This document shows, piece after piece, positions 1 through 40,479 of a DNA stretch of 40,479 nucleotides. The DNA lies in NCBI GenBank assembly GCA_015062525.1, contig SUUM01000007.1, positions 1 through 40,479 on the forward strand, written 5' to 3'. The translations under genes and the position numbers were made by a program. This stretch comes from Alphaproteobacteria bacterium (GTDB lineage: Bacteria > Pseudomonadota > Alphaproteobacteria > Rs-D84). Numbering within the stretch: position 1 is the first letter of the stretch; every line of letters begins with the position of its first letter. A model generated the notes under the pieces. The model did not search any database. It was not told the DNA's origin and saw only the letters and a program-made list of their open reading frames with translations.

Positions 1-16
1 GGTAATAACATTATGA

Positions 17-1060
17 TTATCCTATTTTATATATTTTAACGTAACTGGTGTCTGATGTGCCGGTACTGCCCGATGCACCGTCGCCACCATCGGCGCAATC
101 GGAATAACACCATGCACCTGTGCTTTCGCAGGAGCTGGGGTGCCTTAGGGCGCATGTGGCGCCACCGCCACCCCCACCATATGACACCGCCGTGTGACCG
201 GCGCATTGCCAATATACATTTTTGCCACCCGCACCACCGTATGCGATATTTTTTGTTTGTGAATCCCCCATCAGGTTTTCCGCATCGCCACCATTACCAC
301 CCCCATTGGTGGTTGCATTTTCGCCGGCGGTCATTTTAAATTGTGTGCTTGAACCCGCCGCACCACCAACGCCATTTGGCGCACCCCCGCCACCCCCACC
401 GCAACCAAATTCACTATATCCAAATACACTATATATATAAGAATCGCCTATCTTAATATCTTGTACAGAATATGTTCCAGATGGTGTTGATTGACAATGG
501 TATTCGTAAGTTTGTCCCCCACCACCAGGATATGCTTGTGCAGTTAAATTAAAACACTGTGACGATGGTGCGCCGATACCAACAATTGCACGGTCACCCA
601 CCACCAACATGCTGTCCACACCCGATGCGCCACCACCCGGAATCTGATGTTTTGTCACCGTGGGACTGTCATTACCGTCGCCACCACGAAACGCATATAC
701 GGTTGTTTGTGTGGGTAATTTAAATATCTGGCTTACAACATTCGCGGTAATGTTTGTCTTGCCCAAACCGGCATTACACCGCGATTGTTTTCCGCCCGCA
801 CCACCACGCAATTCCACGCGATACATTCCCGCATCCAGCGTGACCCCTTGACATTCATTAATTGCCCCATTTGAATCAAGTAAATTATCGTCCGCATTTG
901 AATATACCAGTTTTTCCGAGGTATCAAGAAATTCGCCCCCATCGGGTATAACAATTGCATGGTATATTTTTCCGTCGGTATTTTGTACGTGTAATGTCGG
1001 CGATGTATATTGTTGTTCATACACCTGAATTTCAACATTATTAACATGTATTGCCGGCAT
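17..1060 (-). CDS. Glycine-rich surface or tail-fibre-like protein
   Basis: About 347 residues. The N-terminal ~90 residues are non-repetitive (starting MPAIHVNNVEI) and the rest is dominated by Gly-rich runs (GGAGG, GGGGGG, GGNGG) mixed with many Cys, Ser, Thr and Asn, ending in SYVKIYKIG. No signal peptide or membrane segment is seen. This composition is typical of phage tail-fibre tips and extracellular glycine-rich domains, but no specific family is certain. I prefer the ATG at 1060 because a GGGGGG Shine-Dalgarno-like run lies just upstream; an in-frame ATG at 1072 would place that run inside the gene. It lies downstream of priA on the same strand, separated by 198 bp containing two palindromes. 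Function unknown; a host-contact or phage-derived role is inference. Confidence 0.7.
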   Translation of the reverse strand: MPAIHVNNVEIQVYEQQYTSPTLHVQNTDGKIYHAIVIPDGGEFLDTSEKLVYSNADDNLLDSNGAINECQGVTLDAGMYRVELRGGAGGKQSRCNAGLGKTNITANVVSQIFKLPTQTTVYAFRGGDGNDSPTVTKHQIPGGGASGVDSMLVVGDRAIVGIGAPSSQCFNLTAQAYPGGGGQTYEYHCQSTPSGTYSVQDIKIGDSYIYSVFGYSEFGCGGGGGGAPNGVGGAAGSSTQFKMTAGENATTNGGGNGGDAENLMGDSQTKNIAYGGAGGKNVYWQCAGHTAVSYGGGGGGATCALRHPSSCESTGAWCYSDCADGGDGASGSTGTSDTSYVKIYKIG

Positions 1061-1077
1061 AAATCCCCCCATTTAGA

Positions 1078-1193
1078 CTATAAAACAAACCAACGTTTGT
1101 TTTATAGTTGATTTGCGCTTGCAAAAATGGCGGAAATCTGCTATTTTTATGTTCGACAAAGTGGTATAAAACAAACGTTGGTTTGTTTTATAG
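1078..1193. repeat. Pair of mirror-image 30-bp palindromes (possible operators)
   Basis: The first palindrome (1078-1107) has perfect 13-bp arms, ctataaaacaaac and its complement, around the loop caac. The second (1164-1193) has the same arms (12 bp perfect) around gttg, so it is the reverse complement of the first at 29 of 30 positions. They are 56 bp apart, upstream of the glycine-rich gene and downstream of priA. The stems are AT-rich, unlike a Rho-independent terminator. They could be binding sites for a dimeric repressor or a short insertion. Function is inference. Confidence 0.75.
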
Positions 1194-1258
1194 TTTTTAT
1201 GCCGGTTAATGCATTGATATTACTTGTGTTTTTAAGATAAAAAATAAATAAAAGTTAA

Positions 1259-3457
1259 TCACATAAAATTCACGGGATTAACGTCTGTTTTTACACGAAT
1301 ATTTGCGGGTTGTCGTACCTTGCCCAGCCAATGTGCCACCGCCGGTTGTAATGCCGCCGTTGCGCCACCTGCGACCAAGAATCGCATACGGTACCAATTT
1401 CGTATTTGATATATTTGTGCGGCAATCGGCCCCATTATTTTTGCGCCTGATATCGCGGGTGCCGCCGCCGCCAAATCCGCACAGTACTTTTGCAGGACGG
1501 ATTCTTTTTCACCTTCGACAATAATGGCAATTAATTGACCGTATGGGGGCATTTTGGCCGCGCGTCGCCCCGCCATATCGCCCGCCATAAATTCATCGCG
1601 CGCACCCGAACAAATGGCGGTCAAAACCGGATGGTCGGGCTGATAAGTCTGCATCATAACACGCCCCGGTGTTGTTCCGCGCCCTGCGCGCCCCGCCACC
1701 TGGAATAATTGCTGAAAAGTATGCTCGCCCGCACGAAAATCCGTCCCGAACAGTCCCATATCAGCATCAACCACCCCAACCAATGTCAGGTTTGGAAAAT
1801 GGTGCCCCTTGGCCAGGATTTGTGTGCCAATAACAATATCAATTTCCCCACTTTCCATTTTCTGAACCAATCGTTCCAATGCCTGGCGCGACGTAATAAT
1901 ATCGCTGGATACCAGGGCGGTTTGTGCATTTGGGAAACGCACATTCACTTCTTCTTGGATTTTTTCCAGTCCCACCCCGCGCATTGATACATCTGTACCG
2001 CAATCTGGACATGCCTTGTTCAGTGGTGCCGTCCGTCCACACATATGGCACAGTAATTTCCCAACACGTTTATGATAGGTCATTCCAACGCTGCAATCGG
2101 GACACGTTGCCGTCCAACCACATTTTTTACATTGCACAATTGGCGCAAACCCACGTCGATTAATAAACAACATTACCTGATGACCTGCGCCAATGGTTTC
2201 AGCAATCGCATCGCACAGCGGTTTTGATAAAAATCCAGTTTGCTCGGTATCATTTACTGTGTATGAATCGGGGCGATTTTCACGCAAATCAATGGTTGTT
2301 ATTTCCGGCATTTGTGCGCCACCAAAACGCGATGTTAGTTTCAGCCGTGAATACTTGCCAACATTAACATTTTCAATTGTTTCGGCGGCGGGCGTCGCAC
2401 TTGCCAACACGACTGGGAATCCCGCAATCTTGGCGCGCAGAATCGCCATGTCGCGTGCGTGATAATTGCCCATATCTTCTTGTTTGTACGATGTGTCGTG
2501 TTCTTCATCTATTACAATTAATCCCAAATCCCCCCATGGCAGAAACAGCGCGCTGCGTGTTCCAACAACCATCTTGATTTTTCCGCCCAGAACACCGTGC
2601 CAAATTTCGCGCCGGCGTGCGGCGGTTAGATTGCTGTGCCATACAACGGGCGGCGCGCCAAATCGTGATTCGAATCTCGACATAAATTGCGCAGTCAGGG
2701 CGATTTCCGGCATCATCAGCAATACCGACTTTCCGTTTTTATACGCGCGCCACGCGGAATCAAAATAAACCTGGGTTTTACCGCTGCCCGTGATTCCGTC
2801 TAGCAGATGAACAGAAAATCCACCATTTGCAATCGAAGCACCTATTTTATCTGCCGCCAACTGTTGTTCATCGTTAAGAACGACATTCCCCGAATCATGA
2901 TATACGTATTCTGTGAATGGGCGCGTGCGTACTTGTTCGCCGGCGGGCATTAATGTACCGTTTTTTATCATCGTTCGTACAACAGCGCCCGACACATGCG
3001 CAATATTTTGAATGTCAGACACCGTCATCGGGTCGTTGTCATTTGATGAAAACGCATCCATTACCGCCATACGTTTTTGTGTCATGCGTGCGCCTGTGTC
3101 AAAGTTAAAAGAATACAGCGTATCCAATCGTGGGGGCGAAAACGCATCTGGAATATTTACAATTAATCGCAACACGGTTCCCGGTGCCATCAGCGTCCAG
3201 TCCGACATGCGCTTTATCCATTGTAAATCGGTTATATTCAATCGTGCGTTATGCACGGCAACAACATCGCGTATCTTATCTTCTGGTAAATTACTATCGC
3301 CAATCCCCCACACGATGCCAATGCATGGACGGTTCATGACACGCACCGACACAAATGTACCAATGTCTGCCCCCGCCACCAGGCGATAATCATAGCCTGC
3401 GTTGGGAATGTTTGCGATTAAAACCTTTACTATTGTGCCCGATTTAAACATAATCAT
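1259..3457 (-). CDS. priA: Primosomal protein N' (replication restart helicase PriA)
   Basis: A 732-residue superfamily 2 DNA helicase that reloads the replisome at stalled or repaired forks. Visible features are an N-terminal DNA-binding region, Walker A GITGSGKT near residue 222, Walker B DEEH near 315, and a zinc-binding block with four CxxC pairs (CKKC, CPDC, CHMC, CPDC) near residues 455-490. The C-terminal helicase motif containing QVAGRAGRG is also present. Length is normal for PriA (about 730). The start is ATG 3457; ATG 3451 is an alternative. It is transcribed away from the kinase-like gene beginning at 3524. Nothing appears broken. Confidence 0.97.
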   Translation of the reverse strand: MIMFKSGTIVKVLIANIPNAGYDYRLVAGADIGTFVSVRVMNRPCIGIVWGIGDSNLPEDKIRDVVAVHNARLNITDLQWIKRMSDWTLMAPGTVLRLIVNIPDAFSPPRLDTLYSFNFDTGARMTQKRMAVMDAFSSNDNDPMTVSDIQNIAHVSGAVVRTMIKNGTLMPAGEQVRTRPFTEYVYHDSGNVVLNDEQQLAADKIGASIANGGFSVHLLDGITGSGKTQVYFDSAWRAYKNGKSVLLMMPEIALTAQFMSRFESRFGAPPVVWHSNLTAARRREIWHGVLGGKIKMVVGTRSALFLPWGDLGLIVIDEEHDTSYKQEDMGNYHARDMAILRAKIAGFPVVLASATPAAETIENVNVGKYSRLKLTSRFGGAQMPEITTIDLRENRPDSYTVNDTEQTGFLSKPLCDAIAETIGAGHQVMLFINRRGFAPIVQCKKCGWTATCPDCSVGMTYHKRVGKLLCHMCGRTAPLNKACPDCGTDVSMRGVGLEKIQEEVNVRFPNAQTALVSSDIITSRQALERLVQKMESGEIDIVIGTQILAKGHHFPNLTLVGVVDADMGLFGTDFRAGEHTFQQLFQVAGRAGRGTTPGRVMMQTYQPDHPVLTAICSGARDEFMAGDMAGRRAAKMPPYGQLIAIIVEGEKESVLQKYCADLAAAAPAISGAKIMGPIAAQIYQIRNWYRMRFLVAGGATAALQPAVAHWLGKVRQPANIRVKTDVNPVNFM

Positions 3458-3523
3458 AAAGTACTTGTTTTTTTCTTTTTTTTCAATACCATTTATGGCA
3501 TAAATTTTTTGGGGGTTCTAAAA

Positions 3524-4258
3524 GTGTTATGGCGTTTGTATTTTGAAGTTTATGATTTCTTGGTGGGGCTTATTCCGGTGCGTGTTTGGCGCGAAACAAT
3601 CAGACGCAAGGAATTATATGATTATCGTAAAAAATTCAATGCGCTGAAACATGCTTTGCCACGTGGCGAATTTCGTCATGTTCGCGTTATCAAAGGTGGT
3701 TGGAATATTGGATTTATCTTCAACAATAAATACGTATGCAAAATTCGCAAATACTATGAAAAGAATATGCCGGTTGAAAAAATCGTCCGGGAAAAACGTA
3801 TTACCGATGCATTTGGTCCGATTGTTCCAATTAAAATCCTAAAAATAGACATTATTGAATCGTGTGGCTATACATTTTACAGATATAACTTTATTCCCGG
3901 TAAAAATTTAAATCGCATGCCGTTGAAAACTATAATTGAACACGGTTGGCGTTGGGGCAAACAATTGGCGGAATTCATAGATGCTATGCATAATGCTGAC
4001 CCAACTGAAATCGCAGATCTGAAAAGCGGTGAAGGCGACGGTTGGAATCATAACGATATATGCAATAATATTATCGTAGATAAAAAGACAATGAATATTG
4101 TGGGCCTTATTGATTGGGAATATTCGGGCTGGGGCGCGTTGGATACGGAATTTAGCAATTGCACCGCGTTTTCCAAGAAAATGCAGGCATCAGGAATTGG
4201 TACCGCAATCCAAATTGAATATCACGTTATGCAAAAAAAGAAAGCAAAACGAAAATAG
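3524..4258 (+). CDS. LicA/choline-kinase-like phosphotransferase
   Basis: 244 residues with the aminoglycoside phosphotransferase/choline kinase signature. The catalytic-loop motif HNDICNNIIVD begins near residue 175 and the metal-binding motif IDWEYSG near 196. The latter is typical of LicA/CotS-like kinases, which phosphorylate choline or other small molecules. The N-terminal ~45 residues are basic and hydrophobic. I chose GTG 3524 because GGGGG at 3511-3515 sits 8 nt upstream; TTG 3509 is the only longer alternative and would overlap that run. The gene stands alone, divergent from priA, with a terminator about 120 bp downstream. Two other kinase-like genes at 37.8 and 39.3 kb have these motifs at nearly the same residue positions. 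The substrate is unknown. Confidence 0.8.
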   Translation: MLWRLYFEVYDFLVGLIPVRVWRETIRRKELYDYRKKFNALKHALPRGEFRHVRVIKGGWNIGFIFNNKYVCKIRKYYEKNMPVEKIVREKRITDAFGPIVPIKILKIDIIESCGYTFYRYNFIPGKNLNRMPLKTIIEHGWRWGKQLAEFIDAMHNADPTEIADLKSGEGDGWNHNDICNNIIVDKKTMNIVGLIDWEYSGWGALDTEFSNCTAFSKKMQASGIGTAIQIEYHVMQKKKAKRK

Positions 4259-4375
4259 CTCACCCTTTTGTTGACAAAAACCTTAACGTATCGCAGCTCA
4301 ACATAAAAAACACGATATGGAATACCAGGTTCAAAGAATGTTTATAGATACAGCAACATATATAAAAAATAATAA

Positions 4376-4400
4376 AAATTCCCGCATTTGCGGGATTTTT
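4376..4400. terminator. Bidirectional Rho-independent terminator
   Basis: The stem tcccgc/gcggga (loop attt) is flanked by an A-run on the left and a T-run on the right. It can therefore end both the kinase-like gene (plus) and the rpiB operon (minus). Confidence 0.85.
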
Positions 4401-4416
4401 ACTTTCTGAACATTTA

Positions 4417-4863
4417 TCAAGAAATTTTTTCAACACGACGGATTCGACGTTCAATTGCATCAAACGGACTTTCAAGGAAAGTTTGCGCACACAGAAAGGC
4501 AACCTCGATATCAATATCATCGGCGGCCAATGCTAAAACATTTGTGTCGTCATGGAAACGATCATCACGCGCCTGGGTTGGATTATCACAGCGCGATGCG
4601 CGAATATGGCGATAACGATTTGCAGCAATCATAACACCGGCACCCGTGCCACAAATGATAATACCACGTGAATCCGGCACGTCTTTCATAGCATCTGCCA
4701 AAGTGGTGGCAACATCTGGATAATCAACAGATATGTTCGGGTCGTCCACGCCCAAATTTACAACGTTATACCCCAATGCCGATAACATTTCAATCAGATA
4801 CAATTTCAAACCAACACCACGATGGTCGGCGGCCATAAAAACTTTGGATACAGTTTTATTCAT
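4417..4863 (-). CDS. rpiB: Ribose-5-phosphate isomerase B
   Basis: 148 residues of the RpiB/LacAB family, interconverting ribose 5-phosphate and ribulose 5-phosphate in the pentose phosphate pathway. Diagnostic segments are AADHRG near the N-terminus, ICGTGAGVMIAAN near residue 70 (the family's Cys/GTG anion-binding loop), and the HDDTNVLALAADD region. Its start codon overlaps the bactofilin stop (ATGA), indicating translational coupling as the last gene of a four-gene minus-strand operon. Length is typical. Confidence 0.95.
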   Translation of the reverse strand: MNKTVSKVFMAADHRGVGLKLYLIEMLSALGYNVVNLGVDDPNISVDYPDVATTLADAMKDVPDSRGIIICGTGAGVMIAANRYRHIRASRCDNPTQARDDRFHDDTNVLALAADDIDIEVAFLCAQTFLESPFDAIERRIRRVEKIS

Positions 4864-5210
4864 TTTTCATCATCCTTTCTTTTCTGTAATTTACATTCAA
4901 GTCCCGTGTTGCCCGTAATATTCAGCGTACGATAAGACAATGTACCAACCATGCGCGCTGCGTTGAAAATATTCGCGGTGTTCACGGTCGCAGGACCTTC
5001 TAATTCGCCATGCAGGAACAGCACAGGGGTTTTTACCTCGCCAACGACGCGTCCGCCACGTCCAATAACGATGGTTTCAGCGGTGATATTACCTACGACC
5101 TCGCCATGAATTTGGACGTTATGATCCGTTTTAATATCGCCTGTTAATTTGCAACCGGCACCAATAACGGTTGGCGATTGCTTTTCTGTTGAATTAGTAA
5201 ATGCCAGCAT
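4860..5210 (-). CDS. Bactofilin family cytoskeletal protein
   Basis: 116 residues, a single bactofilin (DUF583) domain. A short disordered N-terminus is followed by right-handed beta-helix repeats rich in the pattern IG.G..V.GEV (TVIGAGCKLTGDIKTDHNVQIHGEVVG and following), then a charged Lys-rich tail. Bactofilins polymerise without nucleotide and position cell-wall enzymes. The adjacent M23 peptidase gene (1-nt gap) is a well-known partner arrangement for cell-shape control. No membrane segment is present, so it is probably recruited to the membrane by its partner. Confidence 0.93.
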   Translation of the reverse strand: MLAFTNSTEKQSPTVIGAGCKLTGDIKTDHNVQIHGEVVGNITAETIVIGRGGRVVGEVKTPVLFLHGELEGPATVNTANIFNAARMVGTLSYRTLNITGNTGLECKLQKRKDDEK

Positions 5211-5211
5211 T

Positions 5212-6489
5212 TTATTCTTCCTTTACAAATTTTGTTGGATCAAAAGGCGAACCCTTGTATCGTATTTCATAGTGTAAATGTGGGCCCGTTGAACGCCCAG
5301 ACGAACCCGCTAAACCAATAACGGTTCCCGGACGCACCCAATTACCACGTGACACCAAAATCTGGGACAAATGGGCGTACAATGTTGTGAATCCCAACCC
5401 ATGATCAATTTCCACCGTTGTGCCATACCCCACACGTTCGCCAGCGGACACCACACGTCCCGGCGCAACAGCCAACAGTTCTGTGCCTATTTTGCCCGCA
5501 AAATCAATCCCACGATGCTTCTTGGGTTTGCCCGTAAATGGGTCCTTGCGCGTACCAAAGTTCGATGTGATTTGCGAATTTACAGGCTTGCCCAATGGTA
5601 AAATTTCATTCAGTCTGCGCAACCCATTCCAACGTTCCAACCCGTCCGCCAATTTCTGATATTTTTCATCCAAATCTTTATCAAATTCAATCGGTGTGAA
5701 TGCAGCCCCCACCAGCGGATTTTTGTACTTGTTTGCATTGCGCAATAATGTCGTTTGATTCAACCCCAATGTCACTAACGTGCTGTTAATACGCTTAATC
5801 CTGTTCTGTAATTCTTCGGTGTTTTCCTTGGTCAACGCAGACACCATATCAACAATGATGTTGTCCGCATCTGCAATCTGCGTAATTGCTTCAACCATTT
5901 GCGCGTTGCGTTTTTTCAATTCTTCGTTTTCTGCACGTGTCAATTCATATTCCGCAGACAGTTCAGATATTTTCGTGTATTCTGGTGTGAATTCTTCGTC
6001 ACGCAACATCTCGACAATACGTGTGCGCAGGAAGTCTAATTCCCCCCACGTTTTAATGCGCGAATTCATTAATTTTTCACGTGCGCCTTCTTTCAAATCT
6101 TTGGCATTCAACACCTTGTCGTCAATGACGTTCAAATCACGGACCAGTTCATTATATTTCGTCAAATATGTTTGCAAATCAGACATATGACGTGTATGCA
6201 TTGCGCGCACTTCTTCTAATTGTTCTGTACGCTTTTGCAATAATGGACGATGATAAACAAACACATACGTAGACCAAGTCGCCCACAGAATCAACCCCAC
6301 CTTGCCACAGAAACGTGTAAAACGCCAAAAACTGCTTTGCCCATATGTATAAACATTCCCACGCGGCGTGTCCATAACGGTGAATTCGCGCGGTGGAAAT
6401 ATACGCACAATAACGCGCCAAATGGCACGAAACGGAGAAGTGATAAACGCCCACAGTGACGTAAAATATCTTGTTATAAAATTTATCAT
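5212..6489 (-). CDS. Membrane-anchored M23 family metallopeptidase (cell-wall hydrolase)
   Basis: 425 residues. One transmembrane helix lies near residues 60-82 (GLILWATWSTYVFVY), with an amphipathic N-terminus before it. A long coiled coil follows at about 85-260, then a C-terminal LytM/M23 domain. Zinc and catalytic motifs are intact: HRGIDFAG near residue 325, TTLYAHL near 373 and GPHLHYEI near 404. Such proteins cut peptidoglycan cross-links. It sits 2 nt after the methyltransferase gene and 1 nt before the bactofilin gene, implying that bactofilin localises this peptidase. The coiled coil could alternatively make it an EnvC-like activator, but the intact HxH and HxxxD motifs argue for an active enzyme. 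Confidence 0.93.
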   Translation of the reverse strand: MINFITRYFTSLWAFITSPFRAIWRVIVRIFPPREFTVMDTPRGNVYTYGQSSFWRFTRFCGKVGLILWATWSTYVFVYHRPLLQKRTEQLEEVRAMHTRHMSDLQTYLTKYNELVRDLNVIDDKVLNAKDLKEGAREKLMNSRIKTWGELDFLRTRIVEMLRDEEFTPEYTKISELSAEYELTRAENEELKKRNAQMVEAITQIADADNIIVDMVSALTKENTEELQNRIKRINSTLVTLGLNQTTLLRNANKYKNPLVGAAFTPIEFDKDLDEKYQKLADGLERWNGLRRLNEILPLGKPVNSQITSNFGTRKDPFTGKPKKHRGIDFAGKIGTELLAVAPGRVVSAGERVGYGTTVEIDHGLGFTTLYAHLSQILVSRGNWVRPGTVIGLAGSSGRSTGPHLHYEIRYKGSPFDPTKFVKEE

Positions 6490-6491
6490 TT

Positions 6492-7169
6492 CTAGGTTAG
6501 TTTAGACAAAACATCCGTGATAGTCAAGCCGTCGCGCAAAACCGGATCATAATTCATTGGCAATCCACGATTCATTACCGAAATACCCCGAGACCCCAGA
6601 CGGCCCGATATTAACACGCGCTCTGCTACGTTGCGGGCACCGAACAATGGCAGAATTGTTATATCACCCAGCTTTTTTGACATTTCTGCAATAACGCACG
6701 CAATCGTTGTTGCATCTGTGATTATACAAAAGGTTCCCATCGGACGCACACGCGCAATACAGCGTGCCACCCACGTCCCCAAATCCACATTATGATGCGC
6801 ATTGTGCTTTGCCGGGGTACCATTAAAATACGGCGGGTTTGTTATAACCAAATCAAACGTTCGTGTTGTTCGCCAAGTATTTATATCAGCATTTATCAGT
6901 TCAACATTGGCGCCATTTAATTCCGCGTTTTCGCGACAAGCACTTAACATTTTGTCAGATGTATCAATCCCTGTAATGTGTGTGTCTGGATTGTGCGCCA
7001 ACAAACACAGCGATACACCACCGGTCCCAATACCGACATCCAGCGCACTTTTTACGCCCCGTGGCGCAAACGCCGCCAACCAAACCGCATCAGACGTTGG
7101 ATTATAATGACCGCGACGCATTTTAACACGTCCGCCCACCAGGGTAAAAATTTCTTGTTTTATATTCAT
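6492..7169 (-). CDS. TrmN6-like N6-adenine methyltransferase (tRNA1(Val)-type)
   Basis: 225 residues, a class I SAM-dependent methyltransferase of the COG4123 type. The SAM-binding motif is LDVGIGTGGVSL near residue 43, the acidic GIDTS strand end follows, and the amino-methyltransferase signature NPPYF lies near 110. Family members such as YfiC/TrmN6 methylate A37 of tRNA-Val. The N-terminal ...GHYNPTSDAVWLAAF segment is characteristic of the family. It is the first gene of the operon continuing into the M23, bactofilin and rpiB genes. The exact tRNA substrate is inferred from the family. Confidence 0.87.
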   Translation of the reverse strand: MNIKQEIFTLVGGRVKMRRGHYNPTSDAVWLAAFAPRGVKSALDVGIGTGGVSLCLLAHNPDTHITGIDTSDKMLSACRENAELNGANVELINADINTWRTTRTFDLVITNPPYFNGTPAKHNAHHNVDLGTWVARCIARVRPMGTFCIITDATTIACVIAEMSKKLGDITILPLFGARNVAERVLISGRLGSRGISVMNRGLPMNYDPVLRDGLTITDVLSKLT

Positions 7170-7209
7170 AGGTATTTATAATAAAACAACAAAAATAAAA
7201 GGCAAGTTT

Positions 7210-8196
7210 ATGTTAAATGATTTTATCATAGTAGAAAGCGCCATCAGTGCGTTTAATAATGTAGCCCTGTGGACGCCCGCGTTTTTATGGTGGACAATTT
7301 TAACATTACCTTTGTTTGTTGTTATTTATTGGTGTGCAGACACAATTATGACGCGCATTGGCTGGACACGGGAAAATATATTGAACCGTGCGACTGTGTG
7401 GGTCGCAGGATTGACATGTGCATGGATTGTTATGTTTGGTGGAAATTATGCCGTCCTGCGTGACAGTTTGTCGGTCTTGCCAATGATGACCATGATAATT
7501 TTATTTTTAACATCATTGTTTGTTTCTTCGCATTTGCGGGACCATGCATTACCGCGCATGAATTGGTGGCGCTGGGGTCTGGTGATAATAGCAATTGTTG
7601 CGGTGGGCTTGTCTGATACACACACGTGGTGGGGACCAATAGCCCAGATTGGCGCGTTGATTCTGGGGGTATTACTGGGGCGTGTCGCACATGGTGCCAT
7701 GCGACCATTTGGCGGACTGGTGTTAATTATGATGATGGTTGCAATTGCGATATTGATGCAGCCTGAATTTTTCAGATTTGGCCAACTGGGCAATTTGACA
7801 CTGATACATTTGACGGCAATTCTTGCTTTGGGCTGCATGTGTATGATAATAATCGCAGTTCAGAACATAAATCCGCGCAACAAAATCCGCCATGGGGTGT
7901 ACATAAAACTAAAGTGGTTAATGCGCGTGGTTTGTGCCTTGGGTGTGGCATTGTTTATATTGACCGAGGCTGTCCCCGTATTCATTGGGACAATGGTTGC
8001 GGTGTTTTTATCAATCGCGTTGTCGGTGTGGCACGCAGATCGTGTAAATGTTATTCTGGGCGATAAAATGTTCGCAATTGCATTGATGACGTTTGGCGCA
8101 ATAACGGTTATGCCGGTAATAACAACGATTGGTATTTTGTATTGGGTAAATACAGACAATGCGAAAATCTGGGCTGAAACCAAACAGTTGTTATAA
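7210..8196 (+). CDS. Polytopic membrane protein of unknown function
   Basis: 328 residues, almost entirely hydrophobic, with roughly nine or ten transmembrane helices from residue 18 to about 320 and short charged loops (TRIGWTRENILNR, NPRNKIRH). I do not recognise a family. AAAGG 7 nt upstream of ATG 7210 supports the start. It is divergent from the methyltransferase operon and precedes lpxA by 82 bp. An envelope role is possible from position only. Confidence 0.75.
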   Translation: MLNDFIIVESAISAFNNVALWTPAFLWWTILTLPLFVVIYWCADTIMTRIGWTRENILNRATVWVAGLTCAWIVMFGGNYAVLRDSLSVLPMMTMIILFLTSLFVSSHLRDHALPRMNWWRWGLVIIAIVAVGLSDTHTWWGPIAQIGALILGVLLGRVAHGAMRPFGGLVLIMMMVAIAILMQPEFFRFGQLGNLTLIHLTAILALGCMCMIIIAVQNINPRNKIRHGVYIKLKWLMRVVCALGVALFILTEAVPVFIGTMVAVFLSIALSVWHADRVNVILGDKMFAIALMTFGAITVMPVITTIGILYWVNTDNAKIWAETKQLL

Positions 8197-8278
8197 TTCG
8201 TTATATTTATTTAATAACAATTTGCGCTTATATAATATATGATAAGTCCACTAATTATTAAAAATAACGGATATTATT

Positions 8279-9079
8279 ATGGCTATACATCCAACTGCAA
8301 TTATTCATCCTGACGCGAAACTGGGCGCAGATTGTAAGATTGGTCCATATTGCATTGTGGGCGCGAACGTGGTTTTGGGCGACCGCGTAGAGTTAGTTTC
8401 TCATGTTGTTATCGACGGTAAAACATCAATTGGCGATGATTCTATTATCTATCCTTTTGCAGTTGTTGGCGTAATGAGCCAGGACTTGAAATGGCAGGAC
8501 GAAGCCACCATGACCGGTGTTCGCATTGGCAAGCGTTGCAAGATTCGTGAATACGCAACAATTCATTCGGGCACACCTGCGTCTGATGGTACGGTTATTG
8601 GTGACGATTGTCAGATTATGGTTAATGCGCACGTTGCGCACGATTGTCGCGTCGGAAACAGTGTTGTTATGTCAAACCTGGTGCAATTGGCCGGCCATGT
8701 CGAGGTTGAAGATTTCGCAATCATCAGCGGTGGCGCCATGGTTCTGCAATTTGCGCGCATTGGCCGCAACGCATTTATTGGTGGGATGTCGGGTGTTGGA
8801 AACGACGTATTGCCGTACGCAATTTATGATGGTAGCCCACGTGCCGTTTATCGCACAATCAACCGTGTTGGCTTAATGCGTCATGGATTTACAAATGAAG
8901 ATATGCATGCAATCCATTCTGTCTATTCTGCGGTATTTAATGGCGGCGAAGGTACGGTGTCGGAACGCCTGGCCAAGGTTCGCAAGGAAGTAAAAAACAA
9001 CAAATACGCGATGGACGCAATTGATTTTATCGAAAATCGTTCCAAACGTGGTATTGGTACATCTAAGAATGCCGAATAA
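8279..9079 (+). CDS. lpxA: UDP-N-acetylglucosamine acyltransferase
   Basis: 266 residues. It catalyses the first step of lipid A synthesis, moving a hydroxyacyl chain from ACP to UDP-GlcNAc in the cytoplasm. The start MAIHPTAIIHPDAKLG and the hexapeptide repeats (IGPYCIVGANVVLG and following) form the left-handed beta helix. The catalytic-His region AHVAHDCRVGN lies near residue 124, and a C-terminal helical domain follows. Length matches the family (about 262). It overlaps lpxB by 11 nt. Unlike many proteobacteria, lpxD, fabZ and lpxI are not adjacent. Confidence 0.96.
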   Translation: MAIHPTAIIHPDAKLGADCKIGPYCIVGANVVLGDRVELVSHVVIDGKTSIGDDSIIYPFAVVGVMSQDLKWQDEATMTGVRIGKRCKIREYATIHSGTPASDGTVIGDDCQIMVNAHVAHDCRVGNSVVMSNLVQLAGHVEVEDFAIISGGAMVLQFARIGRNAFIGGMSGVGNDVLPYAIYDGSPRAVYRTINRVGLMRHGFTNEDMHAIHSVYSAVFNGGEGTVSERLAKVRKEVKNNKYAMDAIDFIENRSKRGIGTSKNAE

Positions 9080-10208
9080 AAAACAAACTGTTTTTATTAT
9101 AGCAGGCGAGGTTTCAGGCGACGTCTTGGGCGGGCGCATAATGTCCCAAATGCCGGACACAGATTTTATCGGTATCGGTGGCGAAAATATGACGGCTGCG
9201 GGTCTGAAATCTTTGTTCCCTATGTCGGATTTAGCGGTAATGGGCATTGTAGAGGTTTTGGCCCATGCCCGCACATTAACGCGCCGTATAAAACAGACAG
9301 TTGACGCAATCATCGAAACAAAACCAGATGTCGTTGTGTCAATTGATGCACCCGGTTTCGCAAAAAGTGTTATAAAACAAATTCGCAAATCCCACGATGG
9401 ACAAAAACTGATTGCAGATGGCTTGAAATTCCATCACGTTGTTGCGCCCCAGGTTTGGGCATGGCGACCGGGACGCGCAAAAAAGTACGCACGTACGTTT
9501 GATAAATTGTATGCCTTTTTCGGATTCGAAGTTCCGTATTTTACCAAACACGGCCTGGAAACTGTTGCGGTCGGACATCCAATCGCAGATGGTTTGATTG
9601 GCAAATATAAAAACAATAAAAAAACAACCGAAAAAATTATCACCCTGGTCCCGGGCAGCCGCATGTCCGAGGTTAAAAAGTTGTTGCCACTAATGCGTAA
9701 TATTGCAGAGCGCATGGCGCGCGATGGGTATATGGGTTATAAATTTGTAATCCCAACCGTTGAAACGACATCAGAATACATTCGAAACGAAACGGCGCAT
9801 TGGCGTGTAAAACCAACCTTGGTTCCGTCCAGCGAAAGATACAATATTTATTCAAAAACATATATCGCCATCGCGGCCAGCGGTACCGTATCAGCTGAAT
9901 TGGCAATGTTGCACGTACCAACAATTGTTGTGTATAAGATGAATGCAATCACAACAATAATTGCGCGTATTCTGGTTAAAATAAAATGGGTGTCATTGGT
10001 TAATATTTTATTAAATCGCACTGTGTTTCCGGAATTTTTGGGCCCCGCTGCGACGGTTGACAATATTATGGACGCGGTCCAACAATTAACCATCCCATCC
10101 AAACGTGAAAAAATGATTTCTGATTTAGAATCGGCCGACAAACTGTGGTTGCCTGGCACGAATGGTGCGGCGACGATGATTGCAGACGGCATAAAAAAAT
10201 CCGCATAA
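9069..10208 (+). CDS. lpxB: Lipid-A-disaccharide synthase
   Basis: 379 residues, family 19 glycosyltransferase that joins UDP-2,3-diacylglucosamine and lipid X. Family segments visible are the N-terminal IIAGEVSGDVLGGRIM, the GIGGENM loop, HHVVAPQVWAWRPGR near residue 123, LVPGSRMSEV near 194, and ASGTVSAELA near 273. I chose ATG 9069, which overlaps the lpxA stop, because the sequence upstream in this frame lies within lpxA and lacks family character. The last codons run into the bidirectional terminator. Confidence 0.96.
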   Translation: MPNKKQTVFIIAGEVSGDVLGGRIMSQMPDTDFIGIGGENMTAAGLKSLFPMSDLAVMGIVEVLAHARTLTRRIKQTVDAIIETKPDVVVSIDAPGFAKSVIKQIRKSHDGQKLIADGLKFHHVVAPQVWAWRPGRAKKYARTFDKLYAFFGFEVPYFTKHGLETVAVGHPIADGLIGKYKNNKKTTEKIITLVPGSRMSEVKKLLPLMRNIAERMARDGYMGYKFVIPTVETTSEYIRNETAHWRVKPTLVPSSERYNIYSKTYIAIAASGTVSAELAMLHVPTIVVYKMNAITTIIARILVKIKWVSLVNILLNRTVFPEFLGPAATVDNIMDAVQQLTIPSKREKMISDLESADKLWLPGTNGAATMIADGIKKSA

Positions 10209-10222
10209 TTGCGGATTTTTTT
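10193..10222. terminator. Bidirectional terminator between lpxB and groL
   Basis: A perfect 13-bp stem (aaaaaaatccgca and its complement) with the loop taat has A- and T-runs on opposite sides. It overlaps the 3' end of lpxB and serves the convergent groL as well. Confidence 0.92.
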
Positions 10223-10238
10223 ATTTAGCACAGATGCC

Positions 10239-11858
10239 TTACATCATGCCCGGCATACCGCCCGACATTTGTGGATTAGCAGGCTTTTCATCCGGTATTT
10301 CGGTCATAACCGCGCCGGTGGTCAACATTACGCCCGCCGTAGATGCCGCCGCTGCGATTGCTGTTTTAACAACCTTGGCTGGGTCAATAATGCCCGCCGC
10401 CATCATATCCACATATTCACCGGTCTGGGCGTTATAACCAAAGTTGTAGTCGGATGATTCCATAACCTTGCCCACGACAATTTCGCCAGATGTGCCCGCG
10501 TTTTCAGCAATCTGGGCGCATGGCGCGACGATTGCACGGCGAACAATATCAATTCCAACATTCTGGTCGTTGTTCGCGCCACGCAAATTTTCCAACGCAT
10601 GCGTTGCACGAACCAACGCAATGCCACCGCCCGCAACAATACCATCAGACACCGCCGCACGGGTTGCCGCCAACGCGTCGTCAACACGGTCTTTCTTTTC
10701 TTTGACTTCGACCTCGGTCATGCCACCAACCTTGATAACGGCAACACCACCAACTAATTTTGCCAGACGTTCAGATAATTTTTCACGGTCATAATCGCTG
10801 GTACTTGTTGAAATTAAATTACGGATTTCATCGGCACGTGCGGCAATTGCAGTTTTGTCCCCTGCCCCGTGTGCCAGTAATGTTGAATCCTTGGACACGA
10901 CAACCTTTTTAGCAGAACCCAGCACCGCCGGTGTAATGTTTTCAAACGTCATACCCATATCATCAGACACAACCGTTGCGCCCGTCAGGATTGCGATATC
11001 TTTTAACATTTCTTTGCGACGGTCGCCATAGCCGGGGGCCTTGACCGCGCATACCTTCAGACCACCACGCAGACGGTTCAATACCAATGTTGCCAAGGCT
11101 TCGGATTCGACATCTTCGGCAATAATCAATAATGGTTTTCCAGCCTGGGCAATTGGTTCCAATATTGGCAATAACGCCTGCAAACCCGTAATTTTCTTTT
11201 CAGAGACCAAGATTTGTGCGCCATCAAGTTCGACCAACATTTTTTCGCTGTTGGTGACAAAATATGGCGACATAAAGCCCTGGTCAAACTGCATACCTTC
11301 GACGACATCGATTTCTGTGTCCAGGCCTTTGGCCTCTTCTACTGTAATAACACCTTCTTGACCGACGCGCGCCATGGCGTTTGCAATTTTTTCGCCAATG
11401 TCCGCATCGCCGTTCGCAGAAATTGTTGCGACCTGGGCGATTTCTGCACTGCCTTGAACCGGACGGGCGTGGGCGTCAATGTCTGCAACAACCACAGATG
11501 TCGCCATGTCAATACCACGTTTAACATCCATCGGATTCATGCCGGCGGCGATTACACGGCGCCCCTCGCGGATTAATTTTTGCGCGAGCACCGTCGCAGT
11601 TGTTGTGCCATCGCCCGCGTCATCGCCGGCCTTTTTGGCAACCTCTTGAACCATGCGGGCACCGATGTTTTCAGCCGGGTCTTTTAATGATACCGCACGC
11701 GCCACGGTCACACCGTCCTTGGTTGCGACGGGGGCACCGTATGATTTTTCAATTACAACCGTGCGACCCTTGGGGCCCATGGTGATTTTCACAGCGTTTG
11801 CCAATTTATCAACACCCGCCGCCATTTTATCTGTATCGAAAATAATATCTTTTGCCAT
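10239..11858 (-). CDS. groL: 60 kDa chaperonin GroEL
   Basis: 539 residues, the ATP-dependent folding chamber subunit. It starts [10 protein letters not shown], has the nucleotide-binding [12 protein letters not shown] and [10 protein letters not shown] segments (near residues 25 and 86), and ends with a GGMPGMM tail typical of the family. I use the ATG at 11858; an in-frame ATG at 11882 would overlap groS and adds non-family residues. It follows groS after 16 nt as a two-gene operon. Confidence 0.98.
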
Positions 11859-11874
11859 TTTTTTGTTCCCCCTG

Positions 11875-12162
11875 TTATTCAATAATTCCCAAAATATCCG
11901 TTTCTTTAATCAGCACATAATCGTGTCCGTCTAATTTGATTTCATTGGCAGATGGTGCCCATTTTGCAAATAAAACAATGTCATTTTCATGAACACTTAT
12001 TGGAACCAATTCGCCACCGTCGCGCAGACCCGCCCCGGTTGCAATCACACGACCACGGGATGGTTTTTCACGTGCGTTGTCCGGGATAATAATTCCACCG
12101 GCGGTTGTTGTTTCTTCGTTAATTCTTTCAAGTAAAACATAATTGTGTAAAGGTTTGAACAT
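11875..12162 (-). CDS. groS: 10 kDa co-chaperonin GroES
   Basis: 95 residues, the heptameric lid of GroEL. It begins [14 protein letters not shown], contains the mobile loop [19 protein letters not shown], and has the DIVLFAKW and [14 protein letters not shown] segments near the end. The length is standard. A CTTAAGGAG-like Shine-Dalgarno precedes ATG 12162. Confidence 0.97.
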
Positions 12163-12195
12163 ATATAAACTCCTTAAGAAAAAACCTGTACGATT

Positions 12196-12242
12196 GATAT
12201 AGTCTGAAATTTATTGATTTCAAGTCTAAATTTTAATATTCT
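12196..12242. promoter_or_regulatory. Overlapping divergent promoters for groESL (minus) and HIT gene (plus)
   Basis: On the minus strand, TTGAAA (12218-12223), a 16-nt spacer and TATATC (12196-12201) read toward groS. On the plus strand, TTGATT (12214-12219), a 17-nt spacer and TATTCT (12237-12242) read toward the HIT gene. The two -35 boxes overlap. A dyad tgaaat-N6-atttca spans the shared centre. No CIRCE element was seen; the CTTGAAA-type -35 would also suit a heat-shock sigma factor (inference). Confidence 0.55.
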
Positions 12243-12267
12243 GAAACAGAAAAACAAGGGGAATGAA

Positions 12268-12648
12268 ATGAAATATGATAATAATAATGTCTTTGCAAAA
12301 ATGATACGCGGTGAAATCCCAACAAATAAAGTCTATGAAAATGATTTCGCGATGAGTTTTTATGATATTAATCCAATGTTCAAAACACATGTTCTGGTGA
12401 TTCCAAAGGGGCCATATCAAAACATACTGGATTTTACGAAAAATGCATCGGCCGATGAACAGGCGGGATTCTGGGATTGCTTTGCACGGACCGCGGAAAA
12501 ATTGGGGATTAATTGCGAATTTAACTGTCTGGCAAACGCAGGGGCAAATGCACCATTTGTAAAGCAATCTGTGTTTCATTTTCACCTGCATTTGGTCGCG
12601 GGCGAACGCACGCCGGCATTTTGTGAATTAGCAACGGAATTTAAGTAA
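12268..12648 (+). CDS. HIT family nucleotide-binding protein (Hint-like)
   Basis: 126 residues. It starts with VFAKMIRGEIPTNKVYENDF, a classic HIT-protein opening, and has VLVIPKGPYQN near residue 47. The histidine-triad motif HFHLHLVAG lies near residue 104. HIT proteins hydrolyse nucleoside phosphoramidates and related substrates. ATG 12268 follows AGGGG at good spacing. It is 2 nt upstream of the YggU-like gene, so the two are probably co-transcribed. Confidence 0.93.
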   Translation: MKYDNNNVFAKMIRGEIPTNKVYENDFAMSFYDINPMFKTHVLVIPKGPYQNILDFTKNASADEQAGFWDCFARTAEKLGINCEFNCLANAGANAPFVKQSVFHFHLHLVAGERTPAFCELATEFK

Positions 12649-12650
12649 AA

Positions 12651-12866
12651 ATGCGCATAAATGTTCGGGTTATTCCACGCGCAAAAATAAACCGGGTCGA
12701 GGTTCAACCCGACGGTGTCGTACGCGTGCATACAACGACCGCCCCAACCGACGGCAAAGCAACCGCAGATGTAATAAAAATGCTGGCCAGGCATTATGGT
12801 GTGCCGAAAACCAGCATTAGATTAATTCGTGGTGAAACGTCGCGCGATAAAGTGTTTGAGATTTAA
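12651..12866 (+). CDS. YggU/DUF167 family protein
   Basis: 71 residues. The pattern VRVIPRAKINRVEV ... VRVHTTTAPTDGKATADVIKMLA ... IRLIRGETSRDKVFEI matches the DUF167 (YggU) fold, a small alpha/beta protein of unknown biochemical role. It is slightly shorter than typical members (about 95). It is the second gene of an apparent HIT-DUF167 pair. Confidence 0.9.
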   Translation: MRINVRVIPRAKINRVEVQPDGVVRVHTTTAPTDGKATADVIKMLARHYGVPKTSIRLIRGETSRDKVFEI

Positions 12867-12870
12867 TTAC

Positions 12871-12899
12871 TTGCATTAAAATCCTGCTTTTGATATAAT
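12871..12899 (+). promoter_or_regulatory. Strong sigma-70-type promoter
   Basis: TTGCAT (12871-12876), a 17-nt spacer and a perfect TATAAT (12894-12899). The predicted start is near 12906, ahead of the structured RNA region and the gene at 13053. Confidence 0.8.
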
Positions 12900-12906
12900 T
12901 ATTACT

Positions 12907-13033
12907 GAATCCGATGGGAATTGGGTTCGGGGCTGTCTGTTATACAACAGGGGAAACCAAAAAACAGCAGAATCATTAAGGATATGATTTACGAACTCCC
13001 CGACCGCCTGAATTTCCATGGCGGTTAATTTTT
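12907..13033 (+). ncRNA. Candidate structured leader RNA or small RNA ending in a terminator
   Basis: About 127 nt between a strong promoter and the gene at 13053. Readable elements are a hairpin ctgtt-atac-aacag, a hairpin aatcat-N7-atgatt, and a closing helix ggttcgggg/ccccgacc (one bulge). A competing helix is gggttcg/cgaactc. The terminator accgcc (13003-13008)/ggcggt (13020-13025) is followed by ttaattttt. The closing-helix 3' strand shares bases with the terminator 5' arm, as in riboswitch expression platforms. No known riboswitch or SRP/6S consensus was recognised. It may be a cis-regulator of the exported-protein operon or an independent sRNA. Confidence 0.6.
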
Positions 13034-13052
13034 CGATAATGAGGGAGATTTA

Positions 13053-13991
13053 ATGCGAATTTCTGTTATGGTTTTGTTATCGCTGTGGGCGGGGGTGGCG
13101 CATGCCAACACCGACCTGAGCGCGGCGATTAAAAATGTCCGCGCGAGTTGCGGAAACATTAGTGCAGAACTGACCGACATGAAAAAAATAGCGGGTATTA
13201 CCACGGCCATAACGGGGGGCGGCACGGTCGCCGGTGGTGTTGCACTGGGAACCGGTATTGCCAAGTCTAAAATAGACAAAGAAATTCATAAAAACGAGGA
13301 ACTGATTGCCGCCCTGGAAGAAGCGGGCGCGGTGCGTGTCACCAGCCTTGATATGTTTTATGAAACTTTTGCGAGTGCCCTGGCCCAGACAGGAACAGCA
13401 AACGGACAATTATATGCCGCCCAATTACGGGTTAAGAAAAACAAACTGGAACAAAAATCTAAAAACCTGGGAAATATTCGTACGGGAACATTGGCGACCG
13501 CTACGGCAACCAATATCGCAGGGGCAATTATGTCCGGTACTAATCGGGTAAAGGGAGATTTGAAGCAACAAATTGATGAATGTTTATCATCGGTTAAAAC
13601 ATTATCGAATATTCGTATGCAGGCACGTATTTCACAAACGGCAACGGATGCCGAGCTGGCACGTGCCGAAGAAATTATTCGCGCATGCGATGCTTGGGCC
13701 ATGGTTGACATTAGTTCAATTAATAAACGTTCAACGGGCGCAACGGTATCAAGTGGTATCGGGGCGGGATTAGGACTTGCCGGCACAATAACATCTGCAT
13801 CGGCAAACTCAAAAGACGTTCGCGATGGCGATGACAAACAGAAAGAAAAGAACCTTAACACCGCGGCAAATGTGTTGGCGGGTGGCACAACGGCGGCCAG
13901 TTTGACCGCAACAATATTTAACGCGACACAAATAAGTGCAATTAAACGTGCGGCAACAGTTGCCGATGAATGCGAGGGGGCGCTGAAGTAA
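13053..13991 (+). CDS. Exported alanine/glycine-rich protein of unknown function
   Basis: 312 residues. A clear signal peptide (about residues 1-19, ending VAHA before NTDL) is followed by helical, Ala-rich sequence. Glycine-rich hydrophobic stretches occur near residues 48-70 (ITTAITGGGTVAGGVALGTGIA), 148-166 and 230-250. They resemble glycine-zipper membrane-inserting helices. Three Cys occur in the mature part before the C-terminal Cys. AGGGAG precedes ATG 13053. The next gene begins 1 nt after the stop, so the two are co-translated. I do not recognise a family; periplasmic or outer-membrane location is inferred. Confidence 0.75.
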   Translation: MRISVMVLLSLWAGVAHANTDLSAAIKNVRASCGNISAELTDMKKIAGITTAITGGGTVAGGVALGTGIAKSKIDKEIHKNEELIAALEEAGAVRVTSLDMFYETFASALAQTGTANGQLYAAQLRVKKNKLEQKSKNLGNIRTGTLATATATNIAGAIMSGTNRVKGDLKQQIDECLSSVKTLSNIRMQARISQTATDAELARAEEIIRACDAWAMVDISSINKRSTGATVSSGIGAGLGLAGTITSASANSKDVRDGDDKQKEKNLNTAANVLAGGTTAASLTATIFNATQISAIKRAATVADECEGALK

Positions 13992-13992
13992 A

Positions 13993-15054
13993 ATGAAAAA
14001 AATGTTTATAATGCTTGTCTGTGCCGTTATGGCCTGGTCGAACGCGTTCGCCCAACCAGACGAACCAGAAATTATTATGTACGAAGCCAATGGGGAAACG
14101 TATTTTATTACGGGTGAACTGTTTGAACAGTTAAAACAAGAGGCGAAAAACACATGTCTGGATGGTGTTAGAAAAGAAGACGGTAAGACAAATCAGTCAA
14201 ATTTAACAACTTTCTATGAGTTGTTGTTGAAACAATGTCGTCATGAACTGGCGGATACGGCCGACCAATTAATAAAAGAAGCCTCTGGCCCACTAGAAAA
14301 AGTAGTGGCGAAGGGACTGTCAAAAGCTGCTGGCGCTATGAACACAGCGTCAAAAGAAGGTTGGATTCCTTTGAGTATAGTAGACGAATATGAATGTTGC
14401 CTACTAACACAGCTAAGCCTGAAAAGTTTTTTACAGCCAAAATCAAACGAGACAACTGCATATCAATACACAATGAATGCAGACATTGATGCATGTATCA
14501 AAAATATAGATATTCGTTCTGATGTCAGTACATGCCCAATAAAAACATCTGTGGAGAGCCAATCCGTTATTGCAGACATGCTGAATATGAATGCAGAATA
14601 TAAAAACAAAACCGTAACTTTTTCTGAAAAACCAGATATAAACCCAGGACAAGTTTTGGTGTTTAATGGTCAACTTTTGGTTGTATGCGACAATGGGAAT
14701 CCAGTATCTATTATTAAACCAGCTTTCTCTGGTTATGTAGCATGCAGAGACGCGGAATTCCAAGCATACCCGAACGTTGGCAGCACGCCCGATGGGATTT
14801 ATTTAGCCCAAAAAGCAAAAGTAGAAAAACGTGCAGACCAGGAATCATGGGGTGGGTACAGAATTCCACTGTTGCCGGCACATCAGACAGAAACCTATGG
14901 TCGAGGAAATATGTATTTTCATGGCACAAACAAAGCGGATAAAAGACGTTCGGGTGGGTGTATCAGTCTGGGGGTGGCAATCGACGATTTTATAGAAGGC
15001 GATTGGTTCAAAAATCATGCCAAAGACCTGTTGATAATTGTGGACACACACTAA
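13993..15054 (+). CDS. Exported protein with L,D-transpeptidase-like (YkuD/DUF2778-type) domain
   Basis: 353 residues with a signal peptide (residues 1-20, ending NAFA). The middle region is Cys-containing and unfamiliar. The C-terminal ~110 residues carry TPDGIYLAQ, then YFHGTNK with His near residue 310 and SGGCISLG with Cys near 323. This is the HG...SxGCI arrangement of L,D-transpeptidase catalytic sites, which cross-link or cleave peptidoglycan. A DUF2778/Tlde1-like relative is also possible. It is co-transcribed with the glycine-zipper protein upstream, suggesting a cell-envelope pair. Confidence in the domain is moderate because the match rests on this short motif. Confidence 0.72.
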   Translation: MKKMFIMLVCAVMAWSNAFAQPDEPEIIMYEANGETYFITGELFEQLKQEAKNTCLDGVRKEDGKTNQSNLTTFYELLLKQCRHELADTADQLIKEASGPLEKVVAKGLSKAAGAMNTASKEGWIPLSIVDEYECCLLTQLSLKSFLQPKSNETTAYQYTMNADIDACIKNIDIRSDVSTCPIKTSVESQSVIADMLNMNAEYKNKTVTFSEKPDINPGQVLVFNGQLLVVCDNGNPVSIIKPAFSGYVACRDAEFQAYPNVGSTPDGIYLAQKAKVEKRADQESWGGYRIPLLPAHQTETYGRGNMYFHGTNKADKRRSGGCISLGVAIDDFIEGDWFKNHAKDLLIIVDTH

Positions 15055-15084
15055 AAAAACACCGCCCATTTTGGGCGGTGTTTT
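15054..15084. terminator. Bidirectional terminator
   Basis: The stem caccgccca/tgggcggtg (15060-15068/15072-15080) has flanking A-run and T-run. It lies between the transpeptidase-like gene and the convergent LOG gene. Confidence 0.92.
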
Positions 15085-15637
15085 AGTATTTCAAAATCTG
15101 CTTTTTTAATTCTGCGACGGTGTCTGCAGTATGCATATTATAAACATCCATGTTGGCAACCATAAAGCCGTGTTTCTTCATATGTCGTATCAATCGCGCC
15201 AATGGATTCCAAAATCCATTCGTGTTCAAAAAGAATAATGGTTTATCAGTTTCACCAATTTGCTGCATCGTCATAATATCTGTTAATTCATTCAATGTGC
15301 CAATGCCACCAGGCAAAATAATAAAAGCGTCTGATTCATTAAACATAATTTGTTTGCGTTCATTAACACCGTCAACAACCTGGACGCTGATGCTGTCATG
15401 GGCGGGTTCCTGCATAGCAATTACGTTATCAGTTGAAACACCAATAACATCGCCACCGTTGTCCAATGCCGCCGTTGCAACCGTTCCCATTAATCCAACG
15501 TCGCCACCGCCAAAGACCATACGAATTCCGTTTTTGGCCAGCATACGTCCAACCGCGCGGGCGTCGCGCTTGAACTGGGGGTCGTCGCCCATCTGATGTC
15601 CGCAATATACCGCAATTGATTTTAATTTTCCCGCCAT
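15083..15637 (-). CDS. LOG family protein (phosphoribohydrolase-like)
   Basis: 184 residues with a Rossmann-like fold. It contains GGGDVGLMG near residue 50 and the signature PGGIGTLNE near residue 109. Members (LONELY GUY; formerly called lysine decarboxylases) cleave nucleoside 5'-monophosphates to base and ribose 5-phosphate. I chose ATG 15637, after AAAGGGAAAAAG; the frame stays open further upstream but that part overlaps tilS and lacks family character. It is divergent from tilS with a 49-bp gap. Confidence 0.9.
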   Translation of the reverse strand: MAGKLKSIAVYCGHQMGDDPQFKRDARAVGRMLAKNGIRMVFGGGDVGLMGTVATAALDNGGDVIGVSTDNVIAMQEPAHDSISVQVVDGVNERKQIMFNESDAFIILPGGIGTLNELTDIMTMQQIGETDKPLFFLNTNGFWNPLARLIRHMKKHGFMVANMDVYNMHTADTVAELKKQILKY

Positions 15638-15686
15638 TTTCTTTTTCCCTTTATTTTTGCAAATTATAACATAAAATACCCATACA

Positions 15687-16682
15687 ATGAACGAAAAGTT
15701 TTTAGATTTTATTCGTAAATATGCCAACCAACGTGTGGCAGTCGCCGTTAGTGGGGGCGTTGATTCAATTTGCATGCTGCATTGGTTGGCGATGGCAAAC
15801 ATAGATATTGTTGCATTGCATGTGCACCACCACCTGCGTGATATGGCAGATGTTGAAGCAGAATACGTTGCCACAACGTGCGAAAAATTAGGTATTCCGT
15901 GCCATATATTCCATTGGACCGACAACAAGCCCGATAATGGTATCGAATCCGCTGCGCGGGTTGCGCGATATAAATTTATGACTGACTTTTGTCATGAAAA
16001 TAAAATCGACGTTTTAATGGTTGCGCATCAGGCGGACGACCAGATTGAAACATTTTTAATGAACCTGGCGCGTGGCAGTGGGGTTGTGGGACTGGCCGGG
16101 ATACAGGCGGAATCATATCGCGACGGGATAAAAATTGTGCGTCCCTTGTTAAATGTTTTTCGGCGCGAATTAATTGAATATTGTCAAAGCAATAACATTA
16201 AATACTTTGAAGACGAAATGAATTTTGACGATAAATATACACGTGTAAAAATTCGTCAAAACCGACATTTACTGGCCGACAAATTGGGGATTTCGGATGA
16301 AAGAATCTTGCTGGCGATTGAAAACCTGGGGCGGGCACGAAACGCATTGGAATCTGATGTCGTGGCGCGGGCGCAGACCGTTTTGTATGATGGGTATGCA
16401 TTGTTTTCTGATTCTTTTCTATTTGACGTGCCGTGCCATATTGGTCTAAAGTTGCTGGGGTTATTAATTCAAACCATCGGGGGGAATGAATATCAGCCGC
16501 GCTTGAATTCGCTGGAATTCGCACTAAGTAAATTGCAAGGCAATTGCCAATTTACATTGGGACATTGCACGATTCGGCGACACGGCAATCAGATTCTAAT
16601 CGTTCCCGAAGGCGCAAAAACAAGTATCAGGAAGAAAAATGAAAAAATTAAAAGACTTGAAAAAAAACAAATTAACAAATAA
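15687..16682 (+). CDS. tilS: tRNA(Ile)-lysidine synthetase
   Basis: 331 residues, an ATP-pyrophosphatase enzyme that converts C34 of the CAU-anticodon tRNA-Ile2 to lysidine, so that it reads AUA as Ile. The PP-loop AVSGGVDSICMLHW lies near residue 19, with HVHHHLRDMADVEA and AHQADDQIETFLMNLARGSG following. It is a short form without the longer C-terminal domains of E. coli TilS. Its 3' end overlaps ftsH by 44 bp. A CAU tRNA that is its likely substrate lies at 37639-37714. Confidence 0.95.
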   Translation: MNEKFLDFIRKYANQRVAVAVSGGVDSICMLHWLAMANIDIVALHVHHHLRDMADVEAEYVATTCEKLGIPCHIFHWTDNKPDNGIESAARVARYKFMTDFCHENKIDVLMVAHQADDQIETFLMNLARGSGVVGLAGIQAESYRDGIKIVRPLLNVFRRELIEYCQSNNIKYFEDEMNFDDKYTRVKIRQNRHLLADKLGISDERILLAIENLGRARNALESDVVARAQTVLYDGYALFSDSFLFDVPCHIGLKLLGLLIQTIGGNEYQPRLNSLEFALSKLQGNCQFTLGHCTIRRHGNQILIVPEGAKTSIRKKNEKIKRLEKKQINK

Positions 16683-18561
16683 GCAAAATCGTCGCGATGG
16701 CGCAAATTGGTTCTTGATGTTCTTTGGCGTACTGTTTGTTGCGATGGTCGCGCGTGTACTGCTGTTTGGTGGCGCAGGAACGCCCATGATGCCAGGTATG
16801 CAAAATACCGTTCAGGCAAAACCAGTTGAATTGTCTTTTTCAGACGTACTGCGTCGCGCGCCAGAAATTGAAACAATGAAAATTAATGGCAACAGCGCGT
16901 CTGGGGTTTTGGCGGACGGAACAAAATATACCGCAACTATTACATATGACCCAGAAATGCTGGCAAAATTATCCGAGTCTGGGACCGCGATTACAATAGA
17001 TACTTCGCGCGGGTGGCTGGACACGATTGCAACATTTGCACCGTTGGCGTTGACGTTGTTGTTTATATTCTGGATTTTACGCGGTTTTCGTCGTGGTGGC
17101 GCAGGTGGAATCGGTCGCAGTTTGATTGGGCAGAATCCAACAAAAATAGCAACAGGCAAACCAAAAACAACTTTCGCAGATGTGGCGGGTATTGATTCGG
17201 AAAAACAAGAACTGTCCGAAATTGTCGATTTCTTGAAAAACAAGGATAAATACAAATCACTGGGGGCGCGTGTGCCACGTGGCGTGTTGTTGTCGGGGCA
17301 ACCAGGTACGGGAAAAACATTATTGGCGCGCGCAATCGCAGGTGAAGCAAATGTGCCATTCTTTGCGGCATCTGGTTCGGATTTTTCTGGGATTATCGTT
17401 GGTTTGGGGGTTGCCAAGATAAAGGAAATTTTTGAAATGGCCAAACGGAACGCGCCATGTATTCTGTTCATTGATGAAATTGATGCGATTGGTCAAAAGC
17501 GTTCTACACATTCATATAATGACCAGGACCGTGAGCAGACACTTAATCAGTTGCTGATTGAAATGGATGGTTTCGCAAACGATACAGGTATTATTGTTAT
17601 TGGTGCAACAAATCGCGTAGATATGCTGGACGCGGCATTGTTGCGCCCAGGGCGCTTTGACCGCCAGGTTTATATTGAATTGCCCGATATGGCGGGACGA
17701 CGTGAAATTCTGGATTTATACGCAAAAAAGGTCAAGATTGGCGATAATGTCAATCTGCAAGATATAGCGCGTGGTACAACCGGTTTTTCGGGCGCGGATT
17801 TGGAAAACCTGTTGAACGAAGCCGCATTACATGCAGTACGTAATGGACGCGATAAAATCACACCTGATGATATCGAGGAAGCACGTGATAAAATCATTAT
17901 GGGACCACGCAAGATTCGCAAAATGCGCCCAGAAGATATCAAATTAACCGCGTATCACGAAGCGGGACATGCATTCGTCAGCATGATGTACGAAGATATT
18001 GCCGACCCCGTGCACAAGGCGACAATTATACCACGTGGCCGTGCGTTGGGGATGGTGCAACACCTGCCGATTGATGACAAGGTGTCTATGACCCTGGCCG
18101 AGGTACGTGCAAACCTGTCCATCGCGCTGGCGGGCAGATGTGCCGAAGAAATATTCTTTGGTGCAGATAAAATTACGACCGGCGCTGAAAGCGACATTGC
18201 CATGGCAACACGTCTGGCACGGTATTCAATCACAACCGCAGGATTGTCCAAGCGGGTCGGATTGCCCGCCATTAATCAAGTCGGCACATTTGGTGTGCGT
18301 GGCGCACTGGAAAACGCGTCTGAAAAGACCGCTGAATTGGTTGATGCGGAAATTCGCGCTTGGTTGGATGCGGCACATGCGGACGCAACAAAACATTTAA
18401 CAAAAAACAAAAAGACGGTTGAAAAACTGGCCAATGAATTGTTGAACCGTGAAACATTGACCGGCGCAGAAATTCGTGAAATTGTTTTTGGAGCAAAAGA
18501 AACCAAGAAAACAACAACAAAAACAACAACTCGAAAAAATGCAAAACCTAAAAAACAGTAA
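16639..18561 (+). CDS. ftsH: ATP-dependent zinc metalloprotease FtsH
   Basis: 640 residues, a membrane-bound AAA+ protease for quality control of membrane and short-lived cytosolic proteins, including LpxC and sigma-32 in E. coli. Two transmembrane helices lie near residues 24-44 and 118-140. Walker A GQPGTGKT is near 219, Walker B FIDEID near 277, the SRH segment RPGRFDRQ near 337, and the zinc site HEAGH near 439. The start ATG 16639 lies inside tilS and follows AGGAAG. The C-terminal tail is Lys/Thr-rich. tilS-ftsH adjacency is widespread in bacteria. Confidence 0.98.
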   Translation: MKKLKDLKKNKLTNKQNRRDGANWFLMFFGVLFVAMVARVLLFGGAGTPMMPGMQNTVQAKPVELSFSDVLRRAPEIETMKINGNSASGVLADGTKYTATITYDPEMLAKLSESGTAITIDTSRGWLDTIATFAPLALTLLFIFWILRGFRRGGAGGIGRSLIGQNPTKIATGKPKTTFADVAGIDSEKQELSEIVDFLKNKDKYKSLGARVPRGVLLSGQPGTGKTLLARAIAGEANVPFFAASGSDFSGIIVGLGVAKIKEIFEMAKRNAPCILFIDEIDAIGQKRSTHSYNDQDREQTLNQLLIEMDGFANDTGIIVIGATNRVDMLDAALLRPGRFDRQVYIELPDMAGRREILDLYAKKVKIGDNVNLQDIARGTTGFSGADLENLLNEAALHAVRNGRDKITPDDIEEARDKIIMGPRKIRKMRPEDIKLTAYHEAGHAFVSMMYEDIADPVHKATIIPRGRALGMVQHLPIDDKVSMTLAEVRANLSIALAGRCAEEIFFGADKITTGAESDIAMATRLARYSITTAGLSKRVGLPAINQVGTFGVRGALENASEKTAELVDAEIRAWLDAAHADATKHLTKNKKTVEKLANELLNRETLTGAEIREIVFGAKETKKTTTKTTTRKNAKPKKQ

Positions 18562-19186
18562 ATTCCAATTGTTTCAAATGGAACCACAGAACACCCAGTC
18601 AATATTGGCAACTGTGGGGGACGAATGTGTTATTTTTGACCCATGGGGACATGCGGATGATTGGGCGCGGATTCTGGATGGGTGTGGGTTAAAGTTGCGT
18701 GCAATTTACGCAACACATGGGCATCCAGACCATATTGCATGCGCGGGCGTGTTGGCAAAAAAATACAATGTGCCGTGGTATCTGCATAGTGGCGATTTCA
18801 GGCTGGTCGGCTGGGGCAACGATTTGTTGGAATATTTTGGATTGCCAAAAATCAACATTGAAGACGCACGCCCCACGGCACTTGAATTAAAACGAACAGA
18901 AATTTTACCAGGACTGGTTATGGACATTGTTGAAACACCTGGACATACGCCAGGCGGTGTGGCATATCATTTTCCAGATGAAAAAGTATTGCTGATTGGC
19001 GATACAGTATTCCAGGAATCGTTTGGGCGATACGATTTGCCGGGCGGTGATAAAAATATGCTGATGCAATCAATTGCTAATATTTATAACATGAAATTGC
19101 CAGATGATACGGCGGTTGTGCACGGGCATGGGATGGACACATCCATCGGATGGCTGAAACAAAACAATCCGTTTTTCCACAGTTAA
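18539..19186 (+). CDS. Metallo-beta-lactamase fold hydrolase (glyoxalase II-like)
   Basis: 215 residues. Metal ligands are visible: THGHPDH (HxHxDH) near residue 59, ETPGHTPGG near 135, GDTVF near 155 and HGHG near 197. The size and arrangement match single-domain MBL-fold thioester or lactone hydrolases. The ATG at 18539 overlaps the ftsH end by 23 bp; ATG 18578 is an alternative. It is probably co-transcribed with tilS and ftsH. The substrate is not identifiable. Confidence 0.9.
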   Translation: MQNLKNSKFQLFQMEPQNTQSILATVGDECVIFDPWGHADDWARILDGCGLKLRAIYATHGHPDHIACAGVLAKKYNVPWYLHSGDFRLVGWGNDLLEYFGLPKINIEDARPTALELKRTEILPGLVMDIVETPGHTPGGVAYHFPDEKVLLIGDTVFQESFGRYDLPGGDKNMLMQSIANIYNMKLPDDTAVVHGHGMDTSIGWLKQNNPFFHS

Positions 19187-19187
19187 T

Positions 19188-19664
19188 TTAACGATGGACC
19201 GCATCCGCACGTACCGCACGTGCACCAGGGGTATTAGATTCACACATGACCCAATTTGTGTTTGTACCATCAACATGAACCGTTCTGAAATAATTCGGGG
19301 TTTTTACCAACAGCAACACAACCACCAATGCCCAGAATAACATTTTTGTCGCCGCCCAGGGTTTCTTGAAAGCGTCGCGGACAAATTTGTCCTTTAATAA
19401 ATTCTGGTACATTGCCCAAGCCCACGAAAAACACAGCAATATAACCGCAAAGAAAAAAGCAATTATCAAGGGTTTTGTAAATTGTCCCAATCCATTTGCA
19501 AGCATATCCCAGGTATTACTGGCCGCAGGACATACAAACAGCGCATTTGGAGCATTTTCCGCACTTAATGTAATTGGGGTTGTCGGCGACAGATTTATGT
19601 CAAAAGCCGTCATCAAAATAATCGATGTCAATAAAACTATCGCAAACAGCATTGTTGGTTTCAT
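19188..19664 (-). CDS. Small membrane protein with two or three transmembrane helices
   Basis: 158 residues. An N-terminal hydrophobic segment (residues 4-20) could be a signal anchor. It is followed by TM helices near 60-82 (PLIIAFFFAVILLCFSWAWAMY) and 105-122 (MLFWALVVVLLLV). Two Cys lie outside the membrane segments. I chose ATG 19664, preceded by CGGGGGAA; the frame stays open to 20006 but that part overlaps the divergent glycosyltransferase gene. No recognised family. Confidence 0.65.
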   Translation of the reverse strand: MKPTMLFAIVLLTSIILMTAFDINLSPTTPITLSAENAPNALFVCPAASNTWDMLANGLGQFTKPLIIAFFFAVILLCFSWAWAMYQNLLKDKFVRDAFKKPWAATKMLFWALVVVLLLVKTPNYFRTVHVDGTNTNWVMCESNTPGARAVRADAVHR

Positions 19665-19748
19665 GCGCCATTCCCCCGTTATCGGATTAATTATACCATA
19701 AATAACTATACAATTGCAATTTTTCAAATTTTTATCTAAGATTTTCAT

Positions 19749-20576
19749 ATGTTTAAGAAAAAAACGCGTGTTATTGTTGGGATTACCACATTTTATGATG
19801 AATACCTGGGGGTGTCGATTCCGGGGCTGGCACGAATGAAGGAAAAATTTATTTTGGTCGTGCATAATGACAACCCAAGTGTTCATATAACAAAACAAAA
19901 AATTCGAAAACTGGGGTATCGGGGACGACTGTACATCATAAACGCAAAACATAATATTGGACAATTGCGTGCACGATTGGCAATTCTGGATTTCGTTCGC
20001 AAGCACAAGTTAAAATCACAATGGTTTGTTTTTGCAGACGATGATGATATTTTAACTAATTTGAACATACCGAATGTATCCAGGAATAATTTTGCCGTGA
20101 TTCAAAACATGGTTGTTATTCGCACACGACTGATTGATGTGTTGCGCGCGGTACGTGATTCAAAAAACATCACAACAGATGACGAAAACGTATATCTGGT
20201 ACGACCGCACGTGGGATTAGCTGGAACGTTGGCACGATTTGCCGCAATTATGCGATTGGGCGAAGTATTAAACAACGCATTACAGGACCTGACCGATGTG
20301 GACGAGTCTTTGTCTTTTCGACCACCTGTTGATATGATGATGTGGTCGGCATTGAATATTATTGCACGATATGACAATCAGTGCGCCACACCAATTTATA
20401 TGGATACAACAAACTATATCGCAACCGACATTGATACATGTCCCGTAAAATATGGAATGAAGTTGCAACCGACAAAAAATGCAACTCAGCAATTTCAGCG
20501 TGCAATCGCACGATATGATGCGGCCGTGCGCATCGCATTGGCAAATGAAAATGCCGCCCCGGCGGGGCAAGAATAA
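19749..20576 (+). CDS. GT-A fold glycosyltransferase-like protein
   Basis: 275 residues. An N-terminal VIVGITTFYDEYL strand-turn and the acidic metal-binding run FADDDDIL near residue 95 are features of family 2-type (GT-A) glycosyltransferases. The C-terminal half (DVDESLSFRPPVDMMMW...) is less typical. It probably transfers a sugar to an envelope glycan; donor and acceptor are unknown. It is divergent from the small membrane protein and stands alone before alaS. Confidence 0.65.
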   Translation: MFKKKTRVIVGITTFYDEYLGVSIPGLARMKEKFILVVHNDNPSVHITKQKIRKLGYRGRLYIINAKHNIGQLRARLAILDFVRKHKLKSQWFVFADDDDILTNLNIPNVSRNNFAVIQNMVVIRTRLIDVLRAVRDSKNITTDDENVYLVRPHVGLAGTLARFAAIMRLGEVLNNALQDLTDVDESLSFRPPVDMMMWSALNIIARYDNQCATPIYMDTTNYIATDIDTCPVKYGMKLQPTKNATQQFQRAIARYDAAVRIALANENAAPAGQE

Positions 20577-20612
20577 TACGTATAAAAAATTCCAAAAACT
20601 ATAAATATATGA

Positions 20613-20641
20613 TTGAAAACGCAGGGTAATATTTATACAAT
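20613..20641 (+). promoter_or_regulatory. Probable alaS promoter
   Basis: TTGAAA (20613-20618), a 17-nt spacer and TACAAT (20636-20641), 27 bp before alaS. AAAGGA supplies the ribosome binding site. Confidence 0.6.
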
Positions 20642-20668
20642 ATCCCCGACAATTAAAGGAACAGAAAG

Positions 20669-22747
20669 ATGACATATAATGAAATTCGCAAGGCTTTTTT
20701 AGACTATTTTGAATCACGCGGACACAAAATTGTTCCGTCTGCGTCGTTGATACCAAATGACCCAACATTATTATTCACGGTTGCCGGTATGGTTCCATGG
20801 AAGGGAATTTTGCAGGGCACCGAACCCGCTTTTGCACCACGTGTTGCCGATATTCAAAAATGTATTCGCGCAGGCGGAAAACACAATGACCTGGAAGATG
20901 TGGGTTTTGATGGCCGTCATCATACTTTCTTTGAAATGATGGGAAATTGGTCGTTTGGCGACTATTTCAAAGAAGGCGCAATTGAAATGTCTTGGGAATT
21001 GTTGACCAAAGTGTTTGGTCTGGACCCAAATCGCATTGTGGTAACAACACATTACAGCGATGATGAAGCAATCAAAATTTGGAAAAAAGTTGCAGGTAAA
21101 GATGCAATTTTGTTGGGCGATAAAGATAACTGGTGGTCGGCGGGCGAAACAGGCCCATGTGGTCCATGCACAGAAATGCACTATGACATGGGCGAACATT
21201 TACCGGGTGGAATGCCGGGCTCGGCGGACGAAGATGGTGGACGCTGGGTTGAAATTTGGAATGACGTGTTTATGCAATACGACCGTGATGCAAACGGTAA
21301 TTTGACCCCGTTGCCAAAACAGAATGTTGATACAGGTGCAGGATTGGAACGTTTTGCATCGATTATGCAAGGCAAGACCGATAACTATGATACAGATTTG
21401 TTTGTGAATCTGAAACGAGCGGTGTCCGACATTACGGGCGTTGCAGAAACGGCAGAAAACGTTGCCAGTTTCAAGGTTATCACAGATCACCTGCGTTCGG
21501 TTGGATTTGCAATTGCAGATGGTGTAATTCCGTCCAATACAGACCGCGGGTATGTAATTCGTCGTATTCTGCGTCGCGCGATGCGTCATGGTCAGATTCT
21601 GGGACATCGGGGGGCGTTGCTGTCAAAACTGTACCCTGCCCTGATAACGGAAATGGGGGATGCATACCCAGAATTGGCACGCGAACAGGCACGTGTTATT
21701 GAAATTTTGCAAAATGAAGAAAACTCATTCGCGGATATGCTGCAAAATGGTATGAAGTTGTTGGAAAATGAAATTCCAAAACTGAATAATAATATGCTGC
21801 CGGGGGATATTGCGTTCAAATTGTTTGATACGTATGGTTTCCCGCTGGATTTGACCCAGATGATTTTGCGCGATCGCAACATAGATGTTGATGTGGCGGG
21901 ATTTGAAAAATCTATGGCCCAGCAAAAGGAACGTTCGCGCGCGGATACACGTGGCACACGTATTTTCTGGGAATCGCAGACGGATTTAGCCGACACGGAT
22001 GACAGCGCTAAATATGCGCCAATCGATATGGAATCACGCGTATTGTCAATATTGCGCAATGGGGAATTTGTTGAAAGCGCAGATGCCGGCGACGAAGTCG
22101 AAGTTGCGTTGGATAAAACAACATTCTATGGCACCCAGGGCGGTCAGGTTGGCGACAGCGGCGAATTAAAAATCGGCGAAGATACAGTTATGAACATAAC
22201 CGAGGCAGCACGTGTTGATAATGTTGTAATACACAAGGGAACATTGGTTGCCAGATTGAATGTCGGCGATATTGTAAAGCCAATTATTAACACAGCGGTG
22301 CGTCAACAAACCGCGCGCGCACATACGGCAACACACCTGTTGCAGGCGGCATTACGCAGTGTCCTGAACGAAGACGTTGAACAACGCGGATCCAAGGTTT
22401 CACCAGATTCGGTTCGATTTGACTTTCGTTTTGGCCGTGCGATGACGGCGGATGAAAAACAGGCGGTTGAAGATTTAGTAAACAAGTGGATTGCTATGGA
22501 TATGCCGGTTGAACACGATGAAATGTCAATGGAAGACGCAATCAAAAAAGGCGCGATGGCTTTGTTTGGTGAAAAATATGGCGACACCGTCAAGGTTATT
22601 ACCGCGGGCGATGTTTCATGCGAACTGTGTGGTGGGACACATGTATATCATACGGGCGAAATCTTGAAAGCCAAGGTGAACAAAGAAAAATCAATCAGCA
22701 GTGGCATTCGCCGTATTACCATGTCGGTCGGAACGTTGGCTGAATAA
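20669..22747 (+). CDS. alaS: Alanyl-tRNA synthetase lacking the C-terminal (C-Ala) domain
   Basis: 692 residues; most bacterial AlaRS are about 860-880. The class II catalytic domain (GRHHTFFEMMGNWSFGDYF near residue 86), the tRNA-recognition region and the editing domain are present. Editing zinc-site motifs are HTATH near 551 and CGGTH near 653. The protein stops soon after GIRRITMSVG, where full-length enzymes continue into a coiled coil and the DHHA1/C-Ala domain. The stop is followed at once by a strong terminator, so this is unlikely to be a frameshift. Charging and editing are expected to work, perhaps with altered oligomerisation or tRNA affinity. Confidence 0.96.
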   Translation: MTYNEIRKAFLDYFESRGHKIVPSASLIPNDPTLLFTVAGMVPWKGILQGTEPAFAPRVADIQKCIRAGGKHNDLEDVGFDGRHHTFFEMMGNWSFGDYFKEGAIEMSWELLTKVFGLDPNRIVVTTHYSDDEAIKIWKKVAGKDAILLGDKDNWWSAGETGPCGPCTEMHYDMGEHLPGGMPGSADEDGGRWVEIWNDVFMQYDRDANGNLTPLPKQNVDTGAGLERFASIMQGKTDNYDTDLFVNLKRAVSDITGVAETAENVASFKVITDHLRSVGFAIADGVIPSNTDRGYVIRRILRRAMRHGQILGHRGALLSKLYPALITEMGDAYPELAREQARVIEILQNEENSFADMLQNGMKLLENEIPKLNNNMLPGDIAFKLFDTYGFPLDLTQMILRDRNIDVDVAGFEKSMAQQKERSRADTRGTRIFWESQTDLADTDDSAKYAPIDMESRVLSILRNGEFVESADAGDEVEVALDKTTFYGTQGGQVGDSGELKIGEDTVMNITEAARVDNVVIHKGTLVARLNVGDIVKPIINTAVRQQTARAHTATHLLQAALRSVLNEDVEQRGSKVSPDSVRFDFRFGRAMTADEKQAVEDLVNKWIAMDMPVEHDEMSMEDAIKKGAMALFGEKYGDTVKVITAGDVSCELCGGTHVYHTGEILKAKVNKEKSISSGIRRITMSVGTLAE

Positions 22748-22752
22748 TAAAG

Positions 22753-22781
22753 AAAAAATCCTGCAACTTGCAGGATTTTTT
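22753..22781. terminator. Bidirectional terminator between alaS and recN
   Basis: A near-perfect 13-14 bp stem, aaaaaatcctgca and its complement, with a tiny loop and A/T-runs on both sides. Confidence 0.93.
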
Positions 22782-22792
22782 GATATTTACTT

Positions 22793-24445
22793 TTAATTCT
22801 TGATCAATGTTTTTGCCATGGTGATGGATTCAGGTGTGATTTCGGCACCGCTGATTATGCGTGCAACTTCGTTTGTTCGTTCGTCGCCACTAATTTCACG
22901 AACCGATGTTGTTGTTTTTTCATCCACAACCGATTTAGATATTTTAAAGTGGCGGTCCGCAAAGCCCGCAACCTGGGCGGAATGGGTGATAACCAACGCC
23001 TGGTTAGAATGCGCAAGGCGATTTAATCGCGCACCAACCGCAGATGCGGTCGCACCACTGATGCCCGTATCAATTTCATCAAAGACAAACGAATGCGCGT
23101 CATTTGTCCCAGCCAGCACAACACGCATAGCCAACATTAATCGTGCCAATTCACCACCCGATGCCGCCCGATGAAGCGGTGCAAATGGAGAACCCGGATT
23201 GGTTTTAATCATAAAAGTAATGTCGTCTATGCCGGTTGCCGATGGCGCAACACCGTTGAATCCAACCGTGAAATCAGCCGACCCCAATTTCAAATCAGGC
23301 AATTCCGACAATAAATTTGTTCGCAGGGCATTCGCCGCCACTTTGCGCGCATCGGACAATAAGGTCGCAGCGATATCAAATTCAGCACGGCATTGTTTTA
23401 CAACGGTTGTTAGTTTTTGTAATTCCGCATCTGAATTATCAATCGCGTCTAACTGGGCGGACATTTCATTCAAAATGCGTGGCAATTCATCCGCCGGAAC
23501 ATGGTGTTTTCGGGACGCGGCACGGATTGCGAACAGACGTTCTTCGATTGAATCCATGTTATCCATATCCGTTGTTTCCGGTGTCAAACTTTGTGCAATT
23601 TCGGCAACGGATTCCGCCAAATCATATAATTTATCAATCTGTTCAGAATATGGGTTTTCATCGCCACGGATGCGTTGCAAAATATGCGCCACATTAAACA
23701 ACTGTGCATCCAGCGAATTTCCACGTGGGGAAAGTGCCTCTAATGCCTCGCCCAGGATGGCGACATTCTTTTCCGCGTTCATCATATTGGCGCGCTTTGT
23801 CGCAAGTTCGTCTTCTTCGCCCGGTTGCGGATTTAATGCACGCAATTCGGCAACATTATGTTCCAGGTATTCACGTTCAGATGCGCTGCGTGCCAATAAA
23901 TCCCGCAGTTCCGACAAACGTCGCGCCGCGCCGTGGTACGCGCCATAGGTTTCACGAACACGTGATAACAATGCAGAAAAATCCGCAATATTATTTTCTG
24001 CGAATGCGTCTAGTGTTGTACGGTGTGTTGTCTGGTTCAACAAGGTATGGTTCGCAAACTGACCATGTATTTCAATCAATGTGTCGCCAACAGCCTTTAG
24101 CGTTTTAACAGACACGGGCGTGTCGTTTATCCACGCCCTGCTTTTGCCATCTGTGGTCAGCGTACGACGCAATATCAGACCATCGGCAGAATCAATATCA
24201 TATTCTGATAATATTTCAACCGCCTGGGGTGGCACAACATCAAATTCCGCCACAACGGACGCCATATCACAACCATGCCGAATAAGGCCCACATCGGACC
24301 GCGCCCCCAGCGCCAATGATAATGCATCCAACAAAATACTTTTGCCCGCGCCGGTTTCGCCGGTCAAGATATTCAGCCCCGCCCCGAATCCCAGATTCAG
24401 TTTTTCAATCAGTACAATATTCGAAATATTCAATCCAATTAACAT
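22793..24445 (-). CDS. recN: DNA repair protein RecN
   Basis: 550 residues, an SMC-like ATPase acting in double-strand-break repair. Walker A GETGAGKSILLDAL is near residue 31, IEIHGQFANHTLL near 127, and long coiled-coil arms fill the middle. The ABC signature SGGELARLMLA is near 430 and Walker B VFDEIDTGISG near 460. I chose ATG 24445 because family sequence begins MLIGLNISNIVLIEKL; the open frame upstream lacks homology. It is the last gene of the addA-nuclease-recN set. Confidence 0.97.
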   Translation of the reverse strand: MLIGLNISNIVLIEKLNLGFGAGLNILTGETGAGKSILLDALSLALGARSDVGLIRHGCDMASVVAEFDVVPPQAVEILSEYDIDSADGLILRRTLTTDGKSRAWINDTPVSVKTLKAVGDTLIEIHGQFANHTLLNQTTHRTTLDAFAENNIADFSALLSRVRETYGAYHGAARRLSELRDLLARSASEREYLEHNVAELRALNPQPGEEDELATKRANMMNAEKNVAILGEALEALSPRGNSLDAQLFNVAHILQRIRGDENPYSEQIDKLYDLAESVAEIAQSLTPETTDMDNMDSIEERLFAIRAASRKHHVPADELPRILNEMSAQLDAIDNSDAELQKLTTVVKQCRAEFDIAATLLSDARKVAANALRTNLLSELPDLKLGSADFTVGFNGVAPSATGIDDITFMIKTNPGSPFAPLHRAASGGELARLMLAMRVVLAGTNDAHSFVFDEIDTGISGATASAVGARLNRLAHSNQALVITHSAQVAGFADRHFKISKSVVDEKTTTSVREISGDERTNEVARIISGAEITPESITMAKTLIKN

Positions 24446-24452
24446 GCCCGAA

Positions 24453-24908
24453 TTATAGCGACATAACAGGTACATTTTCCAGCGAAAAATCATGCGTCCA
24501 TAATATGTACGCACTTATTTTATAGCCCGGATAAATTGCCCGTAGCAGGTGCGCATATTCACGCAACTGAATCATGTATTTATCGCGAAATGTGGTGCGA
24601 TCGGAATCTGTTTTATAATCCAAAATTTTGATTGTCTTGGTTGTGTCATCGATAACCAGTCGGTCTATGCGACGACTGATAAAACGATTGTTTATTGTAC
24701 CGGCGATGGGAACCTCGGTCCCGGCGGTTAAGGTAAAAAAAGGTAATAGTTCTGGTCTGGACTTGATTTGCTGAATCAATTCAAAATCACCGCGCGTATT
24801 TGCCCCGTCTATTACAATGTTTTGCAGGCGCGCATGCGTTTGCGTACCACGGGACGTGGCAAAATTGGTGCGATCATGTGCAGATAAAATGTCATTCAAC
24901 GTTGTCAT
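24453..24908 (-). CDS. Separate PD-(D/E)XK nuclease domain corresponding to the AddA C-terminus
   Basis: 151 residues. It contains the nuclease core: RGTQTHARLQN (the GxxxHxxLQ helix), RRIDRLVIDD with the first catalytic Asp, KILDYKTDSD with the D...K catalytic pair near residue 105, then the QLREYAHLL helix. The closing WTHDFSLENVPV resembles the end of alphaproteobacterial AddA. Here it is an independent gene, one base out of frame with addA. Its ATG 24908 overlaps the addA stop by 17 nt and follows AGGA at about 6 nt. It presumably assembles with the helicase subunit by translational coupling. recN begins 7 nt downstream. Confidence 0.85.
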   Translation of the reverse strand: MTTLNDILSAHDRTNFATSRGTQTHARLQNIVIDGANTRGDFELIQQIKSRPELLPFFTLTAGTEVPIAGTINNRFISRRIDRLVIDDTTKTIKILDYKTDSDRTTFRDKYMIQLREYAHLLRAIYPGYKISAYILWTHDFSLENVPVMSL

Positions 24909-27507
24909 TTGTAATCCTGATGTAATCTTGGGACGCGTCGCCCGCCAAAACGCGCCACAGTTGCGTGTGCCATGCGTTCTGGGGCGCATTTTTGTTTGGC
25001 GTATAACCATAGATATATAATTCATCACGTGCGCGTGTCATCGCCACATACAACAGACGATAATATTCCGCCGTACGAATCCGCATTAATGCATCTGATG
25101 CGTTGCGACGTGCCATGCTGGCATCACCACGTGGTGTCCACAGCCAAACCGGCATATCACCAGATTCAAGCGGTAAAATATTTTCATTTTTTGGCGTGCG
25201 TACGGTATCGATTAAAAACACAACAGGGGATTCAAGGCCCTTGCTGCCATGAACGGTAACAATGCGAACACCATTGGACGCATCCATGTCGCGCTTAATC
25301 TCGCTGCCCCCGGTGATGAACCATTTCAAGAATTGATATAACATACCGGGTTGCGTACGTTCATACGCCAAACAAATTGTCATAAATTCTGCCAGGGGAT
25401 CGATTACTTGGGGCCCCAGTGCCGATATGAATTTTTGATACACACCATCCGTATTTAATACGCGGTCAAAAAATGAATAAGGCGCAAGTTCCGTCGCCCA
25501 ATTTTGATATTCCAACAGGCGTGAAAAAATGTCCGGATTGACATCCTTGATAACATCTAAGATTGTAATGGGTGGGGCGTCCTGGGCGATGCGACGACGT
25601 TCCTGATTTGTATCATTTTTAATTTTACACAAATTAAAAATATCACGTTCAGTCAAATAGAAAAGCGGACTTTTTAACACACAACATAAACTAAAATCAT
25701 CCGCCGCATTCAGGCACCAACGTGTCAAATTTAACATATCGCGCACCGCCGGAAAATTTGGCAGGACGATACGGTCGCTGCCTGCGACATCAATACCGCG
25801 ACGCTTTAGCGCAATTGTCAATGGCGACGCCATTGGGTTGCGCTGTTGGACCAGAACCATAATATCGCGCGCCGCAAATTTACCAGAATCAATCAGTTTT
25901 TTTATTCTGTCCGCAACCCCATCGATGTATTGAGGCAAGGTTGTTTCTGATTCCATTCTTGCCGTTAACTTGTGCAATTCAACCGCGCCGGGCGCAGACG
26001 CACGAAAACATTTGTGTTCATTATTCGCAAACCCAGATATATCAATAACACCTGTGTCGGCAAAAAATTTATCAACCGTTTTTAATATCGGCGCCGTGGA
26101 ACGAAAACTTTGCGCCAATGGAATTTCCGCGATTGTACGCATATTCTCGGAAATTTGTTCGGATATTGCATCACGACTGATTGCAAACGCATGCGGGTCC
26201 GCCCCCTGAAAACCATAGATAGACTGTTTAGTATCACCAACAACAAATAACGAACGCGCAGTTTGTTCGGTGTCGCCATCTGCAAAAAAATCGCCCGCAA
26301 GCAAACGCAAGATATCCCACTGGGCCGGGGATGTGTCTTGGGCCTCGTCCACAAGGATGTGCGACAATGACAAATCCAACTGGGACAGAACCCAACCCAT
26401 AGTTGCAGAATCAGAAAACAATTTGCGCGTATATAAAATCAGGTCTTCGAAATCTAATAAATTACGAGCGCGCTTTATACGTCTGTACTCGTCCGCGAAC
26501 GCCGCCGATAAATCAAATAACGCAAGCGTATCGTCAAACAACATTTGGTTCGCATTATATTGATTTAATTTATACACCCGGTCCTGTTCTGTGGCCAAAT
26601 ATTCCTTTTTAGATACGGTTGCTTTTTTATCGCCTGTGGCGGTCAGGTACGCAGATTTGTATTTTTCAAAATCAATCGTCGTATCAATGTATTGTTTCGT
26701 TAAATTAATAATTTCATCCAAGTACTTGGCCGGCTTTTTCGCGTTATTTTGTTCGATTTGCGCCAATTCAATGATTTTTTGTAGCGAAATCTGGTCAAAA
26801 TCCGCAGGCGGCGGATTATTTAGTTCCAGAAATTTCACAGTCGTATCAACAAAGTATTCGCGATATTTACCAAGGTTTTCAACCTGAAAAAATTGCTTGT
26901 ATTGGGCACTTAAAATGCCCAACAAGTCCGTTAAATATGTTTCGGACACACGCCCCACTATGTGGGAAAAAGCATCATAGATTCGCCCATCGTTTTTCGG
27001 CGAATTAATCAAATTATTAAACGCATCTTGCAACAATAATCGCTGGGCAGAATCAGACACCAGTGTCCACGAAGGGGACAGGCCCGCCTCTATCGGAAAG
27101 CGATGCAAAATCTCCTCGCAAAAACCGTGAATGGTTTTTATTTTCAAAATTTCCGGACTGTCGATAAACTTGAAAAAGATTTCACGAGCATGTGCAATAT
27201 CATCCGATGTTGCCGGACGGTTTATCGCAACCCCATCCAGCAATTCAACCAATTCACCATCGGTCGCCGTCGCCCATTCGCGCAGAGCATCCAAGATACG
27301 ATTACGCATCTCGCCCGCACCGGCATTCGTGTACGTTAGGCATAATATTCCCGACGCACAACAATCGGGCGTACGAAATAAAATACGCAACAAACGCTGG
27401 ACCAGAACGCTGGTTTTTCCAGTGCCTGCGTTCGCCTGGACCCAGACATTTTCGGTTGGGTTTGCGGCACGATCTTGTTCCGGTGAAAGCGTACGTTTTT
27501 TTGCCAT
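24892..27507 (-). CDS. addA: AddA-type UvrD/Rep helicase subunit without its nuclease domain
   Basis: 871 residues; fused AddA proteins are usually about 1100-1200. It begins with LSPEQDRAANPTENVWVQANAGTGKTSVLVQRLLRIL (Q motif and Walker A). It has LVDEAQDTSPAQWDIL (motif II) near residue 380, GDTKQSIYGFQGADP near 425, TVHGSKGLESPVVFL near 770 and VAMTRARDELYIYG near 840. It ends just after the helicase core. The nuclease domain follows as a separate overlapping gene. The start ATG 27507 has AAGGG upstream. It acts in double-strand-break end processing with AddB, which is not in this window. Confidence 0.93.
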   Translation of the reverse strand: MAKKRTLSPEQDRAANPTENVWVQANAGTGKTSVLVQRLLRILFRTPDCCASGILCLTYTNAGAGEMRNRILDALREWATATDGELVELLDGVAINRPATSDDIAHAREIFFKFIDSPEILKIKTIHGFCEEILHRFPIEAGLSPSWTLVSDSAQRLLLQDAFNNLINSPKNDGRIYDAFSHIVGRVSETYLTDLLGILSAQYKQFFQVENLGKYREYFVDTTVKFLELNNPPPADFDQISLQKIIELAQIEQNNAKKPAKYLDEIINLTKQYIDTTIDFEKYKSAYLTATGDKKATVSKKEYLATEQDRVYKLNQYNANQMLFDDTLALFDLSAAFADEYRRIKRARNLLDFEDLILYTRKLFSDSATMGWVLSQLDLSLSHILVDEAQDTSPAQWDILRLLAGDFFADGDTEQTARSLFVVGDTKQSIYGFQGADPHAFAISRDAISEQISENMRTIAEIPLAQSFRSTAPILKTVDKFFADTGVIDISGFANNEHKCFRASAPGAVELHKLTARMESETTLPQYIDGVADRIKKLIDSGKFAARDIMVLVQQRNPMASPLTIALKRRGIDVAGSDRIVLPNFPAVRDMLNLTRWCLNAADDFSLCCVLKSPLFYLTERDIFNLCKIKNDTNQERRRIAQDAPPITILDVIKDVNPDIFSRLLEYQNWATELAPYSFFDRVLNTDGVYQKFISALGPQVIDPLAEFMTICLAYERTQPGMLYQFLKWFITGGSEIKRDMDASNGVRIVTVHGSKGLESPVVFLIDTVRTPKNENILPLESGDMPVWLWTPRGDASMARRNASDALMRIRTAEYYRLLYVAMTRARDELYIYGYTPNKNAPQNAWHTQLWRVLAGDASQDYIRITNDNVE

Positions 27508-27598
27508 TTATGCCCTTGCATTGTTGTTTTGATTTTAGTATAAATCCATCTGAACTGCAAGTTATATAAAAATCCGTTTTTGGATTCAGGGGGAAGGA

Positions 27599-29524
27599 AT
27601 GGAAATTACACAAGTTTTATTAATTGGTGGCGCAATATTGGGCGGACTGTTGACAATTACTTTGGGCGTTTTGTTTTTTGTGTCCAGAAAATCGCAAAAG
27701 GTTATGGAATCGCTGCTTATGATTATGACGCGACCTGAACGTGCCAAGGTGGCGGACGCCGTACGTGTACTGAACACTATGTTAGCGGACGAAATAAATA
27801 AAATCGAACAAAGTTTTCAGACCATGCGCGATACGCTGAACGCACAAATCGCAACAGCTGATGAATTAAAAAAGATTCTGACGGAACAAAATGAAAAACT
27901 TGTTTCCAATGCAGACGAGGCAACAAAAAAAATTGCGACCATGTCGGGACGATTGGATAATACTGTTGCGGGCCTGGGGCAGATTGTGGAATCCCAGTCA
28001 TGGACGGATGTAGAAAACGCCACCGACAGATTTATGACGTCTGTTAATGGGTTGTTGGGGCGGATTGACCAGACCGCACTTGACACCACAGAGCGCACAG
28101 GACAAATACAATCGCAGATTGATTCCTGGATTGACAGCGGCAAGACATTGGCGGAACATCTGGGGGACGAATTTAACAAGAATACAGAACAGATGAAAAC
28201 CCTGGCGGGGGAATCAGAAACCATGCGTGGAAAATTAGCGGAACTTGCCACATCCGTCGCAGGTGGATTTAATGACGTTAAATCATCCGCATCAAATTAC
28301 GAAGACATCATGGTACGAAACGACAGATTGCTGGACGGTCATCTGGATAAACTGGCGGAATTTAGCAAACAGTCCAAAAAGCAATTAACCAGCCAGATGA
28401 ACACGCTGACCAACACGGCGAACGTTGTCGCAGGTCAGGTACGATTGGCAGAATCATCAATAGACAAACAAACGCGTCGCCTGACGGATGCGGTGGAAAC
28501 ATTGATATCAACGGCGACAAGCACCGAAAATTCTGTACGCGGAATATCAACAGAGTTAGCAACGCTGACCAATCGATTTGATGGCGAAATCAAGGAATTT
28601 GCGACGGGGGTCGTGTCTGAACTTAAAACCGTATCAGGCGTTGCGAATGCCACACTTGAAAACACCAAAACCGCCGCGGGGGCGTTCAGCGAATCTGTGC
28701 GCGCAATGGCAACGGGTGTGCGTGAAACGCTGATTGAAATGAACACAGCGCACACGCAATTGTCTGGACAATCAGAAAACCTGATTAAGATGTCATCAGA
28801 AACGACGGCTCAGTTGCAACCATTGTCTGCATTGATTGAAAAATATTACTCTGCCCTGCCCGATTTATCACGTGGCAGTGTCGAGGCAAGTCAGACCCTG
28901 GAACAGATTGTAAGCAGTCTGAACGAAAAATTAAATCAGATGAAGACCACAGTCGCTGAATCCACGACGGCAATTTCTGATTCCGCCATTAAATTAGAGG
29001 ATTTGGCCGGTACATCACGCCAACAGATGATTGATTTGATGTCCGACTATGCCAAAGCGGTTAATACAATGCAGACCCTGAACAAGCAAATGATGGTCGC
29101 ACGCGCATCGGCGCCGATGGATGCAATAAAATCTGCGCCAACGGAATCGTTTGGGCACATCAGCAGCTCGGATTTCTTGGCACAGGGCGACAAGATGTTT
29201 GAAAAACTGCACGAACTGGCAATGGATTTAACGCGCGCAGCGGGCGCGGAAATTCCAGATGTAGTGTGGAAAAAATATCACAGCGGGGACAAAACAATCT
29301 TTTCAAAATGGCTGGCCAAGATGCTGAGCGCAGCGGACAAAAAACGCGTCAAAGAAATGCTAAAAGGCGACGCAGTATTTCGTTCCCAGGCGACACAGTT
29401 TGTACGCAGCTTTGATAAAATTCTGGCACGTGCACAGCAAACAGATAATGCAGATAAAGTATCAGCCACATTGATTAAAACAGATTCTGGTCAGATATAT
29501 ATTGCGTTGAAAAGTTATGTATAA
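27599..29524 (+). CDS. Membrane-anchored long coiled-coil protein
   Basis: 641 residues. A single N-terminal transmembrane helix (about residues 5-28) is followed by more than 450 residues of Ala/Thr/Ser/Glu-rich coiled coil. This part resembles the signalling domain of chemoreceptors, but no HAMP or receptor hairpin motif is seen. A compact C-terminal domain (about residues 515-641) contains VVWKKYHSGDKTIFSKWLAKML and ends SGQIYIALKSYV. Similar architectures occur in alphaproteobacterial proteins of unknown function. GGGGGAAGGA precedes the ATG. It is divergent from addA. Confidence 0.75.
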   Translation: MEITQVLLIGGAILGGLLTITLGVLFFVSRKSQKVMESLLMIMTRPERAKVADAVRVLNTMLADEINKIEQSFQTMRDTLNAQIATADELKKILTEQNEKLVSNADEATKKIATMSGRLDNTVAGLGQIVESQSWTDVENATDRFMTSVNGLLGRIDQTALDTTERTGQIQSQIDSWIDSGKTLAEHLGDEFNKNTEQMKTLAGESETMRGKLAELATSVAGGFNDVKSSASNYEDIMVRNDRLLDGHLDKLAEFSKQSKKQLTSQMNTLTNTANVVAGQVRLAESSIDKQTRRLTDAVETLISTATSTENSVRGISTELATLTNRFDGEIKEFATGVVSELKTVSGVANATLENTKTAAGAFSESVRAMATGVRETLIEMNTAHTQLSGQSENLIKMSSETTAQLQPLSALIEKYYSALPDLSRGSVEASQTLEQIVSSLNEKLNQMKTTVAESTTAISDSAIKLEDLAGTSRQQMIDLMSDYAKAVNTMQTLNKQMMVARASAPMDAIKSAPTESFGHISSSDFLAQGDKMFEKLHELAMDLTRAAGAEIPDVVWKKYHSGDKTIFSKWLAKMLSAADKKRVKEMLKGDAVFRSQATQFVRSFDKILARAQQTDNADKVSATLIKTDSGQIYIALKSYV

Positions 29525-29552
29525 AAAATCCCCGCCAAATGGCGGGATTTTT
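29523..29552. terminator. Rho-independent terminator
   Basis: The stem cccgcc/ggcggg with loop aaat is flanked by A- and T-runs, directly after the coiled-coil gene. Confidence 0.9.
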
Positions 29553-29601
29553 TAGTGGTTAGTGTAAGTGCATCCGTCTGTGCACAGCACAGCCGAGATA
29601 A

Positions 29602-29637
29602 AAAGAGCAAAGAGCAATGAGCAAAGAGCAATTAATG
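29602..29637. repeat. Heptamer tandem repeat GAGCAAW x4, left edge of island
   Basis: Four tandem 7-mers (gagcaaa, gagcaat, gagcaaa, gagcaat) are followed by taatg. An inverted counterpart, also four heptamers and attaatg, lies at 34269-34304. The 29553-30027 stretch otherwise holds only the palindromic element below, a promoter and a leader terminator; no gene is seen. Confidence 0.8.
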
Positions 29638-29652
29638 TATCGTTACTGCGAT

Positions 29653-29900
29653 AAATAAAAGTTTATCTTAGTCATCAGGCATCAGTCATCAGTCATTAGT
29701 GGGGGCAAAAATTAAAAACTTTTGTCATTCCTGCGCAGGCAGGAATAGGGTCCAAGAAATTCAAAAATGCTTACTTGGTACGCTTTGCGCGCGGTTTTAA
29801 GTCCCTATCCCCGCCGTCGCGGGGATGACAAAAATCATAGATTTTTGTAAAAACTGATGACTGATGACTGATGACTGATTACCCGGATAAACTTTTATTT
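29653..29900. repeat. Palindromic MITE-like element A (248 bp)
   Basis: Perfect 15-bp terminal inverted repeats aaataaaagtttatc (29653-29667) and complement (29886-29900). Inside are inverted tandem heptamers (gtcatca type on the left, actgatg type on the right). Two hairpins follow the motif gtcat: attcctgc-gcag-gcaggaat, and atccccgc-cgtc-gcggggat ending in gac. It has no coding capacity. Element B at 34091-34261 shares the ends and both hairpins, with compensatory base changes. Confidence 0.82.
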
Positions 29901-29914
29901 AACAATGTTTGTAG

Positions 29915-29943
29915 TTGAAAAAATTGTTAATTTGTGGTATAAT
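29915..29943 (+). promoter_or_regulatory. Strong promoter upstream of the tail-like gene
   Basis: TTGAAA (29915-29920), a 17-nt spacer and a perfect TATAAT (29938-29943). The predicted start is near 29950. Confidence 0.75.
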
Positions 29944-29951
29944 GCGTGCAT

Positions 29952-29983
29952 CAGACGGCGGATTTTTGCGGTCTGTTTTTTTT
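29952..29983 (+). terminator. Leader terminator (possible attenuator)
   Basis: cagac (29952-29956) pairs with gtctg (29971-29975), with inner gc/gc pairing, followed directly by eight T. It begins only a few bases after the predicted transcription start and 45 bp before the next gene, so most transcripts may stop here. Confidence 0.6.
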
Positions 29984-30027
29984 ATCGAAACAACCGGCGC
30001 ACATAATTAACAACATAGGGAATAATT

Positions 30028-30507
30028 ATGTCACGGATTTTACAATTACGGCGCGGGAATACCGCAGAACACGAAAACTTTACAGGTCAAATCGGCGAAA
30101 TAACAATGGACACGGATGCGAAAAACATACGCATACACGACGGGGAAACACCCGGCGGGACACCGATGGCACGGCGGGATGAAATACCAGACCTGACACC
30201 GTTTGATTATGTCATAGAATGGCAAATGCCCACAGCAGAAAACAACCACACATGGTACCGCAAATACAAAAGCGGCTGGGTTGAACAAGGGGGGATTATA
30301 CACAGTCCTGATACAACACCTGTTACACAGATACTGCCTATAAAAATGAACAACGATATGTATTGCTTGGTATACGGAGTGTATTTCAATAGCGCAAACA
30401 CAATAACTTCGCAAATCCGTAACAAGACATCTGAAAGTTTTGGCATAAAATGTTCTTTACAGGCAACAAATGTCGCTTGGTACGTTTGTGGCATTTCGAA
30501 ATCGTAA
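30028..30507 (+). CDS. Orphan phage-tail/tropism-determinant-like protein
   Basis: 159 residues. The first ~50 (LQLRRGNTAEHENFTGQIGEITMDTDAKNIRIHDG) match the N-terminal module common in phage tail fibres and receptor-binding proteins (Mtd-N-like). The pattern is RRG..AEN..FTG..GE.T.DTD...R.HDG. The remainder carries DYVIEWQMPTAENNHTWYRKYKSGWVEQGG and a C-terminal beta-rich part with two Cys. No other phage genes surround it. AGGGAATAATT precedes the ATG. It may be a domesticated surface protein or a cargo gene; related style to the glycine-rich gene at 17-1060 is inference. Confidence 0.75.
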   Translation: MSRILQLRRGNTAEHENFTGQIGEITMDTDAKNIRIHDGETPGGTPMARRDEIPDLTPFDYVIEWQMPTAENNHTWYRKYKSGWVEQGGIIHSPDTTPVTQILPIKMNNDMYCLVYGVYFNSANTITSQIRNKTSESFGIKCSLQATNVAWYVCGISKS

Positions 30508-30508
30508 T

Positions 30509-30537
30509 AAAAATGCGACCAATTTGGTCGCATTTTG
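30509..30537. terminator. Bidirectional terminator
   Basis: aaaatgcgacca/tggtcgcatttt forms a near-perfect stem with loop att, between the tail-like gene and the convergent glycosyltransferase gene. Confidence 0.9.
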
Positions 30538-30540
30538 CTT

Positions 30541-31983
30541 TTATTCCAAGCCTAACTTTTTCTTTAATGCCGGATATTCTTTTATAACATTATTAATCGC
30601 GACATTATTTGGACTATCCTGTTTACTGTTTATGGAATTCCACAGTCCAACTGATTGAACTTCTTCTATGGTACGAGCACGTACATCATAACCAAAACTT
30701 GTCAATGATATTTTACGATTGTTTTGGACCGCCATTGCCCAAAACCAGACATCATCTTGATGCTTGCACAAGCTAACAAATTTTTCCGACAATAAAACAT
30801 CTTTATATAATGACTTTGGCGGATATAGAACGCCACCTATACCGCAAAGCAAATTATTATAACCTCTCTTAAAATAAAAGTTAAATAATACACGTCGTTC
30901 GGACAATCTCCACGTCCGATACGGTTGAATTTTGTTGTTTGTAATATTAATTTTTCTGATTCTGTGTGCGATAATATCATTTGGATAGCGATTGTGTCGC
31001 TTTAACAATGCTTTTAATAATGTTTTTGGATATATAACATCATCATCAACTGTTATTATGTTAGCATATGGAAAATCCTGTAAGGCCCAAACTAACTTGT
31101 TATAAGAACGCAATGCACCTGACACAAATTTTATTTCAAACAAATTATTCTTTGTTAGATCTAATAAATTTTGCGGAAGCATTTTGTCTGGAAATTCCGC
31201 TTCGCTTAAATACAAAACTATTTTGTTTGGTTTTACGGTTTGATCCAACAAAGATTGAATAACCCTGTGCACATCGTTTATGCGCGCAGGAAAAGACGTT
31301 AAGGATATTATATTTTGTTTGCTCATTTTATTCTCCGCGATTATATTTTTTAGAATTTTAGTAATTACATTGATATGATATTTGGGTTGTGTATCACTTA
31401 TAGCCTTGTATAAGTCACAACCATGCACCACAGTTAGATGTTTTGTAATTCGAGTGTATTTTATATTGTTTTTCCTTTTCAAAGACCTATCGCTGTTAAC
31501 AACCAATAAGTAAATATTACGATTATTATATTTGTCGGATATTTGTTGTAATTTTGATATTACTTCATTGATATTTATATTTTCGTATATGCTGGTCGAA
31601 TATACAAACAATATCTTTTTTTTGCTTTTCAACATGTCCACAAAACGTTGAATGCGCCTATCATATTTTTCTTTGATATTTGGATAACTGGTATCAAAAT
31701 CGTCATTTTGTGAAAATTCGTGTCTGAAAGACAGGTTTGTATATTTATTCGCAAACAGCCTGTAATCTTCTTCAAAAACTGGATAGAGGTATTCTTTATC
31801 AAAAAATCCAAAAAAATTATTAATAATTAAATCAAGTCTTGAACTTAATCCTCCGTTTTCATTAGCACAATCAACCCAATCAAACGGGCTGGATGTTTTT
31901 CGAATATTCAAAGCATTAAGTGTCTGTGCAACAAAACACTTTTCACCCAATGACACAACATAATCATAGCTTGTACGTCGCAT
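30541..31983 (-). CDS. DUF1796 (papain-like peptidase fold) fused to a glycosyltransferase-like domain
   Basis: About 480 residues. The N-terminal part opens YDYVVSLGEKCFVAQTLNALNIRKTSSPFDW, the hallmark SLG..C...L...R..S.PFDW of DUF1796 proteins. From about residue 220, NIISLTSFPARINDVHRVIQSLLDQTVKPNKIVLYLSEAEFP and VDDDVIYPKTLL mark a glycosyltransferase-like domain with a DDD metal site. The two are joined by about 20 residues. The sequence is clearly AT-rich compared with core genes. I prefer ATG 31983, 5 nt after the upstream gene's stop; ATG 32019 would overlap that gene. Role in surface glycan synthesis is inferred. Confidence 0.8.
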   Translation of the reverse strand: MRRTSYDYVVSLGEKCFVAQTLNALNIRKTSSPFDWVDCANENGGLSSRLDLIINNFFGFFDKEYLYPVFEEDYRLFANKYTNLSFRHEFSQNDDFDTSYPNIKEKYDRRIQRFVDMLKSKKKILFVYSTSIYENININEVISKLQQISDKYNNRNIYLLVVNSDRSLKRKNNIKYTRITKHLTVVHGCDLYKAISDTQPKYHINVITKILKNIIAENKMSKQNIISLTSFPARINDVHRVIQSLLDQTVKPNKIVLYLSEAEFPDKMLPQNLLDLTKNNLFEIKFVSGALRSYNKLVWALQDFPYANIITVDDDVIYPKTLLKALLKRHNRYPNDIIAHRIRKINITNNKIQPYRTWRLSERRVLFNFYFKRGYNNLLCGIGGVLYPPKSLYKDVLLSEKFVSLCKHQDDVWFWAMAVQNNRKISLTSFGYDVRARTIEEVQSVGLWNSINSKQDSPNNVAINNVIKEYPALKKKLGLE

Positions 31984-31988
31984 ATCTA

Positions 31989-33092
31989 CTAACCCTTGAT
32001 TTTTAACAATAATATACATCCAAACAACTTCACCTTGTTGTCCTGTATTACAATTAGATTGAATAAATCAAACAAATTTACACACACCATCGTATCAAAG
32101 CGGTCAATTCTAACAACAGGAACAATACCAAACAAATAAAAACGTCTACGCCTAACAACAAGATATGCTTTAAATTTTTGAAAATCATTTGTTTTAATAT
32201 GTTTACGTATTTTTTTTGACAATCTGCGGTCTATATAACGTTTTATACCATAACCATTACGAATACGGCACAATAAATCAAACATCTGTTTATGATCCGC
32301 CTCACACTCGTATGTTTTACGTATTTCATACATAATATGCCGAACAACATGGTGCCAGACATGTTCCGCAAATTCCGCTTTAGGCAAATTTGCTTTTAAA
32401 ATCAAATCAAAATTTGTTACAAATGCGTTATATTTAGAAACAGCCTTATCGTGCGACAGAAAAGCAGAATCCAACGAATCTGGACGTTGAAAGAAATAAT
32501 GATAGTAAGTTCCGTCGACTAATTCCAAATCTTTTGCACTTAAAACAATTTGTGTTAGAAAAACACTATCCTGAGAAGTACGTATTTCAGGCGGAAAGGA
32601 TATGTTATTATCTTTTATTAATTCAGATTTGTAAATAGCAGACCAAAACGCAGATGAAAAATTCACCATCCCCTTAGATAAAGCCGAACGTATCCAATGA
32701 CGACACGTTGTGCCGTTATTCGAGTTTGTCATCCATACATCGCCTTGGACCACATCTGCCCCAGTCTGAACTGCACATTCATACAGTTTCTGATAAAAGT
32801 CCAAATCAACATAATCATCAGGATCAACAAACCCAATGTATTCACCCGTTGCGTTTTTTAAACCAATATTTCTAGCAACCGCAACCCCTTGATTTTCTTT
32901 TTGGACAAATAATTTAATTCTGGAATCCTTGGCTGCAAATCCCTGAAGTTTTGATAATGTATCATCTGTTGATTTGTCGTCGATGCAAATTATTTCAATA
33001 TCGTGCAACGTTTGGTTAACCAATGCGTTCATACTGCGTTCTATATAATGCTCAACATTATAGCATGGAACAATAACTGAAACTTTTGGCAT
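31989..33092 (-). CDS. Family 2 glycosyltransferase
   Basis: 367 residues. The classic GT2 opening PKVSVIVPCYNVEHYIERSMNALVNQTLHDIEIICIDDKSTDDT is followed by GVAVARNIGLKNATGEYIGFVDPDDYVD, giving the nucleotide-sugar and metal-binding DxD-type motifs. The C-terminal ~120 residues are basic (KKIRKHIKT..., RRRRFYLF), suggesting membrane association. ATG 33092 follows GGGGAAATAAT. It forms a two-gene AT-rich operon with the DUF1796-glycosyltransferase fusion, likely adding sugars to LPS or a surface polymer. The substrate is unknown. Confidence 0.92.
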   Translation of the reverse strand: MPKVSVIVPCYNVEHYIERSMNALVNQTLHDIEIICIDDKSTDDTLSKLQGFAAKDSRIKLFVQKENQGVAVARNIGLKNATGEYIGFVDPDDYVDLDFYQKLYECAVQTGADVVQGDVWMTNSNNGTTCRHWIRSALSKGMVNFSSAFWSAIYKSELIKDNNISFPPEIRTSQDSVFLTQIVLSAKDLELVDGTYYHYFFQRPDSLDSAFLSHDKAVSKYNAFVTNFDLILKANLPKAEFAEHVWHHVVRHIMYEIRKTYECEADHKQMFDLLCRIRNGYGIKRYIDRRLSKKIRKHIKTNDFQKFKAYLVVRRRRFYLFGIVPVVRIDRFDTMVCVNLFDLFNLIVIQDNKVKLFGCILLLKIKG

Positions 33093-33115
33093 ATTATTTC
33101 CCCATAAATTTGTGT

Positions 33116-33202
33116 GGGTGGGGATGAAACAACCGGAGCACTGTTTTAGAAACTCGCCCTTTTGGCATTCATGTTTGGTTTTCCCATGAACGCGCCCCAC
33201 CC
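33116..33202 (-). promoter_or_regulatory. Structured 5' leader of the glycosyltransferase operon
   Basis: An 87-nt segment is closed by a perfect 8-bp helix gggtgggg/ccccaccc (33116-33123 with 33195-33202). An inner 9-pair hairpin gcgttcatg/catgaatgc includes one G-U pair. The helix lies 23 nt before the ATG, next to the ribosome binding site, so folding could affect translation. No known riboswitch consensus was recognised. Confidence 0.45.
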
Positions 33203-33227
33203 GTGATATTAAAAATCGAACGGAAAT

Positions 33228-33461
33228 AAAAAAATGCCACAAAAACTGTGGCGACCGGGACGCTAGACAAATCATAGTCCACGCTAATGACCCCATTGAC
33301 CTTTGGCAAAGCCTGTTGTATAGTCAACGGCATCCCGGTCATTGACCGAGATTAAAAAACAAGCGCGCCAAAAACAATAAGATTAAATGCCTGTGGCGCG
33401 CCGTAGCGTGGATTTGAAAGAGCTTGTCTAGGGCTCCCGAATCCCACTCCCATGCGATTCA
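33228..33461 (-). ncRNA. Candidate ~234-nt structured non-coding RNA
   Basis: It lies between a minus-strand promoter and a strong terminator (gccaca/tgtggc with a T-run, 33228-33252). Reading 5' to 3' on the minus strand, long-range helices are ctagacaa/ttgtctag (8 bp) and tccacgcta/tagcgtgga (9 bp), separated by an asymmetric internal loop. They enclose a hairpin gcgcgcc/ggcgcgc and a nested arm aatgacc/ggtcatt. No open frame fits. It does not show tmRNA, SRP or RNase P signatures. It could be an independent sRNA or a terminated leader of the glycosyltransferase operon. Confidence 0.65.
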
Positions 33462-33467
33462 AGGTGC

Positions 33468-33496
33468 AGTGTAAAATATATTTTATGGATTTTCAA
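33468..33496 (-). promoter_or_regulatory. Promoter for the structured RNA
   Basis: On the minus strand, TTGAAA (33491-33496), a 17-nt spacer and TACACT (33468-33473). The predicted start is near 33461. Confidence 0.6.
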
Positions 33497-33560
33497 GAGA
33501 ATCTTTTCCTTTCGTTTTTATGGGGCATATATTACACTGTATCCCAACAGGAGATATGCT

Positions 33561-34019
33561 ATGCGAAATTTTTTGTTTTTAGTTTGCGGATTGGTGGCAT
33601 TGGGCGGTTGCAACAGTGTGTATATGAAGCCGAATACGTTGGATGTGAATCAGGTATTTTATGCCGACCGTGGCGGGTATTCTATGCGGCGCAGCGTCAA
33701 AGAAACCATGGAATCGCGAGGGTATAAGGTTGTAGTCGGAAAAGCCAAGACCGTCAAAGAATGGACGGACGCAGACGGAGATTCAGAAATAGACACAACA
33801 AGCATTCCCAACAATACAAAATATATTATTAAAGCAAAGGAACGTAGAGAAACTTTTCGACCGGTATGGTGTGCGCTGAACGGATTTTGGTGGTGGAATT
33901 TCAACGTTTCAATCGCCGACCAAGAAACAGGCGACGAATTGTTAACATGGCGCGGACGTGGATGTGCAAACAGTTCAGTTAGATTATTGAACAGAATACT
34001 GGATGATATGGAGAAATAA
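33561..34019 (+). CDS. Putative lipoprotein
   Basis: 152 residues. The signal sequence MRNFLFLVCGLVALGGCNS has a lipobox (LGGC), so Cys17 would be lipid-modified. The mature part contains RSVKETMESRGYKVVVGKAK and a Trp-rich segment CALNGFWWWNFNVSIADQETGDELLTWRGRGCAN with two further Cys. ACAGGAGAT precedes the ATG. It is divergent from the structured RNA. No family recognised; an outer-membrane-associated role is inferred from the lipobox. Confidence 0.82.
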   Translation: MRNFLFLVCGLVALGGCNSVYMKPNTLDVNQVFYADRGGYSMRRSVKETMESRGYKVVVGKAKTVKEWTDADGDSEIDTTSIPNNTKYIIKAKERRETFRPVWCALNGFWWWNFNVSIADQETGDELLTWRGRGCANSSVRLLNRILDDMEK

Positions 34020-34090
34020 AGACCCCATCCCCCTGCGGGAACTCCTCCACAGGCGGAGAACTTGGTATTGTTTTTAATTTTACTTAGACC

Positions 34091-34261
34091 AATAAAAGTT
34101 TATCGGGGTATTTAATATTTTGAGAAATTAAAAACTCTCGTCATACCGGCGCAGGCCGGTATCCATTGTGTTCCGTGGTATTTATAATTTGCACTATGAA
34201 GCAATGGACCCCGACCTTCGTCGGGGTGACGGCTTTCTTTTTGCTTAAATAAACTTTTATT
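34091..34261. repeat. Palindromic MITE-like element B (171 bp)
   Basis: Perfect 13-bp terminal repeats aataaaagtttat (34091-34103) and complement (34249-34261). Two internal hairpins, ataccggc-gcag-gccggtat and accccgac-cttc-gtcggggt, have the same layout as element A, with paired substitutions that keep the stems. The gcag loop and the flanking attaaaaact...gtcat and ...gac words are conserved. Just outside, 34269-34304 carries the inverted heptamer repeat matching 29602-29637. The 34020-34304 stretch contains no gene. Confidence 0.82.
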
Positions 34262-34304
34262 TATCTAAGCATTAATTGCTCTTTGCTCTCTGCTCATTGC
34301 TCTT

Positions 34305-34337
34305 TAAAAAAAATCCCCCGGCTGGGGGATTTTTTTA
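34305..34337. terminator. Bidirectional terminator
   Basis: aaaaaaatccccc/gggggattttttt with loop ggct, at the 3' end of the rubrerythrin gene. Confidence 0.92.
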
Positions 34338-34349
34338 AGTCTGTGCGAA

Positions 34350-34973
34350 TTAATCGTCGATGACGCTGTATTCACAGAAGCCTTCGTTCGTATCACAGCG
34401 AGAAATTGTGCCTTCGCTGATGAAATAGCCCTGTTCGTGCAGGCATGCAGGGCACACCTTGGGGGCTTCGGTGCCGATGTGCCACATGCCACAGTTTGTG
34501 CAACGCCACATGACGATTTTATCCTGTTTGAACAATGTGCCGTCTTCGATTGCGTCCGCCAGGGCACGGAAGCGCGATTCATGATAGCGTTCGGCATAAC
34601 CAATGTTTTTCAAGATTTCTGCGATTGCGGGAAAACCCTCTTGCGCGGCGATTTGTGCAAACTTTGGATACATTTCGGTGTTTTCTTCGTGTTCGCCGTA
34701 TGCAGCTGCCTGCAAGTTTTCCAATGTTGTGCCGATTTTGCCCGCAGGGAATGACGCGGTTATTTCCAGTTCGCCCCCTTCCAAAAATTTGAACAGGCGG
34801 GACGCGTGTTCTTTTTCCTGGTCCGCTGTTTCCAGAAAGATTTTGGAAATCGCCTGGAAGCCTTCTTTTTTCGCCGCAGACGCATACATGGTATAGCGGT
34901 TGCGCGCCTGGGATTCACCGGCAAATGCAATTAACAGATTTTTTTCGGTTTGTGTACCTTTTAATGATACCAT
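34350..34973 (-). CDS. rbr: Rubrerythrin
   Basis: 207 residues, a non-haem di-iron peroxidase for peroxide defence in low-oxygen cells. The four-helix di-iron domain shows AGESQARNRYTMYA near residue 18, ADQEKEHASRL near 52, YGEHEENTEMYP near 92 and YAERYHESRFRAL near 127. A rubredoxin domain with CTNCG and CPAC follows near 158-175. The C-terminus continues about 20 residues beyond the usual end (SEGTISRCDTNEGFCEYSVIDD). ATG 34973 has GGAGAAGC upstream. Its presence suggests an anaerobic or microaerobic habitat (inference). Confidence 0.95.
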   Translation of the reverse strand: MVSLKGTQTEKNLLIAFAGESQARNRYTMYASAAKKEGFQAISKIFLETADQEKEHASRLFKFLEGGELEITASFPAGKIGTTLENLQAAAYGEHEENTEMYPKFAQIAAQEGFPAIAEILKNIGYAERYHESRFRALADAIEDGTLFKQDKIVMWRCTNCGMWHIGTEAPKVCPACLHEQGYFISEGTISRCDTNEGFCEYSVIDD

Positions 34974-35044
34974 AGGTGCTTCTCCTTTTGCTGTTTTTTG
35001 TTCATAGGCGGATTTTACCAGACTGATTTTCAAAAATCAAAATT

Positions 35045-36563
<1,519 letters not shown>

Positions 36564-36578
36564 TTATAATCTAAAAAC

Positions 36579-36607
36579 TTGCAATTTCCAGTCTAAAACA
36601 CTATAAT
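36579..36607 (+). promoter_or_regulatory. ssrA promoter
   Basis: TTGCAA (36579-36584), a 17-nt spacer and a perfect TATAAT (36602-36607). The predicted start is near 36614. Confidence 0.8.
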
Positions 36608-36613
36608 ATACGA

Positions 36614-36691
36614 GCCGGAAACGGTGATGATTCTGAATCCGTTGTGAAATAGTCATTTTGGACTGGGGGGCGGTACCCCACAGCTCCACCA
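36614..36691 (+). ncRNA. ssrA: tmRNA acceptor piece (permuted gene, upstream part)
   Basis: It ends cagctccacca at 36691, the tmRNA 3' acceptor strand plus CCA. A T-arm precedes it, with stem tgggg/cccca and 7-nt loop ggcggta. The seven acceptor bases cagctcc pair with the first seven of the coding piece (ggggctg, 36723-36729, one G-U). Further in, gattc (36629-36633) and ttgt (36642-36645) pair with gaatc (36766-36770) and acaa (36755-36758) of the coding piece, as helix P2. A ~31-nt intervening segment (36692-36722) would be removed. Confidence 0.9.
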
Positions 36692-36722
36692 TCTGATGTG
36701 ATTGGGTGTCGCATTTGATTAT

Positions 36723-36948
36723 GGGGCTGACATAGATTCGACAGATGATAAAAGACAAACTGGGTGAATCCGACATGGCGTCGTTAAAAGCCGACTAAAA
36801 ACTGAATGGCGATAGAATCGCTGCGAACGACAATGTTCGCCTTGCAATGGCTGCCTAATGTGGCGTTGAATACGATTGGCAATTGTTGATTGTATTCGTT
36901 TTAGTTATTGCGGGGTCGGCCGGGGACCTGGCACCAGAACGCCCGGCG
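36723..36948 (+). ncRNA. ssrA: tmRNA coding piece (permuted gene, downstream part)
   Basis: It starts ggggctgacatagattcgac, the conserved tmRNA 5' end. The tag frame runs from GCG 36823 to TAA 36858 and encodes ANDNVRLAMAA, the proteolysis tag added to stalled proteins (possibly with an extra Ala if GCT 36820 is the resume codon). The 3' part ends with a GC-rich hairpin gccggg/cccggc (36919-36924/36942-36947) followed by a T-rich stretch, probably the transcription terminator. The exact mature 3' end is not determined. Confidence 0.9.
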
Positions 36949-36991
36949 ATTTGATTTTGTTTATTATAACAACAGGGAAAGGACATTAAAG

Positions 36992-37219
36992 ATGTTTGGA
37001 AAAATTAAGAAAATATTCTTTACAGGCGTTTTCGGCGTTTTGTACATTTCATTCGTTGCACAGCTGGTCTATGTGTTGGGCTGGGTTGTTGGCATTGAAA
37101 ACAAATTGGTCGGTTTGGGCCTGTTGACATTGGAATGGTTGATTTTAATTGCGGCACGCTATCTGTCAAAACGTTCCAGCAACAGCGCGCAACACAATAA
37201 TGGATTTCGCCGTCGCTAA
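36992..37219 (+). CDS. Small inner-membrane protein
   Basis: 75 residues. A hydrophobic stretch at about 8-32 (IFFTGVFGVLYISFVAQLVYVLGW) and a second at 40-57 (LVGLGLLTLEWLILIAARYL) suggest two transmembrane helices. A basic, Asn/Ser-rich tail ending FRRR follows. AAAGGA 8 nt upstream supports ATG 36992. It follows ssrA by about 45 bp and has its own terminator. No family recognised. Confidence 0.7.
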   Translation: MFGKIKKIFFTGVFGVLYISFVAQLVYVLGWVVGIENKLVGLGLLTLEWLILIAARYLSKRSSNSAQHNNGFRRR

Positions 37220-37228
37220 GCGATGATT

Positions 37229-37253
37229 AAACCGCCAATTGGCGGTTTTTTCT
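37229..37253 (+). terminator. Rho-independent terminator
   Basis: aaaccgcc/ggcggttt stem with loop aatt, followed by a T-rich run. Confidence 0.92.
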
Positions 37254-37288
37254 TTTTTATATCGATAAAATGTGATATAATATAAGGT

Positions 37289-37597
37289 ATGAAAAAGATT
37301 ATTTTGCCCTTGGCGGGTATGATGATGATTCTGGCGGGCTGTCGGTCATCGTCGACTGAAGTTATCGAACAACAAAACATCGCAGATTCTTGTGACGGGG
37401 CGCAGGGTACCGTTGTGCACTACGCGTCGCCAAACGGGAATGATTTGGTTCTGGAAACGGCCAAGCATGTAATCGAAATTCAAGCACCAGCAGATGTGCC
37501 ATATTCATACTATGTGTGGGCTGGCGATAAAAAGGTGTCAGATGATCCGGATTTGATTATCCAGGATGGCAAATCGATGGTCTTGGTTGAGGAATAA
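37289..37597 (+). CDS. Small putative lipoprotein
   Basis: 102 residues. The signal peptide MKKIILPLAGMMMILAGCRSS has the lipobox LAGC (Cys18). The mature part is short and acidic (VVHYASPNGNDLVLETAKHVIEIQAPADVPYSYYVWAGDKKV...), probably beta-rich, with one more Cys. TATAAT followed by an AAGGT ribosome binding site lies immediately upstream, implying a very short leader. No family recognised. Confidence 0.8.
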   Translation: MKKIILPLAGMMMILAGCRSSSTEVIEQQNIADSCDGAQGTVVHYASPNGNDLVLETAKHVIEIQAPADVPYSYYVWAGDKKVSDDPDLIIQDGKSMVLVEE

Positions 37598-37604
37598 CAA
37601 ACAT

Positions 37605-37633
37605 AAAAAAAATCCCCGATAACGGGGATTTTT
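37605..37633. terminator. Bidirectional terminator
   Basis: aaaaatccccg/cggggattttt with loop ataa, between the lipoprotein gene and the minus-strand tRNA. Confidence 0.92.
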
Positions 37634-37638
37634 AATTC

Positions 37639-37714
37639 TGGTGGGTTAGGTAGGACTTGAACCCACGACCAAAGCGTTATGAGCGCTCCGCTCTAACCAC
37701 TGAGCTACTAACCC
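37639..37714 (-). tRNA. tRNA with CAU anticodon, probably tRNA-Ile2 (lysidine type)
   Basis: 76 nt with encoded CCA. The acceptor stem gggttag/ctaaccc, the anticodon stem gagcg/cgctt around loop ctcataa, and the T-arm gtggg...cctac (one G-U pair) are intact. The D-arm agctcagtggttagagc and the cgctttggtcg...ggttcaagtcc segment resemble bacterial tRNA-Ile2 more than elongator Met. It would be the TilS substrate. A minus-strand promoter TTGCAT (37746-37751), 16 nt, TATAAT (37724-37729) lies just upstream. Confidence 0.93.
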
Positions 37715-37796
37715 ACGACGACCATTATATATAAATTCCAAAACCATGCAAGATAATTTTTGCCAAAATTAAAACTTTATAAGATATCTATTATTG

Positions 37797-37834
37797 TTGA
37801 CATGCAATTTGTTGACGATAGAATAAGTTTGACA
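37797..37834 (+). promoter_or_regulatory. Promoter of kinase copy 1, conserved with copy 2
   Basis: TTGACA (37797-37802), a 16-nt spacer and TAGAAT (37819-37824). The 38-bp block through the trailing ttgaca is identical to 39244-39281 at 29 positions without gaps. The predicted leader is only about 12 nt. Confidence 0.7.
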
Positions 37835-37842
37835 GAAAAAAT

Positions 37843-38664
37843 ATGACTGACCGGAGTATAAAATTTTATCATTCCGCAATAAAGAACGTATTCCCCGACG
37901 CATGGAATATACGCAAGCCGGTCGTGCCCGGCGGTGTTAGCCCTGTTTTTTTGTGCGACACATCATCCGGAACCAAGGTTTGCCGTTTTAGCGAACGCAA
38001 AATCATTTTTCGCAATCAGGATGTCAGCTATCTTTTAAATCTGCACAATATTCCCGTTCCAAAAACGCGTATTCATGCGTATATTGACACTTGGTTTGAA
38101 TCGTATGATTATTGCCCTGCCCCTACATTCTTTGAACACATAAATGCCGGCATGATGGATACGGAAATATTTGACATATACAAACACGCAACAGATATTC
38201 AACGGCAGCTATCTGATATTCCACCCGTAGATTTCCAGCCAAGCAACTATAAGCACATGCATGAAATCTTTGTTGCAACCCAGAAATTGCGTATTCATCC
38301 GACTTTGGCCCAGGTGTATGGCGCAATACACAAATTATTTTCCAATAATGGCGACCTTCGCGTTTTGCACAATGATCTGAACAACAAAAATATACTAGTT
38401 GATGACAATAAACACGTCGTGCGCCTGATAGATTTGGATGCTGTTGCGCTGTGCAACGAGAGTTTTTCTGTGATGATGACGTTGCGCACATATCCGCTGA
38501 CAAATAATTTGGAATACATGGAATATTACGAAGACACAATGGGACGCAAAATAAATCGTTCAGCGATTACAAAAGGACTGAAAATATTAGAAACAATCCG
38601 CAAACCACAGGTTGCATTAAACCGCCTGTTGTGGCGCGGTTATAACACCGCGCCGGGGCGATAA
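37843..38664 (+). CDS. APH/choline-kinase-like protein, copy 1 of a duplicated unit
   Basis: 273 residues. The kinase catalytic loop is VLHNDLNNKNILVDD (His near residue 175) and the metal-binding motif is RLIDLDAVAL (near 196). The N-terminal domain FYHSAIKNVFPDAWNIRKPVVPGG and NIPVP..., then INAGMMD and YKHMHEIF, align with the gene at 39303, showing paralogy at low identity. It lacks the WEYSG variant seen at 3524-4258. The phosphorylated substrate is unknown; an envelope or small-molecule kinase is inferred from the family. The stop is 47 bp before a truncated tRNA-Arg copy. Confidence 0.8.
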   Translation: MTDRSIKFYHSAIKNVFPDAWNIRKPVVPGGVSPVFLCDTSSGTKVCRFSERKIIFRNQDVSYLLNLHNIPVPKTRIHAYIDTWFESYDYCPAPTFFEHINAGMMDTEIFDIYKHATDIQRQLSDIPPVDFQPSNYKHMHEIFVATQKLRIHPTLAQVYGAIHKLFSNNGDLRVLHNDLNNKNILVDDNKHVVRLIDLDAVALCNESFSVMMTLRTYPLTNNLEYMEYYEDTMGRKINRSAITKGLKILETIRKPQVALNRLLWRGYNTAPGR

Positions 38665-38673
38665 ATACACCCC

Positions 38674-38750
38674 TTGCAATTTATTCTAAAAGTTTTATAA
38701 TTGTGCCCGACGCACCCGTGGCTTAATTGGATAGAGCATCGCCCTCCGAA
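38674..38750 (+). pseudogene. Truncated tRNA-Arg(CCG): promoter plus 5' 39 nt only
   Basis: TTGCAA (38674-38679), 16 nt, TATAAT (38696-38701), then exactly 10 nt to tRNA position 1 at 38712. Bases 38712-38750 are identical to the first 39 bases of the intact tRNA at 40164, ending precisely at the last base of the anticodon loop (ctccgaa). After 38750 the sequence is unrelated, so no mature tRNA can form. Confidence 0.9.
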
Positions 38751-38872
38751 TTTCAAAACTCGTTGTTTTCTGTGGCTTTCATAAGATTTACAAAACTTTA
38801 TATTTTTTCCTAGCATCAACGATTTACAGTTGTAAAATGTTTTACGTAGTAGGCGGGAGATTTATCAAATAA

Positions 38873-38924
38873 GTTAGCCATAGGTTAGCCACCATGCGTT
38901 TCGGTTAGCCAGACTGGTTAGCCA
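38873..38924 (+). repeat. Four direct repeats of GTTAGCCA
   Basis: Copies begin at 38873, 38884, 38904 and 38917. They start about 120 bp from the truncated tRNA end. Their layout resembles arm-type sites of a tyrosine-recombinase attachment region, but no integrase gene is present. Between 38751 and 38872 no gene is seen; a dyad tttaca-gt-tgtaaa is the only notable structure. Confidence 0.7.
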
Positions 38925-38944
38925 ACCGTATAAGGAGAATGCCG

Positions 38945-39234
38945 ATGCCTGCACAATCGAATGAACGCAGCCAGATTCAAAATCGTGAAATGGCAATGAA
39001 AATGTTGCGCAGTAAACTGTATGAACTGGAAATGCAAAAACAGGCCGCAGAAGAAGACGCAGCCAAGGCCGCACAAAAGAAAATTGAGTGGGGCAGACCA
39101 AATTAGAAACTATGTTTTATACCCGTATCAACTGGTAAAAGATGTTGGAACCGGGGGTTGAAAAAACTGACTCTGATGCCGTATTAGATGGGGATTTGGA
39201 CGAATTTATGCTGGCATCATTGCAACAGGGCTAG
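38945..39234 (+). pseudogene. prfB: Frameshifted 3' fragment of prfB (peptide chain release factor 2)
   Basis: The first frame reads [20 protein letters not shown] and then [12 protein letters not shown]...KKIEWGR. A one-base shift near 39098 continues as [17 protein letters not shown] second near 39143-39147 (ggggg) continues as TGVEKTDSDAVLDGDLDEFM and ASLQQG, then TAG. Together these are the C-terminal ~95 residues of RF2 after the GGQ motif. The GGQ and codon-recognition domains are absent. The first frame alone would give a 53-residue peptide ending at 39106. AAGGAG lies before the ATG, but function is unlikely. The complete prfB should be elsewhere. Confidence 0.88.
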
Positions 39235-39243
39235 AATTATTTC

Positions 39244-39281
39244 TTGACTTTTATATTGCTGACAATAAAATAAGGTTGACA
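39244..39281 (+). promoter_or_regulatory. Promoter of kinase copy 2
   Basis: TTGACT (39244-39249), a 16-nt spacer and TAAAAT (39266-39271), in a 38-bp block related to 37797-37834. Confidence 0.65.
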
Positions 39282-39302
39282 ATATTTTATTCCGGGGATT
39301 TT

Positions 39303-40115
39303 ATGTCAGAAGACACGTTTATTATTTACAAGGCGGCTATATTTGACCGCTATCCAAATGCTAAAAACTTATGCCAGCCGTTGGTTCGTGGCAGTCAGCA
39401 AAATGTCATTTTTGCAAATGTCGATGGGCAACAAATGGTATTCAAATTTGGCAACCCTGATATTATCAGAAAAAATGCATACATCAGTCGGCTCTATGCC
39501 GAAAACGGTATCCCCTGCCCTGTTATCACGGCACATCAGTATAAAAATGTTTTCTTTGAAGAATACAAACAGATTCCCGGCAAAACACTGTATGAACGCA
39601 TTGGATGTGGGATGGATGCTGAAAAAATAAAGCAGGTTTATCGTGAAACACTGGTTGCGTTTGCAAAAATGGGACAAATTAAGCCAGGTGTCTTGGACGG
39701 ATTTCCGCATAAGCATATGCACATTGTTGCAGACGAACATATAACAAATGTGAACAACGCTGTCTTGGGCAAGTTATGTATGGCATTGGTATATCTGATA
39801 AATCTGGGCAATGATGACGACAAGGCTGTTTATCATACTGACATAACACCAAAAAATATCGTCGTGTCAGAAGACGGACACTTGGTTGGGATTTTAGACA
39901 TAGACACCGCCGCAGTCAGTGATGTAAATTATGCGTTTGGTGCAATGGCGGCAAAATACATACAACTTGGGTTTGATATAAACGAATTATTTGATGTGTA
40001 TGAAAAAATTAGTGGAAAAAAGTTAAACAAAACCCGGGCATCAGTGATTGCAAATGCAAATAATGCAGTCAAAAAAATGCTGTGGCAACATTCAAAGATA
40101 AAAAAAACACGGTAA
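39303..40115 (+). CDS. APH/choline-kinase-like protein, copy 2 of a duplicated unit
   Basis: 270 residues. The catalytic loop VYHTDITPKNIVVSEDG (His near residue 178) has Thr in place of the usual Asn/Gly but keeps the catalytic Asp. The metal-binding motif is GILDIDTAAV near 197. The N-terminus IYKAAIFDRYPNAKNLCQPLVRG, the NGIPCP strand, IGCGMD and PHKHMHIV parallel the copy at 37843. ATG 39303 follows CCGGGG; the frame is open to a TTG at 39276 inside the promoter block. The stop lies 48 bp before the intact tRNA-Arg. The substrate is unknown. Confidence 0.8.
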   Translation: MSEDTFIIYKAAIFDRYPNAKNLCQPLVRGSQQNVIFANVDGQQMVFKFGNPDIIRKNAYISRLYAENGIPCPVITAHQYKNVFFEEYKQIPGKTLYERIGCGMDAEKIKQVYRETLVAFAKMGQIKPGVLDGFPHKHMHIVADEHITNVNNAVLGKLCMALVYLINLGNDDDKAVYHTDITPKNIVVSEDGHLVGILDIDTAAVSDVNYAFGAMAAKYIQLGFDINELFDVYEKISGKKLNKTRASVIANANNAVKKMLWQHSKIKKTR

Positions 40116-40125
40116 AAGTCGCCAC

Positions 40126-40153
40126 TTGCATTTTAATGAAATTTACGTATAAT
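40126..40153 (+). promoter_or_regulatory. tRNA-Arg promoter
   Basis: TTGCAT (40126-40131), a 16-nt spacer and TATAAT (40148-40153), 10 nt before the tRNA. The spacing is identical to that of the truncated copy. Confidence 0.8.
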
Positions 40154-40163
40154 ACACTGCAAC

Positions 40164-40240
40164 GCACCCGTGGCTTAATTGGATAGAGCATCGCCCTCCG
40201 AAGGCGGGGATTGCGCGTTCGAATCGCGCCGGGTGCGCCA
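40164..40240 (+). tRNA. tRNA-Arg (anticodon CCG)
   Basis: 77 nt with encoded CCA. Acceptor gcacccg/cgggtgc, D-stem gctt/gagc, anticodon stem tcgcc/ggcgg with loop ctccgaa, and T-arm gcgcg-ttcgaat-cgcgc are complete. It decodes CGG. Confidence 0.96.
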
Positions 40241-40247
40241 GAATTAC

Positions 40248-40270
40248 AACCGCCCAGATGGGCGGTTTTG
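40248..40270 (+). terminator. tRNA-Arg terminator
   Basis: aaccgccc/gggcggtt stem with loop agat, followed by ttgtttt. Confidence 0.85.
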
Positions 40271-40308
40271 TTTTCTATTCAGAATATACCGGATTTTTAA
40301 GATGTTTC

Positions 40309-40347
40309 CAGTTCTGGGGGAATTGCCCCCAGAAACTGTTTTTATTT
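40309..40347 (+). terminator. Second terminator-like hairpin
   Basis: ctggggg/cccccag core extended by cagt/actg, followed on the plus strand by a T-run. It may back up the tRNA terminator; its T-run covers the stop of the convergent gene. Confidence 0.65.
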
Positions 40348-40479
40348 ACCACCCGATATTGAACACCCACTTATAGTTTCCGAATTCAATAGGTTTATTA
40401 GATTTCCTTTGGCCCCTGTAGGTTGTACACAAACACCATTACCTGTTGTACCAGATGTAAGTTCACCATACAAGTCACT
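40342..40479 (-). CDS. C-terminal end of a minus-strand gene (partial)
   Basis: 45 residues are readable from the window edge to TAA at 40342: rich in Gly, Ser, Thr and Asn with two Cys (near VCVQPTGAKGN and SGCSISGGK). A Cys pair near the C-terminus with such composition recalls secreted or pilin-like proteins, but this is only a guess. The N-terminus lies outside the window. Confidence 0.55.
   Translation of the reverse strand, partial: SDLYGELTSGTTGNGVCVQPTGAKGNLINLLNSETISGCSISGGK

Follow-up and report, generated by a model that had tools for sequence, protein, structure and literature searches.

Antisense-controlled attenuators, for example those of the pT181 type, can adopt two mutually exclusive folds, one of which leaves an intrinsic terminator complete. 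The Rfam family sRNA-Xcc1 (RF02221) occurs in Xanthomonas integron cassettes, in Xylella and in prophages. sRNA-Xcc1 was mapped as an 88-nt RNA and described as a small RNA with many predicted targets (PMC2996969). In integron cassettes it lies upstream of symE (PMC12444791), Xylella contains seven copies (PMC12189769) and strong expression was reported for O157:H7 (PMC5331693). The antisense RNA C4 has two loops that pair with the ribosome-binding site and with a site upstream of it, and it is cut by RNase P at a GG at the 5' end of its helix P1 (PMC5320573).

The window analysed here is the whole stretch of 40,479 nt of contig SUUM01000007.1 (assembly GCA_015062525.1) from an alphaproteobacterium. 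From 33461 to 33228 its minus strand encodes an RNA of a predicted length of about 234 nt (predicted transcript start at about 33461). A preliminary description had placed here a structured RNA flanked by a promoter and a terminator of its own, and this part of it stands. The minus-strand fold has a predicted energy of −96.8 kcal/mol versus −68.6 kcal/mol (sd 4.8) for shuffled sequences (z = −5.9; 0 of 200 shuffles), and the structure is borne out by core covariation in 101 relatives and by a long-range complementarity that is specific to the locus. A promoter-like sequence TTGAAA-17-TACACT (33468-33496, minus strand) lies just upstream and has 9 of 12 consensus matches. These hexamers alone are no better than those of shuffled sequence; the promoter is instead backed by the layout in dozens of relatives, which have a TATAAT-like box immediately 5' of the 5' hairpin.

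All parts of the RNA given here are on the minus strand. The 5'-terminal hairpin H5, TTGAATCGCAT(GGGA)GTGGGATTC (33439-33462), has counterparts in relatives with a covarying stem after the −10 box. It is followed by the two parts of segment A'. Part 1, CTAGACAA (33424-33431), forms an 8-bp perfect long-range helix with TTGTCTAG (33263-33270) and part 2, TCCACGCTA (33404-33412), forms one of 9 bp with TAGCGTGGA (33278-33286). Both helices and the two internal arms that they enclose are present as originally described. Next come a variable arm, a predicted hairpin GGCGCGCC...GGCGCGC (33363-33402) whose sequence varies among copies, and the predicted local hairpin P4, TCTCGGTCAATGACCGGGA (33333-33351), whose 3' strand doubles as the 5' strand of P1; by eye, many relatives have counterparts CCCGAC...GTCGGG of P4. 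The core (33253-33340; 82.1 bits with covariance model R1) is the three-helix domain that is common to sRNA-Xcc1. Within it, the 5' strand of P1, ACCGGGATGC (33330-33339), pairs with GCGTCCCGGT (33254-33263) in a helix that covaries and that reads GACCGGG in this copy and GGTCGGG in most copies. P2 (33293-33331) is a hairpin of the comparative core structure with the conserved internal loop UAUACAACAGG..CCAAAG. The arms, i.e. the P3 hairpin and loop and the P3-P1 linker (33263-33292), are complementary to the upstream A', and their duplex with their own upstream region (−33.0 kcal/mol) is the best among the 12 loci of this genome. The RNA ends in an intrinsic terminator, GCCACAGTTTTTGTGGC + ATTTTTTT with a T run (33228-33252), which, unlike that of most copies, abuts P1 without overlapping it. 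The gene downstream (MPKVSVIVPCYN..., 31989-33092, minus strand) encodes a glycosyltransferase of family 2 (PF00535, E = 8.4e-37) and begins 160 nt past the core. The role of the RNA as a leader of this gene had been missed, as had a further RNA between the two (see below).

No Rfam family matched at 33228-33496, and for the main RNA this held even at E ≤ 10, in agreement with the initial judgement that it is not tmRNA, RNase P or SRP RNA. By Rfam or ARAGORN search the tmRNA, a permuted alphaproteobacterial one (RF01849, 149 bits; tag AANDNVRLAMAA), lies elsewhere in the window, at 36575-36948 on the plus strand. The faint resemblance to 6S RNA that had been suggested did not hold: the 6S model RF00013 gave 0 matches in the genome but did detect its control targets in E. 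coli and Caulobacter. The RNA is, besides, a gene leader with multiple copies. The GGGA loop of H5 resembles the CsrA consensus, and CsrA was considered as its partner; no PF02599 protein over the cut-off was found in 40 genomes of the genus, this one included.

By blastn, about a dozen loci with a common core CGTTGNTATACAACAGG..CCAAAGNCAACGGGGTCATT were found in genomes of the same genus. The covariance model R1 of this core was built from 13 seeds, which include both RNAs of this type in the window; the matches in the genus and in the order were not seeds, and E-values of such home-made models are rough. R1 found 12 copies in this genome of 1 Mb; a closed, one-contig relative has 13. The family was present in 101 of 115 genomes of the genus, with at least 38 copies in the richest genome (the genus scan scored 38 candidates per genome). 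Across the order, 164 of 190 sampled genomes, and 16 of 22 genera, had matches. A class-wide sample extended the family, by remote matches, to a few further alphaproteobacterial genera, among them one with a genome of 4.8 Mb. The named relatives are uncultured gut Alphaproteobacteria and assemblies labelled 'Rickettsiales bacterium'.

Among 101 distinct matches, 95.2% of the P1 and P2 cells of the core were paired, and double-sided changes were found in 183 cells versus 36 in shuffles. This signal was lost when the partners were slid by one to three columns. The alignment was fitted to the model, which favours pairing but does not alone explain the double changes. The comparative evidence for the reported RNA is much stronger than its folding. 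Judged by sequence, the family is a set of previously uncatalogued folded leader RNAs that are distant relatives of phage sRNA-Xcc1. In remote relatives the P2 loop is altered to UAUGUUCA. Four loci (L242, L243, L244 and L249), which precede secreted or other genes, represent a subtype whose P2 loop resembles AUAUAUUGAAAG and which has both a terminator and an upstream complement; this suggests a class broader than model R1. Another subtype with a different 5' half (L003, L004 and L012) precedes related PLD-like genes; at L012 (G000 contig C8, 1505-2386) two members flank a PLD-domain gene in the order RNA, PLD gene, RNA, lipoprotein gene.

A typical copy contains, from 5' to 3', a TATAAT-like box, H5, A', the variable arm, P4, the core, a terminator and the start codon of the next gene. 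In a strict hand count, 56 of 101 copies had H5 immediately 3' of the −10 box, with a stem that covaries and a loop that is mostly GGGA. A post-core hairpin followed by at least five T in 9 nt was found in 93 of 101. In most of 78 loci the core ends 39-59 nt before the start codon, typically about 48 nt, and for most genes 20-30 nt separate the terminator from the start codon. The downstream genes mostly encode secreted, outer-membrane or glycan-building proteins. Of these, 55 of 78 have signal-peptide-like N-termini by a crude rule that picks 2 of 31 and 19 of 103 ORFs of the background (start codons and signal peptides were both called by simple rules). Their Pfam domains include outer-membrane barrels, Opacity porins, GT2, GT-D, LicD, FkbM, RgpF, polysaccharide pyruvyl transferase (PS_pyruv_trans), PLD and beta-helix repeats. 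At L015 (1629-2147) the downstream gene probably encodes a superinfection-immunity protein (PF14373, a match assigned to this locus by a guess from sequence), which is odd among the surface genes. An integron attC or cassette array was rejected by inspection, as the copies are scattered over contigs and carry a promoter and a terminator. The window also encodes a protein with a major tropism determinant N-terminal domain (30028-30507, plus strand; PF18454, E 6e-14) and, next to it, a coiled-coil-like protein of 641 aa (27599-29524), which may be a context of a phage tail or of a receptor diversified by a retroelement.

The second copy in the window is on the plus strand (12905-13033). A promoter-like TTGCAT-17-TATAAT (12871-12899) precedes its H5 hairpin CTGAATCCGAT(GGGA)ATTGGGTTC (12905-12928), and its core (12925-13005; R1, 62.1 bits) is a short form without A' and variable arm. 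The terminator GACCGCC...GGCGGTT with a U-rich tail (13002-13033) has GACC in common with P1, and the gene of a signal-peptide protein (MRISVMVLLSLWAGVAHA..., 13053-13991) starts 47 nt past the core. The word tatacaacagg, which both window RNAs contain, had been regarded as possibly shared by chance. It is the conserved internal loop of the family core, and both RNAs match R1. The second copy also aligned over the full length of the sRNA-Xcc1 model RF02221 (1-87 of 87; 12925-13013) with 25.5 bits and E 0.011, at a cut-off of 53.

Between the reported RNA and the glycosyltransferase gene lies a second structured RNA in tandem (33116-33202, minus strand), 23 nt before the start codon. It scores 60.7 bits with covariance model R2, of which it is itself a seed, and forms helices P1, GGGTGGGG/CCCCACCC, and P2, GCGTTCATG/CATGAATGC. 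It has no Rfam match. R2 RNAs were 97% paired, with 51 double changes versus 11.5 in shuffled sequences. In nine strong matches the gene that follows is a glycosyltransferase or RgpF-like gene, its start codon lying 20-30 nt past the RNA where measured. The arms of the R2 RNA have no clear partner. Some weaker R2 matches coincide with R1 matches, and the R2 RNA may therefore be a remote paralogue of the same fold.

The relation to sRNA-Xcc1 was seen from both sides. The reported copy (33228-33475) had no RF02221 match at E ≤ 10 and thus stayed below the 53-bit cut-off. In this genus, RF02221 gave matches in 35 of 59 genomes (best E 3.7e-10, two loci above the cut-off) and in 0 of 14 control genomes. 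Several of these coincide with R1 positions, the family being usually below the RF02221 threshold. Conversely, R1 recovered two phage loci of sRNA-Xcc1 at the correct position (E 0.003 and 0.006), that of Aaphi23 lying 43 nt before ant and that of Acinetobacter 4316 lying 41 nt before a KilA-N gene. A blastn search of plasmids and E. coli genomes with the sRNA-Xcc1 consensus found nothing, the query probably being too short and divergent, and the Rfam C4 model RF01695 had no match in the scans made.

At 55 viral loci the next gene, where found, nearly always starts 101-125 nt past the AUACAA motif, mostly 101-116 nt. In the viral loci (L116-L195, L102 and L103) the two arms are each complementary to a site before this gene, the P3 loop to its Shine-Dalgarno region and the P3-P1 linker to a second site just upstream of that. 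The arms pair better with their own leader than with those of other loci (−17.1 versus −11.0 kcal/mol, sd 3.2), and their own leader was in the best 5% for 31 of 46. On this complementarity, phage sRNA-Xcc1 appears to be a C4-like two-site antisense RNA that acts on an adjacent gene of the antirepressor type, apparently unreported so far: a limited search that covered part of the sRNA-Xcc1 literature found no link to C4.

In the alphaproteobacterial family the partner of the arms lies in the 5' half of the same leader. Locus by locus, A' is complementary to the P3 loop and the P3-P1 linker, and the A'-arm duplex reached −30.1 kcal/mol with the own and −18.5 kcal/mol with other loci, the own partner being in the best 5% for 66 of 73 loci (these own-versus-other tests, here and for the phages, ignore kinship between loci, of which a few are close relatives). 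Within genomes, the own upstream region was the best partner of the arms at 6 of 12 loci here and at 10 of 13 in the closed relative, and the A'-arm pairs are thus largely private. Of 101 copies, 73 have exactly 4 nt, GACC, in common between P1 and the 5' strand of the terminator; in nearly all others the overlap is 2-6 nt. The A'-arm pairing occupies the strands of P3. It also appears to exclude P1 for geometric reasons, since A' lies outside P1 and its partner inside, with few linking bases. In predicted minimum-energy folds of 79 leaders, the A'-arm pairing was present in 78, the base of the terminator was closed in 63 and P1 was formed in 1. Forcing P1 in these leaders cost about 13 kcal/mol and lowered the terminator pairs from 8.5 to 4.5. 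The family appears to have mutually exclusive helices of which one includes a terminator strand, the pattern by which an attenuator or riboswitch is recognised. An antiterminator made from the 5' hairpin and terminator bases was also considered and showed no covariation by eye.

We think it reasonably likely that these multi-copy 5' leaders, divergent relatives of sRNA-Xcc1, control transcription into the next gene by attenuation. From the modelled folds we infer a two-state attenuator that would be off by default. In the off state A' would pair with the arms, and the predicted folds show the terminator intact alongside. If A' were displaced or the core stabilised, P3 and P1 would form, P1 would take GACC from the terminator and RNA polymerase would read into the gene. 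The trigger might bind at the conserved P2 loop, as a ligand or a protein. Alternatively, free copies of arms could act in trans on A', which the use of the arms as antisense in phages would suggest. A weak point of attenuation is the gap of about 13 kcal/mol, which is large for a small ligand. The lack of A' in the second window copy is a point against attenuation based on A', and expression of the downstream genes would be possible only via readthrough or an unseen promoter. Support for the attenuator model is strongest at the level of the family and weakest for the reported copy, where P1 and the terminator do not overlap, the gene is 160 nt away and exclusive alternative helices that include a terminator strand were not found. 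There, the RNA may just terminate and act as a small RNA, joined by the second structured RNA near the glycosyltransferase start codon.

This independence of terminator and P1 at the reported copy would also fit a trans-acting antisense small RNA of the C4/sRNA-Xcc1 type, in which the terminator would be the 3' end and A' an internal lock that is removed by processing. The core with its two arms is the same as in phage sRNA-Xcc1, whose arms are complementary to the region around the ribosome-binding site of the following gene; moreover, the mapped ends of sRNA-Xcc1 delimit a discrete species of 88 nt (PMC2996969), and C4 undergoes processing (PMC5320573). We nevertheless regard this as unlikely. 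Pairing of the arms with the downstream leader gave no signal in the alphaproteobacterial loci (own −12.0 versus other −11.5 kcal/mol; own among the best 5% in 7 of 78), their partner being in the own 5' half, and a terminator 20-30 nt before most start codons argues for a role in cis. The highly conserved P2 loop in a covarying three-helix core, together with exclusive helices and a terminator, could also indicate a riboswitch, with the loop as small-molecule aptamer and the rearrangement of A', P1 and terminator as expression platform. This seems quite improbable, as the downstream genes have no metabolic pathway in common, the loop changes in remote relatives, and phage sRNA-Xcc1, for which antisense action suffices as an explanation without a ligand, retains it in the form AUACAANA..RAA. 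Lastly, copies precede many unrelated surface genes, as would a non-regulatory insulator or 5' stabiliser travelling with surface-gene cassettes. Such an element would hardly explain the locus-specific A'-arm complementarity and the conserved P1/terminator overlap if these had no conformational function, and we consider it highly improbable.

Attenuation may take a more specific form, which we put forward tentatively and with some doubt. The leaders could represent a new class of self-antisense attenuators that combine a C4-type antisense domain and its own complement in one leader. Up to about 40 copies, largely private, in a genome of 1 Mb would then set which surface proteins and glycans an uncultured gut bacterium makes, possibly in a bistable, phase-variation-like manner triggered by free copies of the antisense arms. 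The family would be a large, almost unannotated RNA regulon across an order of gut Alphaproteobacteria, aimed at cell-surface genes and with many copies in genomes of about 1 Mb. sRNA-Xcc1, hitherto a trans-acting small RNA of unclear targets, gains a testable function in phages as a putative two-site repressor of the adjacent antirepressor gene. Taken together, the two suggest a single fold that serves both in an RNA of phage immunity and in a whole family of gene switches.

Compared with known systems, the family is closest in structure to sRNA-Xcc1, with which it shares the P1-P2-P3 layout, the AUACAANA..RAA internal loop, the 3' half composed of P3, linker and P1, and a comparable distance to the next start codon. 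Peculiar to the alphaproteobacterial form are the 5' hairpin, the complement A' upstream, the variable arm and a true terminator (with a T run in 93 of 101 copies versus 2 of 47 phage loci); its arms, unlike those of the phages, show no match to the leader downstream. The C4 RNA of phages P1 and P7 (RF01695) resembles it in mechanism, as a small three-stem RNA with two antisense segments just upstream of its target, and also in copy number, since A. baumannii genomes reportedly carry many; however, the complement of the alphaproteobacterial family lies upstream and a terminator intervenes. With transcription-attenuating riboswitches and antisense-controlled attenuators the predicted leaders would have in common two exclusive folds, one of them with a complete terminator, and they differ from the latter in that the antisense domain and its complement are part of one leader.
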